A DNA stretch of 40,982 bases from Candidatus Binatia bacterium (GTDB lineage: Bacteria; Desulfobacterota; Binatia; Bin18), in assembly GCA_025057295.1 (NCBI GenBank), contig JANWXO010000004.1:1-40982 (forward strand). Reading direction: 5' to 3'. The position numbers were made by a program, and so were the translations under genes. Positions 1 through 40,982 of the stretch are shown in pieces. The notes under the pieces were generated by a model. The model had not been told where the DNA came from, made no database searches, and saw nothing but the letters and a program-made list of their open reading frames with translations. Positions within the stretch are counted from its first letter, which is position 1; each line of letters begins with the position of its first letter.

Positions 1-2719
1 TCTCCGCCGCAGTTTCCAGGCATGTCGCGTACCATCGCGTTACTTTGTCTCGAAGCCGTTCATCCGACCTGAGGCGTTCGAGGGGAGCCTCAGCAGGTAT
101 GGCATCGGAGAGTAAATTCTTCCACTCTCCCACGGTCAGTTGTTCCATTCGGGTGCGGAGACCGACCGGGTTGACAAGCCAGTCGCGGACGGCGTCCTTG
201 TCGTTTTCAAAGACATCGAGGTCTACGACGGGCAGGAGATCCCCTATGGCTTGCTCGGTTTTCTTCTCTGGCAGCCAAAGTTTGGCGAGAGGTATGTTTT
301 CTTTTCTTCCACCCCGCGTTGGCAGGCGTAGGAGCTCGCGGATTTCCCACCACCACTTCGCATCTATCTGCCATGGCCTATCGTATTGTTCTCGGCTTAA
401 CCTTCCCTCGGCACGAATTTTGGCACGGCAGCAGTAGTAGGTCTCCCAGTTCTTCGCTATCAAACGAATAAGCAAGGGAGCATGGGCGCTGTCGATATCC
501 TTTATCGCAAGATGGTCCAGGGTAGAGACTGCCTCAACTTTGCTGACCCTTCGACCCGAAGGATCTTTTTCTTTGTCCAGATATCCCTTCCACTGGTCAC
601 ATCCTTGTGGTAATTGCCCCAACGCGGTGTTTCTCGACTGCTCCACAATCCTTGGACACTCAGCAACACCAAGCCACTTCAAGACCCCGCGCAACTTTTC
701 AGCATCGCCAAGCTTCTCATCTCTTGCAACCCACGGTACTCCTCGGATGCCATCATAGAGCTTAGCAAGCAAATCGTTTCCCCATTCGCAGCCGAAGTAA
801 GCTTTACCAGCCTCTGTCCAGGTTGCTCCGCCCGCCTGTTGCGCAAGCGGCACGGGACACCGCTTGAGCTCGTCTGTGACTTTAACCGTCTCATACCAAT
901 CCTGCTCCAAAATGAAACGTAGAAAGCGCTGCGGATCGCCTTGTTTGTCTGCCCAGTAGTTCGCAATCGCTTGACCGACAGCACGCTGAATAACATCCAC
1001 TCCAGGTTCCTTAATTCCCAGCTCTTCGACAAGCTTCTTAACCGAATCCCTCTGCCTCGCTTCACTTTGGATTCGGTCGCGGAACCAGTCCTCCACGAAG
1101 GTCAGCGGCAGCCAATCGGGCAGATTGCCTACAGCAGCATTGGGCTTCCACGTTACAATGCGATCGACAAGGTCGGATGGTTGCAAAAGCCGGTTGCCAA
1201 CAGGAATTATTGGCAAGTTTTTCGCTTGTTCTACTCGCTTCTTGTGTTCTTCGCCATATGGTTTCGCGCCTACCCAAGCAGCAAGCCACTCCCAACAAGT
1301 CCAGACCCATTGTGTATCGCCGGCGAGCGAGTCTGCATTCTCGGCGATAGCCGCCATCAAGGCTTGATCCCGGATTTGCTCGCAGTTCAATGCTTCAAGT
1401 GCCGTGCATGCCTCCTTGTCGTCATCGAACGAGGGGTGCAGCAGTCGATCACGGACACTTGTAGCCTTGAGCAAGGTGCTCGCCAAGTCGGCACGGACGC
1501 TGAAGGAAATAAATTTAGCCTCGCGAACGGTGAGCCGTTTCTGACCTTCGACGTCAGCAAGTCGCAAGCCTGCTCTTGCTTTTGCAGCTATGCGCTGCCA
1601 GAGGTCATCGGCAACCGGATGGGATGCTCTGTCGCCGAACGGAACAAGTAGGGCAGCATGACTGCTCGGGGATGCTGGGCAGTATGAATCGTCGACGAAG
1701 TTGCAGACATGACACGCGAGCCTGTCGGCGACCCACTCATTAAATGGACTGCTGTCTATCGGTATAATGGCTGTTCGGTCACCCTTCACCAAGAACTCGG
1801 CGTGAAGCAGCAGCCGCACGGGGCCCATCTGCTCCGTGGGATAGAAAACATGGACGGGAAGCCAGTTTGATGTCGGAATGACACAATTGCTTTCAATCGG
1901 AGCAGCGATGAGGAAGCTGACCTGGTGCTCCGACGGCCCCAGTCCCTGCAGCACCTCCTCAGGAGGTGACTCCGTGTGTTTGACTACACGCCACTGAACC
2001 GGAGTCCGTCCTCGGCTGTCGCTTAACGACCAGACACCGTCGCCGGGATTCAGGACCACCTTCAGTCCGGGGGCTGTGATTTCCCGAAGGTGCCGGAAGG
2101 CAAAGAGCGCATGTGGCGGCCACTCCCCCAGCAGTTGCTCTGCCTTCTGCTTGCCCTCAGGAGAAATGCCAGGCAGCCTGACGACCGTTCTGTATTGCGA
2201 AAAATCCCTGAGTTTCGGATCTTGCTGGTGCGCCTCATTCCATGAGATGGGAAACGGAATCCATTGGTAAGGCACATGCTCGTCATTGAGACCATTTTCG
2301 CAGAGCCACGCCCTGGTCTTCGCAAAACTGAACTCGACACCTTCGCCGTCTACCATGAGCACTTGCGGATTTTGAGAAATCTCGTACACCGACTTGAACC
2401 CTACACCTTTACGGCCTATGGTACCGGCAACCTTGTCCGAGAGATCGGTACCGCAGATGGCGCTTATGCTTTCAGGCTTCAGCCCACAACCATTGTCTGC
2501 CACATAGACAGTGTCGTCCTCGACGAGGATCAGGACCTTTGAGGCACGTGCATCATCGCTATTCTGCAAGAGCTCAAAGAGCCATCGTCCGACATGGTCT
2601 TTGGCTGCCCGATCCGCCCCGCGTGCGTCGCGGACTATTTGGTCGGGGTCGGCCTTGTAGACATTAAGGCGTTTGGTTCTGAATTGTTCGATAGCGTCTT
2701 CGAATGGTCTGTCTTTCAT
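1..2719 (-). CDS. Sacsin-like GHKL/HSP90-type ATPase domain protein, partial (C-terminus beyond left edge)
   Basis: Manual minus-strand translation from ATG at 2719 begins MKDRPFEDAIEQFRTKRLNVYKADPDQIVRDARGADRAAKDHVGRWLFELLQNSDDARASKVLILVEDDTVYVADNGCGLKPESISAICGTDLSDKVAGTIGRKGVGFKSVYEI and stays open to base 1. LFELLQNSDDA, DNGCGL and GRKGVGFKSVY match the GHKL N, G1 and G2 boxes of sacsin-like ATPases. Missing from the ORF track because no stop lies in the window. Confidence 0.85.
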   Translation of the reverse strand, partial: MKDRPFEDAIEQFRTKRLNVYKADPDQIVRDARGADRAAKDHVGRWLFELLQNSDDARASKVLILVEDDTVYVADNGCGLKPESISAICGTDLSDKVAGTIGRKGVGFKSVYEISQNPQVLMVDGEGVEFSFAKTRAWLCENGLNDEHVPYQWIPFPISWNEAHQQDPKLRDFSQYRTVVRLPGISPEGKQKAEQLLGEWPPHALFAFRHLREITAPGLKVVLNPGDGVWSLSDSRGRTPVQWRVVKHTESPPEEVLQGLGPSEHQVSFLIAAPIESNCVIPTSNWLPVHVFYPTEQMGPVRLLLHAEFLVKGDRTAIIPIDSSPFNEWVADRLACHVCNFVDDSYCPASPSSHAALLVPFGDRASHPVADDLWQRIAAKARAGLRLADVEGQKRLTVREAKFISFSVRADLASTLLKATSVRDRLLHPSFDDDKEACTALEALNCEQIRDQALMAAIAENADSLAGDTQWVWTCWEWLAAWVGAKPYGEEHKKRVEQAKNLPIIPVGNRLLQPSDLVDRIVTWKPNAAVGNLPDWLPLTFVEDWFRDRIQSEARQRDSVKKLVEELGIKEPGVDVIQRAVGQAIANYWADKQGDPQRFLRFILEQDWYETVKVTDELKRCPVPLAQQAGGATWTEAGKAYFGCEWGNDLLAKLYDGIRGVPWVARDEKLGDAEKLRGVLKWLGVAECPRIVEQSRNTALGQLPQGCDQWKGYLDKEKDPSGRRVSKVEAVSTLDHLAIKDIDSAHAPLLIRLIAKNWETYYCCRAKIRAEGRLSREQYDRPWQIDAKWWWEIRELLRLPTRGGRKENIPLAKLWLPEKKTEQAIGDLLPVVDLDVFENDKDAVRDWLVNPVGLRTRMEQLTVGEWKNLLSDAIPAEAPLERLRSDERLRDKVTRWYATCLETAAE

Positions 2720-2965
2720 GTGCAGAACACGAATTAGGCAACTCTGCAGATTACTCTTTGTAGACGCCGGGTGGCTCTCCTGGTGCATCCATCGCTCTCC
2801 GCTTTCACGGTCTTCTCCGATACCGTTGGCTAGTCTCAACCCCTGATCATGGGGGATCGCCCGCGGCCAGGTCAAGGTGCGCTCGGCGTAAAGACAGTCG
2901 GCGATGCCCAGTTCCAGACCCTGACGGCCGTTATGTGTTCCAGCGCAGATATCCCGTAGAGATCC

Positions 2966-3133
2966 TCATTCGGAGCCGCGTGAGCGGCGTCGGGTGATCT
3001 CCGGTTCTGTGGGAAGGTGCACGGTCCTGATCAGCACCGCGAAGCCACAGACGATGTCGAACTCGTCAGGGTTGAAGGACCGTCCTTGCCGGACCTCCTT
3101 ACGCGGGGCGGAAACTTTGCACCAAGGTTCCAT
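2966..3133 (-). pseudogene. N-terminal stub resembling DUF499-family ATPase (55 aa)
   Basis: Translation MEPWCKVSAPRKEVRQGRSFNPDEFDIVCGFAVLIRTVHLPTEPEITRRRSRGSE*. The first ~28 aa resemble the start of DUF499 proteins (WxxVxxPRxEVREGRSFxPDEFAI, recalled from memory); the rest does not. Confidence 0.5.
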
Positions 3134-3145
3134 GACGATGTCTCT

Positions 3146-3367
3146 CTAGGGTGTCGTTCGATACTCGATCTTGCGGGCATCGGTAACGCGCTTCGACGCG
3201 TCGAGCAGACGTTTCTCCTCGCTGCCCTTCGGGTAGAGAGCGAAGAGCGCGTTGGCGAGCCGGAGAAACTCCGGGCCGCTGACGTGGACGGTCTCCTCTC
3301 GCATCGGCTCGCTGAACAACGAGCCAGTGAGAATCTGTCCTTGACGTAGGAGCTGCTTCTCACTCAT
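3146..3367 (-). pseudogene. Chimeric stub: SNF2/DUF3883-helicase-like N-terminus joined to an unrelated tail (possibly DUF1156-type C-terminus)
   Basis: MSEKQLLRQGQILTGSLFSEPMREETVHVSGPEFLRLANALFALYPKGSEEKRLLDASKRVTDARKIEYRTTP*. GQILTGSLFSEPMRxETV resembles the start of SNF2-type helicases; FLRLANALxALYPKGSEEKRLLDA looks like a different protein's C-terminal region. Confidence 0.45.
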
Positions 3368-3479
3368 CGTGGCGATTTCTTCCGCGGGAGTGTCGTATCT
3401 CGTATGTCCACTTTTTCCTTGCAAGGGCGAGCCGCTGTCGCAGCTCCCGGATGAGCGCGGGGACGTTCTCATTCTTCAC
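3360..3479 (-). pseudogene. Truncated XRE-type helix-turn-helix start (39 aa)
   Basis: GTG start; VKNENVPALIRELRQRLALARKKWTYEIRHSRGRNRHDE*. NVPALIRELRQRLxL is typical of XRE-regulator starts, then similarity stops. Confidence 0.35.
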
Positions 3480-3637
3480 GGCGACACCTCGAACCCTGGC
3501 CTGCGAACGCGCTGGGGACTATCTGGGACGGCATGGGCATCGCTCTCGTAGTCGATACGGTCGTCGTGCACGAACCAGCGCCACACTCCCGGGACCACCT
3601 CGTCAATCTGCTGGGCTATTGCTTTGGGTTCCGACAT
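3476..3637 (-). pseudogene. Truncated MBL-fold-hydrolase-like start (53 aa)
   Basis: MSEPKAIAQQIDEVVPGVWRWFVHDDRIDYESDAHAVPDSPQRVRRPGFEVSP*. VxPGVWRWxVHDDRIDxxSDAxAV resembles MBL-fold protein starts; stop overlaps the next GTG (GTGA). Confidence 0.35.
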
Positions 3638-3645
3638 GATCAGCT

Positions 3646-3888
3646 TTACCCGCCTGCGACCGGCGGGAAAATGCTCACCGCATCCCCGTCAGCCAGCGGA
3701 CGGTCAAACTCGCGGGTCTGCTCGCCGTTGATCAGCACCATCTGTGCCAGCTCCACAGGAATATTGAGCTGACGCAGCAGGGTCGCGAGGGTCGCTCCCT
3801 CGTCGAGGGTCAGGATGGCTTTCCCACCCGAAGCTCCAGAGGGGAGATGCTTACGCAGAGTGGCAAAGAGTTTGACTTCGATTCGCAT
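3646..3888 (-). CDS. MoaD/ThiS-family sulfur carrier protein
   Basis: MRIEVKLFATLRKHLPSG...GDAVSIFPPVAGG*, 80 aa, beta-grasp-like with C-terminal GG; last gene of the AOR operon. Confidence 0.88.
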   Translation of the reverse strand: MRIEVKLFATLRKHLPSGASGGKAILTLDEGATLATLLRQLNIPVELAQMVLINGEQTREFDRPLADGDAVSIFPPVAGG

Positions 3889-3949
3889 CAGATTCTCGTC
3901 TCGTCCAGTCTTGGTCCGTCTGGACAGCCCCATGTGGCCGCCTTGATCC

Positions 3950-3991
3950 TGCGGGCGACCACCTCGGGTCTGCGGGCGACCACCTCGGGTC
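3950..3991. repeat. Perfect 21-bp tandem duplication overlapping a hairpin
   Basis: tgcgggcgaccacctcgggtc occurs at 3950-3970 and 3971-3991; gggcgacc(3974-3981)/ggtcgccc(3988-3995) form a perfect 8-bp stem. Confidence 0.9.
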
Positions 3992-3995
3992 GCCC

Positions 3996-5450
3996 CTACG
4001 TGCTCTTCCCGATCCCCGGTGTCGGGGTGGGTTTCAGCTCAGTGTACCGTGCCGGGCGTGTACCGACCAGCAGCGCGTGTGGAGCTTTGTGCCACGGTGG
4101 CGGCTGCACCCCACCCACGCGATAGGCACGGTCACGCGCGGGAGCGCCAAGCAGCGTCCGCTGAATCAATGTGTTTGCCACGCCACTGCCCACATAGGCA
4201 CGCCGCAGATCGGTCGGATGTGCGCGCACATACTTCGCCCAGGCGCCAAGGGACTGCTTCGTCTGGATCAACCCCTTTGCCATCCCGACATCGTTCAGCA
4301 GGGTGACGTCCTCGCTCGGTCCGACAAACAGGGCGCCCACCAAACGATCGTCTTCCCAGACATATTTGCGATAGAGCGGCCGCGTGGGGTTGTAGACCAC
4401 GGTCACTTCCCGTCCTGCTTCCTGCCAGCGACCAAAGCTGGCACAGTGCAGTTTGAGGACGTCGAGGACGTTCATCAGCAGGCTCCCCGGGTAGCGCACC
4501 TCTCTCCCGGCCATGTTGGCACCCGCAATCCGTCCATGATCTACCGCCGTCGGTTGAATAGCATGGATGGCCGTCCGCAATGGGCCTCCCCCTGGTGCGC
4601 CACTCAACAGGTCGGGACCTGCGGCAACATCCCCAGCGGCGTAAATGCCAGGAATGCTGGTCTGCATACGATCGTCGACGACGACCCCTTCGTCGATGGT
4701 GATCCCGGAGCCGCGCAGAAACTCCACGTTCGGCCGGATCCCCGTGGCCACAATCACCAGATCGGCGGTGAGCGTCGCTCCCGTGCTCAACGCGAGACTC
4801 AGTTTCCCGCTACCGGAACGAGCGATTTCGCGGACGTGACAGCCGGTCTGGAGTACCACCCCGCGGGCACGCAGCCACCCTTCGACCGCTTTTGCCCCTT
4901 GCGCATCGAGCATGCGCGGCAAGACGTGGTCTTCGAGTTCCACGACCGAGAGCTTCCACCCCAGCTTGGCCATGGCGTTGAGGACGATGAAGCCGATAAA
5001 ACCGGCCCCGATGAGGACCGCCTCCGGGGTCCCGTGCCCTTTGGCGATCACCGTGCGGGCATCGTCCAGCGTCCAGAATGTGTATACCCCCTCCTGGTCG
5101 ATCCCTGGGATCGGCGGACGCTGTGGTGAAGCGCCGGTGGCAATGAGGAGCGTATCGAAGGATACCATGCCACCGTCACTGAGGGTGAGCGTGCGTGCCT
5201 GGGTGTCTACTTGTTGCACACGCACCCCCAGGCGCGCTTCCACCCCCTGGCGCGCAAAATAGGCTTGGTCGCCGATCAGCACCTGCCCTTCGGCAATGTC
5301 CCGTGCCAGATAGTAGGGCAATGCCATGCGTGCGTAGGCCGGCTCGTCGGAAATGAGGGTGATCGACGCCGCCTGCCCTGCCAGCACCCGGATGGTTTCC
5401 AGAGCCGCTATCCCGGCCGGCCCGCCACCGATAATGACGTGTCGTGTCAT
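3996..5450 (-). CDS. FAD/NAD(P)-dependent pyridine nucleotide-disulfide oxidoreductase (AorC-like)
   Basis: MTRHVIIGGGPAGIAALETIRVLAG... with GxGxxG FAD motif, second nucleotide-binding motif (VLIGAGFIGFIV) and GIYAAGDVA. Confidence 0.9.
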   Translation of the reverse strand: MTRHVIIGGGPAGIAALETIRVLAGQAASITLISDEPAYARMALPYYLARDIAEGQVLIGDQAYFARQGVEARLGVRVQQVDTQARTLTLSDGGMVSFDTLLIATGASPQRPPIPGIDQEGVYTFWTLDDARTVIAKGHGTPEAVLIGAGFIGFIVLNAMAKLGWKLSVVELEDHVLPRMLDAQGAKAVEGWLRARGVVLQTGCHVREIARSGSGKLSLALSTGATLTADLVIVATGIRPNVEFLRGSGITIDEGVVVDDRMQTSIPGIYAAGDVAAGPDLLSGAPGGGPLRTAIHAIQPTAVDHGRIAGANMAGREVRYPGSLLMNVLDVLKLHCASFGRWQEAGREVTVVYNPTRPLYRKYVWEDDRLVGALFVGPSEDVTLLNDVGMAKGLIQTKQSLGAWAKYVRAHPTDLRRAYVGSGVANTLIQRTLLGAPARDRAYRVGGVQPPPWHKAPHALLVGTRPARYTELKPTPTPGIGKST

Positions 5451-5490
5451 ACGTGCCTCGCTCTGCTCGGGTCTCCAATGCTGCCCCAGG

Positions 5491-7335
5491 TCAGACAAGG
5501 CCGAGCTCTTGCAGCTTCTCCCGCGTGATCCGGCCCTCGGCATCCCACCCGCGCAGGCGGTAGTACTCGGGCAGCATCTCGCCGAGCCTGTTGACCTGCC
5601 CTTTGGCCGGTCCGGACGGCAGCGGCTCTTCCAGAATGCGCCTGGGCAGGGTGTCGTCCTTGCCGGTCAACCCGGCCCGCTCGTTCCACCAGCGCTCCAG
5701 GTTCCAGATGCGTTCGCCGATCTTGAGCAGCTCCTCCAGCGTATACTGCACTCCAGTCGCCGCAACGAGCTGCGGCAGAATCTCTTCCAAACCGATGCCA
5801 AAGGTGAGGAACTGACAGAGACCGGTGGCATCGACCGTCGCCGTGGCGTCTTGAAACAGTTTGGTGAGTTCGGCCTTCCCTTCGGTTGCCCGCGGGTCCA
5901 TCTGGCGTGGCAACCCCAGAATCTCAGCGGCGACGGTATACGCCTTGAGATGACACGCCCCTCGATTGGAGGTCGCGTAGCCGAGGCCCATCCCTTGAAT
6001 GGCCCGAGCCTCGTAGGCGGCAAACTCTTGCCCCTTGACCCCCATGAAGAGCTCCGGTCGCCCAAACTTCTCGGTCATGCGTTTCGAGCCCTCGGCCAGT
6101 TCGTGGCCGAAACCTTCGCGGTACGCCGTCTTCTCCGCCATGACGAGGAGCGCCTCGGCGCTGCCGAAGGTCAGCGGGATCTCGGTCTGTGCCAGCGAGA
6201 TCGCCCCTTTTTCGTACAGCTCCATCGCCGCCGCGACCGTCGCACCAAAACTGATGGCGTCCATGCCAAGCTCGTTGCAGAGCCAGTTGGCCTTGATCAG
6301 GGCATCGAGATCCCCTATCCCACACTGCGCTCCCAGCGCCCACGCCGCCTCATACTCCGGTCCCTCGCCGGCGATCTGCCAATTGTGCGGGTGGGTCGTC
6401 ACCATATACTTTCCCGCCGCCTCGCCCGGCAGAGCCGTCACTCGTCCACAGGCAATCGTACAGGCAAAACAGGCTTTGTTCGCGACCAGGCGGGTTTCGG
6501 TGAGCCGCTCGCCGCTGATCTCCTCGGCCCGCTCGAATACGCTCTGCTGGTGGTTGCGCGTGGGCAGCGCGCCATGTTCGTTGATCACGTTCACCAACAC
6601 TTCGGTGCCGTAAATCGGCAGTCCCTGGGAGGTGACGGGCGACTCGCGCAGCTTCACCTTCATAGCCCAATGGGCTGCGAAAAACGCGTGGGGATCGGCC
6701 AACCGCACGCCTCCGGTCCCGCGCACGGCGATGGCTTTCAACTGCTTCGATCCCATGACAGCCCCTACACCAGAGCGCCCCGCTGCCCGATGGAGGTCGT
6801 TCATAATACAGGCGAACCGCACCAGCTTTTCCCCTGCCGGCCCGATGCTGGCAACGATCGCGTCCGGCACGCCCAGCTCCTGGCGCAGGTGCTCCTCAGC
6901 CTCCCACACCGTTTTGCCCCAGAGATGGCCAGCATCACGGATTTCCACGCGATCATCGTAGATCCACAGGTAACAGGGCGTCGCTGCACGGCCTTCCACG
7001 ATGAGCAGATCGTAGCCGGCTGCCTTGAGCTCCGGTCCCCAATGGCCGCCGGAATTGGAGGTGGTGATCGCGTTCGTCAGCGGCCCCTTGGTGACCACCA
7101 TGTAACGCGCCCCGCAGGAGGCATTGGTGCCGGTCAGCGGTCCGGTGGCAAATATCAACTTGTTCTCTGGGCTCAAAGGATCGATCTGGGGGTCCACTTC
7201 GGCAAAGAGGTACCTGGCCCCCAGCCCTCGGCCCCCGATAAAATCCCGTGCCCACTCCTCCCGCAGCGGCTCTTTGCTGATCTGCCGCGTGGTGAGATTG
7301 ACCCGCAGTAGCGTACCAGTCCAGCCGTACATCAT
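5491..7335 (-). CDS. Tungsten-containing aldehyde:ferredoxin oxidoreductase (AorB-like)
   Basis: MMYGWTGTLLRVNLTTRQISKEPL...FIGGRGLGARYLF...PENKLIFATGPLTGT; CFACTIAC for the Fe-S cluster; DATGLCQF matches the DxxGLC pterin/cluster motif. Confidence 0.95.
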   Translation of the reverse strand: MMYGWTGTLLRVNLTTRQISKEPLREEWARDFIGGRGLGARYLFAEVDPQIDPLSPENKLIFATGPLTGTNASCGARYMVVTKGPLTNAITTSNSGGHWGPELKAAGYDLLIVEGRAATPCYLWIYDDRVEIRDAGHLWGKTVWEAEEHLRQELGVPDAIVASIGPAGEKLVRFACIMNDLHRAAGRSGVGAVMGSKQLKAIAVRGTGGVRLADPHAFFAAHWAMKVKLRESPVTSQGLPIYGTEVLVNVINEHGALPTRNHQQSVFERAEEISGERLTETRLVANKACFACTIACGRVTALPGEAAGKYMVTTHPHNWQIAGEGPEYEAAWALGAQCGIGDLDALIKANWLCNELGMDAISFGATVAAAMELYEKGAISLAQTEIPLTFGSAEALLVMAEKTAYREGFGHELAEGSKRMTEKFGRPELFMGVKGQEFAAYEARAIQGMGLGYATSNRGACHLKAYTVAAEILGLPRQMDPRATEGKAELTKLFQDATATVDATGLCQFLTFGIGLEEILPQLVAATGVQYTLEELLKIGERIWNLERWWNERAGLTGKDDTLPRRILEEPLPSGPAKGQVNRLGEMLPEYYRLRGWDAEGRITREKLQELGLV

Positions 7336-7817
7336 GCGCTGCCTCCTTCCTGTAGGGCCTGCACTCCGGTGCTGACTCGCTGCGCCCAAGACGCGAGCCA
7401 GTCCGGCTGCCCCATCTCCACGTACGCGATCGCCTCGGTGGGACATGCTGTGACACAGGCCGGGTCTCCGCCGCATAGGTCGCACTTGAAGGCTTTGTGC
7501 GTGTCGGGATTGTAGAACACCGTGCCATAGGGGCAGGCGATAGTGCAGACCGCACAGCCCACACAGACACTATCGAGCACGACCTTCGCACCGGTCGCAG
7601 GGTCGAGGGCGATGGCATTGACCGGACAGGCCGTCATGCACCACGCCTCGTCGCACTGGAAACAGGTATAAGGCGCATAGCTCGCCTGCTCATCGAACAC
7701 GTACACCCGGATCACCGAGCGAGAAGGTTGAAAGGTGCCGGTTTGCACGAAAGAACAGGCGAGCTCGCACTGCATGCAGCCCGTACATCTGTCGGGGATA
7801 ATCCGCAGTTGCCTCAT
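7332..7817 (-). CDS. Four-cluster [4Fe-4S] ferredoxin subunit (AorA/DmsB/HycB-like)
   Basis: 161 aa with 16 motif cysteines: CTGCMQCELAC, CFQCDEAWCMTACP, CVGCAVCTIACP, CDLCGGDPACVTACP; overlaps the AOR start. Confidence 0.93.
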   Translation of the reverse strand: MRQLRIIPDRCTGCMQCELACSFVQTGTFQPSRSVIRVYVFDEQASYAPYTCFQCDEAWCMTACPVNAIALDPATGAKVVLDSVCVGCAVCTIACPYGTVFYNPDTHKAFKCDLCGGDPACVTACPTEAIAYVEMGQPDWLASWAQRVSTGVQALQEGGSA

Positions 7818-7855
7818 AAACCTCTTCCTTTCTGCCGCGGAAAGTCTCGTGTTGC

Positions 7856-7938
7856 CCCTTCGACACGCTCAGGAGGGACGGGAGAGCTCGCCCGAGCGCA
7901 AACCCGCTCGCGCCGAGCCTGAGCAGAGTCGAAGGGCG
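7856..7938. repeat. Imperfect inverted repeat (REP-like intergenic hairpin)
   Basis: Left arm cccttcgacacgctcagg and right arm cctgagcagagtcgaaggg, near-perfect reverse complements. Confidence 0.75.
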
Positions 7939-7952
7939 CCCCTTTCCCCTCT

Positions 7953-9665
7953 TTACATTCCCCCGCTCCCCCGCAGCAACTGCCCAGGATAACTGCCCGT
8001 GTGCTCTCCGTTACGGGTCAGCACCTGACCGTTGACGATGGTATAGTGCATCCCCTCGCACTTCTGGAACAGGCGCGGTCCGTTCCCTGGGAGATCGTAG
8101 ACCGTGTAGGGCGCTAACGGCCGGATGGTGTCTGGATCGAAGATCGCCAGGTCCGCAGCCATCCCCGGCCGGATCATGCCGCGGTCTTTCAGCCCGAGCG
8201 TCGCCGCCGGATAGGCAGCCAACACTTTGATCGCCTTCTCCAGGCTCATCGCCTTATTGTCCCGCACCCAGTGCCCCAGCAGATAGGAGGGGTAGCCGGT
8301 GTCGCAGATATACTGTACGTGCGCACCTCCGTCGGAGAGCGAAACGAGGGAATAGGGGTAGTTGATGATCTTGCAGACCGCACTCTCGTCGCCGTTGGCC
8401 AGCGGCGTGAGGAATTGGGTATCGAGATCCTCTTCCAACGACAGATCCATGAAAACGTCGAAGACATCTCTCCCCTGCGCCGCGGCGATTTCTGCAATGC
8501 TCTTGCCTACGAGGGGTTTGTTCTGCTCCAACTTGACCTCATGCACGTACATGAGATCCCAGCGTTTCGAGAAGGCGCGGGGGACCGGATCCTCGACCAG
8601 ATCGTAGCGGAGTTCGGTACGGATCTGCGGGTCGCGGAAACAGCGCTTGCGCTCTTCCACCGACAGGAAGTGAACTTTCTTCCAGTGGGGCATATCGTCG
8701 AAGATAGTAGCGATATTCTTCAGAGAGAAGCGGAACATGATAGGCCGGCAGCTCGCCTGAGGATAGAGCGGCAGCCCCTCGCGGAAGGCACTGTCGAGCT
8801 GTTCCATCAACTCCGCCCATAGCGTGGGCTGATCCCACTGATGAATCAATCCGATCCAGGTGGTCGGTAGTCTGGTCTCCTTGGCGATCGCCTTGAGCAG
8901 CGCGAGGTCCCGCTCCCGTTCCGACTTGTCCTTCTCGTAAATCAACACCCGCGGGTTGAACTCGAAGAACCCGTGGCCAAACTCGCCGACCGCTTTACAG
9001 ACCTCAAAGAGCTCCTCGTCCTCCGCGACCTTTCCGGGCATGGGCTCGCCGTGGTCACCGACCTGGACCGGCGAACGAGACACGGATAACCCGGCAGCCC
9101 CCGCACGCATGCCCTGGCGGACCAGCTCCTTCATCTGCTCCACTTCAGCACGCGTGGCCGGACGCTCGACGGCATCCAGTCCCATCACGTAGAGGCGGAT
9201 CGGCGAGTGCCCCATGAGGGCGACCAGGTTGAGCGCCGGCCGCACGCGTTCGACGGCGTCGAGATACTCAGGAAAGGTGGTCCAGGTCCACGGCACCCCC
9301 TTTTCCAGGGTCTCCATGCTGACCCCTTCCACCCGCGAGAAGATGTGCATGAGGGGCTCGCGATGCTCGGGCTTGCAGGGGGCAAAGGCGAGGCCACAGT
9401 TCCCCATCACCAGCGTCGTCACCCCGTGCCAACACGACGAGGTGAGCAGCGGGTCCCAAAAGACCTGGGCGTCATAGTGAGTATGGACGTCCACAAACCC
9501 AGGAGCAACGGCAAGACCATCAGCATCGATCACCTCCGGTGCATCACCATCGATGTCTCCGACGGCGACGATGCGTCTCCCCTTGACCGCGATATTCCCC
9601 ATGTAGCTCTCTGCCCCTGACCCGTCGTAGATACGCCCGTTCTTGACCAGTAAATCACAGCGCAT
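7953..9665 (-). CDS. Amidohydrolase family 3 / N-acyl-D-amino-acid deacylase-like protein
   Basis: MRCDLLVKNGRIYDGSGAESYMGNIAVKGRRIVAVGD...VAPGFVDVHTHYDAQVFWDPLLTSSCWHGVTTLVMGNCG. Confidence 0.9.
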   Translation of the reverse strand: MRCDLLVKNGRIYDGSGAESYMGNIAVKGRRIVAVGDIDGDAPEVIDADGLAVAPGFVDVHTHYDAQVFWDPLLTSSCWHGVTTLVMGNCGLAFAPCKPEHREPLMHIFSRVEGVSMETLEKGVPWTWTTFPEYLDAVERVRPALNLVALMGHSPIRLYVMGLDAVERPATRAEVEQMKELVRQGMRAGAAGLSVSRSPVQVGDHGEPMPGKVAEDEELFEVCKAVGEFGHGFFEFNPRVLIYEKDKSERERDLALLKAIAKETRLPTTWIGLIHQWDQPTLWAELMEQLDSAFREGLPLYPQASCRPIMFRFSLKNIATIFDDMPHWKKVHFLSVEERKRCFRDPQIRTELRYDLVEDPVPRAFSKRWDLMYVHEVKLEQNKPLVGKSIAEIAAAQGRDVFDVFMDLSLEEDLDTQFLTPLANGDESAVCKIINYPYSLVSLSDGGAHVQYICDTGYPSYLLGHWVRDNKAMSLEKAIKVLAAYPAATLGLKDRGMIRPGMAADLAIFDPDTIRPLAPYTVYDLPGNGPRLFQKCEGMHYTIVNGQVLTRNGEHTGSYPGQLLRGSGGM

Positions 9666-9708
9666 ACCTATCCCTCCTTTCTTCTGCGTCCTGTCCGTGC
9701 GTCCCAGC

Positions 9709-10140
9709 CTACATCTCCGGCGGGGCAAAGATGGTAAAGCCGAAAAACGGCTCGTCGCCCGTGCGCAATGTGTGCGGCGCCCCGGCGGGGATCATCAACA
9801 GGTCTCCAGCTTTGATCTCCTGCTCCTTCCCCGAGACGCGGGCTGTCGCCTTCCCTTCGATCACGTAAATGAGCTGGTCACCTTTGTGGGTGTTTTCGCG
9901 ATCGCCGCGATACCCCGCCGGTAAGGTGAACACGCCGGTCTGGCTATGGGGGGTGTTCTGCAAAATCTCGAAGGTCTTCCCCTTGTGCTCGAACACGTTC
10001 ACCACGTCCAGGCCGTCCTTCACCGCGCGCAGTTGCGGACCGCCCAGTTCTTTCATCTGTTCCTCGAAGAGTTCGTCGGAAATCAACCCTTTCCGGTACG
10101 CTTTGAGCACCTGCTGGATTTCAAATGTGCGTGTCGCCAT
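9709..10140 (-). CDS. Cupin domain protein
   Basis: MATRTFEIQQVLKAY...HKGDQLIYVIEGKATARVSGKEQEIKAGDLLMIPAGAPHTLRTGDEPFFGFTIFAPPEM*. Confidence 0.88.
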   Translation of the reverse strand: MATRTFEIQQVLKAYRKGLISDELFEEQMKELGGPQLRAVKDGLDVVNVFEHKGKTFEILQNTPHSQTGVFTLPAGYRGDRENTHKGDQLIYVIEGKATARVSGKEQEIKAGDLLMIPAGAPHTLRTGDEPFFGFTIFAPPEM

Positions 10141-10346
10141 ACTGTCCTCCTTTCTCTTCGCTGGCCGTGCTGTGGCTGAGGAAGAGGCAGCGTCGGACCG
10201 GAATGCTGCCGCACGTCTCGCCATAGTCCCGTCGGGGAGGAAAAGTCAAGGGTGTGTGCTCGACCACGTTCCCTCTGGTTCCCGTCCCGCTACGGACGAT
10301 ACAGCGTTCCTGTTCGCGCGCAACGGTCTCGTCAGCATGGCTCGCA

Positions 10347-12296
10347 TCACCGATTCAGCCACCAGATCGCGGAGTTCAGGATGGCGGCAAAGGCACTCCA
10401 CAACAGGTAGGGTAACAGCAGCGCCGCCGCGAAGCGCGAGAGGCGCCAAAACGCGTGCGTCGTGGCTGTGAGAACGGCCAGCAAGACGAGGAGGGTAAGC
10501 AATGCCAGGCCGGGACGCTGGAGCGCAAAAAAACACCCCGACCAGGCAACGTTCAAGCCGAGCTGCACCCCGAACAGAGTCAGCGCCTCGCGGCGCCTCG
10601 GCCCTTCGGTGCGCCAGACCACCCATGCGGCGACAGCCATCATCAGGTACAGCACGGACCAAACCGGTCTGAACACCCAATCGGGCGGTGTCCATGACGG
10701 CTTGGCGAGAGTCTGGTACCAGCCAGACACAGACGAAGCCGTCAACAGGCTCGCCACCCCGGCTGCGGCGAAGCAGAGAACGAGCAACACGAGCAGGGCG
10801 GCAAGCTGAGTGCGGATCGGGCGCTGCACGGGCATCGCTGGCGGTGGGTCATGCACGCGCTCAGCGTGCGCCGCGATGCCTCGCAGCATGCCGCGAAAGA
10901 CCAGCTGGTGCAGGGGGTACACGGCGTACCAGTAAGCACGACCGAGCAAGCCGATTGGATCGTACTCCGCCGTCTGGCGGATGCGCGCGCCAGCAGCTCC
11001 TTGGCTGGTGACCTCGAATTCCAGCCACGCACGACCGGGCAACTTCATTTCGGCAGCGAGGCGGAGCCGCCGGTGCGGCTCGATCGCCTCGACCCGCCAG
11101 CAATCGAGCGTATCGCCCACACGCAGATGCTCGGGATCGCGCCGGCCGCGCCGCATGCCGACACCACCGACCAAGAGGTCCAACATGCCTCGCAGCTGCC
11201 ACAGCCAGTCGGCGAAATACCAGCCGGTCGCGCCACCAATGCGTTCTATCGCCTGAAACGCGCGATCCGCCGGCACCCTCACGTCGATCACGCGCGAATC
11301 GATCACGCGCGAACCGAAGCGCACCCCGAACCAACTCCGCGTCGTCCCGCTCGCTGAGAGCGCATCAGACCAGCGAGTCTCCGCAAGCTCTGCATCCTCG
11401 TTGCGTATCGCAGCCGCGATCGCTTCGCGAAACCCGCACGGCCGTATGGGGAACGCCATCAGCGCCGATGCGTCGTTGACTACCGTCGGATACCGAATGC
11501 TGTCGATCAGCTTGCGACCCACTCGCGCGTACACCGGCGTCACCAATCCGAGCCACAGACTGGACAGGCGGGGCGTGAGCACGGGCACGGGGATGATCCA
11601 CCGTCTCAAGCCGCGTTGCTCGGCATAGGCGCGCATCAATTCTCCGTAGGAAGCGCGATCCGCACCGCCGATCTCGAATATCCGACTCGCCGTCAGGGGG
11701 AAATCGAGCGCTGCCATCAGGTAGGCAATCAGATCAGTGATCCCGATCGGCTGTGCGGGCACCGCGACCCAACGGGGGGCGAGCATCACCGGCAGGCGTT
11801 CGACCAGCGCCCGAATCAACTCGAACGACAGACTCCCCGACCCGATCACGATCGACGCCCGGAATTCGAGGACCGGAACCCCACTGGCGCGGAGGATCTC
11901 CCCGACCTCGTGGCGGCTACGCAGATGGGCCGAAAGCCGGCTACTGCTGTCGCCCAACCCTCCCAGATAGATGATCCGTGCCACTCCCGCAGCACGCGCA
12001 GCTTCGCCAAAGTGTAACGCTCCGCGTCGGTCTTCCACCTCGAACTGCCCCGACGACCCCATGGAATGGACCAAATAGTAGGCGGTCGTCACGCCGGTCA
12101 TTGCTGCACGCAGCGCAACCGGGTCGAGGACATCGCCGCGGACAACCTCTGTGGTGGGACCTACCCGATCCCTCAGGAACTCGGGCCGTCGTGCCAGGCA
12201 CCGCACTCGGTGCCCAGCGTTCTCCAGCGCACGCAGGAGTCGCCCTCCGACGTAGCCGGTCGCGCCGGTCAGTAAAATCAACGGCTGTGACTGCAC
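10347..12296 (-). CDS. NmrA-like NAD(P)-binding / DUF2867-like / TspO-MBR fusion protein (649 aa)
   Basis: N-terminus MQSQPLILLTGATGYVGGRLLRALENAGHRVRCLARRP (Rossmann); middle resembles DUF2867; C-terminus WYQTLAKPSWTPPDWVFRPVWSVLYLMMAVAAWVVW...LGLNVAWSGCFFALQRPGLALL...LLPYLLWSAFAAILNSAIWWLN matches TspO/MBR. Confidence 0.85.
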   Translation of the reverse strand: MQSQPLILLTGATGYVGGRLLRALENAGHRVRCLARRPEFLRDRVGPTTEVVRGDVLDPVALRAAMTGVTTAYYLVHSMGSSGQFEVEDRRGALHFGEAARAAGVARIIYLGGLGDSSSRLSAHLRSRHEVGEILRASGVPVLEFRASIVIGSGSLSFELIRALVERLPVMLAPRWVAVPAQPIGITDLIAYLMAALDFPLTASRIFEIGGADRASYGELMRAYAEQRGLRRWIIPVPVLTPRLSSLWLGLVTPVYARVGRKLIDSIRYPTVVNDASALMAFPIRPCGFREAIAAAIRNEDAELAETRWSDALSASGTTRSWFGVRFGSRVIDSRVIDVRVPADRAFQAIERIGGATGWYFADWLWQLRGMLDLLVGGVGMRRGRRDPEHLRVGDTLDCWRVEAIEPHRRLRLAAEMKLPGRAWLEFEVTSQGAAGARIRQTAEYDPIGLLGRAYWYAVYPLHQLVFRGMLRGIAAHAERVHDPPPAMPVQRPIRTQLAALLVLLVLCFAAAGVASLLTASSVSGWYQTLAKPSWTPPDWVFRPVWSVLYLMMAVAAWVVWRTEGPRRREALTLFGVQLGLNVAWSGCFFALQRPGLALLTLLVLLAVLTATTHAFWRLSRFAAALLLPYLLWSAFAAILNSAIWWLNR

Positions 12297-12428
12297 CTGC
12301 CCTCAGGTTTCAGAGATGACCGAAACGACCAGACAATTTGAGTAGCCGCCGCTGGGAAAAGACCTCCGGCCATCTTTCCCGCCTCCGACAGCGCGCCACA
12401 CCAAGGTCGTACCACACGTTACGCGCAA

Positions 12429-12830
12429 TTAGCTGGTTACGGCGGGAACCTGCGTCGTGCAATAGGCACAGCGTCGAGCTGCCAGCGGAATCTCGCTCAG
12501 ACATTCCGGGCAGGGTCGGGTGGTGGGTTGCGGTGGTTGCGCAGACTGCAGATGCGCCAGAAGACGATTCATGGGGACCACGATGACAAAGTACACCACC
12601 GCCGCCGTCATCAGAAACGAGAGGACATCGTTCAAGATATTGCCCCACAAGATCGGTCCGGTCCGAATCTCCGAAAAGTCCGGCACTCCGCCCATAAGGG
12701 CAATGAGGGGGGTGACCAGATTTTTCACGACAGAGTTGACCACCGCCCCGAAAGCAACTCCCATCACCACACCCACGGCCAAGTCGACAACATTGCCCCG
12801 TAGAATAAAATCACGAAAACCCTTGAGCAT
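12429..12830 (-). CDS. mscL: Large-conductance mechanosensitive channel MscL with C-terminal zinc-ribbon-like tail
   Basis: MLKGFRDFILRGNVVDLAVGVVMGVAFGAVVNSVVKNLVTPLIALMGG...; tail CPECLSEIPLAARRCAYC. Confidence 0.95.
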   Translation of the reverse strand: MLKGFRDFILRGNVVDLAVGVVMGVAFGAVVNSVVKNLVTPLIALMGGVPDFSEIRTGPILWGNILNDVLSFLMTAAVVYFVIVVPMNRLLAHLQSAQPPQPTTRPCPECLSEIPLAARRCAYCTTQVPAVTS

Positions 12831-13153
12831 CAGTCGCCCCCTCCCGTATAGATTTCCTCCGGTCCAGTGCCCCTCACTCTGGTTCGCTATTATACGCCTT
12901 ACCGGAATCTGTTCTACCTGAGCGAGGAACACCACCGACGAATCGAGGTTGCTGAGCATTCTTCACGGGAGCATCGCTACGCTGGATAGCCATATCGTTC
13001 AGCGGTATAGTAGTGGCTCGGACCTGAATAGGAGCATCACCTGATGGTGCAAACACAGGAACAAGGTCTTTCGCTTGTCACTCCAGGATCGGTACGAGAG
13101 CACGGCGGAGGATTCCTCTACCGTCATTCCCCCTGTTCGCCTCAGGAGCACTC

Positions 13154-13885
13154 GTGGACGCACTGAAACGAGCTGCTGCTCTCGCCGCAGTCGATCAAGT
13201 AGAAAGCGGGATGGTGGTCGGCCTCGGATCCGGCACGACCGCAGCGTTCGCCATTCAGGCCCTCGGGGAACGTGTGCGCCAGGGTCGCCTGCGCATCGTC
13301 GGCGTCCCAACTTCCTACGACACCCGTACGCTCGCCAAGGCTTGTGGCATCCCGTTATGCGACACGATAGATATCGATCGTATCGACATCACGATCGACG
13401 GCGCGGACGAAGTGGACCCGGCGGGGAACCTGATCAAGGGCGGAGGGGGAGCGCACGTCATGGAGAAGCTGGTCGCCGCCCTGGCGCGACGGTTCATCGT
13501 CATTGTCGACGAAAGCAAGCTGGTGCCGATTTTGGGAGGCCGGAACTACCCGGTCCCGGTCGAAGTGATCGCGCCGGCGCTCCCGTTCGTTACGCGCTGT
13601 GTCCAGGAACTAGGGGGCAAAGCGACGATCCGCAACGGGTCGGGCAAGCTCGGTCCTGTGATTTCCGACCTGGGCCACCCCATTGTGAACGTCGATTTCG
13701 GCCCTATTGCCGACCCACTACGTCTGAGTCGACAACTCGACAGCATCCCCGGCGTGGTCGGCCATGGCCTGTTTATCGGCATGTGCGATCAAGTCATTGT
13801 CGGACGATCACCAGCCGAGAGCCCGAAAGTCGAGGTTCGACCTTTCCCCAGAACCGTGCGGTACAGCGGCGGAGAATGGCTATGA
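13154..13885 (+). CDS. rpiA: Ribose-5-phosphate isomerase A
   Basis: MDALKRAAALAAVDQVESGMVVGLGSGTTAAFAI...DITIDGADEVDPAGNLIKGGGGAHVMEKLVA...VDESKLVPILG. Confidence 0.96.
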   Translation: MDALKRAAALAAVDQVESGMVVGLGSGTTAAFAIQALGERVRQGRLRIVGVPTSYDTRTLAKACGIPLCDTIDIDRIDITIDGADEVDPAGNLIKGGGGAHVMEKLVAALARRFIVIVDESKLVPILGGRNYPVPVEVIAPALPFVTRCVQELGGKATIRNGSGKLGPVISDLGHPIVNVDFGPIADPLRLSRQLDSIPGVVGHGLFIGMCDQVIVGRSPAESPKVEVRPFPRTVRYSGGEWL

Positions 13886-14329
13886 CAGCGTGCGCTCTGC
13901 ATGCGGTCGCGGGACGAGTGTGGCCGTCCCAACGATCACCCGGTCACCGTGCTGATTCTCGACCACGACGTCACAGTGGATCGTGGCAACCCCGTCCCTC
14001 TCTCCTTTCTCCGTCACCGTGCCCCAAAACGCGAGGGTGTCGCCGTGGCCGACAGGGGTACGAAAGCTGACCTGAAAGTTCCGTAGCCGCCAGCCTGGGA
14101 AGGAATCGGTCAATAACTTCGCCAGCAGGGTTGCGGTGAGGGGGCCGGGGACGATGGGTCGGTGAAACCCCATCTGAGTGGCGCGCTCGGCCTTGAGGAA
14201 GCGCTCGTCCGTCAAGCTGGTCACCGCAGCGTACCGCTGCACGTCTGCCAGGGTCAGAGTCCGGGTCAGCGGTCCGATCTCATCCCCGATCTCGATTGCG
14301 CTCAACGGTTTTGGCGTGCTGTCTGGCAT
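13880..14329 (-). CDS. MaoC-like (R)-hydratase/dehydratase domain protein
   Basis: MPDSTPKPLSAIEIGDEIGPLTRTLTLADVQRYAAVTSLTDERFL...GFHRPIVPGPLTATLLAKLLTDSFPG. Confidence 0.85.
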   Translation of the reverse strand: MPDSTPKPLSAIEIGDEIGPLTRTLTLADVQRYAAVTSLTDERFLKAERATQMGFHRPIVPGPLTATLLAKLLTDSFPGWRLRNFQVSFRTPVGHGDTLAFWGTVTEKGERDGVATIHCDVVVENQHGDRVIVGTATLVPRPHAERTLS

Positions 14330-14341
14330 ATGTGAAGCGAG

Positions 14342-14806
14342 TTAAATCTTTTTTTCCGGTGACCGGATAATCTGACGTTCGCGCAAGACGACCACCGGAG
14401 AGCCGGCGGCGTTGCGGATCGTCATCTCTCGCACGATCACCCCTAACGGGCCACTGCGCCCAGTTTTTTCGTACACCTCGGTCACTTTAGCAGTTGCCGT
14501 ATACGTCTGACCGGCAAGGATCTCGTCGTAGAATTCCAGCTCTTGTCCGGCATGGAGACTCACCATGCCCGGGGGGAGCGGCACCTCGGGGAGCATGCGT
14601 CCGCCACGCAGGTGCATACAGAAGGTGGGAGGAGCGATGACCTCGGGATATCCAGCCTGACGGGCCGCTGCCCGATCGAGGTACAAGGGGTTGAGGTCTC
14701 CGACCGCCTCCGCAAAGGCACGAATCGCTTCCGCGGTAACAGGGAAAGTTCCTAGTTCCACCTCTTTGCCGAGCAGCTGAGGATCGAAATGTATCACGTG
14801 GATCAC
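14342..14806 (-). CDS. MaoC N-terminal-type (FAS1-like) dehydratase; GTG start inferred
   Basis: VIHVIHFDPQLLGKEVELGTFPVTAEAIRAFAEAVGDLNPLYLDRAAARQAGYPEVIAPPTFCMHL...; GTG at 14804-14806 overlaps the upstream stop (GTGA). Confidence 0.82.
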   Translation of the reverse strand: MIHVIHFDPQLLGKEVELGTFPVTAEAIRAFAEAVGDLNPLYLDRAAARQAGYPEVIAPPTFCMHLRGGRMLPEVPLPPGMVSLHAGQELEFYDEILAGQTYTATAKVTEVYEKTGRSGPLGVIVREMTIRNAAGSPVVVLRERQIIRSPEKKI

Positions 14807-15594
14807 CCCTCTAGCGCTATCCTGCCGTACCCGACAAGCAACCCAAAACCGATCAACGCCAGGCCAGCGACTTTGCTGACCGTCACGCCGTACGGGAGCA
14901 GCTTTTCCACGAAAATGACGGTGGCGAGCACTCCCATCCACACGAGGTTCATCGTGCCGACGACGAACAGCACCACCATCAAGCTCCAGCAGCATCCCAA
15001 GCAGTAAGCGCCATGCTGGAGTCCCATGCGGAAAGCACCCAGGCTCCCGTCGCGCCAGTTGGACAACAGAAAGCCCAGCGGAGAGCGACACTGTGACAAG
15101 CAGCGGTCTTTGAGCGGGGTGAGCTGGTAGAGACCAGCAGCCACGAGCGTGCCCCCGGCAATGACCTGCGCGTAGGTCTGCAACACCGGAAAGGTGCGTG
15201 GCAGGGACTGAATGGCCAGGTCTGCTGCATATGCAACCCCCCCGGTGAGAGTCCACAGCACGATATAGCCGCTGACAAACACCCACGAAGGCGTCCACGG
15301 CAGCCCCTGTTCTTGCTGGCGGCGGGCAATGGTGCGGCAGAGTCCTGCCAGCGGTGCCGTTGCCGGCAGCATCATCGCCATCATCATGACTCCCCACAAC
15401 GCCACGTACAGCAGCCCATTCGTCAGAGAAAAGGGCGTTCCCATGGTCATGCTACAGGTCACCAGCCCCCACCCCATACTCCCGGCTTGATAAATCGTCG
15501 CAGCCCACGCAAGCCCAGAGAGCAGCAGCAGGGCACACAGCACCACCACGTGGTCACGGTGCCAGGCTGCGGTGATGGAGTCCGAACGTTCCAT
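14803..15594 (-). CDS. DUF2182 predicted metal-binding integral membrane protein
   Basis: MERSDSITAAWHRDHVVVLCALLLLSGLAWAATIYQAGSMGWG...LLYVALWGVMMMAMMLPATAP...LTPLKDRCLSQCRSPLGFLL...GLQHGAYCLGCCWSLM. Confidence 0.88.
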   Translation of the reverse strand: MERSDSITAAWHRDHVVVLCALLLLSGLAWAATIYQAGSMGWGLVTCSMTMGTPFSLTNGLLYVALWGVMMMAMMLPATAPLAGLCRTIARRQQEQGLPWTPSWVFVSGYIVLWTLTGGVAYAADLAIQSLPRTFPVLQTYAQVIAGGTLVAAGLYQLTPLKDRCLSQCRSPLGFLLSNWRDGSLGAFRMGLQHGAYCLGCCWSLMVVLFVVGTMNLVWMGVLATVIFVEKLLPYGVTVSKVAGLALIGFGLLVGYGRIALEG

Positions 15595-15677
15595 AGGAAA
15601 CGTGCTGTGGGGAAGAGGGCGTCCCGGCAGAGGGGACCCCCTCCATCGACGCGAGACGGAGAGTGCACCGACACGCC

Positions 15678-15962
15678 CTACGAGGCGATCTTGTCGTAGA
15701 ACTCGAGAACCGGCGCACCGTCGAGCAAGGCAGCGAGGTTGACACCCAGCTGGCCCAAGTGTTTCCGATGCTCGTCGAACGCCGCCTGGTCCACATACTC
15801 TTCGTAGAACAAAAAGACACGGGGATTGTCTTTGGAACGGCACATCACATAGGCCCGGTTCCCCGGCTCCTTGCGCACCTCGGGAACAACTCTCTTCATC
15901 GTTTCCTCGAACTCTTGTTCTTTCCCCGCTTTGATCGTCAGCTTGGCAGTGAGCGTGACCAT
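15678..15962 (-). CDS. Antibiotic biosynthesis monooxygenase (ABM) domain protein
   Basis: MVTLTAKLTIKAGKEQEFEETMKRVVPEVRKEPGNRAYVMCRSKDNPRVFLFYEEYVDQAAFDEHRKH. Confidence 0.9.
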   Translation of the reverse strand: MVTLTAKLTIKAGKEQEFEETMKRVVPEVRKEPGNRAYVMCRSKDNPRVFLFYEEYVDQAAFDEHRKHLGQLGVNLAALLDGAPVLEFYDKIAS

Positions 15963-16092
15963 GACGCGCGCCTCCTTCCTTTCTGGCAAGATACCCTCTC
16001 TTGTGCCTGACTGCCGTTGGTTTGGCAACTCCGCAGTTGCACGCGGGCGAGCCCGAGGATATCTCTCAAGAAAACCTGACCGAGGAGCGCCT

Positions 16093-17187
16093 ATGAAAGC
16101 CGCGGTACTGTACAAGGTTGGTGAACCATTAGTGATCGACGAGCTCACCCTCGATCCGCCGAAAGCGGGCGAAGTCAGGGTGCGGGTGGCCGCAAACGGG
16201 GCGTGTCACAGTGACCTCCACGTGATGACAGGGGATATGCGCATGCCGCTGCCGATCGTCCTCGGCCACGAAGGGGCAGGGATCGTCACCGAGGTCGGTC
16301 CTGGGGTGACGTCGGTCCGCGAAGGAGATCACGTGGTGTTATCGTTCGCTCCCACCTGCGGCGTGTGTTCCTTCTGCACCCAAGGATACCCGCACCTGTG
16401 CGAAACCAGACCCAAAACGCTCGGGACCCTGCTGGACGGCACCACGCGCTTGCATAAAAACGGGACAGATGTGTTCCACTTCGCCTTTACCGCCTCGTTT
16501 GCTGAGGAAACGGTCGTGCCGGAAAGCTGTGCGATCAAAATCCGCCCCGACGTGCCGCTCGACCGCGCCTGCTTCGTCGGCTGCGGCACCATGACCGGCA
16601 TCGGCGCCGCGATCAACACCGCCAGAGTGCAGCCGGGCAGCTCCGTGGCCGTGCTCGGTTGTGGCGGCGTGGGTCTCAATGTGATTCAAGGGGCAGCTCT
16701 TGCCGGTGCACGGCAAATCATCGCCGTTGACCTCGTCCCCCAGAAGCTCGACCTCGCCAAAGTGTTTGGTGCGACCCACTGTGTCAACCCGACCCAGGAT
16801 GACCCCCTCACAGCCGTGATGGACCTGACCGGAGGACGCGGGGTGGACTACGCCTTCGAGGTGATCAGCACGCCCAAGACCATCGAGCTGGCATTCAAAA
16901 TGACGGCCCGGAGGGGAGTCTGTACGATCGTCGGCGTGTCGCCCGAAGGGGCGCGCATCTCGCTCAATCCCAACGTGTTCACCATGACGGAAAAACGCCT
17001 GCAGGGATCGTATTACGGCTCGACCCGCCCGCGTATCGATATGCCGCGCCTGCTCGATCTGTATATGGAGGGCAAGATCAAAATCGACGAACTCGTGTCG
17101 CGCACGTTTCCCCTCGAAGGGGTCAACGAGGCGTATGACCTGCTCAGGCAGGGCAGTGTGGCGCGCAGCGTGATCAAGTTTTTCTAG
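16093..17187 (+). CDS. Zinc-dependent alcohol dehydrogenase
   Basis: MKAAVLYKVGEPLVIDELTLDPPKAGEVRVRVAANGACHSDLHVMTGDM...GHEGAGIVTEVG...CGVCSFCTQGYPHLC...VLGCGGVGLNVIQGA. Confidence 0.93.
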   Translation: MKAAVLYKVGEPLVIDELTLDPPKAGEVRVRVAANGACHSDLHVMTGDMRMPLPIVLGHEGAGIVTEVGPGVTSVREGDHVVLSFAPTCGVCSFCTQGYPHLCETRPKTLGTLLDGTTRLHKNGTDVFHFAFTASFAEETVVPESCAIKIRPDVPLDRACFVGCGTMTGIGAAINTARVQPGSSVAVLGCGGVGLNVIQGAALAGARQIIAVDLVPQKLDLAKVFGATHCVNPTQDDPLTAVMDLTGGRGVDYAFEVISTPKTIELAFKMTARRGVCTIVGVSPEGARISLNPNVFTMTEKRLQGSYYGSTRPRIDMPRLLDLYMEGKIKIDELVSRTFPLEGVNEAYDLLRQGSVARSVIKFF

Positions 17188-17240
17188 CCGATGTCCGTGC
17201 CGGAGCGCCGCTCAGGCAGTGCACCTGCTCACGGCAGTGC

Positions 17241-18503
17241 TCATTTGTTCGCCTTCTGTTGCTGAACTTCTTCTACCAGCCAGGCTCGGGGAGGTGACGC
17301 TGGAGCCTCTGTGTCGCTTCCCTCGAGTCTTGCAGGGAGAGGCTGTCCCAAGCCAGGCTTGGGTAGGAGTAGGAGCACACTGGTAGTGGTCAGGAGCACA
17401 TTGAGTCCCCCGCCACCCCAAAATGCTCCGTCAAGACTCAGGTGGCTGGCAATCATGCCGTAGACCGCTGGCCCCACCATCATACCGACGCCGTGCGCCA
17501 TCATGAGGAAGCTCATCACCGCTCCCATGCCATACCCGCGCGCGTGCTCTATCGCCAGGGCGGTGTGCGCCGGGAAGGCAACTCCATAGGCGACCCCGAC
17601 GAGGAGGTTCAACCCCAAAAGCTCCCAAAATCCAGTGGCAAAGGGAAACGCACCGAGGGCGAGAGCGCTGACCACGCCCCCCGTACCGAGCAAGCGCGCC
17701 TTCGATACACGGTCGGCCAAGCGGCCACAAGGGGCCTGCAGGAGCGTGCTGACCATAACATTACTGGAAATCAGCACCCCTACCTGGGTAGTTGTGAGAG
17801 GGAGCAAATGAGTCGCGAGCAGGGGGAGGAAAACCCATGTGAGCGCATTGGCGAGAGCATAGCCGAAACGAAAGCAGGCCACCGCAGCAATTGGTCGGGA
17901 CACCAGCAAGCGGTGCAAGGGAGCGGCCGCCTGGTGGGGATTGCTCTTGCCCCGCTGGATCCCCGGCAGGAACCACGCCAACAGGATCAGGGCAAGGAAA
18001 CTTAAGCTCCCCATTGTCCAAAAATTGGCCTGCATACCGAAGAGGTCCTTCACCACCCCGCCCAGGACCGGACCACCGGCAATCCCTCCCAATAAGGCCG
18101 TGTTGATGTAGCCACTGTACTTCCCTTCCTGTCCTGGGGGCGCGAGGTCTCCGACATACGCCGTCGCGACCGGGTGGACGACAGCCGTGGCCGTCCCGTG
18201 GACGACCATCAAGAGAAAAAAGGTGAGCAGACGGGTGGCCGGAATATACGCCAGAGAGGAGAGCGTGTAGCAACAAACGCCGATGAGCAGAAACGTCTTT
18301 CGCTCCCAGCGGTCCGACAGCGTGCCGACAAACGGCAGGATCAAGATGCGGGTGGCCGCATGCACGCTGAAGAGCAAGCCGGCTCCGAACTCACCAGCGC
18401 CGAACTGCTGCACGTATAACGGGAGAAACGGGACCACCATACTGTTCCCCACCATCGTGGCGAACACGGCCAGGCACAAAACCATGAGCGCGCGTGTATG
18501 CAT
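17241..18503 (-). CDS. MFS transporter
   Basis: MHTRALMVLCLAVFATMVGNSMVVPFLPLYVQQFGAGEFGAGLLFSVHAATRILILPFVGTLSDRWERKTFLL; 12-TM-like hydrophobicity. Confidence 0.92.
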   Translation of the reverse strand: MHTRALMVLCLAVFATMVGNSMVVPFLPLYVQQFGAGEFGAGLLFSVHAATRILILPFVGTLSDRWERKTFLLIGVCCYTLSSLAYIPATRLLTFFLLMVVHGTATAVVHPVATAYVGDLAPPGQEGKYSGYINTALLGGIAGGPVLGGVVKDLFGMQANFWTMGSLSFLALILLAWFLPGIQRGKSNPHQAAAPLHRLLVSRPIAAVACFRFGYALANALTWVFLPLLATHLLPLTTTQVGVLISSNVMVSTLLQAPCGRLADRVSKARLLGTGGVVSALALGAFPFATGFWELLGLNLLVGVAYGVAFPAHTALAIEHARGYGMGAVMSFLMMAHGVGMMVGPAVYGMIASHLSLDGAFWGGGGLNVLLTTTSVLLLLPKPGLGQPLPARLEGSDTEAPASPPRAWLVEEVQQQKANK

Positions 18504-18553
18504 GCCGCCGTTCTATAGGAACGGACAGTTTGTACAAGGTGCTCTCATCCCCA

Positions 18554-19357
18554 TCAGCGCAGCTGCGCGACAAAGAACACGCGCCGGAAGGGGAAGCAGG
18601 CGCCGTACGGTCCTTCTGGATAGGCAGCGCGCAGCTTCTCCCGGTACACCTCCAGAAATTGTGCCTGACGATCGTGGTCCAACCGGCTCAGAACCGGCCG
18701 CAGAGCCGTTCCCTTCATCCACTCCAAGACTGCATCTGGTCCCATCAGGACGTGGTAATAGGTCGTTTCCCACAGGTCCACTGTGCAGCCGAGCGCGTGG
18801 AGGGTGTCGGCATACCACAGAGGCGCCTCGACGAAATACCGTTCCGTCCATCCGCCCAGTGCGCTGCGCCAGGGTTCTTGGGCAACCACTTCGGCCAGAA
18901 GACGGTGCGAAGGGGCATCGCAGTTATACGGCATCTGGACTGCCAGCACGCCGCGCGGCGCGAGGAAGCTGACGAGACGAGGGAGTAGTGTGGCGTGATG
19001 GGGAACCCAGTGCAGCGCCGCATTGGCAATGATGCGATCGAGCAGCACGTCGGGTCGCCACTGCGCGAGGTCGGCTTGCACAAACCGGAGATGTGGGTGC
19101 ACGGGTAACGCCGCGGCCTGTGCGAGCATCTCCGGCGAGTGGTCCACACCCCAAATGTGCGCCTCGGGCCAACGGGTCAGCAGGGTATAGGTTAAGTTTC
19201 CGGGGCCGCAGCCGAGATCGGCAACAGCGCGCACCTCACCGTCCGGCACGCGCGCGAGCAGCTCGAAGAAGGGGCGCGACCGTTCGCGGCTGAACCGCTG
19301 ATACTGTTGGGGGTCCCAGTGCGCTGGGCCCCGCGCCAGCGAAGCACTCTCTGCCAT
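18554..19357 (-). CDS. tam: Trans-aconitate 2-methyltransferase-like SAM methyltransferase
   Basis: WDPQQYQRFSRERSRPFFELLARVP...VADLGCGPGNLTYTLLTRWPEAHIWGVDHSPEML...NAALHWVPHH...VQMPYNCDAPSH. Confidence 0.8.
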   Translation of the reverse strand: MAESASLARGPAHWDPQQYQRFSRERSRPFFELLARVPDGEVRAVADLGCGPGNLTYTLLTRWPEAHIWGVDHSPEMLAQAAALPVHPHLRFVQADLAQWRPDVLLDRIIANAALHWVPHHATLLPRLVSFLAPRGVLAVQMPYNCDAPSHRLLAEVVAQEPWRSALGGWTERYFVEAPLWYADTLHALGCTVDLWETTYYHVLMGPDAVLEWMKGTALRPVLSRLDHDRQAQFLEVYREKLRAAYPEGPYGACFPFRRVFFVAQLR

Positions 19358-19376
19358 CTTTACCGTGCAGCGCGGT

Positions 19377-20816
19377 TTACACCGCTGGCCGCGCGAGGAT
19401 ATCACCTGCTACCCGCCGTTTCAGCCACCGGCCGTCAGACGAACTCCCCACCAATTTGCCGTGCTCGACGATGACTTTCCCGCGCAAGATCGTCATCACC
19501 GGGTACCCGGCGCACTCGAACCCCTCCCAGATACTGTAGTCGGAGTCGGCATGGAGATCTGCAAGGGTGATCGTCTTTTTCAGGTGCGGATCGAACAGCA
19601 CCAAGTCGGCGTCGCTGCCGGGCTGGATCACGCCTTTCTGAGGGTAGAGGCCAAGAAGCTTCGCAGCGTTGGTGGAGGTGATCTCTACAAACCGCTGCAG
19701 CGACATCCCCCGCTCGGCGACAAACTTGGTGTAAGTCACCGGCAGGCGGGTCTCGATGCCGTTATGGCCGCCACAGACGGTCTCGATGGTGTCGCCCCAC
19801 AACTTCGGCTTCTTGTAGGTCGTGTACTCGTCCGTCGCGGTTGTCGCTAAGCGACCGTCCATCAGCCCGGCCAAGAGTGCGTCGCGATCCTCGGGATACT
19901 TCAGGGCGGGGTAGGTGTGGATCGCTGTGCCACCCGGTTTTTTGTAATCCTCGCAGGTGAAATGCAGGTAGTTATGCAGCGCTTCGCCATAGACCGGCTG
20001 GCCCTGGCTACGGGCCTCGGCAATGGCAGCGACCCCCTCCTTGGCCGTGGTGTGGACAAAGTACACAGCGACACCGGTGTGCTTTGCCAGACGGATAATG
20101 TTGCGGAAGGCGAGGTCCTCGGACAGATTGTTATGCACCAGGTGGAGATTGTAACCTTGGGCACGACCCTCGCGTTTGAGCTTCTCCGTCATGTAGCGGA
20201 CTATTTCATCCTCCTCAGCGTGGACCGCCATGATGGCACCGTGCTTGGCAACCTCGGCAAAGATGCTCCACAGGTGACCATACGGCACGCGAATGGGGTG
20301 AAAGGTGGTGAAAATTTTAAAGCTGGCAACCCCTTCCTGGACCGCTTCCCCGATCTCGCCCACTGTTTCCGGGGCCACTGCACCGGCCAGGATATAATGG
20401 AAGGTGAAGTCGGTATAGCAATGGGTACGGAACACCTCACGCCGCCGCTCCAATACCTGCATGATCGAGCTGCGCTCGCCCCCCTCGAGTGCCCTCAGAC
20501 TCAGGTCACCGGCGAAATCGACGATCGTCGTCACCCCGCCGAAGGCAGCGGCACGGCTGGCCGCCTCCGGCGGTTGGGTCATGACCTCAGGGAGCCCCGT
20601 CCATTGTTGGGGGACGGGGATACCGATGTGGGCGTGAGGCTCGATGCCGCCGGGCATCACGATCTTGCCGCGCGCATCGATGATGCGCCCTGCCTCCGCC
20701 GCCAGCGTGCCCGGCCAGCCCACGGCCACAATCTTCTCACCCTGGATGCCGACGTCCATTTCTGCGACCGTGTGAGGCGTGACGACCTGTCCCCCTTTAA
20801 TCAACAGATCGAACAT
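19377..20816 (-). CDS. Dihydropyrimidinase/hydantoinase family amidohydrolase
   Basis: MFDLLIKGGQVVTPHTVAEMDVGIQGEKIVAVG...IMPGGIEPHAHIGIPVP-like N-terminus; GFTTIVDFA-like GVTTIVDFAGD, ASFKIF, YPQKGVIQPGSDADLVLFDP. Confidence 0.9.
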   Translation of the reverse strand: MFDLLIKGGQVVTPHTVAEMDVGIQGEKIVAVGWPGTLAAEAGRIIDARGKIVMPGGIEPHAHIGIPVPQQWTGLPEVMTQPPEAASRAAAFGGVTTIVDFAGDLSLRALEGGERSSIMQVLERRREVFRTHCYTDFTFHYILAGAVAPETVGEIGEAVQEGVASFKIFTTFHPIRVPYGHLWSIFAEVAKHGAIMAVHAEEDEIVRYMTEKLKREGRAQGYNLHLVHNNLSEDLAFRNIIRLAKHTGVAVYFVHTTAKEGVAAIAEARSQGQPVYGEALHNYLHFTCEDYKKPGGTAIHTYPALKYPEDRDALLAGLMDGRLATTATDEYTTYKKPKLWGDTIETVCGGHNGIETRLPVTYTKFVAERGMSLQRFVEITSTNAAKLLGLYPQKGVIQPGSDADLVLFDPHLKKTITLADLHADSDYSIWEGFECAGYPVMTILRGKVIVEHGKLVGSSSDGRWLKRRVAGDILARPAV

Positions 20817-20899
20817 GGTTCCCACCTCCTTTTCTCGCTTCTGGCCTCTCGCTTATAACCCAGGGCAGCGGCGGAACGCCAGAGCGGAAGCCAGCGGGT

Positions 20900-22831
20900 C
20901 TAATTGAACAACAGGAGATGACAGCTCGGCGGCAGGCGGCGGGTGAGGCCGTTGACGACGTGCCCGCGCAGCAGGTGATAGATGGCGCTCCGGCGGCTGA
21001 CGCCCATCATCACCGTATCGACTTCCAGGATCTCCGCTGCGCGCGCGATCGCTTCGGCGGCGTTGTACGACACAGTCCAGACAGGGATCAGCTCAAATCC
21101 TTGTCGTTGTGCTGCCTTGGCGGCAAACCGCAAAGTGATGATCCCCTCCTCGTCCGGCTGTTGCGCCTCGGTGCCGACGAACAGCCCTGGCCGTTCCTCG
21201 ACGTACAAGGCATAAATCACATTCCCTCCCCAGCCTTTTTCGCGGGCAATCGCCTCGTCGATCAGCCGTAAATTCCGTCCCCGCACGGCCACCAGGGTGC
21301 GCGAGGGATACAGAGGGAGGAGCTCAGACGCTTCGCTCAAACTGACTAAATGAGGAATCTCTTCGGCCTCCCGCTCGGCTTCCAGAATCCGTCGGCTGGT
21401 CAGCCGGGCAACCAGAGGAATCCCATAGAATAGATCGGCAAAGCGTCCCTGTTGGGCGGTAACCGAGATGAGCATCCCGACCGCCACCAGGGCACCGCCG
21501 AAGATAGTCGCATGGAATTTTTCTACGATATTCACGGCCCAGGCCACTGCGACCATGCCCGTGGTCAACACCCCTATCCAAAAACCGACATGACGCTGCC
21601 GCAACCGCCAGCGGATCATATCGAGGCCAGCCGAACTCATGACAAAGGCGCCCAAGAGACCAAAGACATAGAGGTCGGCAAGGACTTCAAGGTGAGCTTG
21701 GGTCGCGATCACCACCGCGATGGGGATGAACGTCGCCACGCCGATCGCTAAATGAGGGGTCCCGAAGCGCCGATTGCGCCAGGTAATGGCCTGGGGGAAA
21801 AATCCGCCGCTGGCCAACGCCAGAAAGACGTGGTACGCACCGATGATCCCGGTATTGGCGGCAAACAGGAGGAGGACAGAAGCGGTTCCCACCACTGCCA
21901 ACTCTACTGGCACCCCGCCCCACATCGCCCCCAAGTGCGAGATGAAACGCTCGGGCTCCTGCACTTTGAGCGGATCAGGGAGCAAGGCCACAGAAAAGAG
22001 GGACAGCAACGGTGAGGTGCAGAGGATCGAGACCACAACGAGGATCATCCCGTTCCGCGCAGTCGATTTAATCGGCGCCCGCATCGCAGGGCTCAGTTGA
22101 CTGATGCTCTCGAGCCCAGAAAAGGCCAGCCAGGCACCGGCAAAGCCGACCAGGAACGTGTACCAAGAAACCTCCTGGCCAAGCGTCACATGGCGGAGAA
22201 TCGTCTCCCACTCGGGCGGTCCGATCGAGACCACAGTGACACCGATCACGACCAGATCCACCAGCAAAGCTGCTACTGCCATCGTCAGGGACAGCAGCGC
22301 ACTCTCACGAATCCCGATGATATTGATCGTCGCCAGGAAAATCAGCGCGCCGACTGTGGAAGTGACGATGTAGGTCCGCAGTGGCGGGAAGATCGTCGCC
22401 AGGTAGTGTAGTCCTGACACGGAAGAGATGGCGATGGTGAAGAAATAGCTCACCAGAATCAGAAAGCCACCAAAGACTCCCCAGCGCGGGGTAAAGGCCT
22501 TGGTTGCCACCGATACCACTCCTCCACCTTCAGGGTTCCGCCAGCAGATCTCCTGATACTTCACCGCGAGAGGGACGAAACCAATCACGGTCGCGATGAT
22601 AAACAGCGGGGCCAGCGCGCCGACCTGGGAGTGGAGGATACCGGGAACGTAATAGACCGAGGTGCCGATGTCGCAAAAGACGACGGCCCACACCAGCAAG
22701 GGAGAAAGCTGCCGGGGCTGTGGTTCGCTCGAACGCCGTGGGGAAGGGGGAACTGTGGGGCTCAGTGGGGCTCGATCTGCTTCCTCACCGTTCCCACTGG
22801 CCGATCCTACCGGAAACTGCTGGCGAGCCAT
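20900..22831 (-). CDS. APC-superfamily permease with C-terminal universal-stress-protein-like domain
   Basis: VFCDIGTSVYYVPGILHSQVGALAPLFI...YQEICWRNPEGGGVVSVATKAF...; C-terminus VDTVMMGVSRRSAIYHLLRGHVVNGLTRRLPPSCHLLLFN. Confidence 0.87.
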   Translation of the reverse strand: MARQQFPVGSASGNGEEADRAPLSPTVPPSPRRSSEPQPRQLSPLLVWAVVFCDIGTSVYYVPGILHSQVGALAPLFIIATVIGFVPLAVKYQEICWRNPEGGGVVSVATKAFTPRWGVFGGFLILVSYFFTIAISSVSGLHYLATIFPPLRTYIVTSTVGALIFLATINIIGIRESALLSLTMAVAALLVDLVVIGVTVVSIGPPEWETILRHVTLGQEVSWYTFLVGFAGAWLAFSGLESISQLSPAMRAPIKSTARNGMILVVVSILCTSPLLSLFSVALLPDPLKVQEPERFISHLGAMWGGVPVELAVVGTASVLLLFAANTGIIGAYHVFLALASGGFFPQAITWRNRRFGTPHLAIGVATFIPIAVVIATQAHLEVLADLYVFGLLGAFVMSSAGLDMIRWRLRQRHVGFWIGVLTTGMVAVAWAVNIVEKFHATIFGGALVAVGMLISVTAQQGRFADLFYGIPLVARLTSRRILEAEREAEEIPHLVSLSEASELLPLYPSRTLVAVRGRNLRLIDEAIAREKGWGGNVIYALYVEERPGLFVGTEAQQPDEEGIITLRFAAKAAQRQGFELIPVWTVSYNAAEAIARAAEILEVDTVMMGVSRRSAIYHLLRGHVVNGLTRRLPPSCHLLLFN

Positions 22832-23110
22832 GTGCCACTCTTAGCCCACGCGAGCTAGGCCGCTTTTGCGTCCCTCAACGTATCCCGTCTCACACGGCAT
22901 GCTCCGCTCCAGCAGGGTGAACAGCCGGTCACGTGTTCTGTCATAAGGGCGGAAACGGTTCTGCAGCGGGGGGAAAGAACCACACGCGTGGACGCGCGCT
23001 CACGGAGCGTTCAGGAAGCAGAGAGTCCAGGGAGGAACCTCGGTTCATCTACGCTTACTCTCTCGTTAGTATAAAGAAAAGATATTCTGCTCGACAAGAG
23101 GACGGCGCGT

Positions 23111-24559
23111 ATGAAATACGGCAAGCGCAAAATGTTGATCGCTGGCGAATGGACCGAAGGCAGCACAGGGGAGACCTTCCCGACGATCGACCCCGCAACC
23201 CGCGAGGTGCTGGCGGAGGTCGCCCGCGGCACGGCAGCGGATATCGACCAGGCGGTCGAGGCCGCCAGGCGAGCGCTGCACCATCCGACATGGGCCGGAC
23301 TGCCGCACGCGGCCAGGGGACGGTTGCTCTACCGCATTGCGGCGCTGATCCGTACGCATGCAGAGGAGCTGGCGGAGATGGAAACCCTGGACTGTGGCAA
23401 GCCACTGAGCCAGTCCCGCGCCGATATGGAAACCGCCGCCCAATACTTCGAGTACTACGCCGGCGTGGCCGATAAACTGTTCGGCACCACCATCCCGATC
23501 AGCCCCCAATACTTCGACTACACAGTCCGCGAACCCATCGGGGTAACGGCACACATCGTCCCCTGGAACTTCCCCCTGGCCATCGCCTGCCGTGGCGTCG
23601 CCCCGGCACTGGCGGCGGGAAATACCGTGGTGCTCAAACCGGCTGAACAGACTCCACTGACGGCCCTACGGCTCGGCGAACTGGCGATGGAAGCGGGGCT
23701 GCCTCCTGGCGTGCTCAACATCGTGCCGGGCTTCGGTCACGATGCCGGTGCGCATCTAGCTGGACACCCCCACATCAATCACGTGACGTTCACCGGCTCG
23801 GTCGAAACCGGCATTGCCGTCATGAAAGCTGCCGCCAACAACGTTGTCCCTGTCACCCTGGAGCTCGGCGGCAAATCGCCCAATATCGTGTTCGCCGATG
23901 CCCGCTTCGAGGACGCGATCGCCGGAGCGATGAAGGCGATCTTTTCCAACGCCGGACAGGTGTGTTCGGCGGGGTCGCGTCTCCTGGTGCAGCAGGAGAT
24001 CCACGACCGCTTCGTCCAGGAACTGGCGCGCCGCACTGCCACGCTGCGCCTCGGTGCCGGCCTGGAGGATCCCGACCTGGGACCGCTGGTCTCGGAAGAG
24101 CAGTTCCAGCGCGTGTTGCACTACATCGACCTCGGCAAACGAGAAGGGGCACAGGTGGTCATCGGCGGTGAACCTGCGACCGAAGGACCCTTGCGCCAAG
24201 GCTTCTTCGTCAAACCGACCCTGTTCGACGCCGTGCGCAGCGAGATGCGCATCGCCCAGGAAGAGATCTTCGGTCCCGTCTTATCGATCCTGCCCTTCCG
24301 GGACGCGGAAGAGGCCGTGGCGATTGCCAACGATGTCAGCTACGGGCTCGTCGCCGCCATCTGGACACGGGATATCGGCACTGCGCATCGCCTAGCCGCG
24401 CAGATCAAAGCCGGCCAGATCTTCATCAACAACTATTTCGGTGGAGGCGTCGCTACTCCCTTCGGTGGCTACAAGAAGAGCGGATTCGGACGGGAGAAGG
24501 GCATCGAAGCGCTCCAGTCATACACGCAGGTCAAGAACGTGTGCGTGACGTTGGATTGA
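23111..24559 (+). CDS. Aldehyde dehydrogenase family protein
   Basis: ...[33 protein letters not shown]...FTGSVETG...[17 protein letters not shown]...[15 protein letters not shown]-terminus [20 protein letters not shown]. Confidence 0.96.
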
Positions 24560-24563
24560 CAGA

Positions 24564-25165
24564 CCGGCTAGAACTCGCGGCAAGAAATAAAACGCCACGG
24601 CGAGGATCACATAGACGGCCAATAATTGCACTCCCTCCATCCAGTGCGACTCCCCGTCCACTGCCACGAGGCTGACGATGCCTACCGTCAGCGTCACGAC
24701 CTCGAACGTGGTGAACAACAGGGGTTGGCCGAACAGGTCGCCGAGAAAGACGAGGAGCGGCGCGACAAAGCGCGCGATCTGGATACTCGAGCCGATCGTT
24801 CAGGGCCAGGTCCATCTGATTCTTCGCCGCCACCAGAATCGCCGTACCGTGCTCGGCCGCGTTGCCGATGATGGCAACGAGAATGACATCAACGTCCGTC
24901 ATGCCAAACGTTCGTGCTGTGTGCTCCACCGCGCCGACCAGAAACTCGCTCATGAGGGCTACCAATGCCGTGGCGACGAGCCAGGTCACCACCGACCGCA
25001 CCTTCCCGTAACTCCAAGGACGTCGTCCTTCCCGTGAATGGCCTGACCCGGGTACAAACGCGATGCGGATGCGTCCGTAAGGAGAACAGCAGGCTAAAGA
25101 GGGAGGTCACAAACAAGACAATAGCGATCTCCAAACTGAGTTCGTGTTCATGGGCAACCGGACTG
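24564..25165 (-). pseudogene. Degraded Ca2+/H+ (CaCA) antiporter, C-terminal half only, at least two frameshifts
   Basis: Segments in different minus frames assemble colinearly: [28 protein letters not shown] / [73 protein letters not shown] / [73 protein letters not shown]. Confidence 0.85.
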
Positions 25166-25245
25166 CCGCGCGCGTTTTTTCCCGCAAATTGACGGACACT
25201 CCTTTTTTGTTTGTAATGCAATGACACAGCAAGGAGGGCTCACCC

Positions 25246-26763
25246 ATGCCACACCCACAGGGGATTATCGATGTCATCGTTGTCGGCGCAGGAAATGCGG
25301 CGCTGACCGCCGCCATTGCTGCACGCGCCGAGGGCGCACGGGTGCTGGTCCTGGAGAAAGCCCCAAGAGAACTCCGCGGTGGGAATACCCGTTTCACCGG
25401 CGGTCTCTTTCGCTGTACCTACAACGGCATCGCGGATTTGGTACCGATCGTGCGCGCGCACGACGATCCGACAACTGTTACGGTCGAACCCTATACGCGT
25501 TCCGATTATCTCAAAGACATCGAGCGCACCACCGGCGGGCAGGCCGATCGCGTGCTGAGCGAGGTTCTGGTCGACCGTTCATACGAGACCGTGCGCTGGA
25601 TGGCGGACCTTGGGGTGCCGTGGGAGTTCAACCGCGCCGTGGGAGCGGTCCCGATCGCAGGCACGGCAACGGTCAAACTCCCTTTCGGTGGAGCGCTCCG
25701 TGTCAAAGGTGAAGGGGTAGTGTTGTCCGCCACCCTCTTCCAATTGGCCGAAGAGGCCGGGGTTGAGATTCTCTACGAAACCCAGGCGCAACGCATTCTG
25801 ACCGCAACCAATGGACGCATCGAGGGGGTCGAAGTACGCAGACCCGAGGGAATCAATCTGTTGCCTTGTCGCGCCCTCGTGCTGGCCAGTGGCGGTTTTC
25901 AGGCGAACCCGGAAATGCGCACTGCCTATCTCGGTCCCGACTGGAGTCTCGTAAGGGTCCGGGGCACCCGCTTTAATACCGGCGAGATGCTCCGCGCCGC
26001 TCTGACTGTGGGCGCGCAGAGTTATGGCGAATGGTCAGGCTGCCACGCCACGCCGATCGACGCCGAGGCGCCGATGTACGGCGAGCTCCGCCTTACCGAC
26101 CGCACCAACCGCCTCTCGTATCCCTTTTCGATCATGGTGAATTTAGACGGCGAGCGGTTCGTCGACGAGGGGGAAGATTTTCCCCTGTACACGTATGCGA
26201 AAATGGGACGAGCAGTGCTCAAACAGCGCGGGGCACTGGCGTTCCAGATCTTCGACCGCAAGACCATCCCTCTGCTGGAAACCCGCTACAACACTGGGAC
26301 CCCTATCGTTGCCGACACGTTGGCCGCATTGGCGGAGCGTATTGTGGCACGCTACCGCCTGCACGGCTTCCGCAAGACAACCTTTCTCCACACCGTGGAA
26401 GCCTATAACGCCGCTGTGCAGGCAGGTCCCTTCAATCCTACCATTCTCGACGGCAAACGGACGATGGGGCTGCGTCCCGAGAAAACCAACTGGGCAACGC
26501 GCCTCGACGAGCCGCCCTTCTACGCCTATCCAGTCACCGTCGGGATCACGTTCACGTTCGGGGGCATCCGCATCAACGCCGATGCTGCTGTTGTCGATTA
26601 CCTAGACCGTCCGATCCCGGGGTTGTTTGCCACGGGAGAGATCACAGGTGGCTTCTTTTACGCGAACTATCCAGGCGGGGCCGGGCTCATGCGGGGTGCC
26701 GTGTTTGGTCGGCTCGCCGGCACGCACGCCGCCCGGTTCGCACGGGAAGCGTCCGCTGGATAA
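25246..26763 (+). CDS. tcuA: FAD-dependent tricarballylate dehydrogenase (TcuA)-like / fumarate reductase-type flavoprotein
   Basis: IDVIVVGAGNAALTAAIAARAEGARVLVLEKAPRELRGGNTRFTGGLFRCTYNG...ALVLASGGFQANPEM...GITFTFGGIRINADAAV...GLFATGEITGGFFYANYPGGAGLMRGAVFGRLAG. Confidence 0.87.
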   Translation: MPHPQGIIDVIVVGAGNAALTAAIAARAEGARVLVLEKAPRELRGGNTRFTGGLFRCTYNGIADLVPIVRAHDDPTTVTVEPYTRSDYLKDIERTTGGQADRVLSEVLVDRSYETVRWMADLGVPWEFNRAVGAVPIAGTATVKLPFGGALRVKGEGVVLSATLFQLAEEAGVEILYETQAQRILTATNGRIEGVEVRRPEGINLLPCRALVLASGGFQANPEMRTAYLGPDWSLVRVRGTRFNTGEMLRAALTVGAQSYGEWSGCHATPIDAEAPMYGELRLTDRTNRLSYPFSIMVNLDGERFVDEGEDFPLYTYAKMGRAVLKQRGALAFQIFDRKTIPLLETRYNTGTPIVADTLAALAERIVARYRLHGFRKTTFLHTVEAYNAAVQAGPFNPTILDGKRTMGLRPEKTNWATRLDEPPFYAYPVTVGITFTFGGIRINADAAVVDYLDRPIPGLFATGEITGGFFYANYPGGAGLMRGAVFGRLAGTHAARFAREASAG

Positions 26764-26820
26764 TAGAATTGCCACAAAAATAACCACTTTACTTTCGCTC
26801 TGGCCTGTCGATATGATGAC

Positions 26821-29800
26821 ATGCCTATGTCAGATCACACCGCTCTTCCGCCTTTGTCTGCTTCAGCGCAAGAGCTCACCGCGCTCTTGCGCGAGCGCAT
26901 TCTGTTGTTCGACGGCGCCATGGGCACCTCGATCCAAGCGAGGCATCTGGATGCGGCTGCCTTTGGCGGTCCCCAATACGAAGGATGCAACGAGTATCTG
27001 GTGCTGACCGCTCCGCAGGTCATCACCGATATTCATGAAGGGTTTCTCCAGGCCGGGTGCGATATTATCGAAACGGATACCTTCGGAGGCACGCCGATCG
27101 TGCTGGCGGAGTACGGCCTGCAAGACCGTACGGTCGAGATCAATACGGCCGCAGCACGGATTGCCCGGGCGGTAGCCGAGCGCTACAGCACCCCGACCAA
27201 GCCCCGCTTCGTCGCTGGTTCGATGGGCCCGACAACCAAAACGCTCTCGCTGACCGGCGGGGTCACCTTCCAGCAGCTGCGCGAGGCGTATGCACTGCAG
27301 GCCGAGGGACTGTTGCTCGGCGGGGTCGACTGCCTGATCCTCGAAACTGCTCAGGATACCCTCAACGTCAAAGCTGGTCTGCTCGGCATAGAAGATGCCG
27401 CACGGAAAGTGGGCTGGCGTGTCCCGGTCATCGTCTCGGGAACGATCGAAACCATGGGGACAATGTTGGCCGGGCAAGGGGTGGAAGCACTGTACGTCTC
27501 TCTCGCTCACCACGATCTCCTCGCGATCGGCCTCAATTGTGCGACCGGCCCGGACTTCATGACCGATCATATTCGCACCCTGGCCCAACTGTCGCGTTTT
27601 CCGGTGCTGTGCATGCCCAATGCTGGCTTGCCCGACGAAGAGGGACGCTACAACGAAACCCCCGCCATGATCGCTGCCAAGCTGGAGCGCTTCGTGGACC
27701 AGGGGTGGATCAACCTGGTCGGCGGATGCTGTGGGACGACCCCTGCCCACCTACACCTCCTGGCACAGATGCTCGTCGGCAAGCAACCGCGAGTGATCCA
27801 GGCCCCACGCCGCAGTGTGGTGGCCGGACTCGAGCCGTTGACGATCGACGAAGACAAACGCCCTATTCTGGTCGGCGAGCGCACTAATGTCATCGGCTCT
27901 CGCAAGTTTAAGGACCTCATTGTCGCTGGAGCGTTCGAGGAAGGCGCGGAAATCGGTCGTCGCCAGGTCCGTGGCGGAGCGCAGATCCTCGATGTTTGCC
28001 TGGCAGACCCGGACCGTGACGAGCTGGCCGATATGACGCGGTTCCTGGAGATCCTGGTGCGCAAGGTCAAAGTGCCCTTGATGATCGACACCACCGACCC
28101 GCGCGTGCTCGAGGCCGCCCTGCAACGGTGCCAGGGTAAAGCGATCGTCAACTCCATCAATCTCGAAGACGGCGAGGAACGCTTTCAGAAGGTTGTCCCT
28201 TTGGTCAAACGCTACGGCGCGGCTGTGGTGGTCGGGTGCATCGACGAGGACCCCGTGCAGGGTATGGCGGTCACGCGCACGCGCAAGTTAGAAATCGCGC
28301 AGCGCAGCTATGATCTCCTGACCAGAAAATATGGGTTGGCACAGGAAGATATCATTTTCGATCCGCTCGTCTTCCCGCTAGGCACGGGGGACCACAACTA
28401 TATCGGTGCAGGAGAAGAAACGATCGAAGGGGTGCGGTTGATCAAACAGACCTTCCCCGCGTGTAAAACCATTCTCGGCATCAGCAACGTCTCCTTCGGT
28501 CTCCCCCCGGCTGGACGCGAAGTGTTGAACGCTGTGTTCCTCTACCACTGCGTCAAAGCCGGCCTCGATATGGCGATCGTCAACACCGAGAAGCTCGAGC
28601 GGTACGCCTCCATCCCAGAAGAGGAACGCCGCCTGGCGGAAGATCTGATCTACTGGCGTGGGGACGATCCAGTCGCCGCCTTTGCTGCCTACTTCCGCCA
28701 GAAGAACAGCAAAGCGAAGGCGGACAGCAAAAAGGACCTGCCTGTGGATGAGCGCCTGGCCCGCTCCATCATCGAGGGCTCCAAAGACGGGCTGATCGAG
28801 GATCTCCAGGAGGCGTTGCGGTCCCGCACGCCGCTCGACATCATCAACGGCCCTCTGATGGCTGGCATGGACGAAGTCGGCCGCTTGTTCAACAACAACG
28901 AGTTGATCGTTGCCGAAGTGTTACAGAGCGCGGAAGTCATGAAAGCGGCGGTGGCCTATCTCGAGCAGTTTATGGAGAAAAGCGAGGGCGCGCTCAAGGG
29001 AACGGTCATCCTCGCCACGGTGAAAGGCGACGTGCACGATATCGGCAAAAACCTCGTCGAGATCATCCTGAGCAACAACGGCTACCGCGTAGTGAATCTA
29101 GGGATTAAGGTGCCGCCAGAAACCCTGATCGATGCCTACCGCAGGTATACGCCCGATATCATCGGGTTATCCGGCCTGTTGGTAAAGTCTGCCCAGCAGA
29201 TGGTCGTCACTGCGCAGGACCTGGCAGCCGCCGGCATCACCTGCCCCCTGCTCGTCGGTGGCGCGGCCCTAACGGCGCGTTTTACGGCAACCAAGATCGC
29301 CCCGGAGTATGCGGGGTTAGTGTGCTACGCCAATGATGCCATGCAGGGGCTGGACCTCGCCAACCAGATCATCTCTCCCGAGAAGCGGGCGGCGTTGGCG
29401 GAGAAAGTCGCAGCCGAGCAGGCGCGCCTAGCCCAACAGGAGAAAAAACCGCTCGAGGTGAAGCGAGAGGATTCTCCTCCTCCACGGGTCTCCGTGATTA
29501 CCCACGAACACGAGATTCCCTTGCCACCAGACCTACGTGCCCACGTCATCGACAATTACGACGTTGAAGCGATCTTTGCGTATGTGAACCCGACCATGCT
29601 CTATGGCAAACACTTAGGCCTGAGGGGCAATGTGGACACCCTGTTAACCCAGGGGGACGAGAAGGCTACACACCTGTACCAGCAAGTACGGGCGATGGAG
29701 GATGAGATCCTTGCCAAACAGCTCTTCCGCGCCCAGGCCGTGTACAAATTCTTCCCCGCGCAAGCGGTCGACGACACGATCCTTGTCTATAACCCGAACG

Positions 29801-30357
29801 CCAGTGAGGTGATCGAGACTTTTCATTTCCCGCGGCAGACCCACGGGGAAAGGTTGTGCCTGAGCGACTTTGTCGCCCCGCGCCACTCCGGCAAACTCGA
29901 CTATATCGCTCTTTTCGCTGTCACTTGTGGGCATGGGGTGCGCGAGCTCGCGGAACGCTATAAGCAAGCCGGCCAGTACTTACGGGCTCACATCCTCCAG
30001 GCCCTGGCGATAGAATGCGCAGAGGCGTTCGCCGAACTGCTGCACCAGCGACTGCGGGAGATGTGGGGTTTCCCCGATCCGCCGACTCTGACGATGCGCG
30101 AGCGCTTCAAGGCCCGCTACCGTGGAGTACGGGTCAGCTTCGGTTATCCGGCGTGCCCACGGCTGGAGGATCAAACCAAGCTGTTCCGTCTCCTACAGGT
30201 GACGGAGACCATCGGCGTCCACCTGACCGAGGGGTTCATGATGGAACCGGAAGCCTCCGTCTCCGCCCTCGTCTTCCACCATCCCCAGGCGCGCTATTTC
30301 AGCATTCTGGAAGATGAATTGGCGGCCTTCGAACGACAGCTTGCTATCGGGGCGTAG
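26821..30357 (+). CDS. metH: Cobalamin-dependent methionine synthase
   Basis: 1178 aa: ILLFDGAMGTSIQ..., LVGGCCGTTPAHL, VGERTNVIGSRKFKDLI, KGDVHDIGKNLVEIILSNNGY (B12 DxHxxG), reactivation domain with YRGVRVSFGYPACPRLEDQTKLF. Confidence 0.98.
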   Translation: MPMSDHTALPPLSASAQELTALLRERILLFDGAMGTSIQARHLDAAAFGGPQYEGCNEYLVLTAPQVITDIHEGFLQAGCDIIETDTFGGTPIVLAEYGLQDRTVEINTAAARIARAVAERYSTPTKPRFVAGSMGPTTKTLSLTGGVTFQQLREAYALQAEGLLLGGVDCLILETAQDTLNVKAGLLGIEDAARKVGWRVPVIVSGTIETMGTMLAGQGVEALYVSLAHHDLLAIGLNCATGPDFMTDHIRTLAQLSRFPVLCMPNAGLPDEEGRYNETPAMIAAKLERFVDQGWINLVGGCCGTTPAHLHLLAQMLVGKQPRVIQAPRRSVVAGLEPLTIDEDKRPILVGERTNVIGSRKFKDLIVAGAFEEGAEIGRRQVRGGAQILDVCLADPDRDELADMTRFLEILVRKVKVPLMIDTTDPRVLEAALQRCQGKAIVNSINLEDGEERFQKVVPLVKRYGAAVVVGCIDEDPVQGMAVTRTRKLEIAQRSYDLLTRKYGLAQEDIIFDPLVFPLGTGDHNYIGAGEETIEGVRLIKQTFPACKTILGISNVSFGLPPAGREVLNAVFLYHCVKAGLDMAIVNTEKLERYASIPEEERRLAEDLIYWRGDDPVAAFAAYFRQKNSKAKADSKKDLPVDERLARSIIEGSKDGLIEDLQEALRSRTPLDIINGPLMAGMDEVGRLFNNNELIVAEVLQSAEVMKAAVAYLEQFMEKSEGALKGTVILATVKGDVHDIGKNLVEIILSNNGYRVVNLGIKVPPETLIDAYRRYTPDIIGLSGLLVKSAQQMVVTAQDLAAAGITCPLLVGGAALTARFTATKIAPEYAGLVCYANDAMQGLDLANQIISPEKRAALAEKVAAEQARLAQQEKKPLEVKREDSPPPRVSVITHEHEIPLPPDLRAHVIDNYDVEAIFAYVNPTMLYGKHLGLRGNVDTLLTQGDEKATHLYQQVRAMEDEILAKQLFRAQAVYKFFPAQAVDDTILVYNPNASEVIETFHFPRQTHGERLCLSDFVAPRHSGKLDYIALFAVTCGHGVRELAERYKQAGQYLRAHILQALAIECAEAFAELLHQRLREMWGFPDPPTLTMRERFKARYRGVRVSFGYPACPRLEDQTKLFRLLQVTETIGVHLTEGFMMEPEASVSALVFHHPQARYFSILEDELAAFERQLAIGA

Positions 30358-30376
30358 CGGGAAATGAGGCACGCGA

Positions 30377-30422
30377 CAGTCTGCCAGAGAGCCAGGGTGT
30401 CGTTGCACCCTCCGGCAGACTG
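30377..30422. terminator. Nested inverted repeat between convergent metH and HU genes; candidate bidirectional terminator
   Basis: Outer arms cagtctgcc(30377-30385)/ggcagactg(30414-30422); inner arms agggtg(30394-30399)/caccct(30406-30411). No obvious U-tract. Confidence 0.5.
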
Positions 30423-30462
30423 CCGACTCGTAACCGGAGCCGGCCTCCCTCAGGAGAGCGGT

Positions 30463-30753
30463 CTACTTTTTCGTTGGGCCGAGAATCGCCTCTTTCAGGG
30501 CTTTCGACGCCGTAAAGGCAACTTTCTTGCGGGCGGGAATTTTGATCGGCTCCCCAGTTTGAGGATTGCGCCCGGTGCGGGCTTTTGTCTGGCGCAGCCG
30601 GAAGGTGCCCAAGTTAGGAATCTTCAATACTTTCTCTTTCTTGACGGTCTTGCCGATGAAATCGATGAGGGCGTTGAGATTCTCATCCGCCTGCCGGCTA
30701 GAGATTCCCCCCCAGCTCTCGGCCAATTTCTTTACCATCTCGGACTTCGTCAT
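30463..30753 (-). CDS. HU/IHF family DNA-binding protein
   Basis: MTKSEMVKKLAESWGGISSRQADENLNALIDFIGKTVKKEKVLKIPNLGTFRLRQTKARTGRNPQTGEPIKIPARKKVAFTASKALKEAI; strong aaggaggt SD upstream. Confidence 0.95.
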   Translation of the reverse strand: MTKSEMVKKLAESWGGISSRQADENLNALIDFIGKTVKKEKVLKIPNLGTFRLRQTKARTGRNPQTGEPIKIPARKKVAFTASKALKEAILGPTKK

Positions 30754-30847
30754 AGTACCAACCTCCTTCTCTGTGATGGAATTTCTCACTTAGCCTACCG
30801 AGGAAGAGGAGACCGTGCGTCAGCTTTGCGGTGCCTCGCCTCCTAGC

Positions 30848-30988
30848 TTACTCCTCCTCCCATTCCTCTTCGTCATCCAGTTCCTCGTCCTCCTCCCAGT
30901 CCTCGTCGTCTAGTTCCTCCTCCTCCCAGTCCTCGTCCTCTTCCTGTAGGTCGAGCCAGAGGGGGGTTGCGTACGGTGTTGTCATCAT
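30848..30988 (-). CDS. Predicted acidic microprotein (46 aa), not in ORF track
   Basis: Manual translation MMTTPYATPLWLDLQEEDEDWEEEELDDEDWEEDEELDDEEEWEEE*; 27 of 46 residues D/E, no K/R, W-repeat pattern; gaggg-like SD; same strand and 94 bp upstream of HU. Confidence 0.55.
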   Translation of the reverse strand: MMTTPYATPLWLDLQEEDEDWEEEELDDEDWEEDEELDDEEEWEEE

Positions 30989-31081
30989 TTCCCTCATACA
31001 GCTTTAGATTCCGACGTCGCACCAGGCACCCGAGCAGTCGTGCTCACAAGATGCACGAGCCGCTCAGGAGGTGTCCGTCGG

Positions 31082-32974
31082 TTATGCAACCGTTATGATC
31101 GGCACCGCAGGCGTGGTGCGCCGGGTGCCCATGCGCTCGTGACCGGCGAGGTAGAAATTCCTCGCCTCTTCATCAGTGACGACTTGGCGCTTCGTTTGTG
31201 GATCATACAATTTCCACACACCCCCGAGCATGGGATGGCGACCACGGCGATAACTATAGGCCCAGTAAATAAACTCCCGCGTCATACTGTCCCGCGCTTC
31301 CCAGTTCAGCCCCCGCCCTCCGGAGAAGGTCAGCGTATTTTTGATCACCCGCCACGGGGAGTAGAAAGTCGTATAGGCATCGCGATAGGCTTGGTAGATC
31401 TCCTCCGCCGTCATGGTGGGATGGTGGGCGACCACGTGATCGGAGTCGTACCAGTTAAAATCCCAATCACGAATCATGCCCTCTGCGACTGCTTTGATGT
31501 GATCCTCAGTGCCGGGCAGCGGGGTGACGATGAAGAAGGACGCCAGATCGACACCCACCTCGATCAGATCGAGTGCGGCCTGACGCCCACACTCCGGGGT
31601 GTCGAAGGGGAAGCCGATCATATACCCACAGTGCACGGCAATGCCGGCCCGATGCCAGTTATCGACCACGCGCCGGTACTTTTCCAGTACCCGCCGCTTG
31701 GCCTCTGCCAGGTCGATATTGCGCTCACGCCGATCGGTATTCTGGAACTTGGTGGCAGCGACCAGGTTTTGTGGATTGAAGGACTCAAAGCCGACAAAAG
31801 CACAGTACCCTCCAGCTTCCTTCACCAACTCCACAAAACGCCGGCTGCGCTGGTGCTTGCTGCTCTCCACCTCTCCCGGACGCAGGTCGGCATACCCAGC
31901 GGCATCAATGTCTACCTGCATCATAAAATTGATGTTGCGCCCCTGACGGCGCAGCTCTGCCATCCCCAAGAGCAGGGGCTCCCATTGTGGGCTGCGGAAA
32001 AAATCATCGTCGACCAAAAACAGCGTGTCGATGCCATGGTAATCGGCGGCGTCGCGAATCCAGTCAATGGCAAACTGCGGGTCGCGCGCCCGCATGGTCC
32101 TGCCCATGACATTTTTCACGCTACAATAGGAACAGGTAAACGGACAACCGCGGGAGGTGTCCAAGGTGGTCATCGTGGTATTGGCGAACCGTTTTAAATA
32201 TCGGTCATCGATCGCCGGCAACTGCACCGAGTCGATCACCGGCACCATGATCTCGCCAGTGCCGGTCTTGGCACGAATACCAGAGGTGACGCTGTAGTGC
32301 AGCTTGAGTTCCCCCCGCAGGTAATCGTCCAGTATCTGGACCCAGGTGTTCTCTGCCTCCCCAACCACCGTCGTCACCCCACAGCTATTCAAGAACTCAC
32401 ACGACTCTGGATAGCCGCTCACATGAAAGCCACCCATCAGCACGGGAAACCCTGCAGCGACAAATTGCAAGGCGAGGTCGCGGCCACGCGGGTATTGGTT
32501 GGTCTGCACGCCCGCTAAACCGATAAGCACCTCCACGCCATCCTCTCTGGCTTTCCTGCGAATGGTATCGATGGTGTCACGACTGATCGGTCCATCCACC
32601 ATCTCGTCCCACAGGACCGTCTCGATAAACACATTATGGTTGGCCCGTAAGCGATTGTACTCCTCGTTGAGGGCGGCTAGGGCAGTCAGCGTATTGTTCG
32701 GCAATACCCCCTTCCAAAAGTACAGGACGTAGCCCTGTTCGTCATATTTCGACGGCTTAATAAAATAGACCCGTACGGTGCGGCACGGGGTGGCCGTGCG
32801 ACTCGGCCTGCGTGCTACAGGCAAGGTCGAGAGCGTGCACCCCTGCTGGTCCGTATCTGCGGCGAGCATGGAACCTGCCGAGGCAAGTGCTCGTGCCTCA
32901 CGCCATGCCCTCCGCCACCGCGGACTCTTGCCCGGAGTCTCTCTTTGCTCACTGTCTGCAACCACATTCTTCAT
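31082..32974 (-). CDS. B12-binding-domain radical SAM protein
   Basis: TLDTSRGCPFTCSYCSVKNVMGRTMRARDP (CxxxCxxC); upstream GLAGVQTNQYPRGRDLALQFVAAGFPVLMGGFHVSGYPE resembles a B12-binding Rossmann domain. Confidence 0.88.
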   Translation of the reverse strand: MKNVVADSEQRETPGKSPRWRRAWREARALASAGSMLAADTDQQGCTLSTLPVARRPSRTATPCRTVRVYFIKPSKYDEQGYVLYFWKGVLPNNTLTALAALNEEYNRLRANHNVFIETVLWDEMVDGPISRDTIDTIRRKAREDGVEVLIGLAGVQTNQYPRGRDLALQFVAAGFPVLMGGFHVSGYPESCEFLNSCGVTTVVGEAENTWVQILDDYLRGELKLHYSVTSGIRAKTGTGEIMVPVIDSVQLPAIDDRYLKRFANTTMTTLDTSRGCPFTCSYCSVKNVMGRTMRARDPQFAIDWIRDAADYHGIDTLFLVDDDFFRSPQWEPLLLGMAELRRQGRNINFMMQVDIDAAGYADLRPGEVESSKHQRSRRFVELVKEAGGYCAFVGFESFNPQNLVAATKFQNTDRRERNIDLAEAKRRVLEKYRRVVDNWHRAGIAVHCGYMIGFPFDTPECGRQAALDLIEVGVDLASFFIVTPLPGTEDHIKAVAEGMIRDWDFNWYDSDHVVAHHPTMTAEEIYQAYRDAYTTFYSPWRVIKNTLTFSGGRGLNWEARDSMTREFIYWAYSYRRGRHPMLGGVWKLYDPQTKRQVVTDEEARNFYLAGHERMGTRRTTPAVPIITVA

Positions 32975-33034
32975 GGTTCTCCTTCCGGCCACGGGCCGAC
33001 TTGTAGCTGTCAGTCCGACAAATGTCAATAAAAT

Positions 33035-35425
33035 TCAGTGGTACATCTCCACCAATTCGATCATACCCAACCGCTTCAGCTCCTGAAACAGGCGTCCCTT
33101 GACCTCCTGCACCGTCTCCATACGCAGGATCTCTTGGGTCAGCTGTTGCGCCGCTGCATAGGAGAGGGACCGGATGACCCGCTTAATCACAGGGACAAAG
33201 AACGGCTCCATACTGAACTCATCCAACCCCATCCCTAACAAGACCAGGGTACACAGCGGGTCTGCCGCCATCTCGCCGCACATGCTCACGCGCTTGCCGG
33301 CTCGTTTGGCCGCTTGGATCGTCCGGGCAATCGCAGCCAGGACCGCAGGATGTAACGGCTCGTAGAGGGGTGCCACCTTGCGGTTGTTGCGATCGACCGC
33401 CAGGATGTACTGAATCAGGTCGTTTGTGCCGATGCTGAAGAAATCGACTTCCTTCGCCAAGCGGTCGGCGATCCACACCGCCGCCGGCACTTCGATCATG
33501 ATCCCGACCGGCATCCAGGGATCGAACGCCTCTCCTTTCCGCCGGAGCTCTTCCTTGACCTGCGCCAAGAGCTCTTTGACCTGGAGAACTTCCTCGACGC
33601 TCGAGATCATGGGGAAGAGGAGACGCACCGGGCCGTGCGCACCGGCACGCAGGATCGCCCGTAGCTGCACTTTGAAGAGGTCCGCCATCTCCAACGAGAT
33701 CCGAATCGACCGCCACCCCAAAAACGGGTTCTCTTCTTGCGGCAACTGCAGATAGGGAGGATATTTATCCGGACCTAAATCGAGCGTACGGATGGTCACC
33801 GGCCTGCCGCCCATCTCGGTAATCACCCGACGATAGAGGTTGAGCTGTTCCTCTTCTCCGGGAAAATCTCGATAGGTGAGAAAAGGCACTTCCGTCCGGT
33901 ACAACCCCACCCCTTCTGCTCCATGCCGTCGCGCGAAGGCGAGGTCTCCCAACAGGCCCACATTTGCACACAGGGACACTCGCACCCCATCGAGAGTTTC
34001 CGCCGGTAGGTCGTGCATCTCTTCGAGCGCACGGTTGAAGGTGCGGTACTCCCGGTCGAGCCGGTTGTACTCGCGCACCACTTCGACCCCGGGATTGACG
34101 TAGACGACCCCCGAGTTGCCATCGACGATCACAGTGTCCCCCTCGCGCACCAGCTCTGCATGTTCGACCCCCACGACTGTCGGGATCTCAAAAGATTTGG
34201 CCAGGATAGAAGCGTGAGAGGTAGCCCCACCACTCGCGAGCACAATGCCCTTGAGCTGGGCGTGATCGACACGACAGAGGTCCGAGAGGGTCAGTTCTTC
34301 CGCGACGAGAATCACATTGTCGCCGCGCGGACCGTCTTTTTCTTCTAGCCCCAGCAGATTGCGCAGCACGCGCTGACCGACGTCGCGCAGATCGGCGACA
34401 CGGTCACGCAAATGTTCATTGCCTGCACGCCCCAACGCTTCGATGTACTCTTCGAGCACCTTCCTCAGCGCGGTGTCCGCCGACCACCCCTGGCGGACGA
34501 GCGCGGCAATTTTATCGACAAAGCCGGGATCCTCGAGGATCATACGGTGGACGTCAAAAATCGCGCGGTCAGTCTCCGGCAAATGTTCTCGCACTCGCTC
34601 TTTGAGGGCTTCGATCTCCTCGATCGACCGCTGAATCGCGGCGTGTAAATGATCGATCTCCGCATCCGGATCGTCCGTATAGCGCTCCGTGAGCACCCCC
34701 CAATGGATCTGCGGATGGACGAGGTGGGCTTGGCCGATCCCAAATCCTGGAGAAGCGGCAATCCCGGTGAGCCGCAGGCGGCTGGCACGTCCTGGCGTTT
34801 TCGCCTTCGCTTTGCGCTCCGGTTCATAGACACTGAGGCGCTTAATCGCCTCCAGCATGCGCGCGCGGTACTCTTCCCCCTCCCGCTCCTTGTTCTTGAG
34901 GGACTCCAGTAACTGTGCCTGCACGATGATACTCCCGACGTGGGAGGCGATCGTCTTGAGTAAGCGTACCTCCGTGCGCGAGAAGCGTCGGCGGCTGCGG
35001 CTCTGCACCACTAAGACACCAAGCGGACCGTGTTTATCGACGATAGGCAAGCCAAGGAAGGAATGAAACCGCTCTTCCCCGGTCTCGGGAAAGTATTTGT
35101 TGCGCGGATGGGTCATGGCATCGGTCACCGCCACCGGCTCCATCTTTTCGATAACGAGCCCCGACAATCCCTCCTCGACCCGCATACTGACTTTCCCGAT
35201 CGCAGCACGTTCCAGCCCGGTCGTCGCCCACAGGGTAAGACGGCGCTCTCTGGCATCGAACAAGTAGAGCGAACAGACATCCGCACCGATACGCTCGGCG
35301 ATGACCTTGGTAATCTCCTCTAACGTGGCTTGGAGATCGTGTGAGTGAGCAATGAGGGCACTAATGTCTTCGAGCAAGCGTAAGCCATGACCACTCCTCG
35401 GCCGAACCTGTGGCTGCGTCGTCAT
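33035..35425 (-). CDS. ptsP: Phosphoenolpyruvate-protein phosphotransferase with N-terminal GAF domain
   Basis: GAF DISALIAHSHDLQATLEEITKVIAERIGADVCSLYLFD; LASGGATSHASILAKSFEIPTVVGV (phospho-His region); GLYRTEVPFL, SIGTNDLIQYILAVDR, VSMCGEMAADP. An upstream in-frame start at 35485 is possible. Confidence 0.93.
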   Translation of the reverse strand: MTTQPQVRPRSGHGLRLLEDISALIAHSHDLQATLEEITKVIAERIGADVCSLYLFDARERRLTLWATTGLERAAIGKVSMRVEEGLSGLVIEKMEPVAVTDAMTHPRNKYFPETGEERFHSFLGLPIVDKHGPLGVLVVQSRSRRRFSRTEVRLLKTIASHVGSIIVQAQLLESLKNKEREGEEYRARMLEAIKRLSVYEPERKAKAKTPGRASRLRLTGIAASPGFGIGQAHLVHPQIHWGVLTERYTDDPDAEIDHLHAAIQRSIEEIEALKERVREHLPETDRAIFDVHRMILEDPGFVDKIAALVRQGWSADTALRKVLEEYIEALGRAGNEHLRDRVADLRDVGQRVLRNLLGLEEKDGPRGDNVILVAEELTLSDLCRVDHAQLKGIVLASGGATSHASILAKSFEIPTVVGVEHAELVREGDTVIVDGNSGVVYVNPGVEVVREYNRLDREYRTFNRALEEMHDLPAETLDGVRVSLCANVGLLGDLAFARRHGAEGVGLYRTEVPFLTYRDFPGEEEQLNLYRRVITEMGGRPVTIRTLDLGPDKYPPYLQLPQEENPFLGWRSIRISLEMADLFKVQLRAILRAGAHGPVRLLFPMISSVEEVLQVKELLAQVKEELRRKGEAFDPWMPVGIMIEVPAAVWIADRLAKEVDFFSIGTNDLIQYILAVDRNNRKVAPLYEPLHPAVLAAIARTIQAAKRAGKRVSMCGEMAADPLCTLVLLGMGLDEFSMEPFFVPVIKRVIRSLSYAAAQQLTQEILRMETVQEVKGRLFQELKRLGMIELVEMYH

Positions 35426-35587
35426 TGCGGCGTGCGCCTTCCGTGCGCCGCGCTTGAGAGCGGCATGTTTGCGGGCCCCATCCATAGAGAGACAACAAAA
35501 CTTCCAAGCATCATACCTGAGGGAGAGAAGGGCGACAAGGCGAAGCGGGCCCCATGCAGCCTGTGTTGACCTGCAGGGGGAGGAACA

Positions 35588-36382
35588 TCATTCCCCAATC
35601 CAGCCCGCACGGTGGTTGAGCGGGGCGTGTCCCTGACCAATCGGAAAGCCCGCAGCGATCGCGCGCGTCACGAAAGTCTTGGCCGTCGCCACCGCTTCCT
35701 CCACCCCCTGCCCGCGGGCCAGGCCGGCAGCGATCGCCGCAGAGAAGCTGCACCCTGCCCCATGGGTACACACAGTGTCGAGTTTTGGTGCAGAGTAAGA
35801 ACGGAAGGTCTGTCCATCGAAGAGAAGATCGCACGCCTCTGCTTGGAGGTGGCCACCCTTGACGACCACATAGACAGGGCCCAGGGTTCGGATACGGCGC
35901 GCGGCTTCTTCCATGCTCGTCCGGTCGCGCACTTCCATCCCTGCCAATAAGCTCGCCTCGTAGAGATTAGGGGTGACAACCAAGGCGAGCGGAAGGAGGA
36001 GCTCGACGAGCGCCTGCCGGGCTTCCTCGCGCAACAGCGGATGCCCGCCTTTGGCGACCATGACCGGGTCCACCACCAAGCGCCGCACCCCATACTGTTG
36101 CACTTTTTGACTCACCACCTGTACCAGCGGAGCAGAGGCCAACATGCCCGTTTTGGCCGCGTCAGCGCCAATATCCGTCAGGACACTGTCGAACTGTTGC
36201 GCCACACATTCAGGGGGTAATTCGACCACGGCCTGTACACCCAAGGTGTTCTGAGCCGTGACTGCGGTGAGCACGCTCGTGCCATACACCCCCAGCGCCA
36301 TAAAGGTCTTGAGGTCCGCCTGAATGCCGGCTCCGCCTCCACTATCCGAGCCGGCAATGGTCAGTGCCTTCGCTATAGCCAT
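35588..36382 (-). CDS. thiD: Hydroxymethylpyrimidine/phosphomethylpyrimidine kinase
   Basis: MAIAKALTIAGSDSGGGAGIQADLKTFMALGVYGTSVLTAVTAQNTLGV...VDPVMVAKGGHPLL...THGAGCSFSAAIAAGLARG. Confidence 0.96.
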   Translation of the reverse strand: MAIAKALTIAGSDSGGGAGIQADLKTFMALGVYGTSVLTAVTAQNTLGVQAVVELPPECVAQQFDSVLTDIGADAAKTGMLASAPLVQVVSQKVQQYGVRRLVVDPVMVAKGGHPLLREEARQALVELLLPLALVVTPNLYEASLLAGMEVRDRTSMEEAARRIRTLGPVYVVVKGGHLQAEACDLLFDGQTFRSYSAPKLDTVCTHGAGCSFSAAIAAGLARGQGVEEAVATAKTFVTRAIAAGFPIGQGHAPLNHRAGWIGE

Positions 36383-36454
36383 GGGGGTGTCACGCCTCTG
36401 CCACCATTGTCCAAGGAGCGCACGCCACCGTCAACTGCTGCACGCGGCTCTCCG

Positions 36455-37132
36455 TTAGGGGAAAGCACGCAACTGTCCGATATTGAGGCCTTGAGCGGCA
36501 CGATACCGTCCAGCTTTTAATTCCTCGATGAGTTCTTGTACGGTCGACACCGTTCTCTCGAGGATCGTTACGGCACAACCGAGCGAGGCAGCCGAGTGGC
36601 TATCGCTGCCACCAATGCCTTTGCACCCCAGGCGTTCAGCCACCGCATGGGCGAAAAGATTTTCTTGCTCCGAACAGGCGCCGTTGACCACCTCAACCGC
36701 ATCGACGTACTGCAGCACCTCGAGCGCTTGGATGCCAGAATCAGGGTCTGTCGGGTCGATCGGCGGAGTCTTGTGAATAAACTGAAAGCGGGGGTCGAGC
36801 TTGTAGCGGAACGGATGATTGGCAATCAGAAACCCGCCTACGTCGTTGATAACGCGGCGTAACTCTTTGACCTTGTAGATGCCTCCAACGTAGCGATCGA
36901 GGCCAAACGCGCCGACATGGCCCCATTCTGTTGTCACCTCAATGCCACAAAACAGGGTGACCCCGCGTGCCCGAGCGTAATCCTCAATTGCGGGGTCCGT
37001 CCAGGCATGATCATGTTCGGTCACACAGATACCATCGAGACCAATCCTCTGCGCTTGGTCGATCATGGCAAAAGGATCCAGATTGCTATCCGCGCTTCCC
37101 CGGGTCGTATGGACGTGGAAATCGATGAGCAT
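36455..37132 (-). CDS. PHP-domain phosphoesterase/metallohydrolase
   Basis: MLIDFHVHTTRGSADSNLDPFAMIDQAQRIGLDGICVTEHDHAW...LIANHPFRY...GSDSHSAASLG. Confidence 0.92.
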   Translation of the reverse strand: MLIDFHVHTTRGSADSNLDPFAMIDQAQRIGLDGICVTEHDHAWTDPAIEDYARARGVTLFCGIEVTTEWGHVGAFGLDRYVGGIYKVKELRRVINDVGGFLIANHPFRYKLDPRFQFIHKTPPIDPTDPDSGIQALEVLQYVDAVEVVNGACSEQENLFAHAVAERLGCKGIGGSDSHSAASLGCAVTILERTVSTVQELIEELKAGRYRAAQGLNIGQLRAFP

Positions 37133-37338
37133 CCTCTCGTCCTCTCTCCTCCCTTACCCGCAATACAATGAAGGTCTGTCTATAACGTCTCCACCGCTGG
37201 AGAGCAAGGGAGTGAACACCTGTTCATCTGAGGTTGAGGTCGCGAGTACGTGCATGGCTGTTTGCTTTGCTCTCCCCAGAGGCTGTGCTACATTCCGCCG
37301 TGATCCCTGCGTACGGTTCAACAGGAGGGAGATGACCT

Positions 37339-38559
37339 ATGCCCATGCCACTGGAAGGAATCCGGGTGCTCGACTGGACGATCTGGCAACAGGGGCCGGT
37401 CGCGACCATGATGCTCGGTGACCTCGGCGCCGAGGTCATCAAAATCGAGGAACGGGTCGGCGGGGACCCGGGCCGCGGTGTCATGAGTGTCGCCGGGGTG
37501 CTGATTGGCACCAGCGAAGGTCGCAACTTTTACTTCGAGGCCAACAATCGGCACAAAAAGAGCCTCACTCTCGATCTCAAAAAGCCCCAAGCCCGCGAGA
37601 TTGTCTACCAGCTGGTGGAGAAATCTGATGTCTTCGTGCAAAACTTCCGCAAGGGCGTGGCGGCCAAACTGGGGCTCGATTACCAGACGCTCTCGCGCTA
37701 CAACCCCAAGCTGATCTATGCCAGTGCCAGCGGCTACGGGCCCTTTGGTCCGGACTCTGGTGAGCCTTCCTTCGATTACATGGGTTTGGCCCGGTCGGGG
37801 ATCATGCTGGCGGCGGGGGAGCCGGACATGCCGCCGCTCAACATCACGGGGGGCATTGCCGATCAGATGGGGGCTATCATGCTCGCCTACGGCATTCTCG
37901 CGGCACTCATCGCCCGTGACAAGCACGGCGTCGGTCAGGAGGTCGACACCTCCCATCTCGGCAGCATGACCGCGCTGCAAGGTTTGAATGTCGCCTGCAT
38001 GACGATCCTGGGGCGCGAGTTCAAACGGATGCCGCGGGCTGCAGCCCCGAGTCCTCTGTGGAATCATTATCAGTGTGCCGACGGCAAGTGGATCTGCCTC
38101 GCTATGGCCCAGCAGGACCGGTATTGGGTGAACTTCTGCAAGGTGCTGGGGATCGAGCATGTGCTGCAGGACCCACGCTTCGACACCATGCAAAAGCGGG
38201 CAGAAAACGCCAAAGAACTCGTTCCTATCCTGGACAAAGCCTTTGCCGCCAAACCGCGCGACTACTGGATGAAGGTCTTCAAGGAGAGCGGAGGGGACTT
38301 TATCTACACCGTGGTCAACAGTATCGCCGACCTGCCAAACGACCCGCAAATGATCGCGAACGAATATGTCGTCGATTACGATCACCCGACATGGGGCAAG
38401 ACCAAGATCGTGGGGGTGCCGGTGCGGTTGAGCAAAACCCCAGGCAACCCCAAAGCGCCAGCACCGGAATTCGGCGAGCACACGGAAATGATCCTCACCG
38501 AGCTGCTCGGCTACTCCTGGGAGGAGGTCGCGCGCCTGAAGGAAGCCGAAGTGATCTAG
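37339..38559 (+). CDS. CaiB/BaiF family CoA-transferase
   Basis: MPMPLEGIRVLDWTIWQQGPVATMMLGDLGAEVIKIEERVGGDPGR...NNRHKKSLTLDLKKPQAREIVYQLVEKSDVFVQNFRKGVAAKLGLDY. Confidence 0.95.
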   Translation: MPMPLEGIRVLDWTIWQQGPVATMMLGDLGAEVIKIEERVGGDPGRGVMSVAGVLIGTSEGRNFYFEANNRHKKSLTLDLKKPQAREIVYQLVEKSDVFVQNFRKGVAAKLGLDYQTLSRYNPKLIYASASGYGPFGPDSGEPSFDYMGLARSGIMLAAGEPDMPPLNITGGIADQMGAIMLAYGILAALIARDKHGVGQEVDTSHLGSMTALQGLNVACMTILGREFKRMPRAAAPSPLWNHYQCADGKWICLAMAQQDRYWVNFCKVLGIEHVLQDPRFDTMQKRAENAKELVPILDKAFAAKPRDYWMKVFKESGGDFIYTVVNSIADLPNDPQMIANEYVVDYDHPTWGKTKIVGVPVRLSKTPGNPKAPAPEFGEHTEMILTELLGYSWEEVARLKEAEVI

Positions 38560-38575
38560 AACGCCTCGCCCAACT

Positions 38576-38609
38576 CCCTCTCCCTTGCTGGAAAAGGCTG
38601 GGGAGAGGG
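38576..38609. terminator. 9-bp-arm hairpin after the CoA-transferase
   Basis: ccctctccc(38576-38584)/gggagaggg(38601-38609), 17 bp beyond the stop. Confidence 0.5.
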
Positions 38610-38634
38610 TGATGCAGAATCGGAAAGGCGTTTC

Positions 38635-38955
38635 GTGAGATGCGCTCGAGCACCACGGCTTTTGCTCCGGCGCGGCCACCGCGGTGCAACATCCGGCGGT
38701 GCACACTGGCATACCTGTGACGCAGGTTTCGGTACAGGCGGAGTGGTGGTCGTGCGAGCAGGCTCGGGTGGCGATGCGATGCGCAGAGTGGCGATCCAAA
38801 AGGATGGCAAGATCGTCTTGGCCGGCACGTGCGCGAACGCGCGACACACAAACTTTGCCGTGCTTCGCTACCTCCCTGATGGCAGCCTTGACTCGACTTT
38901 CGGGGGTGATGGGATCGTCACCACCCGCATCGGTGCAGGGATCGCCGCCTGGTGA
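38635..38955 (+). pseudogene. Isolated delta-60-type repeat fragment
   Basis: DAGFGTGGVVVVRAGSGGDAMRRVAIQKDGKIVLAGTCANARHTNFAVLRYLPDGSLDSTFGGDGIVTT matches the delta-60 repeat pattern; no signal peptide or further repeats. Confidence 0.65.
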
Positions 38956-39893
38956 GGAGCACGACGGTGTCACGTCTTCATTTTTCTCTCACTCCCGTGC
39001 CCCCGTATTCCCTCATGCTCACGGTGCAGCGCTTCGCCCGCTTCAAGGACGAGAGTGTCGACCGGGTTCGGCCCGACGGTTACCGACGTCTGCTTGTTGT
39101 AGACGGACAGCTCGCGCTGGCGACCGTCACGGACGCGGGCACAACGGCAAAGCCTCTCCTTCGCGTCGAGCTCGAGGGTCCGCACACGACGGCGCTGGAA
39201 CGGCCCGAGTTTGTTGCCCAGCTGCGCCATATCCTCTGTACCGATCTGGACCTCAACCTCTTTTATCGCCAGGCACGGATGGATGCGCTGCTGGCGCCTC
39301 TCGTGCCACGTTTCCGGGGACTCAAACCCTCCTCGAGCCCGACGCTGTTCGAGGCTTTGGTCATGGCCGTGCTTTCTCAGCAAGTGAACTTGACGTTCGC
39401 CCACGCCATCAAGCGAGCGCTGGTGGAGACGTTTGGTCCGCGGTGGTGCAGCAACGGCGAAACGTACTACGCCTTCCCCGGTCCTGAACCCTTTGCCGAA
39501 GAGACGGAACAGAGTCTGCAACGCTTCCGGCTGAGCAGAGCCAAGGCTGGTACGCTGGTGCGCCTCGCCCGGGCGTTTGTCTCTGGGGAGCTCTCCGAGG
39601 CAGGGCTTGCCGCGCTTGCAGATGACGAGGTGGTCGCGCGGCTAGAGCAGTTCAAGGGGATCGGGCGCTGGACCGCGGAAACCGCTCTGTTGCGTGGCCT
39701 CGCCCGCCCGGACGCCTTCCCTGCCGGCGACCTGGGGGTGGTCAAATACCTGGCCCACGGACTCCTCGGCAAAGCAGAGAAAGCGAGCGAGGCTGACATG
39801 CGTGCCTTTGCCGCACGCTGGCGTCCGTACCGCGGGCTGGCGCTGATCTACTGCTACGCCGAACTGTCGCGGCGGCAGGGCAATCGTCGGTGA
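38952..39893 (+). CDS. AlkA-like DNA-3-methyladenine glycosylase (HhH-GPD)
   Basis: SPTLFEALVMAVLSQQVNLTFAHAIKRALVETFG...LEQFKGIGRWTAETALLRGLARPDAFPAGDLGV. GTG start. Confidence 0.88.
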   Translation: MRSTTVSRLHFSLTPVPPYSLMLTVQRFARFKDESVDRVRPDGYRRLLVVDGQLALATVTDAGTTAKPLLRVELEGPHTTALERPEFVAQLRHILCTDLDLNLFYRQARMDALLAPLVPRFRGLKPSSSPTLFEALVMAVLSQQVNLTFAHAIKRALVETFGPRWCSNGETYYAFPGPEPFAEETEQSLQRFRLSRAKAGTLVRLARAFVSGELSEAGLAALADDEVVARLEQFKGIGRWTAETALLRGLARPDAFPAGDLGVVKYLAHGLLGKAEKASEADMRAFAARWRPYRGLALIYCYAELSRRQGNRR

Positions 39894-39903
39894 AATTTTG
39901 CCT

Positions 39904-40982
39904 TTAAAACATTCCTGAGATTTTCCCGCTGGCGTCCATATGCATGTTGATCGCTGCGGGCTTAGCCGGCAGGCCGGGCATGGTCAGCATCTCGCCGGTC
40001 AGCGGCACGCAGAAGCCCGCCCCCGCCGACAGGCGAATCTCACGGACCGTCAGGGTAAAATCGCGCGGACGGCCGTAGCGCTTCGGATCGTCGGAAAGCG
40101 ACAGCTGCGTCTTCGCCATGCAAATCGGCACGGAGCCATACCCCAAAGCTTGGATACGCTCTAAATCGGTACGGGCGCGCGGCAGCAACACGATGTCGGC
40201 AGCGCCATAAATCTTCTGGGCAATCGTCCGGATCTTGTCCTCGATCGACATGTCGAGGGGATACAGAAAACGCGGAGGAGACGCGGATCCCTGGCAGGCC
40301 TTGACGACTGCCTCGGCCAACGGCAGACCACCTTCGCCTCCCTGATTGAACACGTCGATCACGGTTGCTTCCAGGCCGAGCGCGCGGCTCTCTTCCACCA
40401 CCAGCCTGAGCTCGTCATCCGTATCGGTAGCGAAGCGATTCACCGCGACGATCGGCCGCAAGCCGAATTCACGTACGCTCTCGGCGTGCTTGGCCAGGTT
40501 GTCCATTCCCACCTTCAACGTCTTGAGGTCCGGTCGGTGAATCTCGCCCAGTGCCGTGCCCCCGTGCATCTTGAGCGCTTTGACAGTAGCGACGAGGACC
40601 ACCGCGGACGGCCACAGCCCTGCCTCGCGACACTTGATATCGAGAAATTTCTCGCCACCGAGATCGAAGCCGAAGCCAGCTTCGGTTACGACAAAATCGG
40701 CATATGCAAGCGCCAGGCGGGTAGCGAGAACACTATTGCAGCCGTGGGCGATATTGCCGAACGGGCCGCCGTGCACGAAGGCCGGGACCCCTTCGACCGT
40801 TTGCACCAGGTTCGGCTTGAGGGCGTCTTTGAGAATGATCGCCATCGCTTCCGGCGCCTGGACCTCACGCGCAGTCACCACGTTCCCCTTATGGGAGAAA
40901 CCAAGAACGATACGGGACAGTCGCTCGACCAAGTCCGTCGGTCCGTTCGCCAGGCAAAGGATCGCCATCACCTCGGAGGCGG
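39904..40982 (-). CDS. fhs: Formate-tetrahydrofolate ligase, partial (N-terminus beyond right edge)
   Basis: SEVMAILCLANGPTDLVERLSRIVLGFSHKGNVVTAREVQAPEAMAIILKDALKPNLVQTVEGVPAFVHGGPFGNIAHGCNSVLAT...; frame open to window end. Confidence 0.95.
   Translation of the reverse strand, partial: ASEVMAILCLANGPTDLVERLSRIVLGFSHKGNVVTAREVQAPEAMAIILKDALKPNLVQTVEGVPAFVHGGPFGNIAHGCNSVLATRLALAYADFVVTEAGFGFDLGGEKFLDIKCREAGLWPSAVVLVATVKALKMHGGTALGEIHRPDLKTLKVGMDNLAKHAESVREFGLRPIVAVNRFATDTDDELRLVVEESRALGLEATVIDVFNQGGEGGLPLAEAVVKACQGSASPPRFLYPLDMSIEDKIRTIAQKIYGAADIVLLPRARTDLERIQALGYGSVPICMAKTQLSLSDDPKRYGRPRDFTLTVREIRLSAGAGFCVPLTGEMLTMPGLPAKPAAINMHMDASGKISGMF

Follow-up and report, generated by a model that had tools for sequence, protein, structure and literature searches.

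A candidate Tiamat-family GHKL ATPase-nuclease gene split between two contig ends

The protein listed as TmtA in PADLOC is, we presume, the Tiamat protein, which reportedly originates from a 2022 screen by Millman and co-workers. A review cites Tiamat with that 2022 source (PMC12926258), and its mechanism has been recorded as unknown (PMC10482375). Among tested proteins, the nearest in layout is VcSduA, a Shedu protein with a GHKL N-terminus, in which either E27A or K557A alone abolishes defence (PMC12137116). Our literature searches based on sacsin and DUF3883 returned no study of such a protein as a phage-defence effector, and no experiment was found on any close homologue. Here, these systems are compared with a gene located at the edge of contig C424, which in its entirety (40,982 bases) constitutes the window analyzed and belongs to a genome of 479 contigs that is 80% complete.

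The split gene and its second half

The minus strand of the window carries a stop-free frame of 906 codons, running from ATG 2719 to base 2. A sequence-only reading of this DNA had placed a GHKL frame of at least 906 codons at the window edge, and this was confirmed: the frame runs off the contig end and, because base 1 is that end, it is cut by the assembly rather than by a stop. Counted from an upstream TTG at 2875, the same frame comprises 958 codons. ATG 2719 is probably the true start and is favoured because the aligned Met starts the closest homologue (MKNGLIEKAIEE). One weak promoter-like site was found in a consensus scan upstream of the start, compared with 0.3 expected, which provides no evidence of function. 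Three listed plus-strand ORFs, rightly dismissed as spurious in the sequence-only reading, all lie antisense to the GHKL frame (Table 1). The 906-codon frame matched NCBIfam P_loop_sacsin (4e-19) and Pfam HATPase_c_3 (7e-6), both above cut-off, and the window half alone matched PADLOC TmtA (8e-54).

Searching the same genome for DUF3883/NOV_C gave a single match, in a frame of 463 codons still open where contig C222 ends on the right. The last 12 bases of C222 are the first 12 of the window (TCTCCGCCGCAG), and the frame is kept across them. Rather than meeting a stop or frameshift just left of base 1, the frame goes on leftward into the minus strand of C222, which supplies the remaining 460 codons and a stop ending at C222:44360. 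The product is a protein of 1,366 residues, in which the residues of the C222 fragment are numbered as fragment residue + 903.

A 12-base overlap is on its own modest evidence, and the join was accepted because four further facts agree with it. The two halves cover complementary stretches of the best TmtA profile, 9-879 for the window half and 916-1139 for the C222 half. The ortholog in genome G187 is a full-length single ORF of 1,376 aa on one contig, and was matched over residues 7-1347 in one stretch (768 bits). The closest homologue, at locus L093 (Planctomycetota MohnsGC08, VRUG01000048.1), shows 73.9% DNA identity over 4,086 aligned positions. Its alignment crosses the junction with no indel, and the flanking blocks of 300 columns are ~72% and 74% identical; compared with the window gene, this copy carries two frameshifts. 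Finally, the halves resemble each other in codon use, with a third-position GC of 0.59 and 0.63. Two separate TmtA genes, both truncated by contig ends, with C222 not being the continuation, might be suspected from an overlap shorter than the usual assembler k-mer overlap and from the fragmentation of the genome into so many contigs. Such a coincidence is very improbable, given the exact in-frame overlap, the even identity through the junction, the similar GC content of both halves, and a genome in which the only two TmtA matches are those on C424 and C222, over the complementary profile positions 9-808 and 916-1139. The two frames are therefore almost certainly one gene of 1,366 aa, which in this genome spans two contigs instead of one. 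The procedure provides a simple route for recovering defence genes split at contig ends.

Table 1. Positions of features in the window and at related loci (window positions unless a contig or locus is named)
Feature	Position	Strand	Remarks
N-terminal 906 codons of the 1,366-aa TmtA-family protein	1..2719	-	GHKL ATPase and long helical middle region; open frame, P_loop_sacsin, TmtA and fold matches; gene continues beyond contig end
TCTCCGCCGCAG	1..12	.	Exact 12-base overlap with right end of C222 (45742-45753); exact ends, frame preserved
Plus-strand ORFs	45-437, 614-922, 941-1651	+	Antisense to GHKL frame
GHKL motif III / ATP-lid glycines GRKGVGFKSVY, residues 102-112	2384..2416	-	G99 to K109 nearly invariant in alignment A2
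GHKL motif II DNGCGL, residues 75-80	2480..2497	-	D75, G79 nearly invariant in alignment A2
GHKL motif I ELLQNSDDA, residues 49-57	2549..2575	-	Predicted catalytic Glu49 and Mg-binding Asn53
Promoter-like site TTGACC-18-CATGAT, weak	2846..2875	-	Consensus scan; sole one upstream of start
108-aa ORF	3146-3472
Aldehyde:ferredoxin oxidoreductase operon	3646-7817		FeS protein, AOR, FAD oxidoreductase, MoaD/ThiS
Generic methyltransferase	18557-19405		Broad PADLOC model
HU-like gene	30463-30789
Three 33-nt tandem repeats	30848-30947
Radical-SAM protein	31085-33028		Broad PADLOC model
Formate-tetrahydrofolate ligase gene	39907-40980		Cut by right contig end
attC-like sites in L093	1487-1600, 2815-2928, 7094-7151, 7924-8038		Flank same-strand genes; home-made pattern
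TmtA gene between attC-like sites	L093:2815-7151
Sister-clade cas3-adjacent loci	L073:8245-19994; L090:237-11924; L095:261-4390; L103:3-6526		Gene directly upstream of cas3
G187 ortholog	L073:8245-12372		Single ORF
G485 gene	L090:237-4329		Two overlapping frames
L086 ortholog	L086:365-4414		Full-length, on a single contig
Truncated copy in G279	L095:261-833
Distant TmtA relative in G249	L072:864-10748
Distant GHKL relative on Arthrobacter plasmid p2MP	L015:4716-13056		In operon

Family, domains and proposed function of the protein

The joined protein matched the PADLOC TmtA profile PDLC03964 with 1.5e-75 over profile positions 9-1139 of 1538, where the C-terminal match ends, and its residues 44-1296 aligned to positions 42-1254 of the 1302-position TmtA profile PDLC03972. 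Assigned by profile E-value and coverage instead of PADLOC's own thresholds, the protein is very likely a TmtA-family GHKL-nuclease.

The GHKL ATPase occupies residues ~1-320, where E49, N53, D75, G79 and the GTIGRKGVGFK stretch are conserved among orthologs. All three motifs named in the sequence-only reading were found in the frame (Table 1). Within motif I, E49, L50, L51, Q52, N53, D56 and A57 are invariant in alignment A1, and E49 and N53 are kept in 7 of the 7 rows of alignment A2 that reach this stretch. An AlphaFold2 model of the 906 residues had a mean pLDDT of 78, and in Foldseek it matched Hsp90, SMCHD1, MORC4 and sacsin SR1. Together with the motifs, these GHKL folds bear out the proposed large sacsin-like ATPase. 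A PDB sequence search with the N half gave a marginal sacsin match only. The two halves, folded separately, had pTM values of 0.58 and 0.45, indicating moderate model confidence.

The ATPase is followed by a long, mostly helical middle region (residues ~320-1120), a low-complexity linker, and a C-terminal DUF3883 domain (residues ~1228-1356), for which PF13020 (NOV_C) scored 30.8 bits in the C half against a cut-off of 22.1. In its PGFD...IEVK motif, D1264, E1277 and K1279 are invariant in the nine orthologs aligned. The model of the C-terminal part is confident except for the linker, and its fold matches were archaeal Hjc resolvases, SPARDA complexes and EcoRV. DUF3883 is thus a predicted nuclease with a PD-(D/E)XK fold, and it has been termed a novel restriction-endonuclease (REase) domain in a published analysis (PMC3710099). 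PDB sequence matches of the C half, mostly staphylococcal nuclease (0.09-0.44), lay outside DUF3883 and were taken as chance. Pairwise dN/dS was 0.18-0.29 with L093; with L085/L086, for which dS approaches saturation, it was 0.13-0.16. Both results point to a protein maintained by purifying selection.

We consider it fairly probable that the gene encodes a one-gene TmtA/Tiamat-family effector, which would defend through nuclease cleavage gated by a GHKL clamp. A role in phage defence is suggested by the membership in the TmtA/Tiamat family, and gating of the nuclease by analogy with the layout of VcSduA, in which either mutation is sufficient for loss of defence. As in other GHKL machines, the ATPase domains would dimerise, and a phage- or plasmid-derived cue may then engage the middle region. 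ATP-driven closure of the clamp would release or position the DUF3883 nuclease, which could cut either the DNA of the invader or, in an abortive response, that of the host.

Genomic contexts of the gene and its relatives

On the right side of the window gene lies an aldehyde:ferredoxin oxidoreductase operon that is shared by seven genomes of the same family, with DNA identities of ~68-78%. These seven genomes did not yield a clean empty site, because synteny ends after the last gene of the operon and the C222 genes do not follow. A 108-aa ORF was without a family or plasmid match. On the left side, the next gene on C222 encodes an alpha/beta hydrolase, and the other C222 genes have an ordinary metabolic look, with start sequences judged by eye. 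A PADLOC scan of the mostly unnamed neighbours returned only a generic methyltransferase and a radical-SAM protein, neither of which was read as a defence gene since the matched models are broad. Elsewhere in the window, three tandem repeats adjoin an HU-like gene, and a formate-tetrahydrofolate ligase gene is cut by the right contig end (Table 1).

The defence island proposed in the sequence-only reading was not found among the neighbours examined on both sides, a subset of the genes present, which are metabolic. Its suggestion that the left side may hold an effector or an intact defence locus held in part: C222 contributes a plausible DUF3883 PD-(D/E)XK nuclease, and the island is unsupported. 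The GC3 of the gene is 0.60, compared with 0.73 +/- 0.04 in 19 neighbours (z = -3.1). Given the metabolic neighbours and this foreign-looking GC3, the window gene is a lone and probably acquired gene. No partner gene was recognised on either side, in keeping with the single-gene definition of TmtA, and homology to L093 is confined to the gene itself. The locus appears to be a single gene that moves as a stand-alone unit, outside any larger island here. No CRISPR-like repeat array was present in the window or the last 20 kb of C222, no cas genes were seen beside the window copy, and Cas7e was absent from the 80%-complete genome. Integron integrase matches in this genome were all below cut-off.

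A scan of genome contigs with a single protein as query detected no relative, and an alignment-based scan detected 11, with 34-65% identity. Their bins are named as Planctomycetota, Nitrospinota, Glassbacteria, Micavibrio, Bacterium HR15, Deltaproteobacteria and Syntrophobacterales. In the tree, the window gene groups with L085, L086, L087, L091 and L093 (SH-aLRT 100), with unsure inner branching. Of 145 genomes, 10 had any match; one of these is the genome of the window, and the matches in the other nine were weak. In G249, a distant TmtA relative lies beside DNA methyltransferase-like and OLD-like ATPase genes, a defence-type neighbourhood. The Arthrobacter plasmid p2MP carries a distant GHKL relative in an operon with genes for a C5-methyltransferase, an ATP-binding protein, a PD-(D/E)XK protein and a Z1 protein.

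The same architecture could also serve a restriction/epigenetic or DNA-repair ATPase-nuclease, acting by paraMORC-like DNA looping and cleavage and not triggered by phage. GHKL and nuclease modules do occur in restriction-modification operons (PMC2292703), and methyltransferases adjoin the distant relatives in p2MP and G249. We regard this function as unlikely for the window protein: no DNA methyltransferase gene adjoins the window copy, and none was recognised next to those solo relatives that were examined. A nuclease directed at unmodified DNA also fits poorly with transfer as a lone gene to foreign surroundings, unless its activity is under tight control.

The L093 copy differs in its setting. 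Four attC-like sites were identified in L093, compared with 0.28 expected from shuffles; two adjacent sites bracket the TmtA gene. An integron integrase (IntI) above cut-off was found in the same bin on another contig. We strongly infer that the L093 gene is an integron cassette, a call of our own rather than the verdict of a tool, since a simple pattern written for this analysis served to locate the sites. At ~4.2 kb, the element would be very large for a cassette. No attC-like sites were found in the window or at nine other ortholog loci.

In a sister clade, the gene is placed directly upstream of cas3 at four loci, three of type I-E and one of type I-C, all four in one family (f23). The full type I-E effector gene set, cas3 to cas6e, starts ~35-55 bases after the gene in G187 and G485. 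The G485 gene is split into two overlapping frames, which may represent a frameshift, an assembly error or a real split. In G279 (locus L095), a truncated copy precedes cas3 and cse1; it ends after ~172 residues and consists of the GHKL domain alone, with the nuclease part absent. In G526, the start of cas3 lies within the C-terminal end of the gene, and cas5c and cas8c of type I-C come after it. A VIT/VWA gene lies upstream of TmtA at 4 of 4 loci, in G526 on the contig with the N-terminal part. The cas3 association is real in the four loci and could represent an inherited neighbourhood instead of function; the change of CRISPR type among loci argues mildly for function. The window gene itself was rejected as a CRISPR-Cas accessory, since adjacency to cas genes was seen only in the sister clade.

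The protein could alternatively be a housekeeping, chaperone-like analogue of sacsin or NO VEIN with no defence role. NO VEIN is a eukaryotic developmental protein of plants, presumably with the same two-domain order as the window protein. Tiamat calls by detection tools include plant genes (PMC12409356), and the neighbourhood of the window gene is metabolic. The patchy distribution, the foreign GC3, the one-gene transfer with integron carriage in L093, and the cas3 adjacency in the sister clade all argue against a housekeeping function, which we judge even less likely than the restriction or repair function. The defence effector accordingly remains our preferred reading. More speculatively, TmtA-family GHKL-nucleases may be mobile effector cassettes that can be connected to various triggers, working alone, in an integron array, or together with type I CRISPR-Cas as an additional effector or regulator, a generalisation that we put forward as possible and on balance doubtful. 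If it is true, the ATPase-only copy in L095 would suggest that coupling to Cas3/Cascade is the task of the GHKL part. The integron-cassette and cas3-adjacent (type I-E and I-C) contexts look new, as our literature searches found no report of either placement for TmtA genes; they hint at the route by which the gene spreads and at its possible coupling partners.

Comparison with known systems

Sacsin SR repeats, Hsp90, MORC and SMCHD1 share the GHKL fold and motifs with the window protein, which carries a sacsin-type NCBIfam domain. It differs from animal sacsin in having one repeat and a C-terminal nuclease, and membership in the sacsins was rejected on the basis of a single GHKL match and the absence of DnaJ and HEPN in Pfam scans of both halves. 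The likeness to plant NO VEIN, the source of the Pfam name NOV_C, lies in the C-terminal NOV_C domain. VcSduA (paraMORC3-like) likewise combines a GHKL ATPase, a clamp-like middle and a C-terminal PD-(D/E)XK domain in one protein (PMC12137116). It is much shorter, with the catalytic lysine at K557 compared with K1279 here, and its nuclease is DUF4263, whereas that of the window protein is DUF3883. Shedu membership was rejected, as the C half matched NOV_C and weakly PDDEXK_5, with DUF4263 absent.

The closest likeness is to Tiamat/TmtA (PDLC03964-03972), with which the window protein shares the GHKL N-terminus, the large middle region and the single-gene layout; several of these profiles also include the C-terminal segment carrying DUF3883. 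Compared through profiles, the window protein is divergent, covering ~73% of the best profile in one stretch. For Tiamat, it offers a concrete model in which a GHKL clamp would gate a DUF3883 nuclease, with E49, D1264, E1277 and K1279 as the named residues.

Follow-up and report, generated by a model that had tools for sequence, protein, structure and literature searches.

Gene ends of an Hma-type defence operon in a Binatia contig, a probable relic of serial deletion

Gene pieces between two intact genes

The window that we analysed is one entire contig of 40,982 b from a Candidatus Binatia MAG of 3.55 Mb (479 contigs, 80% completeness). Near one end of it, four abutting minus-strand mini-ORFs occupy 3476-3637 (53 aa), 3360-3479 (39 aa), 3146-3367 (73 aa, counted from the ATG at 3367; the longest mechanical ORF begins at 3472) and 2966-3133 (55 aa), and are separated by a GTGA overlap, an 8-bp overlap and a 12-bp gap, respectively. 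Comparison with loci fetched from other genomes divides this stretch and its neighbours into the following features, given in the direction of transcription.

3646..3933, minus strand: intact MoaD/ThiS-like gene (Pfam ThiS, E = 2e-12), the left flank of the putative relic
3528..3637, minus strand: head (37 aa) of a metallo-beta-lactamase-fold (MBL) gene that is complete in locus L024 (81% aa and 79% DNA identity, E = 8e-20)
3480..3527, minus strand: 48 bp separating the MBL head from the XRE head, without a match among the fetched loci
3408..3479, minus strand: head (about 24 aa) of a small XRE HTH gene, the weakest identification; an XRE gene lies upstream of HmaA in L084
3280..3407, minus strand: upstream leader and head of the HmaA helicase gene, the head spanning about 28 aa if read from the ATG at 3367 (L025, 82% DNA identity over 3280-3358, E = 2e-15)
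3197..3279, minus strand: tail of the HmaB (DUF1156) methylase gene (82-89% aa identity over 27 residues to many HmaB C-termini; 80% DNA identity over 3198-3279, E = 2e-14)
3146..3208, minus strand: C-terminus and stop of a DUF2283 antitoxin (E = 2e-9 to slot cargo of L110; 57-72% to four Binatia DUF2283 proteins)
3050..3133, minus strand: head (28 aa) of the HmaC (DUF499) ATPase gene (71% to HmaC residues 1-28, E = 3e-6 for one genome)
2720..3049, minus strand: 330 bp from the HmaC head to the next gene, without a family or a consistent homologue
2..2719, minus strand: intact sacsin-like GHKL ATPase gene, the right neighbour (PADLOC TmtA-like, E = 8e-54; NCBIfam P_loop_sacsin, E = 4e-19)

No useful match came from searching the stubs against Pfam, NCBIfam and PADLOC, for which the stubs, at 40-70 aa, are too short; the pieces were identified by translated and DNA matches to complete genes. 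In a search of the same class, the DNA matches to the MBL, helicase, methylase and DUF499 pieces were sharp-edged, and the HmaC head matched L022 at 78% over 3052-3132 (E = 1e-10). The leader upstream of the HmaA head is similar to those of L025 and L028, and the HmaB tail stops 7 codons short of the usual stop. The XRE head matched the small XRE gene directly before HmaA in L084 (54% over 26 aa, E = 7e-5), with weaker copies, likewise directly before HmaA, in L095 and L112; no significant match to it was found in the class. Among 94 loci, only L024 matched the MBL head. Positions 2720-3049 and 3480-3527 matched nothing among the loci compared and are probably debris of further genes; weak, scattered matches of 2720-2947 in 14 genomes look like chance. 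Plasmid searches with three of the pieces as queries returned no useful match.

A sequence-only reading of the same DNA had described the four mini-ORFs and their overlaps as we find them, and had taken them for the starts of an MBL-like gene, an XRE HTH gene, an SNF2 helicase gene fused to a DUF1156 tail, and a DUF499 gene. Homologues bear out the first, third and fourth of these assignments; the XRE assignment gains a homologue in the expected position and is still the weakest of the set. The same reading had seen the heads of genes as what was kept. Several pieces are indeed heads, but those of HmaB and DUF2283 are tails, so gene ends is the better description.

Both flanks are intact genes. 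The MoaD/ThiS-like gene is the last of its operon in relatives, and unrelated genes come after it in family members. The sacsin-like gene runs beyond the contig end; no homologue of it was found in 150 other genomes of the class, and none with close-relative patterns in the genome collection, and it was probably acquired.

Complete operons, an antitoxin tail and two joins

Hma is a restriction-modification-like, BREX-related defence system, named with its HmaA helicase, HmaB methylase and HmaC ATPase in PMC8565338; the main text of PMC12839542 describes DUF499-centred BREX-related systems with many auxiliary nucleases. Complete operons of the same gene order were found in relatives. In L022, for example, the homologues are a helicase of 1134 aa, a methylase of 1004 aa and an ATPase of 928 aa, called by PADLOC as HmaA (E = 2e-170), HmaB (3e-116) and HmaC (4e-91). 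The helicase, methylase and DUF499 pieces of the window are collinear and co-oriented with the single locus L046 (joint tblastx E = 8e-25), and so all three core genes are present as pieces, in operon order and in one orientation. The proposed origin in a helicase-methylase-DUF499 cluster thus has uncollapsed counterparts; its MBL member does not, as no metallo-beta-lactamase gene adjoining an Hma operon was seen in the inspected loci. In L046 itself, a transposase-like insertion (7334-8691) splits HmaB between residues 465 and 467, and the operon is otherwise complete.

In its own genome (a MAG that is 80% complete), HmaC occurs only as the window piece, with no complete gene and no DUF499 family match; among the matches listed, HmaB too has only its window piece and no complete gene. 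A complete HmaA SNF2 helicase gene is absent from the locus, where about 28 aa remain; the other HmaA matches in the genome, among those listed, are distant SNF2 relatives (33-46%).

The interval of 63 bp that leads from the methylase tail to the DUF499 head reads LLDASKRVTDARKIEYRTTP-stop and matches LDASRHVTEARKIEYQTTA-stop of L110 (E = 2e-9), where a DUF2283 protein (Pfam E = 1e-15) has its C-terminus. In L110 (Chloroflexi), a DUF4258 gene and then the DUF2283 gene lie between complete HmaB and complete HmaC genes. Similar DUF2283 C-termini occur in four other Binatia genomes, three of them adjoining DUF4258. Because the DUF2283 tail of the window matches the cargo of this slot in L110, and likewise sits between the HmaB tail and the HmaC head, the remainder of a cargo gene survives in the window at the place where a relative carries the gene itself. 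The gene pair, which we take to be of the toxin-antitoxin type, is incomplete here: about the last 20 residues of DUF2283 and its stop occupy the same slot as the complete pair of L110, whereas the toxin and the greater part of the antitoxin have been lost.

Two joins could be placed. The HmaA head gives way to the HmaB tail near 3279/3280, at Gly-Pro-Asp/Glu codons (GGnCCnGA) that HmaA and HmaB have in common, and the HmaB tail gives way to DUF2283 at shared Leu-Asp-Ala codons (CTnGAnGC). With the ancestral sequences inferred from relatives, both joins would fit deletion between short direct repeats.

Gene ends in other genomes

End-only relics are not confined to the window. Among orphan HmaB and HmaC pieces in Binatia, 19 of 21 are terminal, that is, within 20 aa of a gene end (for HmaB, among the matches listed). 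Separately, this applies to 5 of 6 HmaC pieces (p = 1e-6 under random placement) and to 14 of 15 HmaB pieces among the matches listed (p = 6e-19); with five-fold over-detection of ends, the values become about 1e-3 and 4e-10. The set was compiled by hand after the pattern had been noticed, and the p values are therefore descriptive. The HmaB ends and the HmaC head are conserved above average, and conservation accounts for part of their bias. A detection effect as the source of the terminal bias was set aside, as the HmaA ends, which rank among that gene's least conserved regions and for which the effect would run in the opposite direction, are still recovered. Internal pieces also occur (L156, L159 and L161).

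In several loci of the class, orphan slots hold intact cargo bracketed by core-gene ends, with the core bodies gone. The bracketed genes lie between an HmaA head and an HmaB head in L142 (an AAA_21 protein and a second protein), between an HmaA tail and an HmaB head in L147 (two proteins) and L160 (a Schlafen/AlbA_2 protein), and between an HmaB tail and an HmaC head in L145 (a PIN protein and another), L049 and L154 (a cargo region in each). One-sided cases are L144 (KAP NTPase), L146 (AAA_13) and L148.

Loci of several phyla in which the core is present carry extra core-gene ends between cargo genes, inside the slot that those ends border:

Between HmaA and HmaB, a duplicated HmaB head with an HmaA tail: L081:15150-17700; L108:15100-15650
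Duplicated HmaA tails alone: L047, L048, L077, L078, L079, L092
Duplicated HmaB heads: L073 (twice), L101, L102
Between HmaB and HmaC, an HmaC head joined to an HmaB tail: L023:7165-7380; degraded in L043:6300-8280
Before HmaA, an HmaA head: L083:1180-1400

Such duplicated ends would be the expected trace of additive cargo gain, through one homologous and one illegitimate crossover or through unequal crossover. L091 was excluded from this group, its HmaB appearing interrupted rather than duplicated. In two genomes of one genus, HmaA heads with internal deletions, located at what seems to be the same site (L025:11034-14663; L028:1-1215), precede different defence-type genes, an SNF2 helicase and an HsdM-like (type I methylase) gene.

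Origin of the stretch and fate of Hma cargo

The stretch is probably a dead Hma operon, DUF499-centred and BREX-related, that was cut down by serial deletions at short shared sequences, and we infer that a complete operon formerly stood at this site. The starting state would have been XRE-HmaA-HmaB-(DUF4258-DUF2283)-HmaC, with the MBL head as its neighbour. All gene bodies would then have been lost through serial deletion between short stretches of shared sequence, and the ends left in their original order, presumably the core bodies first, with the cargo kept, and the cargo afterwards. Piece homology, order and orientation, the two joins, the DUF2283 tail and the end-only relics elsewhere all point this way, and the serial internal deletions proposed from the sequence are upheld, although not as a single isolated collapse, since such relics recur across the class. 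The reading is drawn from one MAG, with a weakly supported XRE piece and 48 bp and 330 bp without a match.

Under random deletion, the chance that three core pieces would all lie at gene ends is 3e-5 (calculated post hoc), and five or more separate deletions that each leave a gene-end piece of 60-130 bp would be improbable. An extra cause of end survival must therefore be assumed. We propose that gene ends survive because adjoining cargo shields them: as the orphan slots suggest, cargo that consists partly of addictive toxin-antitoxin pairs may protect the neighbouring core-gene ends from deletion.

Of the other explanations, the one that fares best holds that no complete operon ever stood here and that the Hma pieces arrived as luggage of cargo that was later lost, the route being homology-facilitated illegitimate recombination or unequal crossover. 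This mechanism has been proposed for T6SS orphan immunity gene arrays, where modules are gained additively by homology-facilitated illegitimate recombination and older genes are left behind (PMC5361080). Consistent with it, core-intact loci bear duplicated ends in the bordering slot (HmaB head with HmaA tail, HmaC head with HmaB tail), and end-cargo-end slots exist without core genes. However, arrival with cargo predicts joins from the head of a downstream gene to the tail of an upstream one, such as HmaB head to HmaA tail, whereas the window joins an HmaA head to an HmaB tail, as core loss gives, and holds XRE, HmaA, HmaB, cargo and HmaC pieces all in operon order. We consider this origin unlikely.

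Mis-assembly, in which gene ends were joined across bodies that the assembler had passed over, had been raised from the sequence and is less probable still, for all that the MAG is as fragmented as described. The sequences shared at the joins are only about 8 bp, and assembly words are far longer than that. Conserved residues have also drifted. At columns kept at 90% or more, the HmaC head deviates at 3 of 18, as against 0-2 (most often 0) in complete genes in a comparison set of 44 distinct heads; the HmaA head and the HmaB tail each have one deviating conserved column, within the range of complete genes. On sequence grounds, the HmaC-head deviations would fit drift in an operon already inactive, rather than a working one that had been newly mis-joined. 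In addition, independent assemblies contain similar end-only relics, among them L142, which lies mid-contig in a contig of 1.07 Mb.

A single complex template-switching event, copying several short operon stretches in order with no serial deletions, would explain several short collinear pieces within 600 bp and the very short shared sequence at the joins. Nothing in such an event would single out gene ends, and relics made up of ends alone are found at further loci, which makes this a very improbable origin.

That the mini-ORFs are translated into a genuine set of small proteins, or form a translation-coupled leader retained for the downstream gene, is scarcely credible: their starts and stops do overlap or nearly abut on one strand, but stops as few as in the window occur in 39% of dinucleotide shuffles (p = 0.39), conserved residues have drifted, the ORFs cross the joins, the start of the next gene lies 246 bp from the last stub, and no whole-stub homologues were found. 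The openness of the ORFs by itself is not unusual, and the idea that they were kept abutting for translation coupling was dropped on the same stop count. The stretch probably encodes nothing functional now.

As a dead operon, the stretch resembles several known situations. It has all three core genes of the Hma system (PMC8565338; PMC12839542) as pieces in the same order and orientation, but no complete gene, and would be a relic rather than a working system. In T6SS immunity arrays, as at Hma loci, parts of older modules stay behind when new modules are gained at fixed places (PMC5361080); those arrays keep whole immunity genes, whereas Hma loci keep short core-gene ends and the core may vanish. 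Ordinary pseudogene decay by deletion shares the short sequences at joins, the lost frames and the relaxed constraint, but leaves random internal pieces, whereas what survives of Hma in several genomes is almost always a gene end (the pieces of L156, L159 and L161 being internal). The words remnant, cargo, pseudogene, truncated and recombination are all absent from the main text of PMC12839542, and in the open-access literature we found no account of end-only Hma relics or of duplicated core-gene ends in cargo slots.

A dead operon by itself is ordinary; what may matter is the survival, in many genomes, of gene ends instead of random pieces, several of them still bracketing intact toxins or nucleases that have lost their core system. 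Such recurring footprints hint at how Hma-type clusters gain and lose parts. It is possible, and we put it forward tentatively, that the cargo of Hma operons sits in fixed slots and is acquired, relocated and retained independently of what happens to the core, that each exchange leaves core-end footprints, that cargo outlives the core as an orphan slot, and that strings of gene ends, as in the window, are the last stage. If so, the footprints would allow past cargo and past defence systems to be read back. If the pattern proves general, annotation of orphan defence genes should seek flanking core-gene ends, which would point to the system from which the cargo came and would allow the turnover of defence operons to be measured.
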